Positions 1 through 64,000 of a stretch of 64,000 nucleotides of DNA are shown one piece after another. The number at the start of each line of letters is the position of its first letter. The first letter of the stretch is position 1. A program made the position numbers and the translations under genes. Below the pieces are notes generated by a model. The model was given only the letters and a program-made list of their open reading frames with translations. It did no database searches and was not told the origin of the DNA. The stretch comes from Oscillospiraceae bacterium (GTDB lineage Bacteria > Bacillota > Clostridia > Oscillospirales > Ruminococcaceae). The stretch is from NCBI GenBank assembly GCA_016281125.1, contig JAEEIA010000002.1, forward strand, positions 1-64,000, in the 5' to 3' direction.

Positions 1-1271
1 AGACACAGGGCATCGGCGTCATCGGCGCAAATGAGCGCGGCTTCATCACCAACATCGGTTCGCAGTTCAACAAGCCGCTGGCAGAAACCGCATGTGTTTC
101 CTGCGGCCAGTGCATCACGGTCTGTCCGACCGGCGCACTCTCCGAGAAGGACTTCACCGACGATGTCTTCAAGGCCATCGCAGATCCGACCAAGCATGTT
201 GTCGTGCAGACCGCACCGTCTGTCCGCGCAGGCCTCGGCGAGCTGTTCGGCTATCCGATCGGCACGAATGTTGAGGGCAAGATGGCTGCCGCACTGCGCA
301 GACTCGGCTTCGACGTTGTCACCGATACCAACTATGCTGCTGACCTGACCATTCTGGAGGAAGGCACCGAGCTGATCGAGCGCGTCACCAAGGGCGGCGT
401 GCTGCCGATGATCACCTCCTGCTCCCCGGGCTGGGTCAAGTTCCTGGAGCACTACTTCCCGGATCTGATCCCGAACCTCTCCACCTGCAAGTCCCCGCAG
501 CAGATGCAGGGCGCAGTCATCAAGACCTACTACGCAGAAAAGATGGGCTGGGATCCGAAGGATATCGTTTCCGTTTCCATTATGCCGTGTACCGCAAAGA
601 AGTTCGAGATCGGCAGACCGGATCAGTCCGCTTCCGGCTATCCGGATGTTGACATCGCACTGACCACCCGCGAGCTCGGCAGAATGATCGACCGCGCAGG
701 CATTGACTTCAATTCTCTGCCGGAAGAAAAGTTCGACGATCCGCTCGGCCTTTACACCGGCGGCGGCCTGATCTTCGGTGCAACCGGCGGCGTTATGGAG
801 GCTGCACTCCGCTTTGCCGTTGAAAAGATCACCGGCGAAACGCTCGCAAACGACAAGGTTGACTTCAAGGAAGTCCGCGGCGTTGAGGGCATCAAGGAAG
901 CTGCTTACACCGCAGGCGGCCTGACCGTCAAGGTTGCAGTTGCAAGCGGTCTTGCAAATGCACGCAAGCTGATGGAGAAGGTTCGCGCAGGCGAGGCTGA
1001 TTATCAGTTCATCGAAATCATGGCGTGCCCGGGCGGCTGCGTCAACGGCGGCGGCCAGCCGATTCAGCCGGCATCCGTCCGCAACTTCACCGATCTGCGT
1101 GCGGAGCGTGCAAAGGCACTGTACAGCGTCGATGCAAAGATGGAACTGCGCAAGTCGCAGGACAACCCCGCAATCCAGGCACTCTACAAGGAGTACCTCG
1201 GTGAACCGGGCGGCCACAAGGCACATGAGCTGCTGCACACCAGCTATGTCGCAAGAAAGGTTCACTTCTGA
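1..1271 (+). CDS. hydA: [FeFe] hydrogenase catalytic subunit, 5'-truncated
   Basis: The 3' part of an iron-only hydrogenase large subunit, which reduces protons or oxidises H2 at the H-cluster in the cytoplasm. The frame is open from base 3, so the start lies before the window; 422 residues are visible. A [4Fe-4S] ferredoxin motif [12 protein letters not shown] is followed by the three H-cluster motifs: L1 TSCSPGW, L2 MPCTAKKFE and L3 [17 protein letters not shown]1 has Ser after the Cys where many enzymes have a second Cys; I believe this is common in multimeric NADH/ferredoxin bifurcating HydA. The tail, with [16 protein letters not shown], also matches HydA of such complexes, so a bifurcating role is likely but inferred. 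Partner subunits would lie to the left. A strong terminator follows 20 bases after the stop. Confidence 0.97.
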
Positions 1272-1290
1272 TCCTTCCGTATATGACACA

Positions 1291-1326
1291 AACCGGTCAG
1301 GGCGTTCTGCTCTGACCGGTTTTTTG
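1291..1326 (+). terminator. Rho-independent terminator after hydA
   Basis: Perfect 10-bp stem AACCGGTCAG / CTGACCGGTT with an 11-base loop, running into TTTTTTGTT. It ends the hydrogenase transcript. Confidence 0.93.
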
Positions 1327-1367
1327 TTAAGAAAAGCCAATATACGACAAAAATAGCGCCAAATATC

Positions 1368-1396
1368 TTGACGCCGCGCGCAGTCTGTGATATAGT
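1368..1396 (+). promoter_or_regulatory. SigA-type promoter of the M48 protease gene
   Basis: TTGACG (1368-1373) and TATAGT (1391-1396) with a 17-bp spacer. The in-frame TTG at 1368 is this -35 box, not a start codon. Confidence 0.8.
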
Positions 1397-1430
1397 ATAT
1401 ACATCCGAACCATCCAGAAAGGACAGCACT

Positions 1431-2915
1431 ATGACAGATCAAGGTTTTCGTATGCCGGAAATGCCGGATTTTCCACTGAACGACCCGCCCGCGCCGGAGC
1501 CGCCCGTGCCGCCCGCTGCGCCGCCGGTTTCGCAGCCGCCGCAGATGCAGCAGCCGGTCACACAGATCCCTGAAATTCCGCGGATTCAGCCGATTCCACC
1601 GGTTCAGCCAATCCCGCCGGTTCAGTCAGTTCAACCGGTTCAGCCGGATCAGTCAGTTCAGCCGATTCCACCGGTTCAGCCGGTACAGCCGGTTCAGTCG
1701 GTTCAGTCGGTACAGTCAGATCAGCCGGTACAGCCGGTATCGCAGGGCGCGTCCGCATCGCCGGATACACCGACGCAGATCAATCCGGCAGGAATCCCTG
1801 CGACGCCCATTCCTCCCGTACAGCCGCGCCCGGTTTACCCGCAGAATCCGTATGCCGGTCCGGCTCAGCAGGCAATGCCGCAGCCGCCATTCCGGCAGCC
1901 GGTGCCGCCGCCGCGTAACACGGTGCCGCCTGTTCCGCGCACCTATGACGATTTTTCGCCGGATACCAAACGCATTCTCGCGCTCCCGCCGATCACGACC
2001 AGAGAGGCGGAGAGCTGCCGTCACCGTCTAGAAAACCGCTGGTACCGCAGACTCATTCTGCTGAACGTCTTTCTCATTATGCTGACGATTGCGCTGGTTG
2101 CAACCTCAATGGATGACTACCGCAAGCAGGTCGCAAATCTGACCGCCAGCGTCCTTGCAGATGCTGCACACGGCAGTGACGATGAGGATGATGACTACGA
2201 GGAAACTTCCCGGGCGGATTACGAGGAATTTGCGGAGGATCTGCCGCTCGGCTTCCAGATGCTCGGCTACGGCATCGCGCTCATGACCATCGGCTACATC
2301 GCGCTGTACTATCTCAATGCGCAGGTGCGCGCACAGAGCATCAAAATCACGGAGAACAGCTTTCCGGAGCTGCACGCGCTGATCCGCTCGTATGCATCCC
2401 GCCTCGGCGTGCCGATTCCGGATGCGTACATTGTCAATGAAAGCGGCGTCCTGAATGCGTTTTCTGCGTTTCTGTACAGGCGGCAGTATATTCAGATTAA
2501 CTCCGAAATCGTGGAGGTCGCCTACCGCGAGCACAAGGATATGAATGCGCTGGCGTTTGTCATCGCGCATGAAATGGCGCATATTTACTACGGTCACGCC
2601 ACGCTGCATTACAATGTCTGGATCTGGTTTTCCACAAGACTCCCGCTGTTTTCGCAGATTGCATCCCGTACCCGTGAATACAGCTGCGACCGCCTTGCGC
2701 AGCGCCTGACCAATTACGACGGCCTCGGCGCCATGCTCATGCTGATTGCCGACCGGCATCTGTATCACATGGTCGATGTGCAGGATTACCTCAACGGCGC
2801 CGCACGGGAAACCGGGTTCTTTATCTGGCTGGTCAATCTGTTCTCCGATCATCCGATCATGACCAAGCGCATCCGCGCTCTTGCCGACTGGAACGGCCAC
2901 GGCGAGCTGTATTAA
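1431..2915 (+). CDS. M48-family membrane metalloprotease with Pro/Val/Gln-rich N-terminal repeats
   Basis: A 494-residue zinc metalloprotease of the M48 (HtpX/Ste24-like) type. Residues 1-170 are proline-rich and low in complexity, with many PVQP, SVQS and IPPVQ units (about residues 50-105). Two hydrophobic segments follow, near residues 205-222 and 276-295, separated by an acidic stretch. The zinc motif HEMAH begins at residue 380 inside FVIAHEMAHIYYGH, and a later EYSCDRLA segment can supply the third zinc ligand (Glu). The ATG at 1431 was chosen because AAAGGA lies 8 bases upstream and the longer frame would start inside the promoter. The product should sit in the membrane; its substrate is unknown. 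The Pro-rich tail may act as a spacer or wall-reaching arm (inference). Confidence 0.85.
   Translation: MTDQGFRMPEMPDFPLNDPPAPEPPVPPAAPPVSQPPQMQQPVTQIPEIPRIQPIPPVQPIPPVQSVQPVQPDQSVQPIPPVQPVQPVQSVQSVQSDQPVQPVSQGASASPDTPTQINPAGIPATPIPPVQPRPVYPQNPYAGPAQQAMPQPPFRQPVPPPRNTVPPVPRTYDDFSPDTKRILALPPITTREAESCRHRLENRWYRRLILLNVFLIMLTIALVATSMDDYRKQVANLTASVLADAAHGSDDEDDDYEETSRADYEEFAEDLPLGFQMLGYGIALMTIGYIALYYLNAQVRAQSIKITENSFPELHALIRSYASRLGVPIPDAYIVNESGVLNAFSAFLYRRQYIQINSEIVEVAYREHKDMNALAFVIAHEMAHIYYGHATLHYNVWIWFSTRLPLFSQIASRTREYSCDRLAQRLTNYDGLGAMLMLIADRHLYHMVDVQDYLNGAARETGFFIWLVNLFSDHPIMTKRIRALADWNGHGELY
1579..1742 (+). repeat. Degenerate 9-base coding repeats (CCGGTTCAG type)
   Basis: About 160 bases made of variants of a 9-base unit encoding Pro-Val-Gln or Ser-Val-Gln. 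It lies inside the N-terminal region of the M48 protease and is a likely site of repeat-number change. Confidence 0.8.
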
Positions 2916-2961
2916 GTTCCCTCTCCCCCGCCCCGGCCGACTTCCCGGAAATCCTCACAAT

Positions 2962-3008
2962 ACAAAACAGCCGCAGCATTGCCGGAACATCCGGCTTGCT
3001 GCGGCTGT
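2962..3008 (-). terminator. Terminator of the DUF2079-phosphatase unit
   Basis: On the minus strand a long stem ACAGCCGCAGC / GCTGCGGCTGT, extended by an inner CCGG pairing, runs into TTTTGT. It lies 12 bases after the phosphatase stop. Confidence 0.85.
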
Positions 3009-3020
3009 CTGATTGTCTGA

Positions 3021-3830
3021 TTACGCCTCATCCGGTGCGTCGGGCTGATCCTCGTCGTTCAGACCGGGAATCGGCACCTCATCCGGATAATGCAGCGCTG
3101 CGGCAACCGTGATATTATCCTTGCCGCCGTTCGCCAGCGCGAGCGCCACAAGCTCCTGCAAACGCATTTGCAGCGGCTTCGGCTTAGCCAGAACCTCCTC
3201 CATTTCAAAGGCGGTCACATAATCGCTCAGGCCGTCCGAGCAGAGAATCATCATATCCCCGGCGCGCATGCCGTCCGGATAAACAATGACCTCCGGCTTC
3301 GGCTCCGCATCCAGATTGCCGATGACCGGCATGACAATATGCCGGTGCGCATGCGACTTTTTCTCCTCCACGGAGATCGAGCCCTCCTCGTAGAGCATCT
3401 GGACAAGCGTCTGGTCGCGGCTGATCTGCTCCAGCGTGCCGCCGCGGTAACGGTAAATGCGGGAATCTCCGACATTGAAGCAGTGCAGGCCGCCGTCCTC
3501 GTCCACGGCAATGCCGCAGAGTGTGGTCTGCATATTGGCAGTGCTTTTCTGCATGACGCTCTGCTCCGCAATCTCCGTGTGAATCTCCAGAATCTTGCGC
3601 TTGAGATTCACGCGTGCGGAATACGCCACCTCTGAGAGCAGCTTTAAACAGGTCTGAGAGGCAAGCTCACCTGCCTGCTCACCGGACACGCCGTCGCAGA
3701 CCGCCATGACGAACGGCTCTGCGAGTGCGGTCAGCATACTGCCGTCCGTGCAGACCGCGCCCTCCAGCAGAAAGGCATCCTCATTGTGCGGCCGGTTGCC
3801 GACCTCTGTGATCGCACAGCAATAATACAT
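3021..3830 (-). CDS. PP2C-family serine/threonine protein phosphatase
   Basis: A 269-residue PPM/PP2C phosphatase of the PrpC/Stp type, which removes phosphate from Ser/Thr in proteins using two metal ions. The family motifs appear in order: RPHNEDAFL near the N terminus, VCDGVSGEQAGE, NVGDSRIYR, DQTLVQMLYEEG, LCSDGLSDYV and DNITVAAA. These carry the metal-binding aspartates. There is no membrane segment. The ATG at 3830 follows GGGGTGAG. The gene lies 44 bases downstream of the DUF2079 membrane protein on the same strand and probably shares its transcript. Its usual partner, a PASTA Ser/Thr kinase, is not in this window. Confidence 0.92.
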   Translation of the reverse strand: MYYCCAITEVGNRPHNEDAFLLEGAVCTDGSMLTALAEPFVMAVCDGVSGEQAGELASQTCLKLLSEVAYSARVNLKRKILEIHTEIAEQSVMQKSTANMQTTLCGIAVDEDGGLHCFNVGDSRIYRYRGGTLEQISRDQTLVQMLYEEGSISVEEKKSHAHRHIVMPVIGNLDAEPKPEVIVYPDGMRAGDMMILCSDGLSDYVTAFEMEEVLAKPKPLQMRLQELVALALANGGKDNITVAAALHYPDEVPIPGLNDEDQPDAPDEA

Positions 3831-3874
3831 ACACTCACCCCATTCCGGCTGACTGCCCCGGATTCTGTCTGCGA

Positions 3875-6049
3875 TCAGTTCGCAGACGCAGCATAGACAT
3901 CCGGCTTCGGGACAGGGCTCGCCGGATTCTGGTAAATGACAATGCGGTTTGCGACATCCTTATAGACCGTCCAGCCGAGCGCCTCCAGCTGCGGGATTGC
4001 GCGCTGACCGATGTCGCCGCCGGGCTGCATGACGATATAGTCGTACTTTTCCGGCGTGATGAGGCGGTCGCTGTCCGCTTCAAAGTCCAGACCGTCAATC
4101 AGATAGATATAATCGCGGGTGCAGCAGTGCGGCAGCAGGAACGCAGTCGCACAGACGACGCTGTCCTTCGGCAGCGTGCTCATGGCCTCATGCTCCTCGT
4201 CGAAGATATCCTTGCCGCTGAGGTAGGTGTCGCGCTGGGACAGATGATGCGTGCCGGTGCCGATAAAGAAGAGGAATGCTGTGGCACCCGCCAGGAGTGC
4301 GCCGGTGTTCTTGTGCTCCGGGGTCAGATCGTCCAGATTGATGATTGCCATGTAGAGCAGCAGTGCGCCGGGACCGAACACATAATGGAAGTTGATATCA
4401 GCCGCATAGCCGTAGTTGGCGCCGATCGCCAGATTCATGACGATGAACGGAACCATGAGCCAGAAGCGGCGGATCTTCTTGGTGAGGAACGGCAGGAACA
4501 GCAGCGGCAGCATCATATGGATGAAGAACCGGAGCGTTTCCTCCTTGATCAGCAGGCTGAAAAAGTAAGCAGGATCGAGCAGCACATTCTTGATGACCTC
4601 GGTCAGACCGCCGTCGGGGTTGATCATCATGCTGCCGAAGCGCGTCGAGGTCATCAGCTGACCGTCGCCGTTTTTCGTGAGCCATTTGGTGATAAAAAGC
4701 ATGTAGCTTCCGCTGACGGCCGCATAGATCAGGCCCTCAATACGCGGAAGGATTTTGCTGCCCTTGCGCTCAAAGAACATGAACAGTCCGATGCAGAGCA
4801 CATAGAGCGGGGCGTCCTCCTTGGTGATGCAGACCAGCACCGCAAAGATGCCGGAGGCGATATGCTTTTCACTGTCAACCGCCCAGAGCAGCCACATCAG
4901 GAGCGTCGGGAGAAATGCATTCTCGTGGAAATCGTAGAAGCAGGGCAGGACAAAATATCCCGCGAATACATAGGAAGCCGTAATGAAAATCAGCGGAATA
5001 CCCTTGAAATTGTGCTTTCTCGCAATCAGGAAGGTCGGGATTGCGCCGCCCATTGCAAGGACGGCCTGTGCCGCCAGCAGCGTGGTTTCCTTCGGAATGA
5101 TCTTGTAAACCGGCACCAGCAGATAGTAGATATAAGATGCGTGAATCTTGAAATGGGAGATCGGATATTCGCGCTCACAGGTCGTGAGGGCGGAGAACCG
5201 GCTGGCAAGATTATGGAACATCTGCGCAAACAGACCGAAGTCATGGGACGCCGTGCCGAACACCAGATGGCGGTCAATCGTCAGCGTGCCGATGAAGAAC
5301 ATCATGCCGACCATCAGCACCAGCGAAATGACGCCGCAGATCTTCCACGGAACCTTCTCCAGGAAGGCGGGCTCTTTCAGCTTGCCGAGCTCGTAATAAA
5401 TAAACACGAGCGAGATGAACGAAACGGCAGCGGTCAGATAAAAATTGTTTGCACGCCAGAGCATCGCGGCGTCAAAGAGCAGCACCGCGCTGATCGCCGC
5501 GCAGGGATCCGTGACGCGTTTGCTTTTCGGCAGAAGATAATTGACGCAGGTCAGCATGACGAAAATCGCAATGATCAGGATGATCGAAATGATCGGGCGG
5601 TTTTCCGTCAGGATCTTTTCCACAAAGGTTTTCCAGTCGAGAATCGGGCTGGTCATGCTCTGCTTCCGGAACAGAATGATCCAGAAGCCCGCAGTCAGGA
5701 AATAAGCCGTGATGCAGCGCGACAGCAGCATCTCCGGCAGATCGTACTTGGTAAGCACCCGTTTGACGTCGCTGATCAGCGTCCGGAAGGAATAGACATC
5801 CTCGGCGTCCTCCGCAGATGCTTCTGCTTTGGCCGGCTGTTCCGGCTTTTCCTTTTCGGATGTTTCCGCCGCTGCGGACGCTCCGGCAGCAGGCTCCTGT
5901 GCGGCCTCCTGCGATGTTACCGGTTCCTGTATTTCAGCAGCGGCTTCAGCTGCCTCTGATGCAAGCTGCGCAGTTTCCTTCTGCTGTGCATCATTCTGAA
6001 CGGCCTGTGCCGCCGGTTTCGGTTGTGTCGGTTTCTTTTTCTTTGCCAT
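3875..6049 (-). CDS. DUF2079 polytopic membrane protein
   Basis: A 724-residue membrane protein. The first ~90 residues are a Lys/Ala/Glu/Pro-rich cytoplasmic tail that begins with MAKKKKPTQPKP. Roughly a dozen hydrophobic segments follow. The stretch FGLFAQMFHNL, then REYPISHFKIHASYIYYLLVPVY, is the kind seen in DUF2079 proteins, which resemble GT-C glycosyltransferases and use large extracellular loops. A glycosyl-transfer role with a polyprenyl-phosphate donor is possible but not shown. The soluble C-terminal domain (about residues 620-724) has an alpha/beta look. The start at 6049 has AGGAGG 6 bases upstream, and a consensus promoter lies at 6118-6146. Confidence 0.85.
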   Translation of the reverse strand: MAKKKKPTQPKPAAQAVQNDAQQKETAQLASEAAEAAAEIQEPVTSQEAAQEPAAGASAAAETSEKEKPEQPAKAEASAEDAEDVYSFRTLISDVKRVLTKYDLPEMLLSRCITAYFLTAGFWIILFRKQSMTSPILDWKTFVEKILTENRPIISIILIIAIFVMLTCVNYLLPKSKRVTDPCAAISAVLLFDAAMLWRANNFYLTAAVSFISLVFIYYELGKLKEPAFLEKVPWKICGVISLVLMVGMMFFIGTLTIDRHLVFGTASHDFGLFAQMFHNLASRFSALTTCEREYPISHFKIHASYIYYLLVPVYKIIPKETTLLAAQAVLAMGGAIPTFLIARKHNFKGIPLIFITASYVFAGYFVLPCFYDFHENAFLPTLLMWLLWAVDSEKHIASGIFAVLVCITKEDAPLYVLCIGLFMFFERKGSKILPRIEGLIYAAVSGSYMLFITKWLTKNGDGQLMTSTRFGSMMINPDGGLTEVIKNVLLDPAYFFSLLIKEETLRFFIHMMLPLLFLPFLTKKIRRFWLMVPFIVMNLAIGANYGYAADINFHYVFGPGALLLYMAIINLDDLTPEHKNTGALLAGATAFLFFIGTGTHHLSQRDTYLSGKDIFDEEHEAMSTLPKDSVVCATAFLLPHCCTRDYIYLIDGLDFEADSDRLITPEKYDYIVMQPGGDIGQRAIPQLEALGWTVYKDVANRIVIYQNPASPVPKPDVYAASAN

Positions 6050-6117
6050 ACTTGCCTCCTGATGGGTTTTTGGCGGGCACAGTATGTCCCGCCCGGCATT
6101 TGCCGCAATACCTTATT

Positions 6118-6146
6118 ATTATACCATAGAATACGGGAAAATGCAA
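6118..6146 (-). promoter_or_regulatory. Promoter of the DUF2079 gene
   Basis: Minus-strand TTGCAT, 17-bp spacer ending in TATGG, TATAAT. Confidence 0.85.
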
Positions 6147-6351
6147 TGATTTCCGAGCAAAAACATTCCCCTGCCGTGAAAATGGCGCCGGAGCCGGTTT
6201 CTCCGGATGCGCCCGGCCATCCTGTGCATGCTCCGGTGATCCGATTATAAGAACAGGAAACAGCGCGGAATATTACAGCCCTTCCGCAATTTTGTATAAA
6301 CCGGACAAAAAAGCCGCATACTGCATTCAGAGATGTTGAGGAGGGATGCAG

Positions 6352-6435
6352 ATGCTCAGCTTTGTGGTCGGCTGTATGGTCGGCGGAACCGTCGGCGTCG
6401 TGACGATGTGTCTTTGCCGCATGTCCGGCGAATAA
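6352..6435 (+). CDS. DUF3789-like 27-residue membrane peptide
   Basis: A very short gene encoding a 27-residue peptide: MLSFVVGCMVGGTVGVV followed by TMCLCRMSGE. It has one hydrophobic helix with a glycine pattern and a Cys-x-Cys-Arg exit, which resembles the ~30-residue DUF3789 peptides of Firmicutes. AGGAGG ends 6 bases before the ATG. An in-frame ATG at 6346 sits directly against the ribosome site and is unlikely to be used. No function is known for the family. A MITE-like repeat begins right after the stop. Confidence 0.6.
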   Translation: MLSFVVGCMVGGTVGVVTMCLCRMSGE

Positions 6436-6440
6436 CAAAA

Positions 6441-6629
6441 AGGGATCGTTGCGCGATGATTTATAATGGGTTCCGCCCCAAATCGCCAAAGGGACACTGT
6501 TCCTTTGGAATCCCGCCATAAAAAATCAATGCAAATACATTGTTTTCACCATAACGGGATTCTTAGGGGCAGTGGCATTAAGCAGGGGTATAAGGGAGAA
6601 CGCTCCATTATCAGTCCATCGGAGATACC
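6441..6629. repeat. MITE-like intergenic element, copy 1
   Basis: About 190 bases with related ends, GGATCGTTGCGCGATGAT at the left and CCATCGGAGATACC at the right. Inside is a near-perfect 23-base palindrome (6486-6508; CCAAAGGGAC ... TCCTTTGG) and GGGATTC/GAATCCC cores. The same parts occur at 15963-16129, 27601-27723 and 39121-39282. No reading frame is kept among the copies. Confidence 0.7.
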
Positions 6630-6639
6630 GCTTTATCGA

Positions 6640-6671
6640 CAAAAAAGCGTCCCCCGGCAGGAGGACGCTAT
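6640..6671 (-). terminator. Terminator of the RING-like gene
   Basis: Minus strand: AGCGTCC, a G/C-rich loop, GGACGCT, then TTTTT. It lies 20 bases past the stop of the gene starting at 7573. Confidence 0.85.
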
Positions 6672-6691
6672 TTTCCGTTTTTCAGAAACCG

Positions 6692-7573
6692 TCAGCGCAG
6701 CACCAGCAGACAGAATGCCAGCGCAAAGCTGAATGCGAATTGCAGCAAAAGAATCAGCAGCACATTTGCAAGGCTGGTGCCGCCGGCATCCTTCAGCAGC
6801 GGGTAGAGCTGCTCCCCGGAGCCTGCCGTTTTGCGGATCCCGTCAATTTTCCGCTGCGTGAAGCGGTAATAGAAATAATTGGCGCCCAGCCCCCAGAGCA
6901 GCGCAAATACAAAATACAGAACCGTGCAGGCCGTGTTCACTGCCTGAAACCCCGTGGTCGTGGTATCCACCCACGAAATACCGTTTTCAAAAGAATCCGC
7001 CATCCATTTGATTGCGGCGGGGACGTCCAGCAGCACGCGCAGAATCAGCGAAACCAGCGCCAGCCCCCACATTTTCCGGTTTGCAAAATAAATATGCGGA
7101 AACAGCAGGCTCAGGAAATTGAACGAGATCTTTTTTCCGGTGCGCTTCATCAGCCGGAACATCGGCAGATAGTAAAAGCGGTTGGTGCCGATGAACTCCG
7201 CCGTTTCGCGGATTGTGGCATCCGCCAGCCGCTCCTCCGGATCCATCCCGAGGCAGGGGTCTTCCGAATTGAGCCGCACGCCGTCATAAATTCCGCCCTC
7301 AAATGTCTGCGGGCCTTCTCCGCGCGCACGGGCAGCCGCCTCCTCCGCCTCCTCGGCTCGGCGCGCGGCAGCGCGTTCCGCATCAATCTCCCGCTTGCGC
7401 TGTGCCATCCAGCTTTCACCGGACTGATGCAGCGTCAGGTTGATGCACTGCCCCTCCTTCTGCCAGCATGTCCGGTGATACGGCGTGCCGCATTCCGGAC
7501 AGGTCACAATGTCGTCATCCGCAGCAAAGGGCTCGCCGCACACAATGCACGGCTGCTTCTGGTACTCCTGCAT
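6692..7573 (-). CDS. Prokaryotic RING-finger-like membrane protein (DUF2628-like)
   Basis: A 293-residue protein. The N terminus holds a RING-like zinc site: C9, C12, C25, C28, H33, C36 (CIVCGEPF ... CPECGTPYHRTCW). A charged Ala/Arg/Glu-rich linker follows. The C-terminal half has about four hydrophobic segments typical of DUF2628 membrane proteins (IYFANRKMWGLALVSLI, VLYFVFALLWGLGANYFYY, LANVLLILLLQFAFSFALAF). The family has no assigned reaction; the bacterial RING-like fold usually binds zinc without ubiquitin ligase activity. A promoter lies at 7617-7645 and a terminator follows, so it is probably monocistronic. Confidence 0.82.
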   Translation of the reverse strand: MQEYQKQPCIVCGEPFAADDDIVTCPECGTPYHRTCWQKEGQCINLTLHQSGESWMAQRKREIDAERAAARRAEEAEEAAARARGEGPQTFEGGIYDGVRLNSEDPCLGMDPEERLADATIRETAEFIGTNRFYYLPMFRLMKRTGKKISFNFLSLLFPHIYFANRKMWGLALVSLILRVLLDVPAAIKWMADSFENGISWVDTTTTGFQAVNTACTVLYFVFALLWGLGANYFYYRFTQRKIDGIRKTAGSGEQLYPLLKDAGGTSLANVLLILLLQFAFSFALAFCLLVLR

Positions 7574-7616
7574 AGCATCCTGCCTTTCCTTTCATGTCAG
7601 GTTTCATCCTGTTCTT

Positions 7617-7645
7617 ATTTTAACACATTCCGGCCGGATTTACAA
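7617..7645 (-). promoter_or_regulatory. Promoter of the RING-like gene
   Basis: Minus-strand TTGTAA, 17-bp spacer, TAAAAT. Confidence 0.65.
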
Positions 7646-7747
7646 GTGTCCGCCCGTTTTTTTCACGGATTATTCATGTTTCACAGAAAAAGCAGCCCTG
7701 CCGCGGCGATTCTTTCGGCGCCTGCGCAATTTTTTTTGCAAAAACGC

Positions 7748-7776
7748 TTGCATTTTTCCCGGAAATGTGATATACT
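7748..7776 (+). promoter_or_regulatory. secG promoter
   Basis: TTGCAT (7748-7753), 17-bp spacer, TATACT (7771-7776). Confidence 0.8.
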
Positions 7777-7844
7777 AAAAGCAATCGTTTGCCGGAGGGG
7801 GGACTGTCCGGCGGCATACAGATCAGAAAGGAATGTTCCAAGCT

Positions 7845-8102
7845 ATGAAAATCTTTGAAATTATCGGCGGTGCCGTTCTGCTGCTCTCCTGCGCGCTGAT
7901 TATCATCTTCGGACTGATGCAGGATCAGAAGCAGGATCAGAATATGACCTCTGCAATCACCGGCGGTTCCTATGATTCCGCGTACAGCAAGAACGAGGGC
8001 AATACCAAGGAAGCGATTCTCAAAAGATGGACCAAGTGGCTTATGATTATCTTCTTTATCGTCACACTGGTCGTCACGATCGTTCCGGTTTATCTGAAGT
8101 GA
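7845..8102 (+). CDS. secG: Preprotein translocase subunit SecG
   Basis: An 85-residue protein with two transmembrane helices (about residues 5-24 and 66-83). The loop has the SecG signature: DQNMTSAITGGSYDSAYSKN then GNTKEAILKRWTKW. SecG joins SecYE in the membrane and helps protein export. The ATG at 7845 (MKIFEIIGG) is preferred over 7833 because AAAGGA ends directly before 7833, leaving no spacing there. In many Firmicutes secG is followed by rnr and smpB; here a minus-strand regulator module sits between secG and rnr. A terminator follows. Confidence 0.93.
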   Translation: MKIFEIIGGAVLLLSCALIIIFGLMQDQKQDQNMTSAITGGSYDSAYSKNEGNTKEAILKRWTKWLMIIFFIVTLVVTIVPVYLK

Positions 8103-8119
8103 TATCAAAGGAAACAGAA

Positions 8120-8155
8120 GCGCCCTGTGCTCAGCCGAGTACAGGGCGGTTTTTC
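8120..8155 (+). terminator. secG terminator
   Basis: Stem CGCCCTGT / ACAGGGCG followed by GTTTTT. Confidence 0.85.
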
Positions 8156-8163
8156 ATCCGGAT

Positions 8164-8198
8164 GCAAAATGGGATGCCGTGCAACAGCGGCATCCCAT
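8164..8198 (-). terminator. Terminator of the XRE module
   Basis: Perfect 11-bp stem ATGGGATGCCG / CGGCATCCCAT with TTTTGC on the minus strand, just after the XRE gene. Confidence 0.8.
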
Positions 8199-8205
8199 TG
8201 CGTTT

Positions 8206-8409
8206 TCAGCCGGAAAAGGAGAAAAGCTCCTCAACCGTTGTTCCGAAGATTTTTGCAATGTCCATGGCCAGCTTCAAAGACGGGTTATACTGCCCCTTTT
8301 CCAGCCGGATGATCGTTTCGCGCCGCACGCCGGTCAGCTCGGCCAGCTCGGACTGGCTCATGTTGAAGCGCGCGCGGTATTCCTTGATTTTTGTCTGCAG
8401 TTCAGCCAT
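8206..8409 (-). CDS. XRE-family helix-turn-helix regulator
   Basis: A 67-residue protein that is almost entirely a Cro/C1-type DNA-binding domain: MSQSELAELTGVRRETIIRL forms the helix-turn-helix, then EKGQYNPSLKLAMDIAKIF and a short FGTTVEELFSF tail. Such one-domain regulators are usually dimeric repressors. Its start overlaps the end of the upstream membrane protein gene by 8 bases, so the two are translationally linked. Four GTGA-N8-TCAC sites overlap and flank the shared promoter (8806-8943) and are the obvious candidates for autoregulation by this protein (inference). Confidence 0.92.
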   Translation of the reverse strand: MAELQTKIKEYRARFNMSQSELAELTGVRRETIIRLEKGQYNPSLKLAMDIAKIFGTTVEELFSFSG

Positions 8410-8785
8410 CGGCTTTCTCCCCGCTGAAAGGCGTCATATCAAAGAACAGGAACAGGATGCTCCGGATCGCGAGCACCGCACAAATGACAATGACGATATA
8501 TGCAGGCAGGATCGTATGTGCTTTCGCAAACATTCCTAACACTGCGAATGCGGCAAACAGCAGCCACATGGCAGCGGTATTGGCCTTATGGATGTTCAGT
8601 TTGGCGAGCTCGTCGGCTTTTTCGTATTTGCCGTCAAAGCAGACGCCGACAACGATCGGCAGCCAGACGAACGCATCGCCCCAGTTGTCAATGAAGAGCA
8701 CCCACAGTACGCCGAGTACGGAAAGAGCTGCGAGCATTGCGTGATAGGATTTCAGGGTTTTGATTTTCTTTTCAGATAGTTTCAT
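8402..8785 (-). CDS. Four-helix membrane protein paired with the XRE regulator
   Basis: A 127-residue protein with four hydrophobic segments: MLAALSVLGVLWVLFI, AFVWLPIVVGVCF, AAMWLLFAAFAVLGMF and LPAYIVIVICAVLAIRSILF. No catalytic motif is visible. The ATG at 8785 (MKLSEKK) was chosen since GAAAGGA lies 10 bases upstream; the longer frame to 8833 would start inside the promoter. Pairs of a small XRE regulator with a 3-4 helix membrane protein are common in Firmicutes. Their role is unproven; the membrane partner could sense envelope or antimicrobial stress (inference). Confidence 0.8.
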   Translation of the reverse strand: MKLSEKKIKTLKSYHAMLAALSVLGVLWVLFIDNWGDAFVWLPIVVGVCFDGKYEKADELAKLNIHKANTAAMWLLFAAFAVLGMFAKAHTILPAYIVIVICAVLAIRSILFLFFDMTPFSGEKADG

Positions 8786-8805
8786 GATGATTACGTCCTT
8801 TCTGG

Positions 8806-8821
8806 GTGATGTATTTCTCAC
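8806..8821. promoter_or_regulatory. Operator site 1, GTGA-N8-TCAC
   Basis: GTGATGTATTTCTCAC lies between the -10 box and the ribosome site of the XRE module. It is one of four 16-base sites of the same form. Confidence 0.7.
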
Positions 8822-8826
8822 CTCTT

Positions 8827-8842
8827 GTGACAATTATATCAC
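8827..8842. promoter_or_regulatory. Operator site 2, overlapping the -10 box
   Basis: GTGACAATTATATCAC contains the minus-strand TATAAT, so a bound regulator would block RNA polymerase. Confidence 0.7.
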
Positions 8843-8861
8843 ACATCAGGCAGATTGTCAA
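8833..8861 (-). promoter_or_regulatory. Promoter of the membrane protein-XRE operon
   Basis: Minus-strand TTGACA (8856-8861), 17-bp spacer, TATAAT (8833-8838). Both boxes are perfect consensus. Confidence 0.93.
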
Positions 8862-8868
8862 GCGAAAA

Positions 8869-8884
8869 GTGAGAAATATATCAC
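8869..8884. promoter_or_regulatory. Operator site 3, upstream of the -35 box
   Basis: GTGAGAAATATATCAC lies just upstream of the -35 box. It is nearly the reverse complement of site 1. Confidence 0.7.
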
Positions 8885-8927
8885 TTTTGGTATGATGCAC
8901 AAAACCGGAGCGCTGCCTTTGTGCAGT

Positions 8928-8943
8928 GTGATGTATATGTCAC
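8928..8943. promoter_or_regulatory. Operator site 4, towards the rnr promoter
   Basis: GTGATGTATATGTCAC lies 67 bases upstream of the XRE -35 box and 78 bases before the rnr -35 box, so it could allow looping or link control of rnr. Confidence 0.6.
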
Positions 8944-8945
8944 AA

Positions 8946-8960
8946 GCGGGCAGTGCCCGC
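8946..8960. repeat. Short palindromic repeat GCGGGCAGTGCCCGC, copy 1
   Basis: A 15-base near-palindrome found in seven places in the window. This copy is followed by CATTGATCTAAAG, as is the copy at 47499. Confidence 0.75.
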
Positions 8961-9020
8961 CTCCATTGATCTAAAGTTTTCCGGTCAGTCGGCAGCTGCA
9001 TAAAAGCTGATCCGCTCAGC

Positions 9021-9049
9021 TTGCTTTTTGCTGTATAATATGGTATAAT
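9021..9049 (+). promoter_or_regulatory. rnr promoter
   Basis: TTGCTT (9021-9026), 17-bp spacer ending in ATGG, TATAAT (9044-9049). A second TATAAT at 9034 is placed less well. Confidence 0.85.
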
Positions 9050-9108
9050 AAAAAGAATACAGAATTATCCCGCTGATTGCGGATACAATTCCGAAAGGAG
9101 GCATCACT

Positions 9109-11361
9109 GTGGCCAAACGATCCCATGCACACAAGCCGAAGGCGCGCAGCAGCATGAAGCAGGCTGACCGCCGCGGCGCAGTCCGTTCCAGGAAGGAGTA
9201 TGAGGAGAAAGCGGAGGTGCAGGTGCCGGAGGAGCAGATTCTGCACTTTGCGAACCGCATCACCACATTTCTGAAAAAAGCAAACGGCAGACCCGTTTCC
9301 CGCGCCGATCTGGCATCGAAATGCCGCGGCAAGGGACAGGCGGCCTATCTGCGCGGATTGAAGCGCCTGATAACCGAAGGCGTGATCGCGGAGCGCCGGA
9401 ACGGCTACGTCTATGCCGAGGCGGCGGGGATGCTCCGTGCGCAGATCGTCCGCATCAGCCGGACGTTCGGCTTTGCCAAAACCGAGGACAGCGGCACGGA
9501 ATACTTTATCCCCGGCAGAGAATTAAAGGGTGCAATGCCCGGCGACCTCGTCCTGCTGATGCCGACCGGTGCGCGTGACGGCACGCCGGAGGCTGCGGTG
9601 CAGACGGTCATCGTTCCGGCATCCGTGCAGACCGCCGGAATGCTCGTGGAGGACGGCGGGGAGCTGCGCTTTCTGCCGGATACGCTCTGCCGCAGAACGC
9701 TGGAAATCGAAAATGCTGCGGACTGGCTCACCCATGCAGGTGACAAGGTGCTTGCGACTGTAACAAAGCGCGGAGAGCGGCATTCCGAGCATGTGGTGCG
9801 CGTGGATGTGTCGCTCGGCAGTGCGGATTCCGCAAAGGCCTGCGCAGAAGCGCTCGTAACGGTCAGCGGTGTGCCGGTCGTGTTTCCGCCCGATGTGCTG
9901 GCGGAGGCCGAACGCCTTGAGGCAGCAGGCATTCCGGAGGAGGAGCTGAACGGCAGACTGGATCTGCGGCAGCCGGAGGACATCATCTTCACCATCGACG
10001 GCTGGGACGCAAAGGATCTTGACGATGCGATTTCGATTGCCCGGACGGAGCAGGGCTACCGGCTCGGCGTGCATATCGCGGATGTGTCGCATTATGTGAC
10101 GCAGGATTCTGCGCTGGATAAAGAGGCAATCTCCCGCGGAACAAGCATTTACTATGCCGATCAGGTCATCCCGATGCTGCCGAAGGCGCTGAGCAACGGC
10201 ATCTGCTCGCTGCATCCGGATGTGGACAGACTGGCGTTTTCCGCGCTGATGGAGCTCGATCATGAAGGCGAGCTCCGGAGCTGGCGCTTTGAAAAGACTG
10301 TGATCCGCTCCGCGGTCAAGGGCGTATACCGCGAGGTCAATGCCGTGCTCGACGGCACTGCTTCGCCGGAGCTGGAAGAAAAGTATGCGGCAGTGAAGGA
10401 ATCGCTGCTGCTGCTGAACGAATTGAAGGAGCAGCGCCTCGCAGCGAGAAAGCGCCGCGGTGCGCCGTCGATTGAGGCGGAGGAAAGCGCGTTCCTGCTC
10501 GATGAAAACGGTGTCTGCACCGATGTTGCACCGCGGACGCGTGCCGCCGGTGAGGAACTGATCGAGGAGTGTATGCTGCTGGCCAATGAGGCTGCGGCTC
10601 GGCTTGCAAAGGAACGGCATCTGCCGTTTGTGTACCGTGTCCACGCCAAGCCGCCGGAGGAAAAGGCGCTCCGGCTGGCAGAGGCGCTGAACCGTCTGGA
10701 GATTCCGCACCCCGCGCTCGACGATCCCAAGCCGAAGGATTATGCGCAGGTGCTTGCCAATGCAGCGGACAGCCCGCTGAAGCCCGCTGTGCATCAGATG
10801 GTGCTGCGGAGCATGTCAAAGGCGGATTACGAAACCGAGCCGATCGGACATTTCGGGCTGGCGCTTGCGGATTACGCACACTTCACCTCCCCAATCCGGC
10901 GTTATCCGGATCTGGCGATCCACAGGCTGCTGACAGCGTATCTTTCCGGCGAAAAGCCCGAATATGCAAAGAAATTCGCAGCGGATGCCGCGCAGGCCGG
11001 TACGAATACCGAACAGCGCGCCATGCAACTGGAGCGCGACTGCGACGACCGCTACCGTGCAGAATGGGCCAAGCAGCATGTCGGGGAGAGCTTTGAAGGC
11101 GCGGTTTCCGGCCTGACGGATTTCGGCATTTATGTGATGCTGCCGAATACCGCAGAGGGTCTAATCCCGCTGGATTCGCTCCCGCTCGACGAATATGTCA
11201 CGGACGGCTTCTATTCCATGAAAGCTGTCGGCTCGAAACGGACGTTCACGCTCGGAATGCCTGTGCGCGTGACAGTCACCCGCGCAGATGTCAACAGCGG
11301 AAACATTGACTTTTCGCTTGCGGATGCAGACCCGGCATCCGGTCAGAATACAGAATCATGA
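9109..11361 (+). CDS. rnr: Ribonuclease R
   Basis: A 750-residue 3'-5' exoribonuclease that degrades structured RNA, acting in mRNA and rRNA turnover. A basic N-terminal tail and winged-helix region (KKANGRPVSRADLASKCRG) is followed by cold-shock OB domains, the RNB catalytic domain and a C-terminal S1 domain (GESFEGAVSGLTDFGIYV). The metal-site motif reads TIDGWDAKDLDDAISI; Trp replaces the small or acidic residue usual after DG, but the key aspartates are kept. HFTSPIRRYPDL is also intact. The GTG start has AAAGGAGG 8 bases upstream. The length is normal for the family. Confidence 0.97.
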   Translation: MAKRSHAHKPKARSSMKQADRRGAVRSRKEYEEKAEVQVPEEQILHFANRITTFLKKANGRPVSRADLASKCRGKGQAAYLRGLKRLITEGVIAERRNGYVYAEAAGMLRAQIVRISRTFGFAKTEDSGTEYFIPGRELKGAMPGDLVLLMPTGARDGTPEAAVQTVIVPASVQTAGMLVEDGGELRFLPDTLCRRTLEIENAADWLTHAGDKVLATVTKRGERHSEHVVRVDVSLGSADSAKACAEALVTVSGVPVVFPPDVLAEAERLEAAGIPEEELNGRLDLRQPEDIIFTIDGWDAKDLDDAISIARTEQGYRLGVHIADVSHYVTQDSALDKEAISRGTSIYYADQVIPMLPKALSNGICSLHPDVDRLAFSALMELDHEGELRSWRFEKTVIRSAVKGVYREVNAVLDGTASPELEEKYAAVKESLLLLNELKEQRLAARKRRGAPSIEAEESAFLLDENGVCTDVAPRTRAAGEELIEECMLLANEAAARLAKERHLPFVYRVHAKPPEEKALRLAEALNRLEIPHPALDDPKPKDYAQVLANAADSPLKPAVHQMVLRSMSKADYETEPIGHFGLALADYAHFTSPIRRYPDLAIHRLLTAYLSGEKPEYAKKFAADAAQAGTNTEQRAMQLERDCDDRYRAEWAKQHVGESFEGAVSGLTDFGIYVMLPNTAEGLIPLDSLPLDEYVTDGFYSMKAVGSKRTFTLGMPVRVTVTRADVNSGNIDFSLADADPASGQNTES

Positions 11362-11377
11362 ACCCGGAGGATTTCGG

Positions 11378-11860
11378 ATGAAAACCTATACCGACGATGC
11401 GCTGGCGCGCACGATCTATCAGCTGGCAGCGCAGCGTATGCAGGCAGCCGGAAAGCAGATGCCCTGCTCGGAGGCGGTATTTTCCGTCATGACGGGCGCG
11501 GCGCCGGACGGTGTTTCCTACCGGCAGATCGGTCATCTTGAGAACGCGGATTTCCTGGAGGCAGCGTATATGCTGCTGCTCGGCAGGCCGCTGGACGAAC
11601 CATCGCGCAAAACCTGGCAGAGCAGTCTTTCGCTGCCGAAGCAGGCGCTGCAAACACTCGTGCTGAAAACGATCATGCAGTCCGGCGAGTATCAGAAAAG
11701 CCGGATTCCGCTGACGGACTGCCCGTTCCCGCTGTTTGAGGGGGAACAGAAGAACCTGCTGATTTCCTCGCAGGCACTGCCCGAGCGGCTCGTGCGGATA
11801 TATCAGAAAATGCCGCGCTTCATGCAGAAGCTGGCGAAAAAAGCCGCAGGAAAGGAGTGA
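11378..11860 (+). CDS. DUF4214-like protein
   Basis: A 160-residue soluble protein. Its centre, NADFLEAAYMLLLGRPLDEP, matches the repeat typical of DUF4214 domains (F-x2-x-Y-x-x-LLGRxPD), which are often joined to glycosyltransferases and surface-glycan proteins. No catalytic residues are recognised. The start at 11378 has GGAGG upstream; the longer frame overlaps rnr. The gene ends 4 bases before the glycosyltransferase gene, so they are one translational unit and probably work together on a cell-surface glycan (inference). Confidence 0.7.
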   Translation: MKTYTDDALARTIYQLAAQRMQAAGKQMPCSEAVFSVMTGAAPDGVSYRQIGHLENADFLEAAYMLLLGRPLDEPSRKTWQSSLSLPKQALQTLVLKTIMQSGEYQKSRIPLTDCPFPLFEGEQKNLLISSQALPERLVRIYQKMPRFMQKLAKKAAGKE

Positions 11861-11864
11861 ACGC

Positions 11865-14261
11865 ATGGCCGAAACCAGAGTCTATATGGATCTGTCACGG
11901 CTCTGCCTGACGACCTTCACCTCCGGCATTCAGCGTGTCGCAAAGGAAATCGTGCTCCGTCTGCTCAGAGAGCCGTCAATCTCGCTGACGCTGCTCGCGG
12001 ATCTGCCGACGCATACGGCATGGCGCGTGCTGCCGCAGGAGGCATTCATCAGATATTATACCGAAAAAGAAGGGAGCCCCTACGGCACCGGAAAACCGCA
12101 GATCATCCGGCCGGAGGACATCCCGACGGACGCGGTGTTCTTTGATATTGACAGTGCGTGGAATATGCCGATGCACCGCTGCTGGCTGTTCCCGAAGCTG
12201 AAAGAGCGCGGCGTGACAATCGTGTCGCATCTGTACGACCTGATTCCCGTCACCGAGCCGCAGTATTTCCATTCGATGACGATGCGGCAGTTCCTCTCAT
12301 GGACGACCGCCGTGCTGCAATATGCAGACCGCGTCATCTGCAATGCGGAGGCGACAAAAGCCGCGCTGCATACGCTCTGCGATCAGCTGGAGCTTGCACC
12401 GCCGCCGTGTACGGTCATTCCGCTCGGTGCGGATTTTGCGAAGAAGGCCGCCGATACCGGAAAGCTCGATACGGTGCTGTTTGAGAAGCTGACGCCGCAG
12501 CGCTATCTGCTGATGGTCGGCACGGTTGAGCCGCGGAAGAATCATAAGCTGCTGCTGGATGCAGTGGAACCGCTTGCGGCACGCGGAATCAAGGTCGTGT
12601 TTGCGGGACGGCTCGGCTGGAACATGGACGGCTTTGCAAAAGAAATCTCGAAGCACCCGAAGAACGGCAGCGATCTGTTCTTTGTGCAGGGGCCCTCGGA
12701 TGCGACCGTGCAGGCGCTCTATCAGAATGCGCTGGCTGTCGCATTCCCGACGAAAAACGAGGGCTTCGGCCTGCCGATCGTTGAGGCATTCTGCAACGGA
12801 ACGCCGGTGCTTGCCTCGGATATTCCCGTTCTGCGTGAGGTCGGCGGGGATATGGCCGATTATTTTGACAATACCAGCGTGGATTCGCTGCTGGAGGCGG
12901 TTGACCGGCTGCTGGCCGATCCGGAGGCCTATCAGAAAAAGCGCGCCGCGATTGCCGCATACCGTCCCCGCACATGGGATGCCGCTGCGGCCGATATGGC
13001 TGCGGCGCTGCGGAAGGCAGGCAGCATCCGCGGGACAGTTCCGGCAGATCTCCGCGTGACGCAGATGGTCGTGCTCACCGCCAGAAATGACGATCTGCTG
13101 CGCACGCTGCCGTATCTGGACGCCTGTATGCCGTTCATCGAACGGATGCTGGTCTGCTGTCCGGAGCGGAATATTGCGGCGCTCAAAGAAGCATGGCACG
13201 GCCGCATCCGGCTCTCCTTTTTCACGGATGAGCAGCTGCTGGACGGCGCGGAGCTGCCGAAGGATCACAGCACGCGCAATTTCTTCCTTCGCTGCCTGAT
13301 GATGCGCCGGGCGCCGCTCGACGATGTGTTCATCATGACGGATGACGATTACCGTCCGCTGATGCCGGTCACGCAGGAGGTCTTCCTCAAAAATGGCCGG
13401 TATCAGGCGTATTACTGTTATGATCTGCGGAAATGGCGCGGCACGCAGGGGGATTACACCTCGTTCGACCGCTGCATGTTCCGCACCCGCGACCTGATGA
13501 CAGAACACCGGATGCCCGCGCTGATGTATGCATCGCATCAGCCGCAGATCATTGACCGGCGGCTGTTCCTGGAAATGCTGGATGCCTTTCCCGGCGTCGA
13601 AACAACGGGCGCCGATGAATGGGGCACCTATTTCAATTACTGCATTGCAAAGCACCCGGAGATGTTTGCCGCGGAGCGCTTTGTCACAACGGGCTGGCCG
13701 GGCAGCATCTCGGACTGGCCGCTCTGGTGTCAGCCGAAGGCGCTGCTCTTTGAGAATTTCTACGACGTGCTGTATGCTGACGGGAAAATTTTTGCGGGGA
13801 TGTCCTCAGAATACAATGCGGACACATTTGCCGCAGAGAGCGCCGAAAAGCAGCGCCGCTGGATCGCAGAGCTCGGAAAGCAGTCCGCAGCGGCCGCACA
13901 GATGCGCACCTATGCGGAAATGCTCCGCGACAGCACCGGACGGCTGCCGGAATTCCTGCTGACAATGCAGGACGGTCAGCCGGTGTTTTCCGTGCCGGAG
14001 CTGCTGTATCTGCCCGCCGGTGCGGTCACGCGCATGCCCTTTTCTGCGGATCCCGCCGTCTGCCAAACGGAAATCCGGTACAGCATCAGCGATGACCGCG
14101 GGAACCGGATTGTGCAGGAGCGCACGCTGGTGCCGGAGGCCGTCGCGCCGGGGGTTCCGCCGGAGCTGGTCTTTCCGATGCCGCCGTACCCGTTCTGCGG
14201 CATCCTGTCACTGACCTGCGGGGAGATCACCGCGAACTGCGCGGTTTCCTGCGTAGAATAA
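11865..14261 (+). CDS. Two-domain glycosyltransferase: GT4 plus an unassigned C-terminal domain
   Basis: A 798-residue protein. Residues 1-385 form a GT-B, family-4 glycosyltransferase: VYMDLSRL ... TSGIQRVAKEI near the N terminus, LLMVGTVEPRKNHKLLLDA, and the donor-site E-x7-E segment GFGLPIVEAFCNGTPVLASD. Residues ~390-650 are a second domain with FIMTDDDYRPL, an acidic run typical of nucleotide-sugar or phosphosugar transferases, and a distant likeness to Stealth-type phosphotransferases; I am not sure of its class. The last ~130 residues look beta-rich. AAAGGAG precedes the ATG. It probably builds a surface polysaccharide together with the DUF4214-like partner. Confidence 0.85.
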   Translation: MAETRVYMDLSRLCLTTFTSGIQRVAKEIVLRLLREPSISLTLLADLPTHTAWRVLPQEAFIRYYTEKEGSPYGTGKPQIIRPEDIPTDAVFFDIDSAWNMPMHRCWLFPKLKERGVTIVSHLYDLIPVTEPQYFHSMTMRQFLSWTTAVLQYADRVICNAEATKAALHTLCDQLELAPPPCTVIPLGADFAKKAADTGKLDTVLFEKLTPQRYLLMVGTVEPRKNHKLLLDAVEPLAARGIKVVFAGRLGWNMDGFAKEISKHPKNGSDLFFVQGPSDATVQALYQNALAVAFPTKNEGFGLPIVEAFCNGTPVLASDIPVLREVGGDMADYFDNTSVDSLLEAVDRLLADPEAYQKKRAAIAAYRPRTWDAAAADMAAALRKAGSIRGTVPADLRVTQMVVLTARNDDLLRTLPYLDACMPFIERMLVCCPERNIAALKEAWHGRIRLSFFTDEQLLDGAELPKDHSTRNFFLRCLMMRRAPLDDVFIMTDDDYRPLMPVTQEVFLKNGRYQAYYCYDLRKWRGTQGDYTSFDRCMFRTRDLMTEHRMPALMYASHQPQIIDRRLFLEMLDAFPGVETTGADEWGTYFNYCIAKHPEMFAAERFVTTGWPGSISDWPLWCQPKALLFENFYDVLYADGKIFAGMSSEYNADTFAAESAEKQRRWIAELGKQSAAAAQMRTYAEMLRDSTGRLPEFLLTMQDGQPVFSVPELLYLPAGAVTRMPFSADPAVCQTEIRYSISDDRGNRIVQERTLVPEAVAPGVPPELVFPMPPYPFCGILSLTCGEITANCAVSCVE

Positions 14262-14277
14262 TAGGGGGGATTTCTGC

Positions 14278-15330
14278 TTGTCAGAGCTGATTGAAAAGCT
14301 GAAAACCGCGCATCAGCTGACCGATGACGAGCTTCTCCGGTTCCTTTCGGAGGAGCAGCCGGAGGAGGCACTGTTCGCCGCTGCCGACGAAGTCCGGAGA
14401 ATGCATTACGGCGACAAGGTCTATCTGCGCGGGCTGATCGAGTTTACGAATTACTGCAAAAACAACTGCTATTACTGCGGCATTCGCGCGGGCAATCCCC
14501 ATGCGGAGCGCTACCGCCTGACAGAGGAACAGATTCTTGCCTGCTGCAAGGAGGGCTATGCGCTCGGCTACCGGACATTTGTCTTGCAGGGCGGTGAGGA
14601 TCCGTATTACACCGATGACAGAATCTGCGGGATTGTTTCCGCGATTGCAGCGGCATTTCCGGACTGCCGCATCACGCTGTCCATCGGGGAGAAATCCCGC
14701 GAGAGCTATCAGAAGTATTACGATGCGGGCGCGCGGCGCTATCTGCTGCGGCATGAAACCGCGGATCCGGCGCATTACCGGAAGCTGCATCCGGAGAGCA
14801 TGTCCCTGGAAAACCGCAAGCGCTGCCTGTTCGATCTGAAAGCAATCGGCTATCAGGTCGGCAGCGGGTTCATGATCGGCTCACCGTACCAGACGCACAC
14901 ATGTCTGCTTTCGGATATCCGTTTTTTGCAGGCGCTGCGTCCGGCAATGATCGGCGTGGGGCCGTATATCACGCACACGGAAACGCCCTTTGCAGAAATG
15001 CCCTCGGGCGATCTGCATTTCAGCCTGAAAATCATTTCGCTGCTGCGGCTGCTGTTCCCGGATGCGCTGATTCCGGCAACAACGGCCTTTGGCTCGATGC
15101 ATCCGCAGGGGCGGGAACTGGCGCTGAAAGCAGGCGGCAACGTCATGATGCCGAACCTGTCGCCGGTTCGTGTGCGGAAGCTCTATGATCTGTACGAAAA
15201 CAAAATCTGCACCGGCGAGGAAGCAGCCCAGTGCAGGAACTGTCTGGAGCAGCGCATCCGGGCAGCAGGATACCGCATTGTCACAGATGTGGGCGACAGC
15301 CTCGTGCCGTTCGGCCAGGCGGAATCATAA
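14278..15330 (+). CDS. hydE: [FeFe] hydrogenase H-cluster maturase HydE (radical SAM)
   Basis: A 350-residue radical SAM enzyme of the BioB-like type that takes part, with HydG and HydF, in building the diiron centre of [FeFe] hydrogenase. The SAM cluster motif CKNNCYYC is at residues 60-67. The HydE-like stretches YLRGLIEFTNYC, GIRAGNPHAERYRL and TFVLQGGEDPYYTD are clear. The start is TTG at 14278 with AGGGGGGA 7 bases upstream; no better ATG is near. hydG and hydF are not in the window, and the hydA target lies 13 kb upstream. The product is cytoplasmic. Confidence 0.93.
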   Translation: MSELIEKLKTAHQLTDDELLRFLSEEQPEEALFAAADEVRRMHYGDKVYLRGLIEFTNYCKNNCYYCGIRAGNPHAERYRLTEEQILACCKEGYALGYRTFVLQGGEDPYYTDDRICGIVSAIAAAFPDCRITLSIGEKSRESYQKYYDAGARRYLLRHETADPAHYRKLHPESMSLENRKRCLFDLKAIGYQVGSGFMIGSPYQTHTCLLSDIRFLQALRPAMIGVGPYITHTETPFAEMPSGDLHFSLKIISLLRLLFPDALIPATTAFGSMHPQGRELALKAGGNVMMPNLSPVRVRKLYDLYENKICTGEEAAQCRNCLEQRIRAAGYRIVTDVGDSLVPFGQAES

Positions 15331-15346
15331 AAAAGGAGTGTTACAT

Positions 15347-15880
15347 ATGGAAATGACAGCCAAAGCAGGCCTCACGGAGGATCAGTTTCAGAAGATCATT
15401 ACATTTCTCGATGAGCTGCGCAGCAAGCATATGCACAAGATGTATGTCAGCATCGGCGGTTCGATTTTGCTGACCATCCCGGGGCTGATTACGCTTTCCA
15501 GCCTTCAGTATTCCGATAAGCTGAACATGGAACAGCATGCAGGAAATCTCTTTTCCGATGCAGCGTTTATTTTGTGGCTGATCTGTCTTGGCGCGACGCT
15601 TGTGCTGTTCCTGACCGGATATCAGAAGTATTTCGGCTCCAGAGCGCTGGTCAACCGCTTCAAGCGTCAGGAGTTTTCCTGTACGTTTGTGAAGGTCGGG
15701 CAGATGTCCGGCAGCGAGGGACGGCCGCCCTATCTGATGAAGGATACCGCCGGAACGGATTATTATGTTCCGCTATATCTGGATTTCAAGCAGATGAAGC
15801 CCGGGGAAACGGCGGTCGGCATTTTCATGGCCGACGGCGGCGAGCGCTTTGCAGTGAGCATCCCCTCCTCGGATTATTGA
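15347..15880 (+). CDS. Two-helix membrane protein, function unknown
   Basis: A 177-residue protein I do not recognise. A soluble head (MTAKAGLTEDQFQKIITFLD) is followed by two hydrophobic segments, near YVSIGGSILLTIPGLITLSS and AAFILWLICLGATLVLFLTG. A basic loop and a C-terminal soluble domain of ~75 residues with a beta-strand pattern come next. AAAAGGAG ends 7 bases before the ATG, 16 bases after hydE, so it is likely co-transcribed with hydE. No link to hydrogenase is evident. Confidence 0.75.
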   Translation: MEMTAKAGLTEDQFQKIITFLDELRSKHMHKMYVSIGGSILLTIPGLITLSSLQYSDKLNMEQHAGNLFSDAAFILWLICLGATLVLFLTGYQKYFGSRALVNRFKRQEFSCTFVKVGQMSGSEGRPPYLMKDTAGTDYYVPLYLDFKQMKPGETAVGIFMADGGERFAVSIPSSDY

Positions 15881-15918
15881 TGCGGCACCGTCCCTTTGGA
15901 ATTCCGAATATGAAAGAA

Positions 15919-15955
15919 GAGGCACTGACTGTCCGGTCAGTGCCTCTCAGCTTTT
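15919..15955 (+). terminator. Terminator after the hydE unit
   Basis: Perfect 11-bp stem GAGGCACTGAC / GTCAGTGCCTC. The tail CAGCTTTT has few T residues. Confidence 0.65.
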
Positions 15956-15962
15956 CGGTAAA

Positions 15963-16129
15963 TCGGTATATCCGTTGGATTGATGATGGAGCTTCGCCCC
16001 ATATAAGAATCCCATTATGACAAAAACGATGTGTTTTCTACACTTTCAAATATCGTGGGATTCCAAAGGGACAGTGTCCCTTTGGCGGGTTTGGGCGGAG
16101 CCCATTATTAATCATCGCGCAGCGATACC
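15963..16129. repeat. MITE-like intergenic element, copy 2
   Basis: About 167 bases with inverted ends (TCGGTAT at the left, GCGATACC at the right). It holds a perfect-arm palindrome at 16063-16085 and GGGATTC cores. It is the reverse arrangement of the copy at 6441-6629. A detached half palindrome (GTCCCTTTGGAATTCC) lies at 15889-15906. Confidence 0.7.
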
Positions 16130-16133
16130 GCTT

Positions 16134-16763
16134 TCACAGCCGTGAGCAGATGACGAGCAGACGCCCGCTGCCGCAGGTGATTTCCGCAGAATCCGCCGTA
16201 ATGCGGTTGCTGACACCGAGCGGGAATGCTCTGGTCAGCGTACCGTTTTGCAGCGGATAGTATACGCCGGATGCGGAAACACCGGTGCATTCCTGCGACC
16301 ACGCAAACAGCGAGAGCGACCAGCCCTCCCGCTGCGGAATGCGCTTTGTTTCACCGCTGTTCATCAGGAATGCGAGATTGCCCGTCCCGATCAGAACCGC
16401 ATCCGCACCTGCATCCCGCAGAAATTCCAGCGTTTGCAGATTGGCAAGCGTATGGTCAAGCCGCCCGCCGAATGCGCCGTAAATGCGGATATCACGGAAG
16501 CCCTTTTCCAGTGCGGTACGCGCCGCGAGGAGTGTGTCGGTGTCGTCCTTTTCCACCGGAACAGTCATGTGCGGCAGCGATTCCGGCACGGCGCCGAGAG
16601 AATCAAAGTCCCCGAGCACCAGATCCGGCTTCAGCGAGAGTGTTTCCGCAAGATGCAGTCCGCTGTCCGCACAGATGATATAGGCATCCTCCGGAACCGG
16701 CAGGCAAAGACACCCCGCCTCCGGCCCGCCCGCGAGAATCGCGCAGATTCGTTGATTGTTCAT
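16134..16763 (-). CDS. thiN: Thiamine pyrophosphokinase
   Basis: A 209-residue cytoplasmic enzyme that transfers pyrophosphate from ATP to thiamine. Family motifs are present: an N-terminal AILAGGPE, IICADSGLH, PDLVLGDFDSLG and VPVEKDDTDT, then the core IYGAFGGRLDHTLANLQTL. The C-terminal thiamine-binding beta domain carries TLTRAFPLGVSNRIT. The ATG at 16763 was chosen because AGGAG lies 8 bases upstream; the longer frame starts inside that ribosome site. It fits with the TPP-controlled thiamine importer ThiT at 43131: imported thiamine is activated here. Confidence 0.95.
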   Translation of the reverse strand: MNNQRICAILAGGPEAGCLCLPVPEDAYIICADSGLHLAETLSLKPDLVLGDFDSLGAVPESLPHMTVPVEKDDTDTLLAARTALEKGFRDIRIYGAFGGRLDHTLANLQTLEFLRDAGADAVLIGTGNLAFLMNSGETKRIPQREGWSLSLFAWSQECTGVSASGVYYPLQNGTLTRAFPLGVSNRITADSAEITCGSGRLLVICSRL

Positions 16764-16785
16764 ATGCAGCACTCCTGAGAATCAG

Positions 16786-16820
16786 ATAAAAGACTGCTCC
16801 GTTTTGCCGGAGCAGTCTTG
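16786..16820 (-). terminator. Terminator of the gene at 17263
   Basis: Minus strand: AGACTGCTCCG, six-base loop, CGGAGCAGTCT, then TTTT. Confidence 0.85.
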
Positions 16821-16825
16821 TTGGT

Positions 16826-17263
16826 TCAAATCCGGAAGCCCCCGTTCAGGAAGAACAGGCCGAGCATCAGTGAGATAAATGACGCTGCCAGACATTTTTT
16901 GCCGACGGTTTTCGTCTGCTGATTTTTGGAAAACAGCAGAATGCCGCCGATGAAAATGCCGATCCCGATGGACGGCAGGCATCCGCAGATCAGAAAATCG
17001 TTTCCGAGCTTGATGCGGCGCGGATCCTTTTCCGTGCGCAGCATCAGCCCGAGGATGATGCCGAACAGCGGCACAATACAGCTGAGAATATAGCCGATCA
17101 CGGTCAGCGGTTTCGTTTTCTCCGGCTCCGGAACCGGCTCCAGCCGCGCCGCGATCATCGCCAGCTCCTCCTCGGAATACAGCTCCTGCTGCGTGGCATA
17201 AATCAGGCGCAGATCCTCCTGCGAATAACTGTTGAGCTCCTGTTCAAATGCTGTCTTATCCAT
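16826..17263 (-). CDS. Small membrane protein with acidic N-terminal domain
   Basis: A 145-residue protein. The first ~50 residues are soluble and acidic (TAFEQELNSYSQEDLRLIYA, SEEELAMIAARLE). Then come three hydrophobic segments: VIGYILSCIVPLFGIILGLM, FLICGCLPSIGIGIFIGGIL and CLAASFISLMLGLFFL. It has the general look of DUF4190-like membrane proteins but I cannot assign it. GGGGAG precedes the ATG. It lies 21 bases downstream of the DUF1846 gene and ends in a strong terminator, so the two probably share a transcript. Confidence 0.75.
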   Translation of the reverse strand: MDKTAFEQELNSYSQEDLRLIYATQQELYSEEELAMIAARLEPVPEPEKTKPLTVIGYILSCIVPLFGIILGLMLRTEKDPRRIKLGNDFLICGCLPSIGIGIFIGGILLFSKNQQTKTVGKKCLAASFISLMLGLFFLNGGFRI

Positions 17264-17284
17264 TTGCTGCTCCCCGCTGCCAAA

Positions 17285-18775
17285 TTACTTCTGATAAAGG
17301 CGGTTGCTCTGGAACTGCGGGTCGCAGGTGACATTGAGTCCGAGGCGCTTCAACGTGCGCTCATCGACCTGCGAAAGAATCACCGTTGAGTGCATCTCGC
17401 AGCCGCGCAGCTTTGCAAGCTGCGTCATGGCGCGCTCTGCGGTCGGGTTGGTCGCTGCGGAAATCGACAGCGCCACCAGTGTTTCGTCCGTATGCAGACG
17501 CGGATTCTCATTGCCGAGGTGATCGGTCTTGAGGTGCTGGATCGGCTCAATGACCGTCGGGCTGAGCAGGTCAATCGCATCATTGATTTTGCCGAGCGAT
17601 TTCAGTGCATTCAGCAGCATGGTCGAGCAGGGACCCATCAGATCAGAGGTCTTTCCGGTGACGATTTTGCCGTTCGGCAGCTGCAAGGCGGCAGCAGGTT
17701 CACCGGTGTTTTCCGCGATTTCGCGTGCTTTTGCAATCACCGGGCGCTCTTCCTCGGTCAGGTTCATCTGCTGCATCAGCAGCTCGAGCTTGTAGACGGT
17801 TTCGGCATCGGACTTGCCCTGCCGCAGATCGCAGCGCTCGGAGAAGTACCGCCGGATGATTTCCTGGCGGGAAGCGGCTCTGGCCGCCTCGTCGTTGATG
17901 ATGCAGGTACCCGCCATGTTGACGCCCATATCAGTCGGGGACTGATACGGCGAGGTTCCGTAGATCTGCTCAAACATGGAGCGGAGCACGGGGAACACCT
18001 CCACGTCGCGGTTGTAGTTGACCGCTGTGGTACCGTAGGCCTCCAGATGGAACGGGTCGATCATGTTGATGTCATTGAGGTCTGCGGTTGCGGCCTCGTA
18101 GGCAACATTGACCGGGTGCTTGAGCGGAACATTCCAGATCGGGAAGGTTTCAAATTTCGCATAGCCCGCCTCATTCCCGCGCTGATGCTCCTGATAGATC
18201 TGGGAAAGGCAGACAGCCATTTTACCGCTGCCGGGGCCGGGCGCCGTCACGACGACCAGCCGTCTGCTGACCTCGATATACTGATTCTTGCCGAAGCCCT
18301 CCTCGGAGAGAATCAGCGACAAATTGGAGGGATAGCCCTCAATCGGATAGTGCCGGTATACACGGATGCCGAGGGATTCCAGACGCTTCTGAAATTTTTC
18401 CGCGGCGGGCTCGCCGGTGAAGCGCGTCATGACGACGCTGCCGACATACAGCCCTCTCTGACGGAACAGTCCGATCAGGCGCAGCACATCGGTATCATAG
18501 GTGATGCCGAGGTCGCCGCGGGTGCGGTTCTGCTCAATATCGTCCGCATTGATTGCAATCACGATTTCGACGTCCTTTTTCATCTGGAGAAGCATACGCA
18601 GCTTGCTGTCCGGCTGGAAGCCCGGCAGAACGCGGGACGCATGATAGTCGTCATACAGCTTGCCGCCGAATTCCAGGTACAGTCTGCCGCCGAACTGCGC
18701 GATACGCTCGCGGATGTGCTCAGACTGCGTTTTCAGATACTGGGCATTGTCAAATGCAATATTCTTCTTACGCAT
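17285..18775 (-). CDS. DUF1846 family protein
   Basis: A 496-residue cytoplasmic protein of the DUF1846 family, widespread in Firmicutes and structurally known but without an established reaction. Typical stretches are FDNAQYLKTQSEHIRERI, LYLEFGGKLYDDYHASRVLP, VEIVIAINADDIEQNRTRGD and VVTAPGPGSGKMAVCLSQ. The last is a P-loop-like glycine-rich segment, so nucleotide binding is possible. The ATG at 18775 (MRKKNIAFDN) is preferred: AAAGGA is 10 bases upstream, while the in-frame ATG at 18784 is too close to it. A consensus promoter lies at 18820-18848. Confidence 0.93.
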   Translation of the reverse strand: MRKKNIAFDNAQYLKTQSEHIRERIAQFGGRLYLEFGGKLYDDYHASRVLPGFQPDSKLRMLLQMKKDVEIVIAINADDIEQNRTRGDLGITYDTDVLRLIGLFRQRGLYVGSVVMTRFTGEPAAEKFQKRLESLGIRVYRHYPIEGYPSNLSLILSEEGFGKNQYIEVSRRLVVVTAPGPGSGKMAVCLSQIYQEHQRGNEAGYAKFETFPIWNVPLKHPVNVAYEAATADLNDINMIDPFHLEAYGTTAVNYNRDVEVFPVLRSMFEQIYGTSPYQSPTDMGVNMAGTCIINDEAARAASRQEIIRRYFSERCDLRQGKSDAETVYKLELLMQQMNLTEEERPVIAKAREIAENTGEPAAALQLPNGKIVTGKTSDLMGPCSTMLLNALKSLGKINDAIDLLSPTVIEPIQHLKTDHLGNENPRLHTDETLVALSISAATNPTAERAMTQLAKLRGCEMHSTVILSQVDERTLKRLGLNVTCDPQFQSNRLYQK

Positions 18776-18819
18776 GATCCTCATTTCCTTTCGTTGCGGT
18801 TCCGGTAATCATTTGCCTT

Positions 18820-18848
18820 ATTATACCATATTATCAGGTGAATTTCAA
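18820..18848 (-). promoter_or_regulatory. Promoter of DUF1846 gene
   Basis: Minus-strand TTGAAA, 17-bp spacer ending in ATATGG, TATAAT. Confidence 0.85.
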
Positions 18849-18899
18849 TGGGGAGCAGCAAAAAAGTTTCTGCTTCGCTGCATGGGAGATAAAATGCAG

Positions 18900-18914
18900 G
18901 CGGGCGCTGCCCGC
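18900..18914. repeat. Short palindromic repeat, copy 2
   Basis: GCGGGCGCTGCCCGC, a variant of the 15-base family. Confidence 0.7.
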
Positions 18915-19313
18915 TGATCGCATTCTGCGCCGTATCTTTCAACCCTTGCCGCGAAAACATGCTGTTTGCAGACACCTTCCACTGTCAGCTTTCGCGCTGC
19001 TGAACAATACGGGATTTTCAGAATATCGCAGCTTTTCGCAGCTTTCAGCCTGCGCCCGGGATGCTGCAAATGAAAGTTGTCAAATATGAATTGCTGCGCA
19101 TTTTTGTCATACACGGTGTATTGTGTCGGAACGCCTTGCTCATTGACAAAGCTGATCTCCTTCATGCCGAGCATTTCGCCGTTTTGCGTCGGAGCCTTGC
19201 GCTTTCTGCCGGACGGATTCTCAAGGTCTTGCAGCATTCACGGCAAACAAGCCAAACAGTGCAAACTTTTTTTGGCAGATATGTGCAAAAGTACAGAATG
19301 GTGCTTCTAAATC

Positions 19314-19341
19314 TTGACAAATGAGCAGGAGTCAGTATAAT
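19314..19341 (+). promoter_or_regulatory. Promoter of the zinc operon
   Basis: TTGACA (19314-19319), 16-bp spacer, TATAAT (19336-19341). Confidence 0.88.
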
Positions 19342-19353
19342 GATAATCGAAAC

Positions 19354-19374
19354 TGAAAATGATTCGCATTTTCA
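19354..19374. promoter_or_regulatory. Fur/Zur-type operator
   Basis: Perfect inverted repeat TGAAAATG-N5-CATTTTCA, 12 bases downstream of the -10 box and upstream of the regulator gene. It has the form of a Fur-family box, so the operon is likely self-repressed when zinc is plentiful. Confidence 0.8.
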
Positions 19375-19392
19375 TATTCAGGAGGCGGTCAC

Positions 19393-19791
19393 ATGGCAAC
19401 ATACAATACAGTCCAGCGTGAATCCCTGCTGTCGTTCTTTCGCAATCACTGTCAAACAGCAATGACCGTCCCGCAGATTTATGAAAAGATGGTCTGTGAG
19501 GAAACAGATTCCGTGCCCGGCGAAAGCACGATTTACCGGCTTGTAAAGCGACTGGCCGATGAAGGTGTGCTGACACGCCGTGTGGATGTCGGAAGCCGCC
19601 AATATATCTATCAGCTTGCAGCCGGGGAAGCCTGTCACTGTAAAGTACGAATGCGATGTAAAAGCTGCGGCAAAATCATTGAACTGCAAAATGACAGCAG
19701 TCATAAATTGCTTGGCGATCTGCTGGAAAAGGAATCCTTTTCGGCAGATCACGAAATCACAATCACAGGCATTTGCGGCGACTGCAAATAG
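19393..19791 (+). CDS. Fur-family metal regulator, probably Zur
   Basis: A 132-residue repressor. It has an N-terminal winged helix (VPQIYEKMV ... PGESTIYRLVKRLADEGVLT) and a C-terminal dimerisation domain with CKSCGKI and ICGDC, the two Cys pairs of the structural zinc site. HCKVRMRC and SADHEIT offer the sensory ligands. AGGAGG lies upstream. The genes that follow are for zinc binding and zinc handling, and a palindrome of Fur-box type lies just upstream. The call as zinc-responsive Zur rather than Fur or PerR therefore rests on context. Confidence 0.88.
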   Translation: MATYNTVQRESLLSFFRNHCQTAMTVPQIYEKMVCEETDSVPGESTIYRLVKRLADEGVLTRRVDVGSRQYIYQLAAGEACHCKVRMRCKSCGKIIELQNDSSHKLLGDLLEKESFSADHEITITGICGDCK

Positions 19792-19808
19792 AAAGGAGAG
19801 GAACGCGC

Positions 19809-20105
19809 ATGAAAAGAGCAGGCAGGTTTGTGACAGTTACAGCGGTAATGATATTTTGCCTCTCTTTTTTCGGTTCTGTTTCCTTCCTTGCGGTTCATGC
19901 ACAGCATCACTGCACGGATGAACACTGCTCTGTATGTGCCGTTCTCGTGCAGTGTGACCAGCGTCTTCGCAGTGCGGCGGCTTCCGGTTCAGCGGCACTT
20001 TTTCTGCTGTCCTGTTCGATGGCGGCAGCATTCCTGACAAGTGCGGAAACCCGCGAAGCGTCGTGTGAAACGCTGGTATCTCTGAAGGTTGAGATGCTGA
20101 ATTAA
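19809..20105 (+). CDS. Small Cys/His-rich membrane protein of the zinc operon
   Basis: A 98-residue protein with two hydrophobic segments, near residues 8-29 (VTVTAVMIFCLSFFGSVSFL) and 60-78 (SGSAALFLLSCSMAAAFL). The loop between them is packed with possible metal ligands: HAQHHCTDEHCSVC, then a further C. The start has GAAAGGAGAGG upstream and lies 17 bases after the regulator stop. I do not recognise a named family. The ligands and position suggest a membrane zinc-binding or zinc-passing role (inference). Confidence 0.75.
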   Translation: MKRAGRFVTVTAVMIFCLSFFGSVSFLAVHAQHHCTDEHCSVCAVLVQCDQRLRSAAASGSAALFLLSCSMAAAFLTSAETREASCETLVSLKVEMLN

Positions 20106-20213
20106 GATTTCCTCCACATTTTTCATATGTATCGGATGCACTGTGCCCCATGGCACGGTGTACCCGGTATGCAAAGCAATCACTGAAAAATACAGTTTAC
20201 GGAGGAATTTTGA

Positions 20214-21812
20214 ATGATGAATCAGAAGAAAATGAGCATTTTGCTCTGCGCTGTCCTTGCAGCGTCAGAGCTGACCGCCTGCGGTACCGGCAGTGCAGAA
20301 ACGAATCCGGCAGCGGCAAACACCATTTCATCCGAAGCAGAGGCAGGCCTGACGGAGAATGCGGATAACAAGACACTCAGCATTGTCTGCACGATCTTTC
20401 CGGAGTATGACTGGGTACGGCAGATTCTCGGCGATCATGCAGAACACGCGGAGATTACCTATCTGCTGGATTCCGGTGTGGATCTGCACAGCTATCAGCC
20501 GACTGCGCTGGATATGGCAAAAATCGCGGAATGCGATCTCTTTGTCTATGTCGGCGGCGAATCGGATGAATGGGTTGAGGATGCGCTCGCAGAAGCCGTC
20601 AATCCGGATATGCAGGTCATCAACCTGATGGAAGTCATGGGCGATGCCGCAAAGGAGGAAGAGGTCAAAGAGGGCATGGAGCATGACCACGATCATGAAC
20701 ATGAACACGCTGAAATCGAAGAGGATGATATCAAAGACCGGGAGCTGTCTGATTTTGCCGGAAACTGGAAGTCCTTGTATCCGCTTCTGGAGGCCGGAGA
20801 GCTTTCTGAATATGTCGAGCACCATGCAGAAGAACATGATGAGCCCGCAGATGAAGTGCAGAAGGAACTGGCTGAGAAGTGGGGCTGTGATGTGACCGCG
20901 GTCAGCATTGACGGCGCAAAGATCGACTTCACGTATGCGGACGGTACGAAAAAAAGCGGCGAATACAAATATGCGGGTTATTCACCGGTTCTTGCCGATG
21001 ACGGTGACATCAAAGCGGTCATGTATCAGTACGAAAAGGTATCCGGAGAGAGCCCCAAATATGTCATGTTCAATGATCACGGATTTGAACCGGGCAAAGC
21101 GGAACACTTCCATATTTTCTACGGTGACGGTGCTGACTTCGATACAACGAAGAAAGAGTTCCAATACACACCGTACTTCATTCCCGAGGGACTGAACGGT
21201 GAAGAAGCTGTTGAGATGCTGGAAGGGCATAATCACAGCAAAGCGGAAGAACACGAGCACGAAGACGGCGAAGTCGAATACGACGAACATGTCTGGCTCT
21301 CGCTGAAAAATGCAAAGACGCTCTGTGCAGAAATCGCTGACAAACTGAGCATTCTGGACAGCGCGAACAAGGATGATTACAAGACAAATCTCGATGCGTA
21401 TACCGCACAGCTTGATCAGCTGGACGGCGAATTCAGGACGCTGATTGACGGTGCAAAGCAGAAAACGCTGGTGTTCGGCGACCGGTTCCCGTTCCGCTAT
21501 TTCGTCGATGATTACGGTCTGGATTACTATGCTGCATTCGTCGGCTGCTCTGCGGAAACCGAAGCCAGCTTTGAAACGGTCATTTTCCTTGCCGGAAAAA
21601 TGGATGATCTCGGCTGCGATACGATCTTCACGATCGAAAACTCCGATCATAAGATTGCACAGACGATCATTGACAATACCAAAGCGAAGAATCAGACGGT
21701 TACGGAACTGAATTCGCTGCAATCCGTCACGAAAGACCAGCTTGGCAGCGGTGTGACCTATCTCTCGCTGATGCAGGCAAATTATGATACCCTGAAAGGA
21801 GCATTGCAGTGA
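20214..21812 (+). CDS. Zinc ABC transporter substrate-binding lipoprotein (ZnuA) with internal ZinT domain
   Basis: A 532-residue lipoprotein (lipobox LTAC near residue 22). The ZnuA first half has [15 protein letters not shown], the zinc ligand in [13 protein letters not shown] and [11 protein letters not shown] His/Asp/Glu loop with [11 protein letters not shown] follows. A complete ZinT-type domain comes next (about residues 178-340: [39 protein letters not shown]), then a second His-rich stretch. The ZnuA second half has [12 protein letters not shown] and [18 protein letters not shown]. In streptococcal AdcA the ZinT part is C-terminal; here it lies within the ZnuA His loop. No permease or ATPase gene is adjacent. 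The stop overlaps the GTPase start (GTGA). Confidence 0.9.
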
Positions 21813-22927
21813 GCACGGACTGGAGAGAAGGCAAAAAGCCTGTCATTCTGATTACCGGTTATCTCGGTTCGGGCAAAACCACGCTGATGCAGCATCTGCT
21901 TTCACAGGAACAGCGGAAGATCGCGCTGATTGTCAACGATATGGGCAGCATCAACATCGACGCCGGACTGCTCGGCAAAACCGGCAACAAGGTTGCGCAG
22001 GTCGAGATGGTGGAATTGCAGAACGGCTGTATCTGCTGTACGCTGCGCGAGGAATTCATTGCGGAAATTGAGCGCATTTCCAATGAGCCGGAGATTGAAG
22101 CGGTATTTGTGGAGGCATCCGGCATCAGTGAACCGTCTGCAATCGCGTCATCGTTCCTTGATTATGAGGACGAGAATCCGGAAACCAGCGTCTATCTCAG
22201 CTCGATTGTTTCGGTTGTGGATGCAGACCGCATTTACCGCGAATTCCTGCATGATCTGCAATCGGATGAGGAAGCAGAGGACGGCGACGTCATCAACCTG
22301 ATCATCGACCAGATCGAATTCTGCAATCTGATTCTGCTGAACAAAAGCGATCTGCTGACGGAATCCCAGCTGGAAGAAGTCAAGACCGCGCTGCGTGATT
22401 TCCAGAGCCATGCGGAAATGCTCCCTTGTATTCACGGTGAAATTGATCCTGCTGTGATTCTGGACGGCGAAGCCTTTGATTATGACGAGGTGCTTGCATC
22501 ATCGTCGGTGCAGCGGGCGCTGAATACCAATGAGCCGGAAGCAAAGGAAGCCTGCATGGATGAATACGGCATTACCTCGTTTGTGTATGAGGAACGCCGT
22601 CCGTTCAACCGCGAACGGTTCACCGCTCTCATTGAACATTATCCGGAATCACTGATTCGCACAAAAGGGTATGTGTGGTTCTCTGATGACGACAGGCATA
22701 TCCAGTTGTTTGAGCAGGCAGGACGAAACGCCAGCATCACCGAGCTTTCTGAATGGATGGCTGCGACGCCGAAGGATGACCTTGACCTGATTCTCTCCGA
22801 ATTCCCGGAAATTCAGGACGACTGGGATAAAACATACGGCGACCGCATCAATCAGCTTGTGTTCATCGGCAAAGGATACGAAAAAGCGGAAATTGTCGGG
22901 CAGCTTGCAGGCTGTCTTGATGTGTAA
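21809..22927 (+). CDS. CobW/COG0523 family GTPase, putative zinc metallochaperone
   Basis: A 372-residue G3E-family GTPase. It has the P loop GYLGSGKTT (about residues 17-25), the family metal site CICC within [12 protein letters not shown] (about residues 71-76), [10 protein letters not shown], and the NKSD guanine-specificity motif. The C-terminal CobW domain includes [17 protein letters not shown]0523 proteins in Zur regulons are thought to pass zinc to essential enzymes under shortage, and the operon supports that reading here. The start is GTG, overlapping the upstream stop by 4 bases with AAAGGAG before it. A terminator follows. Confidence 0.93.
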
Positions 22928-22940
22928 CTGAAATGTGCGA

Positions 22941-22979
22941 AACTCCGGATGCATCCTGACTGTATCCGGAGTTTTCTTT
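22941..22979 (+). terminator. Terminator of the zinc operon
   Basis: Stem AACTCCGGAT / ATCCGGAGTT followed by TTCTTT. Confidence 0.88.
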
Positions 22980-23110
22980 GCAAATGAGGGGACAGTCATG
23001 ATGTGCGCAGAGAGGATCTGTGCAAAACCTGATGATTATAAAAAAACAGAGCAGCATGATCTCTCATACTGCTCTGATCGTTCCATATTTGTTTCATCGC
23101 ACAGCGATAC

Positions 23111-25072
23111 TTACTTCTTCTTTTTCTTTTTGGCAGGCTGCTTTTTGGCGGCAGGTACATCCGGTTTCACCGGAGCGGGCGCTGCTGCCTCCGCGTTTTC
23201 GTCAGCCGCACCGGCAGGCTTTTCCTCCGCTTTCTCAGACTCCTGCTCCGGCTCTGCCTGATCTGCCGGAACAGCCGCAGCGGTCTTTCCGTTGAAGGAA
23301 AGTCCCTCAATGCTGACAAACGGCACCGCACAGAGCAGCGGGAGCGTCGAGAAGAACGAATACATATACCGGAACTCTGCAAAAACCGGCGCAGCAATCA
23401 GCAGCGTCCCCCAGATGCCCATAGCCGGCAGAAAAATCAGCAGCATCCGGAATTTTCGGTTCACATACGCCGCGCCCATCATAAAGACCGCGACCCACAC
23501 CGCAGTGCCGATACTCCAGAACAGACCGAGGAAATAGTACTCGTGGTACTGCTCGCGGAAATCTTTCAGCTTTTCGGAAGTTTCCGGGCTGAGCTTCGGA
23601 TCCTTGAACAGCTGGAAGTTATCCGAGCGGAACTCGCTGGCATAAACCCAGTTCTGCACATCCGGATACCAGTAACCGTAAGTCGCATGGAGCAGTGCAA
23701 TCAGGTAATCCTGCGGATATTTTTTGCCGAGGTCAATCCAGAGCTTCAAAAACTCGCCCTTGTGCTCCGCGATATAATCCTCATTGCCCTCATCCCAGAT
23801 ATAGCACTTGATGCCGTCCGCAGACTGCGGATAATAATGCGCCTTGATGCCCTCGATATCACCGACATGGGAAATCAGCTCCAGCTGCTCCGCGGAAAGC
23901 TCCCTGCCGTGACTCAGCACCGCACCGATCATCTGCTGCGGCATTGCAAGGCTTTCCAGTGTTTCCGGCTTTTTGATGCCGAGCGCATTATAAACCGGCC
24001 CCTTGACAATCAGGCCGACAACCAGCGCCGCACAGGAAATCCCCAGCAGCAGATACTGCCGCAGACGGACACAGAAGATCACAAGGAACAGCAAAAGCAG
24101 CATATACGCATACATGCCGTTGCTGCGGAACAGGCAGACGCCCGTGCCGGTCAGGAACAGCATCACTGCCTCAAACAGCGGCATCTTCTCTGCCCCCTGC
24201 TTATGCCGGATCAGAATGCGCCAGAGCGTCACGGAAAAGCTGAGCACAAGAATCGCAAACGGAATGTCCTTCCAGACCGTTGTGCTGTATGTGCCGTTAT
24301 AGCTGAGCAGTGCATAGCAAGCCAGCACACAGGCAATCGGCAGCTTTTTGACGCGCATCCGGTACAATGTAACAATCAGATAAGAGAACGCAAATGCCAG
24401 CATCAGCATCTGGGCAACGCAGTAGGTCGCAACGGCGCGATTGTCATCCTCAAACAACGCCTTGCCGATACTGTAAAAGAATTTGATTACGACCGTCTGT
24501 GCAATCGGGTGGTGATTGGACAGCTCAAAATTACCGGCCGCCTGATTCAGCTCGTCAATCGAGTCCCAGGTCAGGTCGCCGGGGAACAGCATCAGGAAAT
24601 ACGGCAGCCAGCAGAGGAACATGACGGCAGCCGAACCGAAAAACACCGCGATCCGCTTTTGGCGCGGCGGCTCCGCACCGGGCGTATTCAGCCGGAAACC
24701 GTGCAGACGCTCGAACAGCACCGCGGAAAGCGCCGTATAAAACAGCATAAATCCGCTGACAAAGATCAGCGAATACCGTCCGGCGTGGTTTTCCTGGAGC
24801 GTCAGCCACTCGTATTTGATCAGGAAAGTTGCCAGCGTGAAGAATACGCCGCACAGCACCGATGCAATGCGCACCTTCTGTTCCTTCGGCTGCATTGCGG
24901 TGCGGAACATCGGAATCAGCACCAGTGCAAACAGCAGCGTGAAAATCTGCGCTGTGGAGAATGTGAAAAACCTTGCGAACGCCGCTGACGACAGCATGGC
25001 GCAGACAACCGGCGCCGCCTTGCGGAACCCGTCGCTGCCGGTGAACGCTGAAATCCGTTCCTTCAGCGTCAT
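23111..25072 (-). CDS. Polytopic membrane protein, DUF6020-like
   Basis: A 653-residue membrane protein with about 12 hydrophobic segments. The first large loop carries FPGDLTWDSIDELNQA and ELSNHHPIAQTVVIKFF, the D/HP signature of DUF6020-type GT-C-like proteins. The last ~80 residues are a low-complexity Pro/Ala/Glu/Lys tail ending in PAKKKKKK, probably cytoplasmic. The ATG overlaps the stop of the GT2 gene by 4 bases (ATGA), so the pair is translationally coupled. Use of a polyprenyl-linked sugar supplied by the GT2 is a fair guess, not shown. Confidence 0.83.
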   Translation of the reverse strand: MTLKERISAFTGSDGFRKAAPVVCAMLSSAAFARFFTFSTAQIFTLLFALVLIPMFRTAMQPKEQKVRIASVLCGVFFTLATFLIKYEWLTLQENHAGRYSLIFVSGFMLFYTALSAVLFERLHGFRLNTPGAEPPRQKRIAVFFGSAAVMFLCWLPYFLMLFPGDLTWDSIDELNQAAGNFELSNHHPIAQTVVIKFFYSIGKALFEDDNRAVATYCVAQMLMLAFAFSYLIVTLYRMRVKKLPIACVLACYALLSYNGTYSTTVWKDIPFAILVLSFSVTLWRILIRHKQGAEKMPLFEAVMLFLTGTGVCLFRSNGMYAYMLLLLFLVIFCVRLRQYLLLGISCAALVVGLIVKGPVYNALGIKKPETLESLAMPQQMIGAVLSHGRELSAEQLELISHVGDIEGIKAHYYPQSADGIKCYIWDEGNEDYIAEHKGEFLKLWIDLGKKYPQDYLIALLHATYGYWYPDVQNWVYASEFRSDNFQLFKDPKLSPETSEKLKDFREQYHEYYFLGLFWSIGTAVWVAVFMMGAAYVNRKFRMLLIFLPAMGIWGTLLIAAPVFAEFRYMYSFFSTLPLLCAVPFVSIEGLSFNGKTAAAVPADQAEPEQESEKAEEKPAGAADENAEAAAPAPVKPDVPAAKKQPAKKKKKK

Positions 25073-26085
25073 ACTGCACCACCGTCCTCTCCGCTGCCTT
25101 TGCGGATCTGATCCTGCATGCGCTGCAAATGCTTCAGCCGCTCATCGGAGCGGTGCAGATTGACTTCAAAATCCTGCCGGTTCTTCTGAATGATGCATCC
25201 GAGGATCATGCCCGAGAAAAAGGCCTGCAGTGCGGCAATCATCGTAAATCCGCAGACAATCAGCGTCGGGAAACGGGCAACCTGTCCGGTCTGCACATAC
25301 TGCATCAGCACCGGAATGAAAAAGCCCACCGAAATCATGAACAGCACCAGCGCGATCAGCCCGAAGAACTGCATCGGCTTGTAATTTTTGTACATGCGGA
25401 GGATTGTGCGCAGCACCTTGAAGCCGTCGGAATAGGTGTTGAGCTTGGACTCACTGCCCTCGACGCGGTCGCGGTAACCGATCACAACATTTTCCGTGGA
25501 CATGTTCTTGTCGATCGCGTGAATGCTCATTTCGGTTTCGATCTCGAAGCCCTTGGACAGCACCGGGAAGGTCTTGACGAAATGGAAGCTGAATGCGCGG
25601 TAGCCCGTCATGATATCCTTGATATCGGAATGAAAAAAGCGGTTGATGCAGAACCGCACAAGGCTGTTGCCGAAGTTGTGGAACGGCCGCTTGTTCTCCG
25701 TAAAGTAGGTCGAGGAGAGGCGGTCGCCCACCACCATGTCGATCTTCTTTTCCAGCACAGGCGCAGCGATCTGCCGCGCATAGTCTGCGGGATAGGTGTC
25801 ATCGCCGTCCACCATCAGGTAGCACTCCGCGTCGATTTCGCGGAACATTCTGCGGATGACATTGCCCTTGCCCTGCTGGTATTCGTGCCGGACAACAGCA
25901 CCCGCCTCCGCCGCCAGCTCCGCGGTACCGTCCGTGGAATTGTTGTCGTAGACATAGACCGTCGCCTCCGGCAGCGCCGCCTTGAAATCGCGGACGACCT
26001 TGGCCACGGTTTTCGCTTCGTTATAGCAAGGGATCAGCACGGCAATCCGGTCAAGACGGTTCGCCGGTGTATTCGTTTGCTCCAT
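25069..26085 (-). CDS. GT2 glycosyltransferase, polyprenyl-phosphate type
   Basis: A 338-residue membrane-associated glycosyltransferase. The GT-A domain has IAVLIPCYNEAKTVAKVV, VYVYDNNSTDGTAELA and VDGDDTYPA (the metal-binding DxD region). Then comes the DPM1/GtrB-like core DIMTGYRAFSF and FEIETEMSIHA. Two C-terminal transmembrane helices (FFGLIALVLFMISVGFFIPV and FTMIAALQAFFSGMILGCII) anchor it. Such enzymes move a sugar from a nucleotide donor to undecaprenyl phosphate. The ATG at 26085 has AAGAAGGA upstream; the longer frame enters the promoter. Confidence 0.93.
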   Translation of the reverse strand: MEQTNTPANRLDRIAVLIPCYNEAKTVAKVVRDFKAALPEATVYVYDNNSTDGTAELAAEAGAVVRHEYQQGKGNVIRRMFREIDAECYLMVDGDDTYPADYARQIAAPVLEKKIDMVVGDRLSSTYFTENKRPFHNFGNSLVRFCINRFFHSDIKDIMTGYRAFSFHFVKTFPVLSKGFEIETEMSIHAIDKNMSTENVVIGYRDRVEGSESKLNTYSDGFKVLRTILRMYKNYKPMQFFGLIALVLFMISVGFFIPVLMQYVQTGQVARFPTLIVCGFTMIAALQAFFSGMILGCIIQKNRQDFEVNLHRSDERLKHLQRMQDQIRKGSGEDGGAV

Positions 26086-26149
26086 ATGATTCCTTCTTCC
26101 TCTGTCAGTGATCGGTATAATCGGCCGGCGCAAAGCGCCATACTGTTTT

Positions 26150-26178
26150 ATTATACCATATTCCGCCGGAAAAAGCAA
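26150..26178 (-). promoter_or_regulatory. Promoter of the GT2-DUF6020 operon
   Basis: Minus-strand TTGCTT, 17-bp spacer ending in ATATGG, TATAAT. Confidence 0.85.
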
Positions 26179-26248
26179 TGATTCTGTCCGGGAAAATCCG
26201 CGGCATATCCGTAATGATGAAGAAATCCTGAATATTTCCGGATTCTCT

Positions 26249-26277
26249 TGACAATATCACTCAAATGGTGTAAAATT
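26249..26277 (+). promoter_or_regulatory. Promoter of the gene at 26379
   Basis: TTGACA (26249-26254), 17-bp spacer, TAAAAT (26272-26277). Confidence 0.75.
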
Positions 26278-26378
26278 ACACTATACAGAACAATCAACAC
26301 CGACGCGCATTCTGACACAGAAACAGATGCCGCAGCACTTTGCATATCCGGAACCGTAAGAAAGAAGGTGTCATACCC

Positions 26379-27425
26379 ATGAAGAAATCCGTTAAAATCA
26401 TTCTGGCAGCAGTTCTGCTCGCAGCAGCCTGTGCCGCATTCCCGTTTGTCCGCAGCCTCTCCGACGAAGCCCTGCTCCGAAAGCCGGAGGACGAGGTCTA
26501 TGCGAAAATGTGCAGGCTGGATACAGACAGACTGATCCGGAAAATCAACCGGATAGAGAAAAAATATCCGGACATGAGCGATAAAGCAGCATTGCTGCCG
26601 CTTTATACCGCACTCACGGAGCGTTCGTCGGAATTCACCGCGGATCAGCTGATTGCGCAGATCCGGCAGGAGGAAACACGCCCCGGCATCGAGGAAGCGT
26701 TTGTGAATATGTATGCGGCAGAGGGGTATGACAGCGCCGGGATGCTTGCGCTGCTGGACGATCCGGAAACCGCTGAGGAAACCAAGGAATATATCACCGC
26801 GCATTGCAATTTGACGCCGGATGAGCTGTGCGGGATCTTCCGCGGCAGTGACGGCAGGCCTGCGGTCATCGCAATTCAGCGGCTTGCCGCTGAGGACTCC
26901 GAAGCTGCAATGCAGCTGGTCGATGAATTTGTCAGCGGTGCGCCGGAGAACATCTCCGATCAGAAATATATTGCGATCTGTCTGGGGATTGCGCAGTATT
27001 ACGAAGAACACACCGGTCCGGAAGACGTTGCATCCATGAAGGACATCTATATCCCGATGATGAAGACGATTTTTGAGAACGGGAAATCCGATTTGGTCAG
27101 AGATCAGGCGGTTTACGCGCTCGGACGGCTTTGCGACTATGATCTGTTTGCATGGCTGATCGGAAACGGGAACATTGATCAGTACTGCAAGATTTCTGTC
27201 ATTGAGCGAAATTACCGGCAGATGAAAACATGGATCGCGGCAGCAAAATCCGAGGACGACATCCGCGCCGTGCTGGACGCCATGCAGATTATGCCGACGC
27301 TGGAGATTGCAGATGCACTGGAAGAAGCAATCACACAGGGCAGTCTGCCGGAGTCGGCCGATCTGCGTTCACTGATCGAAACCGTCAGGGCAAAGGGCGT
27401 TCACGCGGTTGACAAGTATGACTGA
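26379..27425 (+). CDS. Exported or membrane-anchored helical-repeat protein, unknown
   Basis: A 348-residue protein. An N-terminal hydrophobic segment (IILAAVLLAAACAAFPF) follows KKSVK and acts as a signal peptide or anchor. The rest is acidic and almost wholly helical, with regular leucine spacing like HEAT or similar solenoid repeats (for example ALLPLYTALTERSSEFTADQ and DQAVYALGRLCDYDLFAWLI). No catalytic motif is seen. The ATG at 26379 has AAGAAGG upstream and its own promoter. It may be a surface scaffold protein, but I do not recognise it. Confidence 0.7.
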   Translation: MKKSVKIILAAVLLAAACAAFPFVRSLSDEALLRKPEDEVYAKMCRLDTDRLIRKINRIEKKYPDMSDKAALLPLYTALTERSSEFTADQLIAQIRQEETRPGIEEAFVNMYAAEGYDSAGMLALLDDPETAEETKEYITAHCNLTPDELCGIFRGSDGRPAVIAIQRLAAEDSEAAMQLVDEFVSGAPENISDQKYIAICLGIAQYYEEHTGPEDVASMKDIYIPMMKTIFENGKSDLVRDQAVYALGRLCDYDLFAWLIGNGNIDQYCKISVIERNYRQMKTWIAAAKSEDDIRAVLDAMQIMPTLEIADALEEAITQGSLPESADLRSLIETVRAKGVHAVDKYD

Positions 27426-27440
27426 GCGGGCAGTGCCCGC
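27426..27440. repeat. Short palindromic repeat, copy 3
   Basis: GCGGGCAGTGCCCGC immediately after the stop of the upstream gene. Confidence 0.75.
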
Positions 27441-27535
27441 CGCCTTTTCCCTCCGGACGAATTTGACGAAGCACGCCCAATCAGCAGAACTTCACGGCGC
27501 TGCACCATTTTGAATCCATATCGACAAGCAGAAAA

Positions 27536-27570
27536 AATCCTCTCCGGTTCAAGCGGAGAGGATTTTCATT
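27536..27570. terminator. Bidirectional terminator between the 26379 gene and mfd
   Basis: Stem AATCCTCTCCG / CGGAGAGGATT with A6 on the left and TTTT on the right. It could serve both strands. Confidence 0.8.
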
Positions 27571-27600
27571 CTGTGGATAAAGTGCCTCCGGCGGATCAGA

Positions 27601-27723
27601 ATTGCTCCTTTATGAAAAAAGCAATGCATTTGCTTTATTTTCGTATATTTCGGGATTCCAAAGGGATGTATCCCTTTGGCGGGGTATGGGGCAGCGCCCC
27701 ATTCTGAATCCATCGGAGATACC
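27601..27723. repeat. MITE-like intergenic element, copy 3 (partial)
   Basis: Palindrome at 27658-27679 (CCAAAGGGAT ... ATCCCTTTGG), then GGGGCAGCGCCCC and the end CCATCGGAGATACC. The left end is not clear. Confidence 0.65.
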
Positions 27724-27746
27724 TCTTTTTCAGCGAAAGGCGTCAT

Positions 27747-30700
27747 TTATGACGCATGCTTCTCATAAATCGCAATGACCTCACGCATCAGCTCGACGGA
27801 GAGCTCGCCCTTTTTCAGCCGCACCGCAATGAAATACGGCACCGTCTTATCATTGAAATTGATCCGGTCATAATACGCTTGCATAAGCGCCGCCAGCTGT
27901 CTGCCGTTCGGCTTTGTGATAAAGAAGAACAGCGCACCGCGCTTCTGCGTGATCTCCGAGATGCCGAGCCGTCCTGCCGTATTGCGCAGCAGCGACGCAC
28001 CGATCAGATTCAGCAGGCTCTGCGGCGGCTCCCCGAAGCGGTCAATCAGCTCGTCAATCAGGTCAGACTGATCCTCCTGTGTTTCCACCAGCGCAATACG
28101 GCGGTAGATTTCCAGACGGGACGTCATGCTGGAAATATAATTCTCCGGAATATGCGCCTCCACCTGAATATCCACGGTGCAGGCGGGCAGCTTTTTCGGC
28201 TCGCCCTTCTCCTCCGCGATGGCCTCGTTCAGCATTTTCAGATACATCTCATAGCCGACCTGCTCCATCTGTCCGTGCTGCTGTCCGCCGAGAATACTGC
28301 CCGCGCCTCTGATTTCCAGATCGCGCATGGCAATGCGGAAGCCGCTGCCGAACTGCGTAAATTCCCGCATCGCGGCAAGGCGCTTTTCCGCAACCTCCGT
28401 CAGCGAGCGGTTCGGCTGATAGGTGAAATACGCATACGCTCTGCGGTTGGAGCGTCCGACTCTGCCGCGAAGCTGATAGAGCTGCGACAGTCCGAAGCGG
28501 TCAGCCTGCTCCAGAATCAGCGTGTTGACATTCGGCACATCGACACCCGTTTCAATGATCGTCGTGCAGACCAGAATGTCAATCTCATGCTCCACAAGCT
28601 GCTTCCAGATCTCGCTGATTTCCAGCTCATTCATTTTGCCGTGTGCAAATCCGATGCGCGCATCCGGCAGCATATCCTGCAATTTCGCGGCGCACTGCCG
28701 GATCGTTTCCACGCGGTTATGCAGGTAGTACACCTGTCCGCCGCGCTTTAATTCGCGCTGAATCGCCTGCACGACCAGTCCGGCATTGTATTCGAGCACA
28801 AAGCTCTGCACGGGGTATCTGTCCTGCGGCGGCTCCTCAATCACGCTCATATCGCGAATACCGGAGAGCGCCATATTCAGCGTGCGCGGGATCGGCGTCG
28901 CGGAAAGCGTCAGCATGTCAACGCCGTGGAATGCCTCCTTGAAGCGCTCCTTATGCGCAACGCCGAAGCGCTGCTCCTCATCAATGATCGCTAGACCGAG
29001 CGCGGCAAATTTCACGTCCTTGGAGAGCAGCCGGTGCGTACCGATCAGCAGATCAATCGTGCCGTTTGCGGTCTTTTTGAGGATTTCGGTCTGCTGCTTT
29101 TTCGTGCGGAACCGGGAGAGCAGCTCAATGTTGACCGGCACCGATTCAAAGCGCCGCAGTGCGGTTTCATAATGCTGATGCGCCAGCACGGTTGTCGGCG
29201 CGAGCAGCACGCACTGCTTGCCGGAAAGGATGCATTTCAGCGCGGCGCGGAATGCGACCTCGGTTTTGCCGAAGCCGACGTCGCCGCAGAGCAGCCGGTC
29301 CATCGGATGCTCCCGTTCCATGTCCTTTTTGATCTCATCGGTTGCCCGGAGCTGATCGTTTGTTTCGATATACGGAAAGCGCTCTTCAAAATCATGCTGA
29401 ATCTCGTCATCCTTCTCAAAAGAGAAGCCCTGCGCCTGCTCGCGCGCGGCATAGAGCTTTATCAGCTCCGCGGCCATATCCTTGACCGCCTTTTTGACGT
29501 TGGTACGCGTTTTCTGCCATTCCTGCGAGCCGAGCTTGTTCAGCTTGACCGCGACATCGTCCTTGCCGCCGATATACCGAGAAACCAGATCAAGCTGCGT
29601 GACAGGCACATAGAGCACGTCGCTGCCCGCGTATTCAATCGTGATATAATCCTTGGTGATGCCTTCCATTTCCAGCTTGCGGATGCCCACGAACCGGCCG
29701 ATGCCGTGTCCGGCATGAACAACCAGATCGCCCTCGGAAATCTCTGAAAGCGCGCGGATTTCCTGTCCCTTTTTGAAGCGGCGCTTTTTGAGCACAGTGC
29801 TCTGCGCCTTGCTCTGTGCAATGCACGCATACTGGATTGCCGGATATTCAAAGCCTGCGGAAAGGCCGCTGCGCATCAGCAGAACCTTGCCCTTTTCCGC
29901 TGCGGCTTCATCGTCCGCAAGCGCGCAGTCAATGCCGCTCTGCTGCAAATCCTGCAACAGAATCGGCAGCGTCTTTTCCGTACTGCCGCAGACCAGAACG
30001 CGGTAGCCGCGCCTGCAAAGCTCTGCAAGATCCTCTGTCAGGATGCGCGTGCTGCCGCCCCACGGGGCATTCTGCGTCGCCTCCACGGAGAGCATCTTCT
30101 GAAACTGAAAGCTGCTCGTACTGCTGAGAAACGCGTTCATGCAGACGAGCGGATGCTCCTTGGCTCTGGCCAGCACGGTATTCGCGTCCATGTAATAATC
30201 CGCAAGCTGCCGGCAAAGCGTGCCGTCCTCCAGCATCAGCTTGACGTCCTCCAGATACCGCGCCTGCAAGCCCTGCCACGCATCCAGCAGCGCAGACGTT
30301 TCGCAGAGGAACACGCCGCCCGTACAGTAATCAAAGAGCGTCGCAGGCTGTTCGTATATCAGCGGAAAATACATATCAATATTCAGCAGCGGCACGCCGC
30401 TTTCGAGCTTTTCGGCATCCGCCCGGAGTTTTTCTTTCAGCTCTGCCGCATGTTTGCTGCGGATCTGCTTTGCAAGGCTGCGGATGCTTTCCGCAAGCGC
30501 AGCGGGATCCGGCAGCGCCTCGACGGCAGGCGCGATATCCGCGGTATCAACGGTATCCGTGCGGCGCTGTGTTTCCGGCTCAAACCAGGCCATGCTGTCA
30601 ATTTCGTCGTCCCAGAATTCCAGACGCACCGGCAGCGGATTCTGCGACGAAAAGATATCGAAGATCGCGCCGCGCACGGAAAACTGACAGGGCGCATCGA

Positions 30701-31196
30701 CCTGCTCCGTCCGGACATAGCCGAGCGCCGTCAGCGTTTCGGCAAGCGCCTTCTGGTCAAATGTGTCCCCGACCGCAAGATGCAGCATCCGCTGCATCAG
30801 CACATCCTGCGGCAGCGTAAACTGCATCGCCGCCTCCGCGGAAGCAGCAAGTACGCGGCACTGCCCGCTGCAAACTGCGGAGAGCGCCGTCAGGCGAAGC
30901 TGCTCGTATTCTCTGGAAATGCCCGCAGCATCGAGAAAATTCAGTTCCTTTGCCGGATACGGATAAGCTGCCCGCGTCCCTGCCATAAAGTTGATGTCCT
31001 CGCAGAGCTGCCGCGCCGCAGCTTCATCCGCAACGACCGCCAGCACCGGCGCATCCTGTGAAAGCGTCAGCAGAATCTGCGCGCGGTGAATCTGTGCAAC
31101 GCCCGTCACCGAAACCGGCGTGACGCCCTTTTCCAGTGCACGCCGAAGCTCCCGTACCGCAGGCAGCTGCTCCGCTGCTTCAGTAAAAAATCGCAT
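27747..31196 (-). CDS. mfd: Transcription-repair coupling factor Mfd
   Basis: A 1149-residue DNA translocase that removes stalled RNA polymerase and recruits UvrA. The UvrB-like N-terminal region covers about residues 1-350. The CarD-like RNA polymerase-interacting domain begins near EGDLVVHAGHGIGRFVGI (about residue 495). The RecG-like motor follows, with CGDVGFGKTEVAFRAA (Walker A), IIDEEQRFGV (Walker B), TLSATPIPRTLNMAL and QLRGRVGRSNRRAYAY. The C-terminal TRCF domain is present. The length is normal. AGGAGAG precedes the ATG. It is the last gene of a probable PHP-pth-LRR-mfd operon; pth-mfd linkage is common in Firmicutes. Confidence 0.97.
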   Translation of the reverse strand: MRFFTEAAEQLPAVRELRRALEKGVTPVSVTGVAQIHRAQILLTLSQDAPVLAVVADEAAARQLCEDINFMAGTRAAYPYPAKELNFLDAAGISREYEQLRLTALSAVCSGQCRVLAASAEAAMQFTLPQDVLMQRMLHLAVGDTFDQKALAETLTALGYVRTEQVDAPCQFSVRGAIFDIFSSQNPLPVRLEFWDDEIDSMAWFEPETQRRTDTVDTADIAPAVEALPDPAALAESIRSLAKQIRSKHAAELKEKLRADAEKLESGVPLLNIDMYFPLIYEQPATLFDYCTGGVFLCETSALLDAWQGLQARYLEDVKLMLEDGTLCRQLADYYMDANTVLARAKEHPLVCMNAFLSSTSSFQFQKMLSVEATQNAPWGGSTRILTEDLAELCRRGYRVLVCGSTEKTLPILLQDLQQSGIDCALADDEAAAEKGKVLLMRSGLSAGFEYPAIQYACIAQSKAQSTVLKKRRFKKGQEIRALSEISEGDLVVHAGHGIGRFVGIRKLEMEGITKDYITIEYAGSDVLYVPVTQLDLVSRYIGGKDDVAVKLNKLGSQEWQKTRTNVKKAVKDMAAELIKLYAAREQAQGFSFEKDDEIQHDFEERFPYIETNDQLRATDEIKKDMEREHPMDRLLCGDVGFGKTEVAFRAALKCILSGKQCVLLAPTTVLAHQHYETALRRFESVPVNIELLSRFRTKKQQTEILKKTANGTIDLLIGTHRLLSKDVKFAALGLAIIDEEQRFGVAHKERFKEAFHGVDMLTLSATPIPRTLNMALSGIRDMSVIEEPPQDRYPVQSFVLEYNAGLVVQAIQRELKRGGQVYYLHNRVETIRQCAAKLQDMLPDARIGFAHGKMNELEISEIWKQLVEHEIDILVCTTIIETGVDVPNVNTLILEQADRFGLSQLYQLRGRVGRSNRRAYAYFTYQPNRSLTEVAEKRLAAMREFTQFGSGFRIAMRDLEIRGAGSILGGQQHGQMEQVGYEMYLKMLNEAIAEEKGEPKKLPACTVDIQVEAHIPENYISSMTSRLEIYRRIALVETQEDQSDLIDELIDRFGEPPQSLLNLIGASLLRNTAGRLGISEITQKRGALFFFITKPNGRQLAALMQAYYDRINFNDKTVPYFIAVRLKKGELSVELMREVIAIYEKHAS

Positions 31197-31276
31197 GGTA
31201 TTCTCTCCTGTCTGCCGGATCGGAACCGGCAGTTTCAGGGGATATCCGAGCGGATACCCCCTGTGTCAGTATGCTG

Positions 31277-32509
31277 TTATTCGCGGTTCTCCGCCGCATC
31301 GGCCTTTGCAGCAGTCTTGCTGCTTTTTTCAGCAGATGCGCCGGTTTCATCGGTTTCAGTGCCGTTCTGATCCGTCGTGCCGGATGCGGCCGCCGTTGTT
31401 TCAGGCTCTGAGACATCGTCCGCTTCCGCGTCCCGGCCGCCGTACATCAGCTGCCGGATACGCTCCTGCTCCTGCCGTCTTTCAAACTCTTCGGTATCCT
31501 CAAAGCGGAAGCCCATTTTCTTTGCAAACGTCTGCGCAGTCGAACCCTTTTCGCCATATATAATGCCGCGGTAGAAGTCCTTGCTGCCGCCGGTTTTCTT
31601 ATTGCTGACAGTCGAGCTCCTGGCCGGAATCTCACATTTCGCGTTCCGGAACAGCACCGTGCGCAGATCCGGACAGTCACAAAAGGCATATTCGCCGACA
31701 GATTCCACACTCTCCGGCAGAATCACGGCCTTGAGCCCGGAGCAGGAGTAAAACGCATAATCCCCGATTTCCGTCACATAATCCGGCACCGTCACCGTTC
31801 CCGTGCAGCGCCGCCCGGCGTCATAAACCTTGCCGTTGAAGATAATCAGATCGTGATGATACAGCAGATTGTCGTACCACGGCGTCAGCGAAAACGCGCT
31901 GTCCCCGATTGACGCAATCGCGGCGGGGACGGTCAGCTTGCGCAGACTGCCGCACATCGCAAAGGCCCGGCGTCCGATCCGCGCAACACTCTCCGGCAGT
32001 TCGATCTCGCTGAGGTTGCGGCAGCCGTAGAATGCATAATCCCCGATGTCAGTCAGCCCAGCCGGCAGCACGACCTTCCGCAGAGAGTAGCAGCTGAAAA
32101 AGCCGCCGTTCTTGTCAATATCGAAAATGCTGTCCTCGGCGTTCTCCACAGAGGCGATTTTCGTCACCGGCAGACCGTCCAGCGTGTCAGGAATCTCAAT
32201 CTCCTCCGCATCAAACGCATCCGTATGGCCGGTGATCTCCGCATGCTTCTGATAGAGCGCATAGCGGATGCCGCCTGCGGTTTCGCCGGATTTTTTCAGC
32301 TGGGTATCGTCCGCGTAGGGATCCGGCACCTCCTCGTGAACCGTCTGGGACACATAGGTACCGTCCTCATATTTTGCCTGATCGGCCGATTCCTGCGCCG
32401 GTTCAATTGCGGCAAACAGTCCGCCGGAGCTTTCCGGGCTTTTCTGTGCCGCACAGCCGCAGAGCAGCACACAGGCCGCGCACAGAATTGCAGTCAGTTT
32501 CATTCGCAT
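31277..32509 (-). CDS. Leucine-rich-repeat (BspA-type) lipoprotein
   Basis: A 410-residue lipoprotein. Lipobox LLCGC is near residue 19. After a linker there are about five BspA/LRR_5-type repeats, for example LRKVVLPAGLTDIGDYAFYG, LSEIELPESVARIGRRAFAM and LKAVILPESVESVGEYAFCD. Such repeats make solenoids used in surface binding. The tail after residue 350 is low-complexity Thr/Ala/Glu. AGGAGG lies 7 bases before the ATG. The start overlaps the pth stop by 10 bases, so a surface lipoprotein has been placed between pth and mfd. Confidence 0.88.
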   Translation of the reverse strand: MRMKLTAILCAACVLLCGCAAQKSPESSGGLFAAIEPAQESADQAKYEDGTYVSQTVHEEVPDPYADDTQLKKSGETAGGIRYALYQKHAEITGHTDAFDAEEIEIPDTLDGLPVTKIASVENAEDSIFDIDKNGGFFSCYSLRKVVLPAGLTDIGDYAFYGCRNLSEIELPESVARIGRRAFAMCGSLRKLTVPAAIASIGDSAFSLTPWYDNLLYHHDLIIFNGKVYDAGRRCTGTVTVPDYVTEIGDYAFYSCSGLKAVILPESVESVGEYAFCDCPDLRTVLFRNAKCEIPARSSTVSNKKTGGSKDFYRGIIYGEKGSTAQTFAKKMGFRFEDTEEFERRQEQERIRQLMYGGRDAEADDVSEPETTAAASGTTDQNGTETDETGASAEKSSKTAAKADAAENRE

Positions 32510-33186
32510 GGCGCTGCCTCCTGTTCCGGCGTCTGCTGCTTCGGCTTCTTCTGCTTTCCGGTATTAAAGCGGTTCATCGCCTGATCCGTCCTGCCCGTCA
32601 GCATCAGCGGCAGCGCCTCGCAGACGGTTTTTGCAGTTTCCGAGAGCGTTTGCAGCTCCTCCGCGGAGAATGCTGACAGCACCCACGCCGCAAGGTCATA
32701 GTCCGGATGCGGCTTCTGCCCGATTCCGACACGGATGCGCGGAAACGTATCCGCGCCGGTCAGATAAATGATATTCTTCATGCCGTTGTGGCCGCCGTCG
32801 CTGCCCTTTTTGCGGATGCGCAGCTCTCCGACGCCGAGGTTGATGTCATCGTAGATCACGATGACCTTTTCCGCGGGGATCTGATAGAACTGCATGGCCT
32901 CCTGCACAGCCTGCCCGCTGAGGTTCATAAACGTATCGGGTTTCAGCAGCAGCACGCGGACGCCCTCCGCCTCCGCCGTCGCCGTATTGGACTTGAACTG
33001 ATGCTTTCCGAATTTCGCTCCGTATTTTTCCGCAAATGCGTCGATCATCATAAAACCGGCATTATGGCGCGTGCCGCGGTACTTGTCACCGATGTTGCCG
33101 AGCCCGGCAATGATGTATTCCGGCGGACCGGTCACAGCCGGTGCGGACTGCGACTCGATCTGCTTAAAAAGATCAAAGATGCTCAC
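32500..33186 (-). CDS. pth: Peptidyl-tRNA hydrolase
   Basis: A 228-residue cytoplasmic enzyme that frees tRNA from prematurely released peptidyl-tRNA. The family motifs are IIAGLGNIGDKYRGTRHNAG (with the catalytic His), LLKPDTFMNLSGQAV and VIYDDINLGVGELRIRKKGS followed by DGGHNGMKN. The protein is longer than the usual ~190 residues at both ends: about 20 residues before the core and a basic Lys/Gln/Pro tail after it. The start is GTG at 33186 with AGGGAG upstream. It lies 42 bases after the PHP gene. Confidence 0.95.
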   Translation of the reverse strand: MSIFDLFKQIESQSAPAVTGPPEYIIAGLGNIGDKYRGTRHNAGFMMIDAFAEKYGAKFGKHQFKSNTATAEAEGVRVLLLKPDTFMNLSGQAVQEAMQFYQIPAEKVIVIYDDINLGVGELRIRKKGSDGGHNGMKNIIYLTGADTFPRIRVGIGQKPHPDYDLAAWVLSAFSAEELQTLSETAKTVCEALPLMLTGRTDQAMNRFNTGKQKKPKQQTPEQEAAPCE

Positions 33187-33228
33187 TCTGGATTCTCCCT
33201 GTTTCCTGTATTTCTGATGTTCTGCCGC

Positions 33229-34056
33229 TCACAGGCTGACAGTAAACGGCTCATGCTTTCTGAAAACGGTCAGCTCGGAAAAGCCCGCCGTTCTCGCCAT
33301 ATCTTCCAGCAGGTCAATGCCAAAGCCGAGATATTGGGTATCGTGTGCGTCGGTGCTGATTGTCAGATATCTGCCGCCGAGCTCCCGGTACCGCTTCACC
33401 AGCACCAGATCCGGGTCGATATACAGCTTCGGCTTGCGCAGGCCGGAGCCGTTCAGCTCAATCGCTTTCTGCTTCCGGATCACCGTCATCAGGATTTCGT
33501 CGATCAGTTCCAGATGCGGCGTCAGGTCATAGGCTCTGCGGTCAGGCAGATAGCGCAGCCCGTAGGTCAGATGCCCGAGAATATCGTAGCAGTCCGACTG
33601 TGCCGTGCGCAGCACCTCCTCAAAATAGGCGGTCACCAGCGCGGGAATATCCTCCTCGTCATAATTGAGAAAGTAGAAATCCGGTCGGCCGGGCAGCTCA
33701 TGCACCGAACCGATCACCAGATCAACGCGCGGATCCTGATAGATCAGCGCGGATTTTTCGGGATCCTGCGGAATTTGTCCGACCTCCGCCCCTGCAAGCA
33801 GCACCAGCGGCGCACAGTCAGCCTGTGCAGCGGCAACAGACGCCATGGAATCCTCAAAGACGCCTTTGCCGTTGTAGAAATACATATCCGACGGCTCCGC
33901 GTGATAGTATTCCGCGGGGTAATAGCGGTTGATTTCCACATGGTCGGTCACGGCCATGAAGCGCAGCCCGAGTCTGTTTGCAGCTTCGACACGTTCTGCA
34001 ACGGTCTGATGCGCATCCGGAGAATGGTGCGTGTGGGTATGCAGATTCATGATCAT
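33229..34056 (-). CDS. PHP-domain phosphoesterase, histidinol-phosphatase type
   Basis: A 275-residue metal-dependent phosphoesterase of the PHP family. The four motifs are visible: NLHTHTHHSPD at the N terminus, AVTDHVEIN, GSVHELPGR and, near the end, TISTDAHDTQYLG. The HisJ class acts on histidinol phosphate, but no his genes are nearby, so the substrate is uncertain. The ATG at 34056 has AAGGAG 9 bases upstream and is preferred over an upstream GTG that lies before the ribosome site. It is the first gene of the unit leading to mfd, with a promoter at 34092-34120. Confidence 0.9.
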   Translation of the reverse strand: MIMNLHTHTHHSPDAHQTVAERVEAANRLGLRFMAVTDHVEINRYYPAEYYHAEPSDMYFYNGKGVFEDSMASVAAAQADCAPLVLLAGAEVGQIPQDPEKSALIYQDPRVDLVIGSVHELPGRPDFYFLNYDEEDIPALVTAYFEEVLRTAQSDCYDILGHLTYGLRYLPDRRAYDLTPHLELIDEILMTVIRKQKAIELNGSGLRKPKLYIDPDLVLVKRYRELGGRYLTISTDAHDTQYLGFGIDLLEDMARTAGFSELTVFRKHEPFTVSL

Positions 34057-34091
34057 ATGCATTTTCTCCTTATCGTTCACATACAGAATTT

Positions 34092-34120
34092 ATTATACCA
34101 CAACCGTTTGCATTTTGCAA
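34092..34120 (-). promoter_or_regulatory. Promoter of the PHP-pth-LRR-mfd unit
   Basis: Minus-strand TTGCAA, 17-bp spacer ending in GTGG, TATAAT. Confidence 0.85.
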
Positions 34121-34144
34121 GAGCGAATGCACAGAATTCAGGAC

Positions 34145-34192
34145 AAAAAAAATCAGGCAGACCCCGCCGCAGTACGGGATCTGCCCTCTTTT
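34145..34192 (-). terminator. Terminator of the DUF805 gene
   Basis: Minus strand: GGCAGATCCCG paired with CGGGGTCTGCC, then GATTTTTTTT. CTCTTTTT on the other side suggests some plus-strand use too. Confidence 0.85.
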
Positions 34193-34199
34193 TATTCAG

Positions 34200-34577
34200 T
34201 TATCCGACATACTTCGGGTTCGGACCGTACTGGTTGTCGCCCTCGTCGCCTTCCTTGGTTGCCCAAATGATCAGCGGGATGCAGCCGACAACGGTGATTG
34301 CAAGAAGCTGCAGCCAGCCGCTCTTGTTGATGTCATGCAGTCTGCGCGTCCAGATTGCGAGACCCGGAATGAGCAGTGCAAGCGAGACAAGAAACGCAAG
34401 GATCGAGCCGGGCGTTCCCAGGAATCTGAGGATAAAGTTGAGAACCCATGTCAAGATATAGTTGCCGAGAATGGCCCACCAGAAATCCTCACGGCTGGTT
34501 CTGCCCTTGAAATCCGAGTAGTTGGCGAGCATCTTCAGAAATGCCCGTACAAACGGTAAATTCAGAAATTGATCCAT
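34200..34577 (-). CDS. DUF805 membrane protein
   Basis: A 125-residue inner-membrane protein of the DUF805 family. It has the family stretch YSDFKGRTSREDFWWAILG, hydrophobic segments around YILTWVLNFILRFLG, ILAFLVSLALLIPGLAI and LLAITVVGCIPLIIWA, and the conserved WTRRLHDINKSGW. The end KEGDEGDNQYGPNPKYVG is also typical. The role of the family is unknown. The ATG at 34577 follows GGAGGT. A strong terminator follows the gene. Confidence 0.93.
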   Translation of the reverse strand: MDQFLNLPFVRAFLKMLANYSDFKGRTSREDFWWAILGNYILTWVLNFILRFLGTPGSILAFLVSLALLIPGLAIWTRRLHDINKSGWLQLLAITVVGCIPLIIWATKEGDEGDNQYGPNPKYVG

Positions 34578-34678
34578 TATGTTACCTCCGTCGTTTTTAA
34601 TATCTGCTATCGGATGCCGGTCTGCGACGGACATCTCTGCCCGTATCCGGCACCCGGAAAAGCCTGTGTGATCCCGCC

Positions 34679-37039
34679 TCAGACCGGTTCAATATGCCAG
34701 CATTCCGCTGCATACTGCCGGATCGTGCGGTCGGAGCTGAACGGACCCGCAGCGCAGGCATTGCGCCACTGCTTTGCTGCAAAGCCCGCCGGGTCGCTGC
34801 CGTAATCGCGGAGCGCGCGGAGCTTTGTTTCCGCGTAGTCCGGCAGATCCAGCAGCAGATAGTAATGGTCAGGCTGATGCCAGCTTGCACCGTCCAGCAG
34901 TGCAAAATAGAGCTCGCGGAACTCCCCTGTTCCGCCGTCGGACACCGTGCCGTCGATCAGGCTCTGCACCACGCGGGCAATCTGCGGATTTTTCGCAAGC
35001 ACCGCACGCGGGCAGTAGTCTTTGAGCTGTTCCAGCTCCTCAACGGTCGCGCCGAAGATATAGTTATTTTCCGTTCCGGCCGCCGCGGCAATTTCAATGT
35101 TCGCGCCGTCCAGTGTGCCGAGCGTGACCGCACCGTTGAGCATCATCTTCATATTGCCGGTGCCGGAGGCCTCCGTACCGGCGGTGGAGATCTGCTCGGA
35201 AATATCACATGCGGAAACGAGCTTTTCCGCGTAGGAAACATTGTAATTCGTGACGAAATGCACCTTCATCACATCCCGCACAGCAGGATCGCTGTCCACT
35301 AGCTTGGCGATTTCGTTGATATACTTGATAATCGCCTTGGCTCTGCGGTAGCCCGGCGCAGCCTTTGCACCGAACAGGAATGTGACCGGCGGCAGGTCGC
35401 GGATGGTTCCGTCCTTGATTCCGTAGTAGATCCAGAGGATCGAGAACGCGTTGAGCAGCTGCCGCTTGTACTCATGCAGGCGCTTGATCTGAATATCGAA
35501 GCAGGAACGCGGATCAATCCGGACGCCCTCCGCTTTTTCAATATAATCTGCAAGCTGCTGCTTTTTCAACTGCTTGACCGCGCGGAACCGTTCCATGACG
35601 GCAGCGTCCTCCGCACAGTCGGAGAGCGAACGCAGCTGATCGAGATCGGTCAGGAAATCCTGTGAACCGTGCAGCTCCGCAAAGAGCGCGGTCAGCTCCG
35701 GATTGCAGACGCCGAGCCAGCGCCGCTGCGTAATGCCGTTGGTCTTGTTCTGGAATTTTTCCGGTTCGATCGCGTACCATTCCTTCAGGACGGTTGTTTT
35801 CAGCAGCTCCGTATGGATTTCCGCAACGCCGTTGACATATCTGCCCGCGTACATGGCAAGGTCTGCCATGTGAATCTGCCCGTTCCGGATAATGCGCATC
35901 GACTTGATCTGCTCCTCCGGAAGATCCTTCGCGTAAAGCTCCGCGAGGAACTGCTCCGAGATCTGCAAAATGATTGCGTAGATTTCCGGCAAAAGCTCCT
36001 CCACCAGATCGCAGTCCCACTTTTCGAGTGCCTCCTGCATGATCGTGTGGTTTGTGTAGGAGAAGATCTGCTTTGCCATACCGAGCGCTTCGGTGAACGA
36101 ATAGCCCTCGGCTCTGAGCAGGCGGATCAGCTCCGGCACGGAAATGACCGGATGCGTATCGTTCAGCTGCACCGCCAGATGCTCCGGCAGAGAATCCAGC
36201 GTGCCGAACTGTGCCTTGTGCTTTTTGATGCAGTCTGCAAGGGACGCCGCGCAGAAGAAATACTGCTGCTTCAAGCGGAGTGCCTTGCCTGCTCTGGTAT
36301 CGTCATTCGGATACAGGCACCGGGAAATATCCTCCGCATAGACCGTTTCGGACGATGCATTAAGATAATCCTGTGCATTGAACGTGTTGAAATCAAATGT
36401 GTTCAGCGGTTCTGCCTGCCAAAGACGCAGTGTCCCGATATGCGGCATGCTGCCGTCCTGCGTAAAGCCGATCACCGGCATGTCATACGGCACGGCGCGA
36501 ACCTGCTGTCCGCGGAAGCTGACCGTGACGGCATCGCAGTCCCTGCGGATGCTCCACGGATCGCCGAAGCGCTGCCAGTCATCGCCGGTTTCGGTCTGTC
36601 GGCCGTCGGCAAAGCCCTGCCTGAACAGGCCGTATTTGTAACGGATGCCGTAGCCGTCCACCGGCAGTGCGCAGGCTGCGGCACTGTCGAGAAAGCAGGC
36701 GGCCAGTCTGCCGAGTCCGCCGTTTCCGAGCGCGGCATCCTCAATCTCCTCAAACACGCTGAGCGAGGTACCGGCCTTCTGCATCGCCTGTTCCATGTCA
36801 TCGAGCATGTTCAGGCAGTAAAGGTTATTATAGATCGCCCTGCCCATCAGAAATTCCATGGAAAAATAGCAGACGCGTCGGTTTGCAAGATGTGCGCTGC
36901 GGCATTCGTTCCAGCGGGGGAGCAGTGCCTGCATCACGGCTTTGCCGACCGCATTGTGCAGTGCATACGGCTCTGCCTGTGCAGCAGGGATACCGAGTTC
37001 CGCCTCCGCCGCGTTCAGGATCGTTTCCGCAAGGTTCAT
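34679..37039 (-). CDS. glgP: Glycogen/alpha-glucan phosphorylase
   Basis: A 786-residue GT35 enzyme that releases glucose 1-phosphate from alpha-1,4-glucan. The N-terminal hallmark CYFSMEFLMGRAIYNNL, the active-site run ALGNGGLGRLAACFLDSAA and the PLP-lysine segment TEASGTGNMKMMLNGAVTLG are all present. Allosteric eukaryote-type insertions are absent, and the length is normal for bacterial GlgP. The ATG has AGGAGG upstream, and a consensus promoter lies at 37101-37129. No other glycogen genes are adjacent. It supports storage-glycogen or imported dextrin use in a polysaccharide-degrading cell. Confidence 0.97.
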   Translation of the reverse strand: MNLAETILNAAEAELGIPAAQAEPYALHNAVGKAVMQALLPRWNECRSAHLANRRVCYFSMEFLMGRAIYNNLYCLNMLDDMEQAMQKAGTSLSVFEEIEDAALGNGGLGRLAACFLDSAAACALPVDGYGIRYKYGLFRQGFADGRQTETGDDWQRFGDPWSIRRDCDAVTVSFRGQQVRAVPYDMPVIGFTQDGSMPHIGTLRLWQAEPLNTFDFNTFNAQDYLNASSETVYAEDISRCLYPNDDTRAGKALRLKQQYFFCAASLADCIKKHKAQFGTLDSLPEHLAVQLNDTHPVISVPELIRLLRAEGYSFTEALGMAKQIFSYTNHTIMQEALEKWDCDLVEELLPEIYAIILQISEQFLAELYAKDLPEEQIKSMRIIRNGQIHMADLAMYAGRYVNGVAEIHTELLKTTVLKEWYAIEPEKFQNKTNGITQRRWLGVCNPELTALFAELHGSQDFLTDLDQLRSLSDCAEDAAVMERFRAVKQLKKQQLADYIEKAEGVRIDPRSCFDIQIKRLHEYKRQLLNAFSILWIYYGIKDGTIRDLPPVTFLFGAKAAPGYRRAKAIIKYINEIAKLVDSDPAVRDVMKVHFVTNYNVSYAEKLVSACDISEQISTAGTEASGTGNMKMMLNGAVTLGTLDGANIEIAAAAGTENNYIFGATVEELEQLKDYCPRAVLAKNPQIARVVQSLIDGTVSDGGTGEFRELYFALLDGASWHQPDHYYLLLDLPDYAETKLRALRDYGSDPAGFAAKQWRNACAAGPFSSDRTIRQYAAECWHIEPV

Positions 37040-37100
37040 AATCGTCCTCCTGTATCATGGGTTCTGTCACCGTCTGATATGATTTGCATAATACAATAAC

Positions 37101-37129
37101 ATTATACCATGCTTTCAGAAATACTGCAA
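37101..37129 (-). promoter_or_regulatory. glgP promoter
   Basis: Minus-strand TTGCAG, 17-bp spacer ending in CATGG, TATAAT. It lies downstream of the terminator at 37180, so glgP is transcribed independently of the non-coding unit. Confidence 0.85.
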
Positions 37130-37179
37130 GGGTATTCTGCCGATTTTATGCAATATCACAATAAAGTTCATGAAAAGCG

Positions 37180-37216
37180 CCCAAAAAATAAAGGAGGCTT
37201 CCGTTCCGAAGCCTCC
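37180..37216 (-). terminator. Terminator of the large non-coding RNA
   Basis: Perfect stem GGAGGCTTCGG / CCGAAGCCTCC (minus strand, two-base loop) followed by TTTATTTTTT. Confidence 0.9.
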
Positions 37217-37976
37217 CCTTATTTGCTATTCAGTTTTGGCGGTATAGATTGTGTGGATCTATATCAATGCCTTTCAGCATTTGTGCGGGAGCCGCTTCAC
37301 ATCCGCACGAGGATGCGCCCCGGTGCTCCCAAGCTGACCCGCTCACAGTCGTGCATCTGCCTGCGGGACGCACGGGGTAACATTCCTTTCCCCGTATTCT
37401 ATGACGGTCATTCATCGTTTCCTCAGCGGCCGCTGACAAAAGCCTTTCTCTTCAACCTTCATCTCCGCTGTCGGACCGTACCCTTTACAGTCCTGTTATA
37501 ATTCCCTGCTTGCTGCATTGCGGCTGCGTGCTGCATCAGCACCTGCCCATCGGCAGGCGGCATTCTGTGCCGATTTCCATATCGGAATCGCACCCGCATT
37601 TCCGGTCTCCGCGCCAGCTTTCAGATTTAGCGCATCACCGTCTGCAAGAGAGTGCATCAATGTCACACAGAACGCACCGCACGCGAGCCACCGTCATGGA
37701 ACGGGACGATTGCCATTGTATCCATTGGTCCTCACGCATCCTTTCTGGATCTGTTTTTACGGCTGGATCCCGGCCGACCGCTTGCTTGTCAGCCGTTACG
37801 AGATCCGCCCGGACGACGGGCGAACCGGAAACGCCGTATGATCCGGTACGATAAGAACAGCTGGAGCAGAGCTCCGGATGCTGCATCAGGCGAAACGCTG
37901 AATGGGATTCCCGAACTTGCCGCCCGTGCGGATCTGTTCGCTGCTTTCGCTCCGGTATCGGTATGCTGTTCTTATG
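37180..37976 (-). ncRNA. Candidate large structured non-coding RNA, about 0.8 kb
   Basis: A transcription unit with a consensus promoter (37982-38010) and a strong intrinsic terminator but no convincing gene: no long frame with a ribosome site on either strand and no coding look. The sequence is rich in local stems. An 11-bp perfect inverted repeat joins 37965-37975, at the predicted 5' end, to 37851-37861. Hairpins sit at 37863-37875, 37806-37822, 37759-37796 (ACGGCTG/CAGCCGT), 37571-37590, 37528-37542, 37542-37557, 37372-37395 (ACGGGG/CCCCGT), 37300-37315 and 37267-37280. I see no tmRNA, RNase P, SRP or 6S signature. Size, folding and a neighbouring tRNA recall the ROOL, GOLLD or OLE classes; I cannot tell which, or whether it is new. 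Confidence 0.7.
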
Positions 37977-37981
37977 GTTAT

Positions 37982-38010
37982 ATTATAGCACGATATTTCG
38001 GTTTTGTCAA
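37982..38010 (-). promoter_or_regulatory. Promoter of the large non-coding RNA
   Basis: Minus-strand TTGACA (38005-38010), 17-bp spacer, TATAAT (37982-37987). Both boxes are perfect, which suggests strong expression. Confidence 0.92.
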
Positions 38011-38089
38011 TAGTTTCCGATAACTTTTTTTGAAAAATTCGTGAAAAAGACATTATAAACGGATGAAAGTATGATTTTTTTGCAGGTGC

Positions 38090-38118
38090 TTGACAAACGC
38101 AGAAAGTTGTGCTATAAT
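38090..38118 (+). promoter_or_regulatory. tRNA-Pro promoter
   Basis: TTGACA (38090-38095), 17-bp spacer, TATAAT (38113-38118). The tRNA starts 12 bases later. Confidence 0.92.
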
Positions 38119-38129
38119 ATGAATGTTGT

Positions 38130-38205
38130 CTGGGTGTGGCGCAGTTGGTAGCGCGCTACCTTGGGGTGGTAGAGGCCGCCCGTTCAAGTCGGGTCACTCA
38201 GACCA
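38130..38205 (+). tRNA. tRNA-Pro (anticodon GGG)
   Basis: A 76-base cloverleaf. The acceptor stem CTGGGTG pairs with CACTCAG with one G-U pair. The D arm is GCGC ... GCGC, the anticodon stem CTACC/GGTAG encloses the loop TTGGGGT (anticodon GGG), and the T arm GCCCG/CGGGT encloses TTCAAGT. A-CCA is encoded. The DNA is GC-typical, and a consensus promoter and a terminator flank it. Confidence 0.96.
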
Positions 38206-38206
38206 G

Positions 38207-38221
38207 GCGGGCACTGCCCGC
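38207..38221. repeat. Short palindromic repeat, copy 4
   Basis: GCGGGCACTGCCCGC, starting two bases after the tRNA CCA end. Confidence 0.75.
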
Positions 38222-38225
38222 ATTC

Positions 38226-38267
38226 ACAATAACTCCCATGCAGTGCTGTGTGGGAGTTATTGTTTTA
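38226..38267 (+). terminator. tRNA-Pro terminator
   Basis: Perfect 13-bp stem ACAATAACTCCCA / TGGGAGTTATTGT followed by TTTA. Confidence 0.88.
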
Positions 38268-38298
38268 TCAGAAGCCTTTTGACCGCGGAGGTGAACCG

Positions 38299-39039
38299 AT
38301 GCAGCCGGAACAGAACGAGCTTTTCATCCGTGAAGTGCAGACCGACCGGACGCAGATCGGGGCAGACAGCTATCTGCGGAAGATCACGGCGCTTTCCGCG
38401 TCGGATACGCTGACCCTTACAAAGCCGGTCACGTTTTTTGCGGGAGAAAACGGCACCGGAAAGTCCACGCTGCTGGAGGCGATTGCGATTGCTGCGGGGT
38501 TCAATCCCGAGGGCGGCTCCCGCAATTACAGCTTCTCGACCTGCGATTCGCATTCCGAGCTCTGCCGGGCGCTGCGCCTGGTCAGAGGGTGGCGGCGTCC
38601 GGAATGGGGATATTTCCTGCGCGCGGAGAGCTTTTATAATGTAGCGACCGCGGAAGAAATATACAGCAGAGGCCCCGGCGGGAACCCGCAGCATTATCAT
38701 GAATGCTCCCACGGCGAGAGCTTTCTCAAGCTGATGCAGAACAATTTATCCCGGGACGGGCTGTTCCTGCTGGACGAGCCGGAGGCGGCGCTGTCCCCGC
38801 AGCGGCAGCTGACGCTTCTGCTGGAAATCGCGGAATGTGCTGCGGCGGGCTCTCAGTTTATCATTGCCACGCATTCGCCGATACTGCTCGGGCTGCCCGG
38901 GGCGGAAATCCTCAGCTTTGACGGCGGCGCAATCCGTCCGTGTACGTATGAGGATACGGAAAGCTATCAGATCACAAAGCTGTTCCTCAGCGACCGCGAA
39001 AGCCTGCTCCGGCGGTTAGGGGTATCTTCGGCGGACTGA
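38299..39039 (+). CDS. AAA-type (SMC/ABC-like) ATPase, OLD/AAA_21 family
   Basis: A 246-residue soluble ATPase with a single ABC-type nucleotide-binding fold. Walker A is FFAGENGTGKSTLLEAI (about residues 50-65), the signature-like stretch is HECSHGESFLKLMQ, Walker B is LFLLDEPEAALSPQRQ, and the H loop is IIATHSPIL. It has no transmembrane segment or zinc hook. Close relatives are common, often unlinked ATPases (COG3910-like) whose role is not settled; some such ATPases act in defence. GGAGGT precedes the ATG at 38299; the longer frame runs back into the tRNA terminator. Confidence 0.9.
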   Translation: MQPEQNELFIREVQTDRTQIGADSYLRKITALSASDTLTLTKPVTFFAGENGTGKSTLLEAIAIAAGFNPEGGSRNYSFSTCDSHSELCRALRLVRGWRRPEWGYFLRAESFYNVATAEEIYSRGPGGNPQHYHECSHGESFLKLMQNNLSRDGLFLLDEPEAALSPQRQLTLLLEIAECAAAGSQFIIATHSPILLGLPGAEILSFDGGAIRPCTYEDTESYQITKLFLSDRESLLRRLGVSSAD

Positions 39040-39081
39040 TCACGGGAACGCTGCTCCGGATACCTCTTTATAGTAAGCTAA

Positions 39082-39120
39082 GACCGGCTGTACCTTCTTA
39101 TGGTACAGCCGGTCAGTTTA
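39082..39120 (+). terminator. Hairpin after the AAA ATPase
   Basis: Perfect stem GACCGGCTGTACC / GGTACAGCCGGTC. The tail AGTTTATT is weak. Confidence 0.6.
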
Positions 39121-39282
39121 TTGAGGGGACGCATCCCCGGATTCCTTTTTGTATCGTTACATATATTTCATAAAAATGGGGTTCCAAAGGGTTACAACCC
39201 TTTGACAGGGCTTGGGTGAGTTTGCGGTGCAAACGCATAGCGAAGCGGGCGAGAGCCCCATTATGAATCCATCGGAGATACC
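39121..39282. repeat. MITE-like intergenic element, copy 4
   Basis: Palindrome at 39185-39204 (CAAAGGGTTA ... AACCCTTTG), a GGGC-rich middle with GAGCCCCATTATGAATCC, and the right end CCATCGGAGATACC. The middle is longer than in the other copies. Confidence 0.65.
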
Positions 39283-39287
39283 GCTTT

Positions 39288-40427
39288 TCACTCTCCGTTA
39301 TACAGCTTTCCGAGCTGATCCGAATGTGCGGCGCGGAAATCCGCAAAGGTTCCCGCATCCAGATGATCCCGGATCTGCGTCATCAGATTATTATAGAACC
39401 AGAGGTTATGCTGCACAGCCAGCCGTCCCGCGAGCTGCTCGCCCGCCTTGAACAGATGCCGGATATACGCGCGGGAGAAGTTTTTGCAGGTCGGGCACTG
39501 ACAGCCCTCCTCAATCGGCCGCGGATCGGTCGCAAAGCACTGGTTCGTCAGATGCATGATGCCGCGCATCGTGAATACGGTCGCGTGCCGCGCATTGCGG
39601 GACGGCATCACGCAGTCAAACAGATCAATGCCGCGCGCAACGCCCTCGACGATATTCTGCGGCGTACCGACGCCCATGAGGTAACGGATTTTGTGCTTCG
39701 GCATGTGCAGCTCCACATGCTCGATGATGTCATACATAATCTCCGTCGGCTCCCCGACAGCCAGCCCGCCGATCGCATAGCCGTCCAGATCGAGCGCAGC
39801 GATTTCATCCATATGCCGTTCGCGGAGATCCGCATACGTGCATCCCTGATTGATGCCGAACAGCAGCTGGTGCGGGTTGATCGTCCCCTCCATGCGGTTC
39901 AGGCGATCCATCTCCTCCCGGCAGCGCTTGAGCCAGCGTGTCGTGCGGTCGCAGCTCTGCGCCGCATAACGGTACGGCGCAGGGTTCTCCACGCACTCGT
40001 CAAACGCCATGGCAATGGTCGAGCCGAGATTCGACTGAATGCGCATACTCTCCTCGGGGCCCATGAAAATCCGTCTGCCGTCCACATGGGACTGGAAGGT
40101 CACGCCCTCCTCCTTGATTTTCCGGAGCTTTGCCAGTGAGAATACCTGAAAGCCGCCGGAATCGGTCAGCGTCGGGCCGCGCCAGCCGGTAAAGCCCTGC
40201 AAGCCGCCCATCGTGCGGACAATGCCGTCACCGGGGCGCACATGCAGATGATAGGTATTGCACAGCATCACCTGACAGTTGACGGTTTCGAGGTCGCGTG
40301 CAGAGAGCGCGCCCTTGATCGCGCCTGCGGTTGCAACATTCATGAAGCAGGGCGTCTGGAAGTCGCCGTGAACGGTGCGGAATACGCCTCTGCGGGCGTT
40401 CTGCTCGGTTTTCAGCAGTTCATACAT
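39288..40427 (-). CDS. tgt: tRNA-guanine transglycosylase
   Basis: A 379-residue TIM-barrel enzyme that puts preQ1 into the wobble position of GUN-anticodon tRNAs on the queuosine path. Motifs are TPCFMNVATAGAIKG near the start, LTDSGGFQVFSLAKL, FDECVENP, YAIGGLAVGEPTEIMYD, LMGVGTPQNIVEGVARGID and the zinc site CQCPTCKNFSRAYIRHLF. The ATG at 40427 follows AAAGGAG by about 11 bases; an upstream in-frame ATG lies before that site. No queA, yajC or other queuosine genes are adjacent. A promoter is at 40462-40490. Confidence 0.97.
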   Translation of the reverse strand: MYELLKTEQNARRGVFRTVHGDFQTPCFMNVATAGAIKGALSARDLETVNCQVMLCNTYHLHVRPGDGIVRTMGGLQGFTGWRGPTLTDSGGFQVFSLAKLRKIKEEGVTFQSHVDGRRIFMGPEESMRIQSNLGSTIAMAFDECVENPAPYRYAAQSCDRTTRWLKRCREEMDRLNRMEGTINPHQLLFGINQGCTYADLRERHMDEIAALDLDGYAIGGLAVGEPTEIMYDIIEHVELHMPKHKIRYLMGVGTPQNIVEGVARGIDLFDCVMPSRNARHATVFTMRGIMHLTNQCFATDPRPIEEGCQCPTCKNFSRAYIRHLFKAGEQLAGRLAVQHNLWFYNNLMTQIRDHLDAGTFADFRAAHSDQLGKLYNGE

Positions 40428-40461
40428 CTGTGATTTTGCTCCTTTTCGCATATTCCTTTAT

Positions 40462-40490
40462 ATCATAGCATAAAAGCATGGAAAATGCAA
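40462..40490 (-). promoter_or_regulatory. tgt promoter
   Basis: Minus-strand TTGCAT, 17-bp spacer, TATGAT. Confidence 0.75.
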
Positions 40491-40774
40491 GCGTTTTCAT
40501 GCAGGGGGAGTAACCAATCGGGGAGATTTATATAAAGAGGTATCCGCTCCTCCGACAGATATCAGGCAGCAGCAGCAGGAAAACCGGCTCCTCCCGTATC
40601 AGTTTTCATATTGATTTCACATTCCGCACGTATTTCACCGGAATTTTCCTCATTTCTCTTATCTTGATTCCATATTTCATTCATTCCGTTTTCAAATAAT
40701 TCCGTATAATAATACTTGTAAGCAACAAGCACAGCCGACAGTCAGAACGGCACAAACTGAAAGGACGGTTTCTT
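40491..40774. other. tgt-htrA intergenic region
   Basis: No gene seen. A TATAAT at 40705-40710 probably drives htrA but lacks a good -35 box. Upstream are spaced TTTCAC/TTTCAT/TTTCAA motifs (40615, 40633, 40675, 40690), which could be activator sites. AGAGGTATCC at 40531-40540 mirrors GGATACCTCT at 39058-39067. Confidence 0.4.
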
Positions 40775-42052
40775 ATGATGAATCAGAACAACAAGAATCA
40801 CAAAGGTCATTCTATTATGAAGGTTTCCGCTGCACTGGCGGCAATGCTGCTCGTATCAGGCACATCAATCGGCATGTACAAGCTGGTCGGGAATATCGGA
40901 ACAGCGCCGGCTGAATCCAGCGTATCCGAAAACATTCAGGAAGCAGAAAGCAATTCCGAGGCACAAACGAAGAGCACGCCCGCAGTTCAGGCTACCAATA
41001 TGAGCTGGGTGGAGATGGCCTCCGCCGCCGATGCGCTCACCATTCCGGAGATTGTCGAAAAGGCGATGCCGTCCGCAGTCGGCATCAGCGCAACCTTTAC
41101 ATATTCCGCACAAACCTCCGCTTCCAGCTACCGCAGCTTCGGATTCGGCGGAATGTATGAAAATGCACAGCCCGCAGAAGAGCAGGCAACCGCGGCAGGC
41201 AGCGGCATCGTGATCAGCAGTGACGGCTACATCATCACCAATGCCCATGTGATCTACGATTCCGAAAGCCAGTACAAAATGGGCAAAGCGTCATCTGTCA
41301 CGGTGGTCATGGGCGAGAATCACGATCAGGAATACGAAGCCGAAATAATCGGCTATGACATTCAGACAGACCTTGCCGTGCTGAAAATCGACGCGGAAGG
41401 CCTGACGCCCGCTGAATTCGGCAACAGCGACGATCTGAAGGTCGGCGAGCTGGTCGTCGCAATCGGTAATCCGCTCGGATTCGAGCTTTACGGCACAACA
41501 ACCTGCGGCATCGTATCTGCCAAGAACCGCGAGGTCGAGCTTGAGGACAAAACCATGAAGCTGATCCAGACGGATGCGGCGATCAATTCCGGAAATTCCG
41601 GCGGTATGCTGCTGAATTCCTACGGTCAGGTCATCGGCATCAACTCCCTGAAAATGAGTTCCTCCTACGGTGAGGCCAGTGTGGAAGGCCTCGGATTTGC
41701 CATTCCGATCAACGATGCAGCAGAAATCATCAAGTCCCTGATCAGTGACGGCTATGTGACCGGCAGACCGCAGCTCGGTATTACCGGCACAACGATCACG
41801 GAAGAACAGGCAGAACGCTATCACATTCCGCAGGGCGTGTATGTTTACAGCATTTCGGAAAACAGCGTGTCCGGATTGCAGCAGGGTGATGTGATCACTG
41901 CCGTCAACGGCACGGAGATCACCACAATGGAAGAACTGAACGCGCAGAAGAATCTGTATAAAGCCGGTGAAACCGTAACGCTCCGCATCAGCCGCAGCGG
42001 CGAGAGCATGGACGTGCAGGTGACATTGCAGGAGAGCAGACAGGAGGAGTGA
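40775..42052 (+). CDS. HtrA/DegP-like trypsin-type serine protease with PDZ domain
   Basis: A 425-residue S1C protease. One N-terminal membrane anchor (SAALAAMLLVSGTSIGMYKL) follows a short basic tail, so the catalytic part faces outside. The triad is clear: His in DGYIITNAHVIYD, Asp in IQTDLAVLKID, and Ser in DAAINSGNSGGMLLNSYG. A C-terminal PDZ domain (SENSVSGLQQGDVITAVNGT) follows. Such proteases remove misfolded exported proteins. The start ATG-ATG has AAAGGA upstream. The linker after the anchor is rich in Ser/Glu/Thr. Confidence 0.95.
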   Translation: MMNQNNKNHKGHSIMKVSAALAAMLLVSGTSIGMYKLVGNIGTAPAESSVSENIQEAESNSEAQTKSTPAVQATNMSWVEMASAADALTIPEIVEKAMPSAVGISATFTYSAQTSASSYRSFGFGGMYENAQPAEEQATAAGSGIVISSDGYIITNAHVIYDSESQYKMGKASSVTVVMGENHDQEYEAEIIGYDIQTDLAVLKIDAEGLTPAEFGNSDDLKVGELVVAIGNPLGFELYGTTTCGIVSAKNREVELEDKTMKLIQTDAAINSGNSGGMLLNSYGQVIGINSLKMSSSYGEASVEGLGFAIPINDAAEIIKSLISDGYVTGRPQLGITGTTITEEQAERYHIPQGVYVYSISENSVSGLQQGDVITAVNGTEITTMEELNAQKNLYKAGETVTLRISRSGESMDVQVTLQESRQEE

Positions 42053-42120
42053 GATTCCGATCCCATAACTGAACATCAGAAAAAGCACCGTCTGACGGTA
42101 AGAGTGATACCAATATAGAA

Positions 42121-42160
42121 GTTTTGCCCCGAAGCATTTCAAATTGCTTCGGGGCATTGT
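42121..42160. terminator. Hairpin between convergent htrA and flavodoxin genes
   Basis: Perfect 11-bp stem GCCCCGAAGCA / TGCTTCGGGGC without a strong T run on either side. It is probably a shared terminator. Confidence 0.5.
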
Positions 42161-42199
42161 ATTATCATATTTATACTGAGATAAATCATAATTTGCTGA

Positions 42200-42724
42200 T
42201 TATATGTTATGGATTATTGAATCTAATTCGTTGAAATTTATAAAATCCACTTGCTTATTATAAGTTTCAATCATAGCCTGAACTTCGGCTGTTTTCTTTT
42301 CTTCAGGGAGTTTTATTGCTTTACGATATAATAAACTCATCATCGTTTTATGCTTAAAGTTCAGACGAGAATAGTCTATCCCACCTCTCAGATGAAAGAT
42401 AACAGCATTATCATATACCTCTGCTGATAATTGCTTTTTTATTCCACTCCTTATAGTTTCTGTGTTTCCTTTGTCATTTGGATCTGCTAATCCAACGGTG
42501 ACAACAATGATCTTTTTATCAGTAATGTTTTGTAAATTCCTAAATGTCTTTTTCATTCCAAGAACACCGCCGGCATATAATGCTCCGATATAAATGATAG
42601 TTTCATAAGAATCAATATCCTTGATTTCTTCATATGATCTTATCTCACATTTAATTCTTTTTGCCAGTTCTGTTGCATATTGTTTTGCTGTTCCATACTG
42701 AGAACCATAAATAATAATCTTCAT
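42200..42724 (-). CDS. Flavodoxin-domain protein, AT-rich and probably acquired
   Basis: A 174-residue protein of the flavodoxin (HemG/Flavodoxin_5-like) fold. The FMN phosphate loop is IIIYGSQYGTAKQYATELA at the N terminus. IIYIGALYAGGVLGMKK and IVVTVGLADPNDK supply the isoalloxazine-side loops, and the C-terminal helix region contains SLLYRKAIKLPEEKK. By eye its GC is only about one third, far below its neighbours, with many AAA/ATA/TTA codons. This points to recent transfer. It has its own consensus promoter. A redox role is likely; the partner is unknown. Confidence 0.88.
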   Translation of the reverse strand: MKIIIYGSQYGTAKQYATELAKRIKCEIRSYEEIKDIDSYETIIYIGALYAGGVLGMKKTFRNLQNITDKKIIVVTVGLADPNDKGNTETIRSGIKKQLSAEVYDNAVIFHLRGGIDYSRLNFKHKTMMSLLYRKAIKLPEEKKTAEVQAMIETYNKQVDFINFNELDSIIHNI

Positions 42725-42763
42725 AAGAATTGCACCCTTAAAATCTGATTTATGTTAGTAAAA

Positions 42764-42792
42764 ATTATATCACGACTTTGCCGCTTTGTCAA
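42764..42792 (-). promoter_or_regulatory. Promoter of the flavodoxin gene
   Basis: Minus-strand TTGACA (42787-42792), 17-bp spacer, TATAAT (42764-42769). Confidence 0.9.
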
Positions 42793-42925
42793 TAGAAACG
42801 CCATAGTACTTCTGACTGTATATCAGAAATACTATGGCTTAATACTTCTATATGAGCATCACGCTTACATCAGGCGGTGCTTGCTTTGTCATGTACAGCA
42901 TCGTATGCAAATGCCGCAGCCGCTG

Positions 42926-42954
42926 TTGACAAAACGCCCTCCCCGTGATATAAT
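42926..42954 (+). promoter_or_regulatory. Promoter of the TPP riboswitch-thiT unit
   Basis: TTGACA (42926-42931), 17-bp spacer, TATAAT (42949-42954). Confidence 0.92.
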
Positions 42955-42968
42955 AGGGCTGTAAAAAA

Positions 42969-43056
42969 GCAGGGGGAGCTTGTAGAGCAGGCTGAGAGGG
43001 CGCGTCAACGTGCCGACCCGGAACCTGATGCGGATAATGCCGCCGGAGGGATCGCG
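42969..43056 (+). promoter_or_regulatory. TPP riboswitch (THI element)
   Basis: The conserved cores are present in order: AGGGGGAGC, GCTGAGAGGG, GACCCGGAACCTGAT, then CGGATAATGCCG and GGAGGGA. It senses thiamine pyrophosphate and controls thiT by transcription termination (hairpin at 43070-43101). Confidence 0.96.
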
Positions 43057-43069
43057 GGATCAGTACGCC

Positions 43070-43101
43070 GACCGGTTCCCTGGGAGCCGGCCTTTTCATT
43101 T
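43070..43101 (+). terminator. Riboswitch-controlled terminator before thiT
   Basis: Stem ACCGGTTCCC / GGGAGCCGG followed by CCTTTTCATTTT, between the aptamer and the thiT ribosome site. Confidence 0.85.
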
Positions 43102-43130
43102 TCCCCGCCAATCAGAAAGGAAGTATCATT

Positions 43131-43775
43131 ATGAAGCAATCCCGCACCAAAATGATCGTGGAGGGTGCCATGCTGCTGGCGCTCGCAATCGTGCTGAGCC
43201 TGATTACGCCGTTCCAGAAGATCCTGCCGTTCGGCGGCTCCATCACGCTGGTTTCCATGCTGCCGATCTGCATTTTCAGCATCAAGTACGGCGTCGGCAA
43301 GGGGCTCGGCGTGTCGTTCCTGTTTGCCGTGTTCCAGTTCGCGCAGGGCACCATCAAGGACGGACTGTTCGGCTGGGGACTGACCCCCGGAATGCTGATT
43401 GCCTGCATTCTGCTCGATTATTTCCTTGCCTATACCGTGATCGGTCTTGCAGGATTCGCGCGGAAAAAGGGGCTGCCCGGCTGGATCACCGGCACCGTCG
43501 TTGCACTGACGCTCCGGTTCCTCTGCCACTTCTTCAGCGGCGTGTACGTCTTTGCCTCGACCGGCAAAATCTGGGATAATCTGGATTTCGTCGCAGAGAA
43601 CAAGTATATTTACAGCCTGATGTATAACGGCGCGTACATGCTCCCTGAAATCATCCTGACCGTGCTTGTGACCGTGATTCTGTTCAAGATTCCGCAGGTG
43701 CGCAGACTGATGACCGGCGCCGGTGCGGTTTCCGGTGACGCTGCTAATGCTGAGGAGAGCAAGAGCGAGAAATAA
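43131..43775 (+). CDS. thiT: Thiamine ECF transporter S component
   Basis: A 214-residue membrane protein with about six helices that binds thiamine and docks with a shared ECF AAT module encoded elsewhere. Typical family stretches are MIVEGAMLLALAIVLSLI, GGSITLVSMLPICIFSIKYG, FQFAQGTIKDGLFGWGLTPG and LRFLCHFFSGVYVFAS. The last ~25 residues are a hydrophilic Ala/Ser/Glu tail. AGAAAGGAAG precedes the ATG. The TPP riboswitch immediately upstream confirms the ligand. thiN (16134) can activate the imported thiamine. Confidence 0.97.
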   Translation: MKQSRTKMIVEGAMLLALAIVLSLITPFQKILPFGGSITLVSMLPICIFSIKYGVGKGLGVSFLFAVFQFAQGTIKDGLFGWGLTPGMLIACILLDYFLAYTVIGLAGFARKKGLPGWITGTVVALTLRFLCHFFSGVYVFASTGKIWDNLDFVAENKYIYSLMYNGAYMLPEIILTVLVTVILFKIPQVRRLMTGAGAVSGDAANAEESKSEK

Positions 43776-43798
43776 GCACGAGAACAGCCAAATCAAAA

Positions 43799-43830
43799 GA
43801 GCGCTTCCCGCGGGAGGCGCTCCTTTTTTA
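43799..43830 (+). terminator. thiT terminator
   Basis: GAGCGC ... CCCGCGGG ... GCGCTC stem with a G-U/mismatch step, followed by CTTTTTT. Confidence 0.88.
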
Positions 43831-43843
43831 TACTGTATGCTCT

Positions 43844-44323
43844 TTAATACCGCATCGCCGCAATGGCCTGATACGCCCTGTACAGCGGAACCTCCTCGTC
43901 CGGGAGCGCCGCACTTTCGTGCAGCAGAACCCCGCCGACAGCAGCCATGGCGGAATCCGTCAGCACGATGTTCTTTCCGTTCGTCAGGGTGATCACCATC
44001 CGCATCCGCTGTTCCTTGAAGAAGCGCTTGCGCATTCTGATATACCGCTCTGTCCGGATATCGCTGATTTCGTCCACGGCGATTCGTCTTTTGCAGCATA
44101 TCTGCCTGACCGTCACTGCACCGTTCTCCACGGCGATGACTGTCCGCACGGTCTGTTCCAGGATAAACAGCACGATTGTGATCAGCATCAGGATGACGGA
44201 GCAGATCAGCCCGATCGTCATTTCCCGCACAATAAACACAAATGAGAGGGAACAAAAAAACAAAAAAACTGCAATGAGAATAATCACAGTGCTGATCTTT
44301 TCATGTCGGATTCTGAATGTCAT
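43844..44323 (-). CDS. Membrane protein with PH-like domain
   Basis: A 159-residue protein. Two hydrophobic segments (VIILIAVFLFFCSLSFVFIV and IGLICSVILMLITIVLFILE) come first. A cytoplasmic domain of ~90 residues follows, with the strand pattern of bacterial PH domains (VIAVENGAVTVRQICCKRRI, VDEISDIRTERYIRMRKR, MVITLTNGKNIVLTDSA). No enzymatic residues are seen. The ATG at 44323 has GGGAGG upstream; the longer frame overlaps untranslated sequence after citrate synthase. It is probably co-transcribed downstream of citrate synthase, about 90 bases away. Confidence 0.75.
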   Translation of the reverse strand: MTFRIRHEKISTVIILIAVFLFFCSLSFVFIVREMTIGLICSVILMLITIVLFILEQTVRTVIAVENGAVTVRQICCKRRIAVDEISDIRTERYIRMRKRFFKEQRMRMVITLTNGKNIVLTDSAMAAVGGVLLHESAALPDEEVPLYRAYQAIAAMRY

Positions 44324-44415
44324 AAAGCGCCTCCCGTTTCTCTGACAAAGACCGGCAAAAACCGTCCGGCAGTCTGTCCTGTTTCCGCTGTAAGAATGCA
44401 TGCGGTGTCAGCGCT

Positions 44416-45783
44416 TTATTCGCGTCCGGCAAGCGGGGTGTAGTCCTCCCATTCCTTGACGGCGCGGTAAGCCGGACGGATGATCTTGCTCGCACCGAGC
44501 AGCTCCTCCAGCCGGTGCGCCGACCAGCCCGCAATCCGCGCGACCGCAAAAATCGGCGTGAACAGCTCGTTCGGCAGGTTCAGCATGCGGTAAACCATGC
44601 CGGAATAGAAATCGACATTTGCACAGACGCCCTTATAAATCCGCCGCTCCTCCGCAATAATCTGCGGGGCAAGCCGCTCGACGGTTTCATACAGCGCAAA
44701 CTCGTCGGCGCAGTGCTTTTCGTCAGCCAGCTGCCGCGCATAGCTGTGCAGGATCGTCGCGCGCGGATCGCTCTGCGAATACACCGCATGCCCCATGCCG
44801 TAAATCAGTCCGGCATGATCAAACGCATCCTTATGCAGCAGCTTCCGCAGATAATCCGAAACCTCCTCTTCGTCCTTCCAGTCGTGGACGCGCTCCTTCA
44901 TATCGTCGAACATCTGCACGACCTTGATATTCGCGCCGCCGTGCTTCGGGCCTTTCAGGGATCCGAGCGCCGCCGCCATGGTCGAATAGGTATCCGTGCC
45001 GGAGGACGAAACCACATGCACGGTAAACGTCGAGTTATTGCCGCCGCCGTGCTCTGCATGCAGCACCAGCGCAAGGTCAAGCAGCTTTGCTTCCAGCTGC
45101 GTGAATTTCTGATCGTTCCGGAGCAGGCTCAGCAGGTTTTCCGCTGCGGAGAGCTTCGGATCCGGCTGATGCAGAAACAGGCTCTTGTCGTTTTTATAGT
45201 AACGGAACGCCTGGTAGCCGTAGACCGCAATGGACGGGAACTGTGCAATCAGCTGAATGCACTGGCGCAGCACATTTGCAATGGAGGTATCGTTCGGGTT
45301 GTGGTCATAGGAATACAGCGCAAGCACGCTCTTTGCAAGCGTATTCATCATGTCCTCGCTCGGCGACTTCATGATGACGTCACGCGTGAACGACGGCGGC
45401 AGCGTCCGGCAGTTCCGGAGCAGCGCGCTGAAATCTTCCAGCTGTTCTTTGCTCGGCAGCTCGCCGAACAGCAGCAGATAGACAGTTTCCTCGTAGCCGA
45501 AGCGGTTGTCGCTGACAAAGCCGTTGACAAGATCCTCGATATGATAGCCGCGGAACAGCAGCTGCCCCTTGCCGAGCTTGGTTTCACCGTTTTCCTCGGT
45601 ACCGGGGATGATCTGGCTGACATTTGTCAGGCCGGCACAGACGCCCTTGCCGTTGATGTCACGCAGACCGCGCTTGACGTCATATTTTGTATAAAGCTCC
45701 GGGTCAATCCGATAGTTCTGCCGGCAAAGCTGTGAGAGCTCCTCAATTTTTGTCTGTGTGGTATAGCGGTTCCATTCGCCCAT
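44416..45783 (-). CDS. gltA: Citrate synthase (or 2-methylcitrate synthase)
   Basis: A 455-residue enzyme that condenses acetyl-CoA and oxaloacetate. The catalytic regions are LVLHAEHGGGNNSTFTVHVV (first His), GLIYGMGHAVYSQSDPRA (second His and Arg) and NVDFYSGMVYRMLNLP (Asp). The N-terminal ~50 residues are longer than in short citrate synthases, as in the type found in anaerobic Clostridia, where it starts a partial Krebs route to glutamate. The ATG at 45783 has AAAGGAG upstream; an in-frame start just before it overlaps the ribosome site. A promoter is at 45895-45923. Confidence 0.95.
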   Translation of the reverse strand: MGEWNRYTTQTKIEELSQLCRQNYRIDPELYTKYDVKRGLRDINGKGVCAGLTNVSQIIPGTEENGETKLGKGQLLFRGYHIEDLVNGFVSDNRFGYEETVYLLLFGELPSKEQLEDFSALLRNCRTLPPSFTRDVIMKSPSEDMMNTLAKSVLALYSYDHNPNDTSIANVLRQCIQLIAQFPSIAVYGYQAFRYYKNDKSLFLHQPDPKLSAAENLLSLLRNDQKFTQLEAKLLDLALVLHAEHGGGNNSTFTVHVVSSSGTDTYSTMAAALGSLKGPKHGGANIKVVQMFDDMKERVHDWKDEEEVSDYLRKLLHKDAFDHAGLIYGMGHAVYSQSDPRATILHSYARQLADEKHCADEFALYETVERLAPQIIAEERRIYKGVCANVDFYSGMVYRMLNLPNELFTPIFAVARIAGWSAHRLEELLGASKIIRPAYRAVKEWEDYTPLAGRE

Positions 45784-45894
45784 GCTGGATTCTCCTTTCT
45801 TCATGTGTTGTGCAATCTGTATAAATCACGGCAGGCGTCAGAACAGGCGCCTGCCGGAATCCTCAGCGTATTATCACAGTAATACTTTATTATC

Positions 45895-45923
45895 AGTATA
45901 CCATATTCCGCGGAAAAAGTCAA
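45895..45923 (-). promoter_or_regulatory. Citrate synthase promoter
   Basis: Minus-strand TTGACT, 17-bp spacer ending in ATATGG, TATACT. Confidence 0.82.
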
Positions 45924-45987
45924 GCGCTCCGACCGGTTCCTGCACACAAAAAAAGTGATCCGGATTCTTTCCATGCTGCGCGGTTTG

Positions 45988-46656
45988 TCATTCCGCTGTC
46001 AGCTCTGCACGGAGAAAGAGGAGGAGCTTTTTCTCGCGGCGGGAAACCTGCACCTGCGTCATGCCCAGCGCCGCCGCCGTTTCGCTCTGTGTGCGCTCCT
46101 CCGCATACCGCAGATGAAGGAGCCTGCGGTCGCGTTCGGGCAGCAGCGCCAGCGCCTGCTCCAGCGCGATATGCTCCTGCAAGCGGTTTTCCGGCGACGG
46201 CACCGGCACGTCCAGCACAGCGTCGCCGTCCTCTGTGCTGCCGGTCAGCGAGAGCACCGGCTGCGACGCACAGAGCGCCTCCGCGGTTTCGGCCTCGGAT
46301 ATGCCGAGCGCGTCTGCAATCTGCCGGACGGTCGGCTCCGCACCGGATTTCTGCCGGAGCCGTTCGGCCTCCTGCGCTGCACGGCGGGAGAGCTCCTGCA
46401 AATGTCTGCCGATATGCACGGCGCCGCTCTCCCGGAACAGCCGCTTCATCTCCCCGAGAATCACCGGAACCGCATATGTCGAAAAGCAGACGCCGCGTCC
46501 CGGATCAAAGGCATTCGCCGCCTTGACCAGCCCGAGGCAGCCCGCAGAATACAGCTCCTCGTATTCGATGCCGCGCGCACGGAACCGGTTTGCACAGAGA
46601 TGCACCAGTCCCAGATGCGCCTCCGCATCAACAGCCGGCTTCCGGATCTGTTCCAT
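45988..46656 (-). CDS. sigF: Sporulation sigma factor SigF
   Basis: A 222-residue sigma-70 family factor, the forespore-specific SigF. Region 2 contains YEELYSAGCLGLVKAANAFD and CFSTYAVPVILGEMKRLFR. Region 3 follows with VRQIADALGISEAETAEAL, and region 4 holds LPERDRRLLHLRYAEERTQS and AAALGMTQVQVSRREKKLL. Its position as third gene after spoIIAA and spoIIAB fixes the identity. The start overlaps spoIIAB by 29 bases, so its translation is coupled. In the mother system it is held by SpoIIAB until SpoIIAA is dephosphorylated. Confidence 0.93.
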   Translation of the reverse strand: MEQIRKPAVDAEAHLGLVHLCANRFRARGIEYEELYSAGCLGLVKAANAFDPGRGVCFSTYAVPVILGEMKRLFRESGAVHIGRHLQELSRRAAQEAERLRQKSGAEPTVRQIADALGISEAETAEALCASQPVLSLTGSTEDGDAVLDVPVPSPENRLQEHIALEQALALLPERDRRLLHLRYAEERTQSETAAALGMTQVQVSRREKKLLLFLRAELTAE

Positions 46657-47083
46657 TCAGCAGCTTCTTTCGCATGGTGACGGTCGTGCCGCGCTCCGGC
46701 CTGCTTGTCACGGTCAGCTGATCGGTAAAGCTCTGCATCACCGTGAAGCCGAGCCCGGCGCGCTCCTCTGCCGGCGCGCTGGAATACAGCGGCGTCATAG
46801 CCTGTTCAATGTCCGCGATGCCGCATCCCCTGTCCGCGATGCGCACATAAATGACGCTGTCGGGCAGCAGGCGGACGGTCACTGTGATGCTGCCGATGCC
46901 GGTATTGCGGTACGCATGGACGATGCAGTTTGTGACCGCCTCGGAAACCGCCGTCCGCAGATCGGCAAGCTGCTCCACGGTCGGATCCAGCTGCGCGGCG
47001 AATGCGCAGACCATGGTACGGGCAAAGCTCTCGTTTTCGGAGCGCGCGGGGAATGTACATTTCAGTTCATTGAGCGTATTCAT
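46628..47083 (-). CDS. spoIIAB: Anti-sigma F factor SpoIIAB
   Basis: A 151-residue GHKL-fold serine kinase that binds SigF and phosphorylates SpoIIAA. The N-box region is LADLRTAVSEAVTNCIVHAY, the G1 box is VRIADRGCGIADIEQA, and the G2 box is ERAGLGFTVMQSF. The start is ATG at 47083 with AAAGGAG upstream, inside the end of spoIIAA (17-base overlap). Cells with this operon normally can form endospores. Confidence 0.95.
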   Translation of the reverse strand: MNTLNELKCTFPARSENESFARTMVCAFAAQLDPTVEQLADLRTAVSEAVTNCIVHAYRNTGIGSITVTVRLLPDSVIYVRIADRGCGIADIEQAMTPLYSSAPAEERAGLGFTVMQSFTDQLTVTSRPERGTTVTMRKKLLNGTDPEAGC

Positions 47084-47429
47084 GTTCCGGCTCCTTTCCT
47101 TCCTGCTGCGGCGTTTCCGTGACGCGGCTGCGGATCACCGCCAGCCTGTCCGCGCCGGAAATGCGCAGTACCTTGCGGATCTGCTGGGAGGGGTTGTGGA
47201 TCTCCAGCCTGCCGCCGTACTCCTCCGTCAGCCGCGACCTGCCCATGATGAGCCCGATGCCGGAGCTGTCCATAAAGGTGACATGTCCGAAGTCGAGCAC
47301 AACGACCGGCGGGAACTGCTCCCGCACGGCAAAGTCAATCTGCTCGCGGATTTCTTTTGCATGGTGGTGATCAAGCTCGCCGCTGAGAAATGCGGTCAGC
47401 TTCTGGGGTTCCTGTCTGAGTTCAACCAT
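47067..47429 (-). CDS. spoIIAA: Anti-sigma F factor antagonist SpoIIAA
   Basis: A 120-residue STAS-domain protein. The phosphorylated serine lies in VTFMDSSGIGLIMGRSRL, with VVLDFGHV before it. The N-terminal part LTAFLSGELDHHHAKEIREQ is typical of SpoIIAA. The C-terminal tail (QQEGKEPEHEYAQ) is longer than usual and overlaps spoIIAB. AAAGGA precedes the ATG. No clear SigH or SigA promoter was found in the ~70 bases upstream. Confidence 0.95.
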   Translation of the reverse strand: MVELRQEPQKLTAFLSGELDHHHAKEIREQIDFAVREQFPPVVVLDFGHVTFMDSSGIGLIMGRSRLTEEYGGRLEIHNPSQQIRKVLRISGADRLAVIRSRVTETPQQEGKEPEHEYAQ

Positions 47430-47498
47430 AATGAGGCGTCCTTTCTTTTGAAGATACTGATATTGTACCGCATTTCAGGTGCAAAACCTGTCGAAGCG

Positions 47499-47513
47499 GC
47501 GGGCAGCGCCCGC
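47499..47513. repeat. Short palindromic repeat, copy 5
   Basis: GCGGGCAGCGCCCGC followed by CATTGATCTAAAG, as at 8946. Confidence 0.75.
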
Positions 47514-47602
47514 ATGCATTGATCTAAAGCTCTCCGGCGGGTTAGCTTGTATCATAAAGAATCATGCTCTCAACTTGCTTTTTACCGCTTTATATGTTAT
47601 AA

Positions 47603-47617
47603 GCGGGCAGTGCCCGC
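47603..47617. repeat. Short palindromic repeat, copy 6
   Basis: GCGGGCAGTGCCCGC, identical to copies 1 and 3. Confidence 0.75.
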
Positions 47618-47671
47618 CCTTCGGTTTTACGCCCGTTCTGCGAAGCAGTCACTTTTTTTGTATTTCTCCCA

Positions 47672-47700
47672 TTGCACTTTTCAGTATAATATGCTATAAT
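47672..47700 (+). promoter_or_regulatory. Promoter of the lipoprotein gene
   Basis: TTGCAC (47672-47677), 17-bp spacer, TATAAT (47695-47700). A further TATAAT at 47684 is too close to the -35 box. Confidence 0.82.
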
Positions 47701-47754
47701 ATGTTTACCGGAAATACCGGCCTGCCATTTGAATACTTACGGGGAGGAACCGTT

Positions 47755-48615
47755 ATGAAAACCAGAATGATCATTGCGCTGCTCGCAGCACTGACGCTCT
47801 GCGGCTGCACCGCCGCACCGCAGAACGGCGTATCTCCTACCAAAACCGACGGCGAAAGCTCTGCCATAGAATCGGTCGCTGAAACGGAGGATGCCGCGCC
47901 CGCTTCGTCCGAAGCGCCGGAGGAATCCTCTGAGGAAGAGGAAAAGGAACCGCCGACCAGAGATGTCGGCGCGGTGGATCCGAATGCAATCACCTTTGAT
48001 GACGGCGATATGCACTCCGGCCACCAGATGGGCGAGGGCGGCGACGAAGCCGATATCGAGCTGTCGATTGCAGATCTGGACGGCGACAAAAAGCTGAAAG
48101 TGCATGTTCTGCGCGACGATCCCGCAGCCGACTTCGGCGTTCCGAAGATCGTGTTCAATCTGCCGAAGATGATGGACAAGGCGCGCATCGGAGATATTGC
48201 ACATATCAGCGTCGATTTCACCTGTGTCGGCAACGAGCTCTGGAAAAATGACGACGGCACGGAATCGCTGGTCGTCGGCAATTTCCTCGGCGCGCTGGCA
48301 GGCAACCTCGCCTCCGAAAAGGGCAAGGACGCCGACGGCAACATCACGCAGAACACCTGGGCGACGCATCTGGAATTCAAGCACGAGGACTGGGAGTTCC
48401 CGGAGCACACCTGGCGCATTGAAACCGACGTCCCCGGCAACAAGATTCCCGCGAACGGCTATGCCGCAAACGACGACGGCACGACGCTCGTCATCATGCG
48501 CTGGCCGCAGAAGAACGACGCGGATTTCTACATCGACAACATCACGTTCTATGATAAGGAAGGCAACTCGATTCCGATGCTCGCAGCCGATGCAGAGGAA
48601 CCGGCGGCAGAATAA
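47755..48615 (+). CDS. Lipoprotein with Ser/Glu-rich linker, unknown
   Basis: A 286-residue lipoprotein (lipobox LTLCGC, Cys near residue 18). Residues ~20-75 are an acidic Ser/Glu/Pro linker that would lift the rest off the membrane. The remaining ~200 residues look beta-rich (LKVHVLRDDPAADFGVPKIV, IAHISVDFTCVGNELWKNDD, ADFYIDNITFYDKEGNSIPM), like a jelly-roll carbohydrate-binding module; FYIDNITFYD resembles the closing strand of CBM-type domains. That is a resemblance only. GGGGAGGAA precedes the ATG. Confidence 0.75.
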   Translation: MKTRMIIALLAALTLCGCTAAPQNGVSPTKTDGESSAIESVAETEDAAPASSEAPEESSEEEEKEPPTRDVGAVDPNAITFDDGDMHSGHQMGEGGDEADIELSIADLDGDKKLKVHVLRDDPAADFGVPKIVFNLPKMMDKARIGDIAHISVDFTCVGNELWKNDDGTESLVVGNFLGALAGNLASEKGKDADGNITQNTWATHLEFKHEDWEFPEHTWRIETDVPGNKIPANGYAANDDGTTLVIMRWPQKNDADFYIDNITFYDKEGNSIPMLAADAEEPAAE

Positions 48616-48653
48616 CGGACATCGGTACGATAACCAATCACTGTATACAGAAC

Positions 48654-48690
48654 AGCCCGAAGGCGCGCCCTGCCTTCGGGCTTCTCACAT
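48654..48690 (+). terminator. Terminator of the lipoprotein gene
   Basis: Stem AGCCCGAAGGC / GCCTTCGGGCT, then TCTCACATTT, a weak T run. Confidence 0.65.
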
Positions 48691-48747
48691 TTCCGGGGGC
48701 TGTGCCTGACACGAATGCGAATTTTTTGTGAAATTTATACAGATCGC

Positions 48748-48776
48748 TTGCAATTTTCCGGAATTTGTGGTATCAT
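48748..48776 (+). promoter_or_regulatory. Promoter of the hprK cluster
   Basis: TTGCAA (48748-48753), 17-bp spacer, TATCAT (48771-48776). Confidence 0.7.
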
Positions 48777-48814
48777 AATATCGTATACACCCATATGATT
48801 TTGAAGGAGGATTC

Positions 48815-49780
48815 ATGATGGCTGAACGCTTTACCGTTACCCTGAAACAGATCATTGACGAGTTCCGGCTGGAAGTCCTGTACTGCCCCGGCGACCCCGC
48901 CGAGATCCTGATTTCGGAAAACGACATCACCCGACCGGGCTTGCAGCTCATGGGCTTTTACGAATATTTCAATCCGGAACGCATCCAGATCATCGGCAAA
49001 ATGGAGTTTGCATATCTCTCCACGATTGACGAAAAGGAGCGCGTCGAGCATGTGACCGCACTGTTCGCACAGCATATCAAGTGCCTGTGCCTGAGCCGCG
49101 GTCTGCCCTGCTTTGCGGAGATGCTCACGCTCGCGCAGAAGTATGCCGTTCCGGTGCTCCGCACCGCAGAATCGACCTCGCATTTCACGTCGAATCTGCT
49201 GTCGTTCCTGAACCTGCATCTCGCGCCGCGCGTCACGCGCCACGGCGTTCTGATTGAGATTTACGGCGAGGGCATTTTCATCACCGGCGAAAGCGGCGTC
49301 GGCAAATCCGAGTGTGCGATTGAGCTGGTCAAGCGCGGTCACAGACTGGTCGCGGATGACGCCGTCGAGCTGCGCAAGGTTTCCAACACCAATCTGGTCG
49401 GCACCTCGCCGGAGAATATCCGCCACTTCCTTGAGCTGCGCGGCATCGGCATCATCAATGTCCGCAGACTGTTCGGCATGGGCGCGGTCAAGCTCCAGCA
49501 GGAGATTGACCTGATTATCGAGCTGGAGCCGTGGGATTCCAGCAAGAACTATGACCGCATGGGCGTCGATGAGGAATATCACAACATCCTCGGCGTCAAG
49601 GTGCCGTCCATGACGATTCCGGTCAAGCCGGGCAGAAACACCGCCGTCATCATGGAGGTGGCCGCCATGAACAGCCGTCAGAAGAAGATGGGCTACAACG
49701 CGACGGAGGAGCTGCTGCACAATCTCGGTCTGGAATCCATGCAGGGACAGGAAATCATCAAGGATTTTGACGCGTTCTGA
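48815..49780 (+). CDS. hprK: HPr kinase/phosphorylase
   Basis: A 321-residue bifunctional enzyme that adds or removes phosphate at Ser46 of HPr and so controls carbon catabolite repression. The P loop FITGESGVGKSECAIELV is near residue 155. HRLVADDAVEL supplies the Asp/His of the active site, and the HprK signature ELRGIGIINVRRLFGMGAV follows. The N-terminal domain is intact. AAGGAGG precedes the ATG-ATG start. It leads a compact cluster with a PHP phosphatase, murB and rapZ, an order often seen in Firmicutes. Confidence 0.97.
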   Translation: MMAERFTVTLKQIIDEFRLEVLYCPGDPAEILISENDITRPGLQLMGFYEYFNPERIQIIGKMEFAYLSTIDEKERVEHVTALFAQHIKCLCLSRGLPCFAEMLTLAQKYAVPVLRTAESTSHFTSNLLSFLNLHLAPRVTRHGVLIEIYGEGIFITGESGVGKSECAIELVKRGHRLVADDAVELRKVSNTNLVGTSPENIRHFLELRGIGIINVRRLFGMGAVKLQQEIDLIIELEPWDSSKNYDRMGVDEEYHNILGVKVPSMTIPVKPGRNTAVIMEVAAMNSRQKKMGYNATEELLHNLGLESMQGQEIIKDFDAF

Positions 49781-49788
49781 GGTGCATG

Positions 49789-50559
49789 ATGAGAGAGCAT
49801 TTTCAGATCCGTGCAGACCTGCACACGCATACCATCGCATCCACACATGCCTATTCGACCGTGACAGAAATGGCGGAGGCTGCCGCGCAGACCGGCGTGC
49901 AGCTGCTCGGCATCACCGACCACGGACCGGGCGCACCCGATGCGCCCCATGTCTGGCATTTTCACAATTATAAGATTCTGCCGCGCCGGATCAGGGGCGT
50001 CTGGCTGCTGAAAGGCGTTGAGGCGAACATCATGGACGAGTTCGGCACGCTTGACATGAACGCCGACGAACTGAAATTCTGTGAATGGGTCATCGCATCC
50101 TATCACGGCTCCTGCGCCAATTTTCCGCTGACACCGGAGCTGATTACGCAGGGCTACAAAAAGGTCTGTGAGAACCCGCTGGTCGATGTGATCGGCCACC
50201 CGACGACCGCACTGTTCCCGTTCGACTATGAACCGGTGTTAAAGCTGTTCAAGGAGGCGGGCAAGCTCGTGGAGATCAACGAAAGCTCCCTGCAATGGAA
50301 GCGCGGCGCACTCGAAAACGCAAAAACCGTATACGCACTCTGCAAAAAGCATGAAATCCCGATTGTGCTGAATACCGATGCGCATTATGCGGGACTGGTC
50401 GGCAAAACGCCGATTGCAGAGCAGCTTTTGCGGGAGCTGGACTTCCCGGAAAAGCTGATTGTCAATCTGGAGGCGGAGCGCGTCATGGAGCTTGCCGCAA
50501 AAAAGCGCGGCATTGTCTTTACCGAGAAAGCAGAGAAAGGGGAACCCTATGAATCTTGA
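49789..50559 (+). CDS. PHP-domain phosphatase, YcdX-like
   Basis: A 256-residue PHP phosphoesterase. It has the motifs RADLHTHTIASTHAYST, GITDHGPGAPDAPHVWHFHN and VIASYHGSCANF, then DVIGHPTTALFPFD and LNTDAHYAG, giving the set of metal-binding His/Asp residues of the YcdX class. The start is uncertain: GAGGTG lies 4 bases before the ATG at 49789 and only 1 base before an in-frame ATG at 49786. It begins 8 bases after hprK, and its end overlaps murB by 11 bases. The substrate is unknown. Confidence 0.92.
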   Translation: MREHFQIRADLHTHTIASTHAYSTVTEMAEAAAQTGVQLLGITDHGPGAPDAPHVWHFHNYKILPRRIRGVWLLKGVEANIMDEFGTLDMNADELKFCEWVIASYHGSCANFPLTPELITQGYKKVCENPLVDVIGHPTTALFPFDYEPVLKLFKEAGKLVEINESSLQWKRGALENAKTVYALCKKHEIPIVLNTDAHYAGLVGKTPIAEQLLRELDFPEKLIVNLEAERVMELAAKKRGIVFTEKAEKGEPYES

Positions 50560-51454
50560 TGCATTATCGGCCGTCTGTCAGAGCTGCGGCGCCTCGCTGG
50601 AACAGCAGGTGCCGCTTTCTGCGCTGACAACGTTTAAGATTGGCGGCCCCTGTGCAGCGCTCGTCACGCTGCCGGACGAAGCCGCGGTCAAAACAGTTTT
50701 TTCGTATCTGCGCGAAAATCAGATTCCGCACCGACTGATCGGCCGCGGGAGCAATCTGCTCTGCCCGGATGAAGGCTTTGACGGTGTCGTGCTTCGGCTC
50801 AGCGGGGAATTTTCCGAGCGCATCACAATGCAGGACGGAATTATCACCTGCGGCGCGGGCGTTTCCCTGAAAAATCTCTGCCTGTATGCACTGGAGCACT
50901 GCCTGACGGGACTGGAATTTGCCTACGGCATTCCGGGCTCGGTCGGCGGCGCAGTTTACATGAATGCGGGCGCCTATGACGGTGAAATGTCGCAGATTCT
51001 GCTCTCCGTGACCTTGCTGGACGAAAACAGCGAAATCCGGACGGTTCCCGCGGATGAGCTGGCACTCAGCTACCGCCACAGCATTTTCATGGAGAAGGAC
51101 TGGATCGTGCTGACGGCCTCCGTGATGCCGGAGGAGGGCAGCGGGGACGAGATCCGCGCCAAGATGCAGGATCTGCTCGGACGCAGAAAATCCAAGCAGC
51201 CGCTGGAATTTCCGAGTGCAGGCAGCACATTCAAGCGTCCGGAGGGCAGCTATGCCTCCAAGCTGATCGACGAGTGCGGACTGAAAGGCTTTGCAGTCGG
51301 CGGCGCGCAGGTCAGCGAAAAGCACGCGGGCTTTGTGGTGAACCGCGGCGGCGCGACCTTCGCGGACGTCATGGCAGTCTGTGAACATGTGCAGAATGCT
51401 GTCAGGGAACAGACCGGCTTTGTGCTCGAACTGGAGCCGGAAATCATACGGTAA
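50549..51454 (+). CDS. murB: UDP-N-acetylenolpyruvoylglucosamine reductase
   Basis: A 301-residue FAD enzyme of peptidoglycan precursor synthesis (type II MurB). Motifs include TTFKIGGPCAALVTLP and LIGRGSNLLCPDEGFDG, then GLEFAYGIPGSVGGAVYMNA and LSYRHSIFM. PSAGSTFKRPEG carries the catalytic Ser, and GAQVSEKHAGFVVNRGGAT completes the active site. The ATG at 50549 follows AAAGGGGAA by a few bases and lies inside the end of the PHP gene, so translation is coupled. Confidence 0.97.
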   Translation: MNLDALSAVCQSCGASLEQQVPLSALTTFKIGGPCAALVTLPDEAAVKTVFSYLRENQIPHRLIGRGSNLLCPDEGFDGVVLRLSGEFSERITMQDGIITCGAGVSLKNLCLYALEHCLTGLEFAYGIPGSVGGAVYMNAGAYDGEMSQILLSVTLLDENSEIRTVPADELALSYRHSIFMEKDWIVLTASVMPEEGSGDEIRAKMQDLLGRRKSKQPLEFPSAGSTFKRPEGSYASKLIDECGLKGFAVGGAQVSEKHAGFVVNRGGATFADVMAVCEHVQNAVREQTGFVLELEPEIIR

Positions 51455-51478
51455 ATCCCGAATTCACAGGAGAACAAT

Positions 51479-51946
51479 ATGCAGATCATTCTGGATGAAA
51501 AAGCGTATCTGGAAATCTGGGACAAAGTGTATGCGGAATACCGGTTTCAGCGGGAAGCCGACGAATGGCTGCGGCCGCCGCTTCCGCACAAAAAATACAG
51601 GCTCGGGCAGCTCTGGACGGATGAACAGGAACGGCTTGTCAACAGCATATTCAGCAGGCTCTGTCCGCAGACCATGTATGCGCTGGACTGGCAGCACGAC
51701 TGCTTTCTCTTTTCGCCGGCTGAAAACATCCCGCCGGATTTCTGGTTTCACGATGCGGAGCGGGACTGCAACGTCTATTTTCCGTGCTATTATCCGAACG
51801 GCGATTTCCATTTCTTTCTGTCCTCAGACCGGCAGCTCGGGCTGTTCGGGCATCCGTGGCGGGAAGAAATCTATGTCATGGGAAATGCACTGATTGCGGA
51901 ATTTGATCACATGCAGGATCAGCTTGGTCTTGCAGAATGCCCCTGA
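51479..51946 (+). CDS. DUF2716-like protein
   Basis: A 155-residue acidic soluble protein rich in Trp, Phe and Tyr. The stretches YALDWQHDCFLFSP, VYFPCYYPNGDFHFFLSSD and GLFGHPWREEIYVMG agree with the DUF2716 family, which has no known function. AGGAGA precedes the ATG, 24 bases after murB. It interrupts the usual murB-rapZ neighbourhood. Codon use looks like that of its neighbours. Confidence 0.75.
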   Translation: MQIILDEKAYLEIWDKVYAEYRFQREADEWLRPPLPHKKYRLGQLWTDEQERLVNSIFSRLCPQTMYALDWQHDCFLFSPAENIPPDFWFHDAERDCNVYFPCYYPNGDFHFFLSSDRQLGLFGHPWREEIYVMGNALIAEFDHMQDQLGLAECP

Positions 51947-52002
51947 CGATACGCACCTGCGTTTCGGAAAAAAGACTGTGAAAAAAGGATACGTCAAAAC
52001 AA

Positions 52003-52881
52003 ATGATGGAACTGATTTTAGTGACCGGCATGGCAGGTGCCGGAAAGACCAGTGCGCTTGATGCACTGGAGGACATCGGCTATTACGCAGTGGACAATCT
52101 CCCGCTTGCGATGCTGGAGCCGTTTCTGCGGCACTGTCTGGACAAGGGCGGGCGCTATTCCCGCGCGGCCGCAGTCATCGACCTGCGCTCCTGCCACCGG
52201 TATTCCGAACTGGCGGAGGCCTACCGTGCGATGCGGGCGCAGTATCAGAACGAGGTGCGCTTCTCAATGCTCTGCCTGGAGGCGGCGGACGAGGTGCTGC
52301 TCAAGCGTTTCCGGACGCATCGCCGGAGCCATCCGGTTGCGGTGCGCAAATTTGAAGGTGATCTGGAAAAGGCCATCCGCTTTGAGCATGAGGAATTGCA
52401 GGTGCTCCGCGCAACGGCGGATTATCCGCTGGATTCCTCACTCATTACGGCGGCACAGTTAAAAGAGCAGGTCAAGACGCACTTTTTGCAGCGCGTCACG
52501 GATGCGATGCCGATTCAGGTCATGAGCTTCGGGTTCAAGTACGGCGCGCCGATGGAGGCCGACCTGGTCTTTGACGTCCGCTGCCTGCCGAACCCGTATT
52601 ATGTCGAGGAGCTGAAAACGCATACCGGCGCAGAGCAGTGCGTGCAGGACTATGTCATGAACGCACCGGAATCGCATGAGTATTTTGATAAAATCATGCA
52701 GATGCTGAAATTTCTGATTCCGCTGTACATCCGCGAGGGACGGCCGCAGCTGGTGGTCGCGTTCGGCTGCACCGGCGGACAGCACCGCTCGGTCACCTTT
52801 GCCGAGCTGGTTTCGGCAGAACTGAAACACGCGGATATGCATGTGATTCTGCATCACCGCGATTACAGAAAAAACAGGTAA
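52003..52881 (+). CDS. rapZ: RapZ/YvcJ-family nucleotide-binding RNase adapter
   Basis: A 292-residue P-loop protein: LILVTGMAGAGKTSALDALE at the N terminus, followed by DIGYYAVDNLPLAML, which is typical of the family. The C-terminal domain holds MSFGFKYGAPMEADLVFDVR, LPNPYYVEELKTHTG, VAFGCTGGQHRSVTFAE and HHRDYRKN. In E. coli RapZ controls glmS small RNAs; in Firmicutes YvcJ binds nucleotides and affects competence. The gene order hprK-murB-rapZ is conserved, but yvcK and whiA do not follow here. Confidence 0.95.
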   Translation: MMELILVTGMAGAGKTSALDALEDIGYYAVDNLPLAMLEPFLRHCLDKGGRYSRAAAVIDLRSCHRYSELAEAYRAMRAQYQNEVRFSMLCLEAADEVLLKRFRTHRRSHPVAVRKFEGDLEKAIRFEHEELQVLRATADYPLDSSLITAAQLKEQVKTHFLQRVTDAMPIQVMSFGFKYGAPMEADLVFDVRCLPNPYYVEELKTHTGAEQCVQDYVMNAPESHEYFDKIMQMLKFLIPLYIREGRPQLVVAFGCTGGQHRSVTFAELVSAELKHADMHVILHHRDYRKNR

Positions 52882-52885
52882 CACC

Positions 52886-53248
52886 ATGAAAAAACTGCAA
52901 ACAGTCACCCGCATGGCCGACGCGGTCGTGTTCATCTGCACAACGCTTGCGATTGCAGGCGTGTTCTACGAGGGCATGACGCTGAAATGGTACGGCTTTG
53001 TCGGTGTCCTTGTCATCTGCATGGACTATACGTTCATGCCGGCAACGATTCTGCATCTGATTGCGGACAAAAAGGACAAGTGCATCCTTCCGCATGTGCT
53101 CTCGCTGCTGATGATTGCTGCGGCGGTCATCATGAAAATCGCGGGGATTGCTTATCCCGCAGTGACGCTGGTGCTGTGGTATTTCTACATCTGGTTTCTG
53201 TACGGCAGCATCCTCGTCAGACGCAGAATCCGGAAAGCTCAGACCTGA
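52886..53248 (+). CDS. Small four-helix membrane protein, unknown
   Basis: A 120-residue hydrophobic protein that starts 4 bases after rapZ. Hydrophobic segments are AVVFICTTLAIAGVFYEG, YGFVGVLVICMDYTFMPATI, HVLSLLMIAAAVIMKIAGIA and YPAVTLVLWYFYIWFLYGSI. The C terminus is basic (RRRIRKAQT), consistent with a cytoplasmic end. No family is recognised. The next gene begins 26 bases later, so it may be part of a transcript reaching the dockerin gene. Confidence 0.7.
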   Translation: MKKLQTVTRMADAVVFICTTLAIAGVFYEGMTLKWYGFVGVLVICMDYTFMPATILHLIADKKDKCILPHVLSLLMIAAAVIMKIAGIAYPAVTLVLWYFYIWFLYGSILVRRRIRKAQT

Positions 53249-53274
53249 AGAAACAAACGGAGAAGGAGCGGCTT

Positions 53275-54324
53275 ATGAAAAAACGACTCACAGCAGTTCT
53301 GCTTGCAGCAATGACGGCGTGTTCTGCGTTCACAACAGCTGTTTCCGCAGGCGGTTATTCTTACAGAAATTTTGAAACGGAGCGGAACGGCAGCTTTTAT
53401 GCACGCAAATACGAGGAGAAGCCGGATGAAGCGACGTTTGAATTTTCACATCCGGTTTATAACGAAAACACCGGCGGCTTTTCCTGCAAATGGGACAAAG
53501 TGTTTCTGATCGTGGCAGAGGTTGGCTGGGAAAATCCCGCAGCATATGCCGGAAAGAGCTACAAAGCCTTTCCCGGACTCAGTGTGACCTATGACGCTGA
53601 TTTCTGTATAGACGGCAACGGATACTACGGCGTACACGGCTGGACAAAGAATCCGCTTTCAGAATTCTATATCGTGGAAGGCTGGGGCAGCTGGCGGCCG
53701 CCCGGCGGCGGTTATAAAGGCACAGTAGCCGTAAACGGGCAGAATTATGATCTGTACTACGCGTTATACCACGATGCGCCGTCTATTGAAGGTACGAAGA
53801 CCATTCCGGAGTATTATTGTGTCCGGCAGGAGAATTCTGTCGCAGAGGGTGTTTCGTCACATGTGACCGGAACGATCAATGTGTATGAAATATTTCAGGA
53901 ATGGGCCAATGCCGGTTTGAATGTAGACGGCGAACTGGAATACTGCGGACTGTTTGCGGAAGGCTACGGCGGGGGCCAGCATAATTCATCCGGTTCTTTC
54001 CATGTGCATTCTGCATCACGCAGCTGGGAAGATCCGGCGGGGAATCTTACAGCGCCGGACTGGTTCCTGACGGATACCCCGGCCGGTGTCCCCGGCGATG
54101 CGAACTGTGACGGCGTTGTCGATGTCGCGGATGCCGTGCTGGTCATGCGCTATGCGGCTGCGGACAGTGAGGCCGTGATCACGGAGCAGGGCATCCGGAA
54201 TGCCGATACAGACCAAAACGGCAATACCGATTCCGATGACGCTGTGAATATCCTGCTGTACATTGCAAAGAAGATCCGGCTCCCTCTGAATGAAAACGGA
54301 AATGATGCCGCGGCCGGTAATTGA
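53275..54324 (+). CDS. Dockerin-bearing GH11-like (xylanase-type) secreted protein
   Basis: A 349-residue exported protein. A signal peptide (cut near AVSA-GG, residue 25) is followed by a divergent GH11 jelly roll: NGYYGVHGWTKNPLSEFYIV with the nucleophile Glu, VNGQNYDLYYALYHDAPSIE for the thumb region, and FAEGYGGGQHNSSGSFHVH with the acid/base Glu. A type I dockerin covers residues ~274-340. It has two calcium repeats, GDANCDGVVDVADAVLVMRY and DTDQNGNTDSDDAVNILLYI, and docks the enzyme to a cellulosome cohesin. AAGGAG precedes the ATG. Sequence divergence leaves the exact substrate open, but xylan is the first guess. Confidence 0.88.
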   Translation: MKKRLTAVLLAAMTACSAFTTAVSAGGYSYRNFETERNGSFYARKYEEKPDEATFEFSHPVYNENTGGFSCKWDKVFLIVAEVGWENPAAYAGKSYKAFPGLSVTYDADFCIDGNGYYGVHGWTKNPLSEFYIVEGWGSWRPPGGGYKGTVAVNGQNYDLYYALYHDAPSIEGTKTIPEYYCVRQENSVAEGVSSHVTGTINVYEIFQEWANAGLNVDGELEYCGLFAEGYGGGQHNSSGSFHVHSASRSWEDPAGNLTAPDWFLTDTPAGVPGDANCDGVVDVADAVLVMRYAAADSEAVITEQGIRNADTDQNGNTDSDDAVNILLYIAKKIRLPLNENGNDAAAGN

Positions 54325-54335
54325 GGAGGCTCAGC

Positions 54336-54692
54336 ATGAAAAAGTGGTATAATGAAGAATACGAATTCACCGTTGAGATCACGGGATTCCTGCGCGGGGA
54401 TCACACGGAGCATTACTGCCGCAACGGCGAGGAAATCGGTGACAGATACACCTGCACCTACGGATGTCCGGTCAATCAGGACGGCTGCGGCATCTGCTCC
54501 AAGACCATGATGATGCTGTATCCGCTGATGGAAGCGGTGCGCAGCGGCGGCGACCTCGAAAACCTCGGCGGGGACAGCAGATACAGCAAGACTGTCGTCT
54601 GTCCGGACGGCTGCGTGATCTTCCGGCTGACCGCAAGGCCGCTCGGGAACGAGAACTTCCACAAGGGCGGCTTCTGGAAGGATCCGGAATGA
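54336..54692 (+). CDS. TIGR04076-like Cys-containing protein
   Basis: A 118-residue soluble protein. It resembles the TIGR04076 family (EFTVEITGFLRGD, MMLYPLMEAVRSGGDL, VVCPDGCVIFRL). Cys residues at HYC, YTCTYGCPV and GCGICSK could bind a metal, and CPDGC is a further pair. No reaction is known. GAGGAGG lies upstream of the ATG. The stop overlaps the birA start (ATGA). Confidence 0.75.
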   Translation: MKKWYNEEYEFTVEITGFLRGDHTEHYCRNGEEIGDRYTCTYGCPVNQDGCGICSKTMMMLYPLMEAVRSGGDLENLGGDSRYSKTVVCPDGCVIFRLTARPLGNENFHKGGFWKDPE

Positions 54693-55471
54693 GAGAGAAA
54701 ATCGCAGCGCGTCTGCCGGAGGACACAAAAAGCTTGCAGCTGCATGTGTTTGATACAGTGACCTCGACGAATGATCTGCTGCGGGACGCCGCGGAACAGG
54801 GCGCGCCGGAATTCACAGTATATGCCGCGCGGCAGCAGACCGCCGGAAAAGGAAGGCAGGGGCGGCAGTTTTATTCGCCGCCGCATTCCGGGCTGTATCT
54901 CAGTATGCTGCTGCGTCCGCAGATCCAGGCAGCGGAAACGCTCGCACTGACGCCGATGGCTGCGGTCGCGGCTGCGGAAGCGGTCGAGCAGTGTACCGCA
55001 CAGCGCGTGCAGATCAAATGGGTGAATGATCTGCTGCTGCACGGCAGAAAGATCTGCGGAATCCTTGCAGAATCGAAGTTTTCTGCCGGGACAGTGCCGG
55101 ATTATGTGGTCGTCGGCATCGGGATCAACCTGACGGAACCGGCGGGCGGCTTTCCGGCGGCGCTGCGGGACATTGCAGCAGCGGTTTATCCGCAGAACGC
55201 AGATCCGGAAACAGCATTTGCGGACTGTGCCGCGGCGCTGATTACCGCGCTGATCCGGCAGTACCGGCAGCTTGCGCAGAAGGGCTATCTGCAAGGCTAC
55301 CGCGAACGGCTCTGCGTGCTGGGGCAGCCGGTGATTGTGAATGAAAACGGTGTCGAGCGTCCGGCGACCGCGCTGGCCGTGGACGATGATCTGCGGCTGC
55401 TGGTGCGATATGCGGACGGCACCGAGCAATGGCGCGCAACCGGAGAAATCCGTATTCGGCTTGACAAATAA
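54689..55471 (+). CDS. birA: Biotin-[acetyl-CoA-carboxylase] ligase
   Basis: A 260-residue enzyme that activates biotin with ATP and attaches it to carrier lysines of biotin enzymes. The catalytic loop is QTAGKGRQGRQFYSPP, preceded by DTVTSTNDLLRD. IKWVNDLLLHGRKICGIL and VVVGIGINLT follow. It has no N-terminal helix-turn-helix, so it is the non-regulatory (group I) type. The C-terminal small domain contains LAVDDDLRLLVRYADG. The start is coupled to the upstream gene by a 4-base overlap. The promoter of the next operon lies inside its 3' end. Confidence 0.95.
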   Translation: MREKIAARLPEDTKSLQLHVFDTVTSTNDLLRDAAEQGAPEFTVYAARQQTAGKGRQGRQFYSPPHSGLYLSMLLRPQIQAAETLALTPMAAVAAAEAVEQCTAQRVQIKWVNDLLLHGRKICGILAESKFSAGTVPDYVVVGIGINLTEPAGGFPAALRDIAAAVYPQNADPETAFADCAAALITALIRQYRQLAQKGYLQGYRERLCVLGQPVIVNENGVERPATALAVDDDLRLLVRYADGTEQWRATGEIRIRLDK

Positions 55472-55489
55472 AACAGAACAGAGTATAAT
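55461..55489 (+). promoter_or_regulatory. Promoter of the ExbB/ExbD-like operon
   Basis: TTGACA (55461-55466), 17-bp spacer, TATAAT (55484-55489), starting within the last codons of birA. Confidence 0.9.
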
Positions 55490-55528
55490 GAATCCGATGT
55501 CGAAAGCTGACGAAAGGACGGTGCTGCT

Positions 55529-55987
55529 ATGGAAGCACTGCGCAAAATGCTCCCGCATTTGTTTTCACAGGACTGGTATATCGGCGTATGGGCGGTCGTG
55601 ACAGTCGGCCTGTTATTCCTGACGCGGTATCTGACCAAAGAGGTGCAGACGCTGACCGCGCCGGACAGTGATCTGAAAATGCTCCGGACACAGCGGCAGA
55701 AGCTGAATGTCTGCTATTCGCTGTTCACGACGTTTATTTCGATCTTCCCGCTGTGGGGCATGTTCGGAACCGTCAAGTCGCTGCTCTCCCTGGATATGAA
55801 CGGTGATCTGACGCGTGTGCAGGAAAACTTCTTCACCGCCCTGACATCGACCGCATGGGGTATTCTCTTTGCGATCGGGTTCAAAGTGGCAAATGCATGG
55901 TTTGTCAGCATTATCACCGAGGAGGTGCTGGAAAAATCCGGCCGGATCCTCGACCGCCCGGCGCGTCCGCCCAAGGGGACGGCATGA
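55529..55987 (+). CDS. MotA/TolQ/ExbB-family proton channel protein
   Basis: A 152-residue membrane protein with three helices: WYIGVWAVVTVGLLFLTRYL, CYSLFTTFISIFPLWGMFGT and LTSTAWGILFAIGFKVANAW. The segment PLWGMFGTVKSLLSL matches the G-L-x-GTV core of TolQ/ExbB, and ALTSTAWGILFAIGF matches the conserved T-A-W-G-L region of the last helix. The protein is short compared with E. coli ExbB (~240 residues). Its stop overlaps the start of an ExbD/TolR-like partner. A monoderm cell has no outer membrane to energise, so the output is likely a wall-related or unknown task. Confidence 0.88.
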   Translation: MEALRKMLPHLFSQDWYIGVWAVVTVGLLFLTRYLTKEVQTLTAPDSDLKMLRTQRQKLNVCYSLFTTFISIFPLWGMFGTVKSLLSLDMNGDLTRVQENFFTALTSTAWGILFAIGFKVANAWFVSIITEEVLEKSGRILDRPARPPKGTA

Positions 55988-56562
55988 AGCGCGGGGCAAA
56001 GGAGCTGCTGCTGGATTTTACCCCGCTGCTCGATGTGACCATGATCCTGCTGTTCTTCTTTGTACTGTTCAGCCGGATCGGCGTGGACAGTATCCGGCAG
56101 GAGGCTGCGCAGAATATGCAGGATGCGAAAGCACTGCATGCAGAAGCCTCGCAGATGATGCAGGATGCGGAGGCCTTGCAGGAAGATGCTGACGGTCAGC
56201 TTGCGATTCTTGCAGAGGCGGATGCCCGTGCAGCAGAAGCGGCAGAGGCAATGATCGCGTTTTCCCGCGGGGAAAATTACCGGCTGCGGCTCAAAATGGA
56301 ACCGGACGGCTGGGTGCTGCGGATCTATCAGGGCAAAAAAATCGTCGGCGCACTGGAGGACAGCAAGACCTTCACAGAGGATCTGAAAGAGTCGCTTGAC
56401 CGCGCCGGATGGAAAGCCGCAGATACGCTGCTCTGTGAATTTTGCTATGAGGCAGCCGATCCCGGCAGCCGTGTGGCATACAACCGTGTGGAGAACGCAC
56501 TGACGGAGATCCGGAAGCAGTATCCGCAAGTGTATATCTCAGAAATTGATCTGTCACAGTGA
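55984..56562 (+). CDS. ExbD/TolR-like protein with coiled-coil stalk
   Basis: A 192-residue protein with one N-terminal helix carrying LLDFTPLLDVTMILLFFFVL. This is the TolR/ExbD pattern TP-x-x-D-V with the proton-carrying Asp intact. An Ala/Glu/Gln-rich heptad region of ~75 residues (MQDAKALHAEASQMMQDAEA ...) predicts a coiled coil. It is followed by a small extracellular domain, about residues 105-192 (YRLRLKMEPDGWVLRIYQGK ...). The coiled coil is unusual for ExbD. The start overlaps the ExbB-like gene by 4 bases (ATGA). Confidence 0.85.
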   Translation: MKRGAKELLLDFTPLLDVTMILLFFFVLFSRIGVDSIRQEAAQNMQDAKALHAEASQMMQDAEALQEDADGQLAILAEADARAAEAAEAMIAFSRGENYRLRLKMEPDGWVLRIYQGKKIVGALEDSKTFTEDLKESLDRAGWKAADTLLCEFCYEAADPGSRVAYNRVENALTEIRKQYPQVYISEIDLSQ

Positions 56563-56575
56563 AAGGATGTTTCAA

Positions 56576-57046
56576 ATGAAAAAATTTCTTGCAGTTGTTC
56601 TGATTCTTGCCGTGATTGCAGCTGCGGTCTGGCTGCTGTTCCATTTCGGCCTGTTCGGGCTCGGCAAGGGCAGCTCCGGCAGCAGCAATTCCGGAACGGC
56701 GTCCTCTGCGGCCAGCGCGGAATCAGCCGCTGAATCCGCTGCGGAAACGTCTGCACCGCCCGCCCCGGAATCCTCAGAGGAATCTTCCGAAGCAGAAGAA
56801 AGCTCCGAAGCCCCGGCGGAAACCGTCATCGAGGAAAAGACCTATGTTGACGTCACCGTCAGCGGGAACAGCTATCTCTATCAGAACAGCACGCTGGAGC
56901 TGGACGCGCTGCTCGCGGAGCTGGAAAAGCTCGGCGATGACGTGACTGTCCGCATCACCGACGAAAAGGCGTCGCTGAAAGCCTATGAAGATCTGACCAA
57001 GGCGCTCGATGAAAGAAATATCGCCCGCGAGGACGCACAGGAATAA
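56576..57046 (+). CDS. Single-helix protein with ExbD-like extracellular domain
   Basis: A 156-residue protein. An N-terminal helix (FLAVVLILAVIAAAVWLLFH) is followed by a ~65-residue Ser/Ala/Glu-rich linker. The compact C-terminal domain reads YVDVTVSGNSYLYQNSTLEL, DALLAELEKLGDDVTVRITD and EKASLKAYEDLTKALDERNI, which follows the strand-helix plan of the ExbD/TolR periplasmic domain. The transmembrane Asp of ExbD is lacking. It starts 13 bases after the ExbD-like gene, so three genes form one operon. It may be the output module (inference). Confidence 0.75.
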   Translation: MKKFLAVVLILAVIAAAVWLLFHFGLFGLGKGSSGSSNSGTASSAASAESAAESAAETSAPPAPESSEESSEAEESSEAPAETVIEEKTYVDVTVSGNSYLYQNSTLELDALLAELEKLGDDVTVRITDEKASLKAYEDLTKALDERNIAREDAQE

Positions 57047-57049
57047 ACA

Positions 57050-57095
57050 AAAAACAGGCAGCCGGAGCATCAAGCCCGGCTGCCTGTTCATTTTG
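57050..57095. terminator. Bidirectional terminator between the ExbBD-like operon and ireB
   Basis: 13-bp stem AACAGGCAGCCGG / CCGGCTGCCTGTT with A-rich and T-rich flanks. Confidence 0.85.
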
Positions 57096-57103
57096 CAGCA
57101 TGC

Positions 57104-57349
57104 TTATTCAGAAAGATAATTGCGCACAAGAACCTGCATCAGCTCGTCACGGTCAATATGCCGGATCAGGCTGCGTGCATTCTTATGTACGGTAATATAG
57201 GTCGGATCCTCCGAGAGAATGTAACCGACAATCTGATTGATCGGATTATATCCCTTTTCATTCAGCGCATCATAAACCGTGCGCAGGATCTGCTGCATCT
57301 GCTGTTCGCGTTCCGCACTCAGCGAAAAAGTGATCGTTTTATCAGACAT
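57104..57349 (-). CDS. ireB: IreB family regulatory phosphoprotein
   Basis: An 81-residue protein with the full IreB (UPF0297) signature: [59 protein letters not shown]. In enterococci IreB is phosphorylated by the PASTA kinase IreK and dephosphorylated by the PP2C phosphatase IreP, and it influences cephalosporin resistance. A PP2C gene lies at 3021 in this window. The ATG at 57349 follows AAAGGAG; the longer frame would cross its promoter (57408-57436). Confidence 0.95.
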
Positions 57350-57407
57350 ATTCTTGACTCCTTTCTGCACTGGATTCTGTTCTGAATTCTTCTCATCACA
57401 CGCTAAT

Positions 57408-57436
57408 ATTATACCGCAAACAACGGCGAACTGCAA
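57408..57436 (-). promoter_or_regulatory. ireB promoter
   Basis: Minus-strand TTGCAG, 17-bp spacer ending in GCGG, TATAAT. Confidence 0.85.
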
Positions 57437-57561
57437 TAGATTTGCAAAAAAATTGGCATCTTGCCTATTATCGGCCTGTATTTTTGGCAGATATGCACAT
57501 GCAGTACAAGCACCCGCACGGCAGCAGATCTGCACCGTGCGGGCGGATGTTTCCGGAATGC

Positions 57562-57738
57562 TCAGCAGCATTCAGAACGCTTGACAAAGGACGCACAGTC
57601 CACGCATTCCTTGACCGAAGGATTGGCCTCGTGCGTGTCGATGCGAACCTGATCGAGCGTGCAGAAGTCCTCCGTGCAGAGGTTGTGTGCGCACTGTCCG
57701 ACCGTGCAGTGGATACTCGGGTTCTTGCAGTTGTTCAT
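57562..57738 (-). CDS. DUF1540 Cys-rich small protein
   Basis: A 58-residue protein with ten Cys, encoded in a frame too short for most gene finders. It reads [20 protein letters not shown], then [15 protein letters not shown] and [15 protein letters not shown]. Spaced Cys around a short I-x-C-x3-C unit and a C-terminal C-x-x-C match DUF1540, a presumed metal-binding family. GAGGAG lies 8 bases before the ATG. A GC-rich hairpin (57512-57542) downstream may end the transcript. Confidence 0.88.
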
Positions 57739-58066
57739 GGAATCTCTCCTCTCTTTCGCGGCATTGCCTGCCGCATATCCTCATGATGTGCAAAATACAG
57801 GCATTTATGCACCGTATGCATCATATCATAAAAACAACGTATATGCGTTTGTTATGATACAAAACCGCAAACAAATCAAACTGTACCGGATTTGCAAGGA
57901 AATCAGAGAATTCAGGAGCATACTGCCGGAATTTTTCACGAAACCGCCTTATTTTCCGCCCCGCGCTGAATTTGTCCTTTTTTGCGTCTTGCAAAATCGG
58001 CGGGAATATGTTAGAATGGATGCAAAGAGCGTTCGGCAAGGCTGACGCGGAAAGGAGGATTTCGGT
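57739..58066. other. Intergenic region between divergent DUF1540 and nfeD
   Basis: It holds the nfeD promoter (57989-58017). Around 57820-57865 an imperfect inverted repeat (ATCATAA ... TTATGAT) surrounds CGTATATGCG and may be an operator. Nothing else is seen. Confidence 0.4.
57989..58017 (+). promoter_or_regulatory. Promoter of nfeD-SPFH
   Basis: TTGCAA (57989-57994), 17-bp spacer, TAGAAT (58012-58017). Confidence 0.78.
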
Positions 58067-58531
58067 ATGAGGTATCTCATTTTCTGGGGTGTGATCTTTG
58101 TTCTGACGCTGATCGCAGAGATCGCGTCCATGCAGCTCATCAGCATCTGGTTTACGGTCGGCGCAATCGGCGCCTTCATTGCCGCGATGAACGGCGTCGG
58201 ATTCCCCGGACAGCTCGGCATCTTCGTCGCAATCTCCGTTGTGCTGCTGCTCGTGACAAGGCCGCTGCTCGCAAAGCTGCGCGTCCGGCAGGAGCCGCGT
58301 ACAAATGCTGACAAGAATGTCGGAGAAACAGCGGTCATCATCGAGGAAGTCAATTCTGCGCTCGGCACCGGCAGAGCCAGAACCGGCGGCGTGGACTGGA
58401 TTGCGGTTTCCGAAACCGGAGAGATCCTTCCCGCGGAAACCATTGTTGTGATTACGCGCGTGGAAGGCGCAAAGCTCTACGTGCGGAAGGCCGAAGCAAA
58501 AGACCGGCACATGCAGCAGAATGACAGTTGA
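58067..58531 (+). CDS. NfeD family membrane protein
   Basis: A 154-residue protein of the short NfeD class. Hydrophobic segments YLIFWGVIFVLTLIAEIAS, WFTVGAIGAFIAAMNGVG and LGIFVAISVVLLLVTRPLLA are followed by an OB-fold domain (NVGETAVIIEEVNSALGTGR, LPAETIVVITRVEGAKLYVR). NfeD proteins pair with SPFH proteins in membrane microdomains, and an SPFH gene follows 40 bases on. AAAGGAGG precedes the ATG. Confidence 0.93.
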   Translation: MRYLIFWGVIFVLTLIAEIASMQLISIWFTVGAIGAFIAAMNGVGFPGQLGIFVAISVVLLLVTRPLLAKLRVRQEPRTNADKNVGETAVIIEEVNSALGTGRARTGGVDWIAVSETGEILPAETIVVITRVEGAKLYVRKAEAKDRHMQQNDS

Positions 58532-58571
58532 TTCAGACCGGAAGCGTGATTAAGAAACGGAGGATTTTACC

Positions 58572-59537
58572 ATGTTTGCAGCAATGATGCTTTTAAGCAA
58601 CGGTCCGCTGATCGTTGCACTCGTTCTGATCGTGATCTTTCTGATCGTGATCATCGCCAATATCAAGATTGTTCCGCAGGCGAACGTCTACGTCGTGGAG
58701 CGTCTCGGTACCTTCTATGCCGAGTGGCACACCGGCCCGCACTTCCTGGTGCCGTTCATTGACCGCGTGGCGAAGGTCGTCACCGTCAAGGAGCAGGTCG
58801 TGGATTTCAAGCCGCAGCCGGTTATCACAAAGGATAATGTTACCATGCAGATTGACACGGTCGTGTTCTTTGCCGTCACCGACGCAAAGCAGTACACCTA
58901 CGGCGTTGAGCGCCCGATGGCCGCAATCGAGAACCTGTCCGCAACGACGCTCCGTAACATCATCGGTGAGATGGAGCTCGATGCAACGCTGACCTCCCGT
59001 GACGTCATCAACTCGAAGATCACCGCGATCCTCGACCAGGCGACCGACCGCTGGGGCATCAAGGTCAACCGCGTGGAGCTGAAAAACATTCTGCCGCCGC
59101 GTGAGATTCAGGACGCCATGGAAAAGCAGATGAAGGCGGAGCGTGAGCGCCGTGAAAAGATCCTCCAGGCAGAGGGTGAAAAGAAGTCTGCAATTCTTGT
59201 GGCAGAAGGTGAAAAGGAATCCAAGATCCTGCGTGCGCAGGCGGATAAGGAATCCCAGATCCTCGCAGCAGAGGCACAGCAGCAGGCCATGCTGCTCCGT
59301 GCAGAGGCAATCCGCAAGCAGAAGATGCTGGAGGCACAGGGCGAAGCGGAGGCACTCCACATGCTGAACGAGGCTGCGCCGAACGACAAGGTCATCCAGC
59401 TGAGATCGCTGGAGGCGTTCGCCAGAGCCGCAGACGGCAAGGCGACCAAGATCATCATCCCGAGCGAGATTCAGGGTCTTGCAAGCCTGACCGCAGCTTT
59501 GAAGGGCATTGCGTCCAACGACACCCCGGAGCAGTAA
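58572..59537 (+). CDS. SPFH/Band 7 (stomatin-like, QmcA-type) protein
   Basis: A 321-residue protein with one N-terminal membrane helix (ALVLIVIFLIVIIANIKIV), then the SPFH domain: VVERLGTFYAEWHTGPHFLV, VDFKPQPVITKDNVTMQIDT and LDQATDRWGIKVNRVELKNI. A long charged helical stalk follows (AEGEKKSAILVAEGEKESKI ... QADKESQILAAEAQQQAMLL), built from repeats that allow ring assembly. The tail is IPSEIQGLASLTAALKGI. It is a membrane-organising protein, likely in a complex with the NfeD just upstream. Confidence 0.96.
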   Translation: MFAAMMLLSNGPLIVALVLIVIFLIVIIANIKIVPQANVYVVERLGTFYAEWHTGPHFLVPFIDRVAKVVTVKEQVVDFKPQPVITKDNVTMQIDTVVFFAVTDAKQYTYGVERPMAAIENLSATTLRNIIGEMELDATLTSRDVINSKITAILDQATDRWGIKVNRVELKNILPPREIQDAMEKQMKAERERREKILQAEGEKKSAILVAEGEKESKILRAQADKESQILAAEAQQQAMLLRAEAIRKQKMLEAQGEAEALHMLNEAAPNDKVIQLRSLEAFARAADGKATKIIIPSEIQGLASLTAALKGIASNDTPEQ

Positions 59538-59560
59538 GACAGAACAAAAGAATGATATGA

Positions 59561-59600
59561 AATCGGGCACAGCTTCGCGCTGTGCCCGATTCAGTTTGCC
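59561..59600 (+). terminator. Terminator after the SPFH gene
   Basis: 13-bp stem AATCGGGCACAGC / GCTGTGCCCGATT, tail CAGTTTGCCTT. A fragment of the MITE-like end (GCGGTATTTCCGATGGAT) follows at 59606-59623. Confidence 0.7.
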
Positions 59601-59678
59601 TTGAAAGCGGTATTTCCGATGGATGAAAGCGGAAGTTTACTGTACGGGAATCCCTCAATTCAGTCCGCTGGGCACGCC

Positions 59679-60635
59679 TCACTCCATAAACCGGATAATG
59701 TCATTGCGCATCAGATTGCGCAGAAAGACCATGCGCGCCTCATCGCGGCGCTCCGGCTTGATCATGTAGTACATGTAATGCTCCAGCAGATTGAACGGAT
59801 CAAAGGTGCGCCCCTCAATCTTGAACTGCTGAAAGCCCATCGGCACATACTTTTCCCAGATTTCCTCAGGCGTGATGTGATTTTTCAGGCCGGTGATGTC
59901 AAACAGCGTCCGCTGCTCGCATCTGCACGCAAAGACCGGTGCGCTCTCAGGATGCTCCTGCTCAAATTTTTCCGGATTATAGGGCACATTCGGGTACTTG
60001 CGGAAATGGTTTGCAACCGCAATCTGCTCATGTCCGATCGTCTGATAATGCAGTGAGCGGTTCGGACATTCCGGATTGCAGCAGGGATTGACCAGAATCT
60101 CGCATTTTTCCTTGTCCGGAATCTGCTCCAGAATCTCAAATTCATGGTTCAGATCGTAATCCAGCACGACAATGTGATAATCCTTTGCGATTTCCGCATA
60201 GAGCTGATCCGCATCGGTAATGCGCTTGCAGGTCGAGCTCGTCAGTTTATAGTTCGGGTAATTCGTGCGGATATAGTCCTCCAGCAGCGGCGAAAAGACA
60301 ATGCATTCATTCAGGCCGTTGTCCGCAAGATGCATAACCATATTGCAGAACGGATCGGCCAGATGCTTTTTTTCCAGTACGGGATTCGTAAACGTAAACC
60401 GCAGCGGGATGCCCTTTGCCTGATACGCCTTGACCACCGCGCGGACAAAATCCTTGTCACAGACGCCGCTTTGCAGTCTGCCGCCGTTCCAGACAGACGG
60501 CGGAAACACGCCGTAAACAGAGGCAATCTCAACGCCCTCGCGGAAAAATTCCGGGCTGTTTTCCAGCATCGTAATGAACATCAGATTGAACTTGCCGAGT
60601 CTTGCAAAATCCGGCAGATGAAACCGTACTCTCAT
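59679..60635 (-). CDS. Conserved Cys-containing protein, unknown (TIM-barrel-like)
   Basis: A 318-residue soluble protein I cannot name. The start RVRFHLPDFARLGKFNLMFI and the segments FTFTNPVLEKKHLADP, LTSSTCKRITDADQLYAEIA and HIVVLDYDLNHEFEILEQIP suggest repeating beta-alpha units, as in U32-type peptidases or other TIM barrels. The central VNPCCNPECPNRSLHYQ is a likely metal or iron-sulphur site, and FACRCEQR adds two more Cys. The ATG at 60635 follows AGGAGG. It has its own promoter (60730-60758). Confidence 0.75.
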   Translation of the reverse strand: MRVRFHLPDFARLGKFNLMFITMLENSPEFFREGVEIASVYGVFPPSVWNGGRLQSGVCDKDFVRAVVKAYQAKGIPLRFTFTNPVLEKKHLADPFCNMVMHLADNGLNECIVFSPLLEDYIRTNYPNYKLTSSTCKRITDADQLYAEIAKDYHIVVLDYDLNHEFEILEQIPDKEKCEILVNPCCNPECPNRSLHYQTIGHEQIAVANHFRKYPNVPYNPEKFEQEHPESAPVFACRCEQRTLFDITGLKNHITPEEIWEKYVPMGFQQFKIEGRTFDPFNLLEHYMYYMIKPERRDEARMVFLRNLMRNDIIRFME

Positions 60636-60729
60636 GGTGATTCCTCCTAAAGCTGCTGATTCAGAAAATTGCCTCGTGTCGCTTTTGCATGTTTCTTTGA
60701 ATTCCGGTACGGCAATTCTCTTTTTTATC

Positions 60730-60758
60730 AGTATAGCATATTTCCGTGATTTTTGCAA
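60730..60758 (-). promoter_or_regulatory. Promoter of the gene at 60635
   Basis: Minus-strand TTGCAA, 17-bp spacer, TATACT. Confidence 0.8.
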
Positions 60759-60791
60759 TAGGATTGCGGCTTGTACCTCTGATACCGACGA

Positions 60792-60826
60792 CCGGGGGCG
60801 CTGACTGTTTCCGTCAGCGCCCCCGG
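60792..60826 (-). terminator. Hairpin after the P-type ATPase
   Basis: Perfect 14-bp stem CCGGGGGCGCTGAC / GTCAGCGCCCCCGG without a T run on the minus strand. Confidence 0.6.
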
Positions 60827-60837
60827 CGTGTTACAAA

Positions 60838-63600
60838 TTAACGGCGGCGGGTACTGCCCGCTGCGCGGAGGGCATTGAGAACGGCAAGCAGCGTGACGCC
60901 GACGTCACCGAAGACCGCCCACCACATGCCCGCGATGCCGAATGCGCCGAGAATCAGCAGCAGAATCTTGACACCGAGCGCGAACACGATATTCTGCATG
61001 ACAATGCGCTTTGTCCGCCGTGCCGCTGCAATCGCATCCGTCAGACGCGCAGGCTCATCGGTCATCAGCACGACATCTGCCGCCTCAATCGCGGCATCCG
61101 CGCCGAGCGCGCCCATTGCAATGCCGACGTCCGCTCTTGCAAGCACCGGCGCATCATTGATGCCGTCACCGACAAACGCGAGCTTCTCACCGGTTGGAAC
61201 CAGTTCCAGCTGTTCCTCCATCCGGCTGACCTTTTCCTCCGGCAGCAGCTGTGCATGGCAGCCGTCCAGCTTCAGCTCCTTCGCAACCGATTCTGCAATG
61301 GAACGGTCATCGCCGGTCAGCATCACCATGTTCGTGATTCCTGCCTGCCGCAGCTTTGCGAGTGTTTCCGCAGCATCCGGCTTGATCTCGTCCGCAATCA
61401 GAATGCAGCCGATATATGCGCCGTCCGCCGCAACATAAACCTTCGTCCCTGCGCTGCTGTTTTCCGCAAATGAGATGCCGTTTTCCCGCATCAGTCCGGC
61501 GCTGCCGGTCAGGACGGTTCTACCGCCGATTTCTGCGCGGATACCCCGTCCGGATATTTCCTCGCATGCGGTGATCTCAGAAAGATTCAGCGTGCCGTCA
61601 AATGCCTCCAGCACGGATTTTGCAATCGGGTGATTGGAATGCTGCTCGCAGGCTGCCGCCAGACGCAGAAGCTCCGCTTCGGTATGGCCCTCAGCGGGAT
61701 ACAGCGCGAAAACGCGGAACACACCCTTTGTCAGCGTACCCGTTTTATCAAAGACAAGCTGCGTGACCTTGCTCAGCGCCTCCAGATCGCTGCTGCCCTT
61801 GACCAGCACGCCGCATCTTGAGGCAGCGCCGATTCCGCTGAAAAAGGTCAGCGGAATGGAGAGCACCAGCGCACACGGGCAGGAGATAATCAGAAAGACA
61901 AACGCCCTGCGGATCCACTCAGCCCAGGCCGCACCCGTCACGAGCGGCGGAATCACCGCCAGCAGCAGCGCAAGCCCGACAACGACCGGCGTATAATACC
62001 GCGCAAAGGTCGTAATGAAATTCTCCGTCGGTGCTTTGCGCGCAGACGCGTTTTCAACCATGTCAATGATTTTGCTCGCGGTCGATTCGCGCATCGGCTT
62101 CGTCACCGTGACGGTCAGCGTACCGCTCTGGTTGATGCAGCCGGAGAGCGCCGCATCACCGGGCTTCACGCGCCGCGGCACGGATTCGCCGGTCAGCGCA
62201 ACCGTATCCAGCATGGATTCGCCGTCCGTGACAGTGCCGTCCAGCGGAATCCGCTCGCCCGCTTTGACGAGAATCTGCTCCCCGACGCGCACCTGCTCCG
62301 CAGCCGTGTCCATAACTGCGCCGTTCCGCAGCACATGCGCGGTATCCGGCCGGATATCCAGCAGCGCGGCAATGGAGCGGCGGGAGCGTCTGACGGCAAG
62401 CGACTGGAAATATTCACCGATCTGATAAAGCAGCATGACTGCGGCAGCCTCCGGGTATTCGCCGAGGAAAAATGCGCCGACCGTCGAAATGCTCATCAGG
62501 AAATGCTCGTCGAAAATCTGTCCCCTTGTGATATTGCGGAGCGCTTTCAGCACAACGTCATAACCCGCGATGATGTATGCCGCAATCATCATGCAGAGCA
62601 CCGCCGCCGACGGCAGATGCAGCAGATGCTCCGCGGCCAGTCCTGCAAGGAAAACCGCTGCACCGGCCAGAATCCGGATGCGCATGAAGCGCTCGGCGCG
62701 GCCTTCGTCCGGTGCGGATGCACGGGTCTGCGCGGCCTGCACAATGACCTCGACGTCCGGCTCATGCTTGTGTACAATGTCCGTGACCGCCGCAAGAACG
62801 GCCTCACGGTCATTGCCGGAGATATGCAGCGTCAGCGTCTGCTGCATGAGATTGACCGCAGCCGCCTCGACCTCTGCAAGCGCCGCAGCATCATGCTCGA
62901 TCTTCGCGGCACAGTGCGGGCAGTCCAGACCTTTCAGCGTCAGCACGACTGCGTCTGCATCGGGTTCCGCATGCGCCTGCACAATGACCTCGACGTCCGG
63001 CTCGTGCTTGTGAACAATATCCGTGACCGCCGCAAGAACGGCCGTGCTGTCATTGCCGGAGATATGCAGCGTCAGCGTCTGCTGCATGAGATTGACCGCA
63101 GCCGCCTCGACCTCTGCAAGCGCCGCTGCGTCATGCTCGATCTTCGCGGCACAGTGCGGGCAGTCCAGACCTTTCAGCGTCAGAATGACCGCATTTTCAT
63201 TTGCATGATGATGCGCGTGTTCATGTTCACAGCAGTGTCCGTGCTCATGTTCATGCTCGTGCTCACAGCAATGACCGTGCTCATGTTCGTGCTCATGCCC
63301 GCAGCAGTGACCGTGCTCATGCTCGTGTCCATGCTCGCAGCAATGATCATGTTCATGTTCGTGTTCATGCGCATGCTGTTCACAGGGGATGACCTCAATC
63401 TCAGGCTCATGCTTGTGTACGATATGCGTGATCGTATCGTGCAGCTCCGCATGTGCGGGATGCGCGGTGTGTACGGTCAGTGTCTGCGCAGCGAGATCCA
63501 CCGCAGCAGCGGTGACATGCGTGAGCTGCCGGACCTCCTGCTCGATCTTTTCCGAGCAGTGCGGGCAATCCAGACCCTTGAGCGTATAGACCAGTTCCAT
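60838..63600 (-). CDS. Zn/Cd/Pb-type heavy-metal P1B ATPase with three HMA domains and His-rich loop
   Basis: A 920-residue metal-export pump. It has an N-terminal HMA domain (GLDCPHCSEKIE), a ~60-residue His/Glu/Cys loop (units such as HEHEHGHCCEHE), and two nearly identical HMA domains (GLDCPHCAAKIEHDAAALAE). Then come the membrane part with the ion-site motif SCPCALVLSIPLTF, the phosphorylation loop DKTGTLTKG, EQHSNHPIAKSV, MLTGDDRSIAE and GDGINDAPVLA. CPC with an upstream ArsR/SmtB regulator points to Zn, Cd or Pb export. The ATG at 63600 has GGAGG upstream. The last codons contain one short palindromic repeat. Confidence 0.95.
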   Translation of the reverse strand: MELVYTLKGLDCPHCSEKIEQEVRQLTHVTAAAVDLAAQTLTVHTAHPAHAELHDTITHIVHKHEPEIEVIPCEQHAHEHEHEHDHCCEHGHEHEHGHCCGHEHEHEHGHCCEHEHEHEHGHCCEHEHAHHHANENAVILTLKGLDCPHCAAKIEHDAAALAEVEAAAVNLMQQTLTLHISGNDSTAVLAAVTDIVHKHEPDVEVIVQAHAEPDADAVVLTLKGLDCPHCAAKIEHDAAALAEVEAAAVNLMQQTLTLHISGNDREAVLAAVTDIVHKHEPDVEVIVQAAQTRASAPDEGRAERFMRIRILAGAAVFLAGLAAEHLLHLPSAAVLCMMIAAYIIAGYDVVLKALRNITRGQIFDEHFLMSISTVGAFFLGEYPEAAAVMLLYQIGEYFQSLAVRRSRRSIAALLDIRPDTAHVLRNGAVMDTAAEQVRVGEQILVKAGERIPLDGTVTDGESMLDTVALTGESVPRRVKPGDAALSGCINQSGTLTVTVTKPMRESTASKIIDMVENASARKAPTENFITTFARYYTPVVVGLALLLAVIPPLVTGAAWAEWIRRAFVFLIISCPCALVLSIPLTFFSGIGAASRCGVLVKGSSDLEALSKVTQLVFDKTGTLTKGVFRVFALYPAEGHTEAELLRLAAACEQHSNHPIAKSVLEAFDGTLNLSEITACEEISGRGIRAEIGGRTVLTGSAGLMRENGISFAENSSAGTKVYVAADGAYIGCILIADEIKPDAAETLAKLRQAGITNMVMLTGDDRSIAESVAKELKLDGCHAQLLPEEKVSRMEEQLELVPTGEKLAFVGDGINDAPVLARADVGIAMGALGADAAIEAADVVLMTDEPARLTDAIAAARRTKRIVMQNIVFALGVKILLLILGAFGIAGMWWAVFGDVGVTLLAVLNALRAAGSTRRR
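60847..60861. repeat. Short palindromic repeat, copy 7 (inside a coding end)
   Basis: GCGGGTACTGCCCGC, a variant forming part of the last codons of the P-type ATPase. Confidence 0.6.
62735..63183 (-). repeat. Tandem duplication of an HMA-domain coding segment
   Basis: Two ~209-base copies (62735-62943 and 62975-63183), exactly 240 bases apart, differ at only about a dozen positions by eye. This implies a recent in-frame duplication. Confidence 0.9.
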
Positions 63601-63641
63601 AGCATCCTCCGATTCTGAAAATGATTCTGAATTTCGAATTT

Positions 63642-63671
63642 GCATCAGTTGAGCAAATATTCAACTGATGC
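63642..63671. promoter_or_regulatory. ArsR/SmtB-type operator
   Basis: Inverted repeat GCATCAGTTGA / TCAACTGATGC around GCAAATAT. The core TTGAGCAAATATTCAA is very close to CzrA/SmtB-class operators. It lies between the regulator and ATPase genes. Confidence 0.75.
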
Positions 63672-63703
63672 GCCGGAAGAAAAGCGGGGCGCACCCCGCA
63701 GCT

Positions 63704-64000
63704 TCATTCCGAAATATGCTCGCAGCCCATATCAATGATCTTCTTGACATGGTCATCTGCCAGCGAATAATACACATTCTGCCCGTCGCGGCGGTATTTC
63801 ACCAGCCGTGCAAGGCGCAGCGATTTCAGCTGATGCGAAATCGCGGATTTCGTCATGCCGAGCAGCGCCGCCAGGTCACAGACACAGAGCTCATGCTGCT
63901 CCAGCGCATGAAGAATCTGTACGCGGGTGCTGTCACCGAACAGCTTGAACAGCGTTGCCAGCGACATATAGGTTTCTTCCCCGAGAAGCTGCTGTTTCAC
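63704..64000 (-). CDS. ArsR/SmtB-family metal-sensing repressor, 5'-truncated
   Basis: The C-terminal 98 residues of a winged-helix repressor; the start lies beyond the right edge. LFKLFGDSTRVQILHALEQH, the alpha-3 segment ELCVCDLAALLGMTKSAISH (Cys-x-Cys as in CadC-type sensors) and YYSLADDHVKKIIDMGCEH (alpha-5 Asp/His ligands) are visible. It therefore may hold both alpha-3N and alpha-5 metal sites for Cd/Pb and Zn. It precedes the P-type ATPase, with an operator-like repeat between them, and should release that gene when metal is high. Confidence 0.93.
   Translation of the reverse strand: MKQQLLGEETYMSLATLFKLFGDSTRVQILHALEQHELCVCDLAALLGMTKSAISHQLKSLRLARLVKYRRDGQNVYYSLADDHVKKIIDMGCEHISE

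Follow-up and report, generated by a model that had tools for sequence, protein, structure and literature searches.

Among described systems, the closest comparisons for the RNA reported here are ROOL, GOLLD, and OLE, likewise large, intricately folded bacterial RNAs and of comparable size. The 6S RNA (SsrS) occupies RNA polymerase, CsrB is a sponge-type RNA, and dual-function RNAs such as RNAIII/hld and SgrS/sgrT combine a structured regulatory RNA with a short ORF. Two-codon minigenes, of which lambda bar is one, form a further point of comparison. Another, mg2 of axe-txe, consists of a start, one codon, and a stop at one site within an operon (PMC8708949). ROOL and GOLLD are described as often lying close to tRNA islands (PMC12286853). 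Here, we examine a minus-strand RNA unit in the gap between glgP and a tRNA-Pro gene of a Ruminococcus-like Oscillospiraceae bacterium of the gut or rumen, located within a 64,000-nucleotide stretch of contig JAEEIA010000002.1 (hereafter, the window).

The analysis confirmed this minus-strand RNA gene, first proposed in a first-pass annotation of the window. The promoter with its 17-bp spacer and the perfect-stem terminator with a T run are as originally described, and the proposed pairing of 11 bases at the 5′ end with positions 37851-37861 is exact (Table 1). The description of ~0.8 kb of stem-rich, highly structured sequence was borne out by a covarying fold of 145 pairs and by the folding energy of the minus strand (-320 kcal/mol, z -5.8, with 0 of 20 shuffles as good). 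The plus strand likewise outperforms its own shuffles (z -4.35); folding energy by itself thus leaves the choice of strand undecided. The neighboring tRNA-Pro has its own perfect TTGACA-17-TATAAT promoter (38090-38118, plus strand), which points away from the RNA promoter. Elsewhere in the window, a TPP riboswitch (42962-43069, plus strand) scores barely over the Rfam gathering score (55.6 versus 54.3 bits).

Table 1. Features of the RNA gene in window coordinates.
Feature	Position	Strand	Support
Promoter, perfect TTGACA-17-TATAAT with TG extended -10	37982..38010	-	Sequence; TTGACA-17-TATAAT shared by 20/20 + 5/5 genus loci
RNA gene, ~0.79 kb, beginning directly behind the -10 box and ending in the T run; 5′ end predicted	37185..37981	-	
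P1, 5′ end ATAAGAACAGC (37965-37975) with GCTGTTCTTAT (37851-37861), closing a variable 5′ domain	37851..37975	-	
Upstream domain, helices 1-4 (37747-37751/37840-37844 and inner helices)	37747..37844	-	Helix 4: 8/9 pairs with double change
Predicted ribosome-binding region, AGAAAGGATGCGTGAGG	37730..37746	-	Family-wide pattern
ORF1, 20 codons + TGA (MDTMAIVPFHDGGSRAVRSV)	37663..37725	-	
Local ORF1 hairpin, UGCGUGAGGACC (37727-37738) with GGCUCGCG arm (37680-37689); excludes helix 6	37680..37738	-	
Helix 5, ORF1 codons 9-12 (37691-37700), long-range with 37398-37407	37398..37700	-	10 pairs, 6 with double change; 96.4% of cells paired
Helix 6, 37679-37689 with 37522-37531	37522..37689	-	10 pairs, 2 with double change; 100% of cells paired
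Helix 7, ORF1 end (37665-37675) with 37560-37570	37560..37675	-	11 pairs, 5 with double change
3′ domain hairpins, helices 17-22	37243..37374	-	Helices 17 and 18: no double change
Intrinsic terminator, AGGGGAGGCTTC...GAAGCCTCCTTT, 12-bp perfect stem	37190..37219	-	Helix 23: 3 pairs with double change

In this part of the window, a search with all Rfam models, as the first-pass annotation had suggested, returned the tRNA alone, together with low-scoring chance matches far under the gathering scores (E up to 10). Membership in ROOL, GOLLD, or OLE is ruled out, since none of these covariance models matched even at E up to 10. Across 20 loci from relatives, nothing but 6S reached gathering scores; these RF00013 matches are separate genes and none falls on the window RNA, which excludes a 6S identity. 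A phage origin was also rejected: a viral-contig scan gave eight matches to the family pattern (which misses some genus copies), each is followed by an ORF of at least 40 codons, and none corresponds to this RNA or to ROOL, GOLLD, or OLE. Unlike those three classes, the window RNA is chromosomal, belongs to a type usually found at a DUF1292/6S locus, and contains an ORF with a candidate ribosome site. The earlier proposal of a divergent ROOL, GOLLD, or OLE member is therefore unsupported; its other suggestion, a new large RNA class, gains support from the lack of an Rfam match, occurrence in 25 of 30 genus genomes, and strong covariation. We found no description of this RNA in a literature search confined to open-licence papers. 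These observations place the RNA in an unrecognized family absent from Rfam 15.

Within the genus, a DNA search matched 20 of 29 genomes (the window's own excluded) and 0 of 31 genomes outside it. A covariance model of the core located the RNA at 26 places in 25 of 30 genus genomes; two of the five genomes with no model match are >95% complete (G014 and G015). All of the first 20 genus loci combine a perfect TTGACA-17-TATAAT with a CAUAAGAAC-like 5′ end and a AAUAAGGGG...CCUUUAUU-type terminator, giving the same type of 3′ end throughout and RNA lengths of 630-836 nt. The same promoter was found in all five further genus loci. Relatives that bear a name are MAGs of rumen and gut origin, labeled as uncultured Ruminococcus sp., Oscillospiraceae, or Clostridia. 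A genus-tuned pattern matched 29 contigs, 6 of which carry names of other groups. One genome (G008) carries two diverged copies, L037 (or L020) and L046.

RNAalifold predicted 161 pairs from 11 full-length genus sequences. After viewing the pair table, we dropped 16 that were isolated, weak, or in the ORF1 start region, leaving 145, with 96.9% of cells paired. The covariation among relatives that had been proposed as a check was found: 49 of the 145 pairs change on both sides, compared with 23.8 ± 2.9 in shuffles that ignore relatedness (0/500 as high), and with at most 9 when the partner was slid by 1-3 columns, a comparison that favors the structure because structure and test share one alignment. 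The RNA thus has the conserved secondary structure with compensatory changes that characterizes large structured RNAs. Helices formed by the 5′ end with at least six strict pairs recur, with changes, in most of the 25 genus copies and are unconvincing in L007 and L043-L046. Three core helices (5, 6, and 7) are built from ORF1 codons, such that codons 9-20 lie in covarying helices.

The first-pass annotation had also seen no reading frame that combines a ribosome site with coding character. This is incorrect: the 20-codon ORF1, which is shorter than the 30-amino acid limit of the ORF list, lies behind AGAAAGGATGCGTGAGG and is open in 25/25 genus copies read, window included (the search string did not pick up the copy in L045, which was read manually). 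The description "apparently non-coding" must accordingly be amended to accommodate a conserved short ORF on the minus strand and, in relatives, arrays of mini-ORFs. In every genus copy read, a Shine-Dalgarno/AUG site opens an ORF1 of 20-26 codons; its length changes are multiples of three, and TGA, TAA, and TAG stops all occur. Codons 2-12 contain an in-frame stop in 0 of 24 distinct loop segments, compared with 10.4 of 24 in column shuffles. Amino acid replacements are conservative (BLOSUM sum of 103 versus -16.6 for the null; 45 of 2,000 shuffles as high), and two ORF1 peptides had no Pfam match. A synonymous bias among homologs, named at the outset as evidence against a non-coding RNA, did not appear (26 synonymous codon differences versus 25.7 expected), and we rejected ORF1 as an ordinary conserved peptide gene on this test. 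The conservation of ORF1 could accordingly be partly structural. The frame is kept, with the peptide at most weakly selected.

The spacer between AAAGG and AUG is 11-14 nt, longer than usual. Among the 11 genus sequences, no compensatory change is seen in the local ORF1 hairpin, and a tally of its arm letters is suggestive but mixed. Across the family, a first-ORF hairpin scores at least 14 in 41 of 56 loci, compared with 3 and 3 in control windows, and its 3′ arm varies in step (GGCUCGC, GACUCG, GGCUCAC, and GGGCUUGC).

The usual neighbor of the RNA is a DUF1292 gene (PF06949, E 6.4e-17), located upstream and divergent at 21/25 genus loci and at 39/49 short-ORF loci outside the genus. Beyond DUF1292, 6S RNA was found at 4 of 7 loci in one set and 8 of 20 in another, which are lower bounds owing to short flanks. 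All four genus relatives searched have 6S near the RNA, and four of five genus 6S matches fall just under the curated cut-off. The 6S gene is a separate RNA gene of the same chromosomal neighborhood, differing from the window-type RNA in sequence and size. A tRNA lies within the fetched flanks at 1 of 25 genus loci, and we discarded tRNA linkage as a clue; the adjacent tRNA gene, originally read as a ROOL/GOLLD-like sign, is incidental. In the window genome, DUF1292 and 6S are encoded on the same contig, 37 kb from the RNA, which is absent there. That DUF1292-6S locus (G000 contig C32, 74783-75338; L198, ~2784-3340) has an ancestral appearance. The window RNA retains the glgP side, common to three relatives. 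Given that the DUF1292-6S locus stands 37 kb away, that the glgP side is shared, and that the fetched flanks hold a tRNA at a single genus locus, tRNA-Pro is a newcomer.

Beyond the genus, the covariance model gave weak matches in 5 of 396 family genomes. Two of these (L048 and L051) were dropped as protein-coding by eye, and the remainder pointed to other genera, in which a longer RNA begins alike. The start pattern GAAAGGN{0,5}GYGAGNCCNATGG retrieved 65 places in 62/396 family genomes, spanning 30 of 126 genera; some matches are ordinary genes, and the reversed control gave none. A slightly stricter pattern applied at the class level matched 4 of 342 genomes, all from the same order. At 47 of 51 distinct family places examined, the first ORF is 16-28 codons in length. 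Inspection by eye showed that the first ORF of other genera frequently starts M-[ED]-x-x-E-x-Q and that the peptide is little conserved between genera. The window's genus as a whole shares the family features, namely GAAAGG..GYGAGnCCnAUGG leading into a first ORF of 16-28 codons, the hairpin, and a divergent DUF1292 gene. The window copy escapes the strict pattern because GAG and CC are separated by two bases, and its DUF1292 neighbor has been lost.

Family members at the same DUF1292/6S locus share this kind of first ORF and add arrays of start sites whose frames end after 1-3 or ~10-13 codons. We analyzed 46 distinct RNAs with first ORFs of 10-35 codons, taken from the majority (but not the whole) of the 65 pattern places plus earlier loci and three class-level loci; L091, L105, L106, L116, and L117 (ORFs of 3, 2, 35, 25, and 340 codons) were left out before counting as ordinary or unclear. 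Among these 46, many of which are related and all of which come from loci picked by the first-ORF motif, UCC[AG]AUG occurs besides ORF1 at 115 sense sites versus 1 antisense (Markov null, 8.7 ± 3.4). A stop follows within three codons at 89 of the 115 (null, 1.3), compared with 38 and 14 in frames +1 and +2. The most common two-codon form is AUG-GCA/GCU-stop (29/59). When all Shine-Dalgarno AUGs with at most 16 codons are counted, the 46 RNAs contain 309 sense and 20 antisense sites, versus 88 in the Markov null. Between neighboring sites, 48-58-nt spacings are enriched (74 versus 14.9 ± 3.8 under random placement) and those <40 nt are depleted (35 versus 68.4 ± 6.3). The favored pitch of about 52 nt is close to the 30S initiation footprint, which is ~54 nt. 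Like the axe-txe minigene, these sites comprise a start, a codon or few, and a stop; unlike it, several occur on one stand-alone RNA. To our knowledge, no other RNA is built of start-stop mini-ORF arrays near the ribosome pitch.

The start-stop signal persisted upon thinning to 15 RNAs without mutual blastn links, where 19 of 25 UCC[AG]AUG sites stop within three codons and 1 site is antisense. The enrichment of 48-58-nt spacings shrank (9 versus 3.6 ± 1.9 in the 15 unlinked RNAs; 6 versus 1.6 ± 1.2 in 10 clusters), which slightly lowered our confidence in the ribosome-based readings given below. Loci were also chosen independently by DUF1292 alone, giving 30 loci from 60 family genomes searched; at least two of these 30 genomes also belong to the motif-chosen set. 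UCC[AG]AUG sites were present at 22 of the 30, and 16 had a site stopping within three codons. Collectively, these loci contain 51 sense sites, 30 of which stop within three codons, and 3 antisense sites, all at one locus and none stopping within three codons. Of 29 loci anchored on DUF1292 in the order but outside the family, 28 lacked a site stopping within three codons. In the window's genus, no UCC[AG]AUG site besides ORF1 occurs in any of the 25 copies. Many GGnGUGAGUCC copies lack an AUG, such as GGAGUGAGACCACC and GGAGUGAGUCCGACAGG. Several array RNAs (L052, L053, L075, and L085) carry GGAGUGAGACCACC or GGAGUGAGUCCGCC without AUG close to their 3′ end, and GGAGUGAGUCCGACAGG internally. 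A different array layout is seen in L124 (G416), where a run of 11-12-codon ORFs ~95 nt apart begins ~400 nt after ORF1. In the window RNA, a GATTCCGATATGG stretch looks like a relic start site, and GGGTGCGATTCCGATATGG (37577-37595, minus strand) resembles the array start-site motif and may be such a relic turned hairpin; the AUG is not preserved across the genus alignment.

Taken with some reserve, as it falls a little short of an even chance, the interpretation we favor is a strongly promoted regulatory RNA that would engage ribosomes as a sponge or sensor, with the ribosome landing site as its working part. We infer both ribosome binding and function from the family, fold, and ORFs described above. 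The ORFs are too short to yield a useful protein, so the RNA would instead park, sense, or count ribosomes, occupying them as 6S occupies RNA polymerase. Each array site would hold one initiating ribosome, and the array RNAs seem made for binding several ribosomes without yielding a product. In the window-type RNA, where ORF1 codons form the central long-range helices, a translating ribosome and the folded core would exclude each other: ribosomes may load during transcription and keep the core open, or the core may close and shut ORF1. The window RNA is probably a derived family member, given that its relatives share the locus, its landing site is similar, and the array is absent; in its genus, an ornate fold around one site would have replaced the array, perhaps as a ribosome-responsive switch. 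A bolder version, possible and more doubtful, posits a "ribosome rack" family in the Ruminococcus family: stand-alone RNAs with strong promoters beside 6S that would hold one initiating ribosome per ~52-nt module on ORFs too short for protein, as a translational counterpart of 6S. The window's genus would then have condensed the rack to one site whose codons are core helices and whose occupancy switches the fold. Several points count against a ribosome-based reading: the AAAGG-AUG spacer is long, many GGnGUGAGUCC copies lack an AUG, the window's genus lacks the array, 5 of its 30 genomes have no model match, the spacing signal shrinks upon thinning, and ORF1 has no synonymous excess. Once the RNA is complete, its long-range helices could also keep ribosomes away from ORF1.

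The same double use of ORF1 codons can be explained by an ornate non-coding RNA of the ROOL/GOLLD/OLE kind, acting as a scaffold or cage, with the ORF a by-product of conserved structure. Size, complexity, covariation, the placement of codons 9-20 in helices 5-7, and the missing synonymous excess all agree with this explanation, which we nonetheless regard as unlikely. The stop-free loop segments (0/24 versus 10.4 expected) and a stop codon that varies among TGA, TAA, and TAG are not what a structural by-product predicts, the corresponding locus of other genera encodes start-site arrays, and no Rfam model matches. A large structured non-coding RNA would also lack a conserved ORF, and ORF1 is present in all 25 genus copies. 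A dual-function or plain mRNA, in which ORF1 encodes a functional small peptide and the remainder is a regulatory untranslated RNA, is marginally less probable again. It would account for a frame that survives in-frame length changes at 20-26 codons, for replacements more conservative than in shuffles (103 versus -16.6; 45/2,000), and for the recurrent M-[ED]-x-x-E-x-Q start seen by eye in other genera. It fits poorly with the lack of a synonymous excess and of Pfam matches for two peptides, and >90% of the transcript lies outside ORF1. Unlike the peptides of RNAIII/hld and SgrS/sgrT, this one is by eye little kept between genera, where mini-ORFs encode 1-3 residues.

Two further explanations bear chiefly on the arrays. 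Ribosomes on mini-ORFs might shield a long RNA whose true function, in base-pairing or protein binding, lies elsewhere. The array pitch would provide dense cover, and the axe-txe two-codon minigene is described as acting in cis, possibly shielding its mRNA from an endonuclease (PMC8708949). Such protection leaves unexplained both the ORF1 codons in the window-type core fold and why, by eye, little else is conserved between array sites; we consider it improbable. Least probable of all, the RNA could be a CsrB-like sponge that acts as a decoy, titrating whichever RNA-binding protein or antisense RNA recognizes GGAGUGAGUCC near the start sites. The GGnGUGAGUCC copies without AUG (GGAGUGAGACCACC and GGAGUGAGUCCGACAGG) would suit a decoy, as would a sub-threshold CsrC match on the terminator stretch of L042 (19.6 bits, cut-off 61), which we take as chance. 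A decoy predicts neither the stop that comes after AUG at 89/115 sites nor the dependence on frame (38 and 14 of 115).

If ribosomes do occupy this RNA, important gut and rumen bacteria would possess a global regulator of translation encoded beside 6S, a global regulator of transcription. In the window-type RNA, moreover, the same bases are both codons and covarying core helices of a large fold. Such double use is rare, and through it the competition of ribosome and RNA folding becomes open to experiment.
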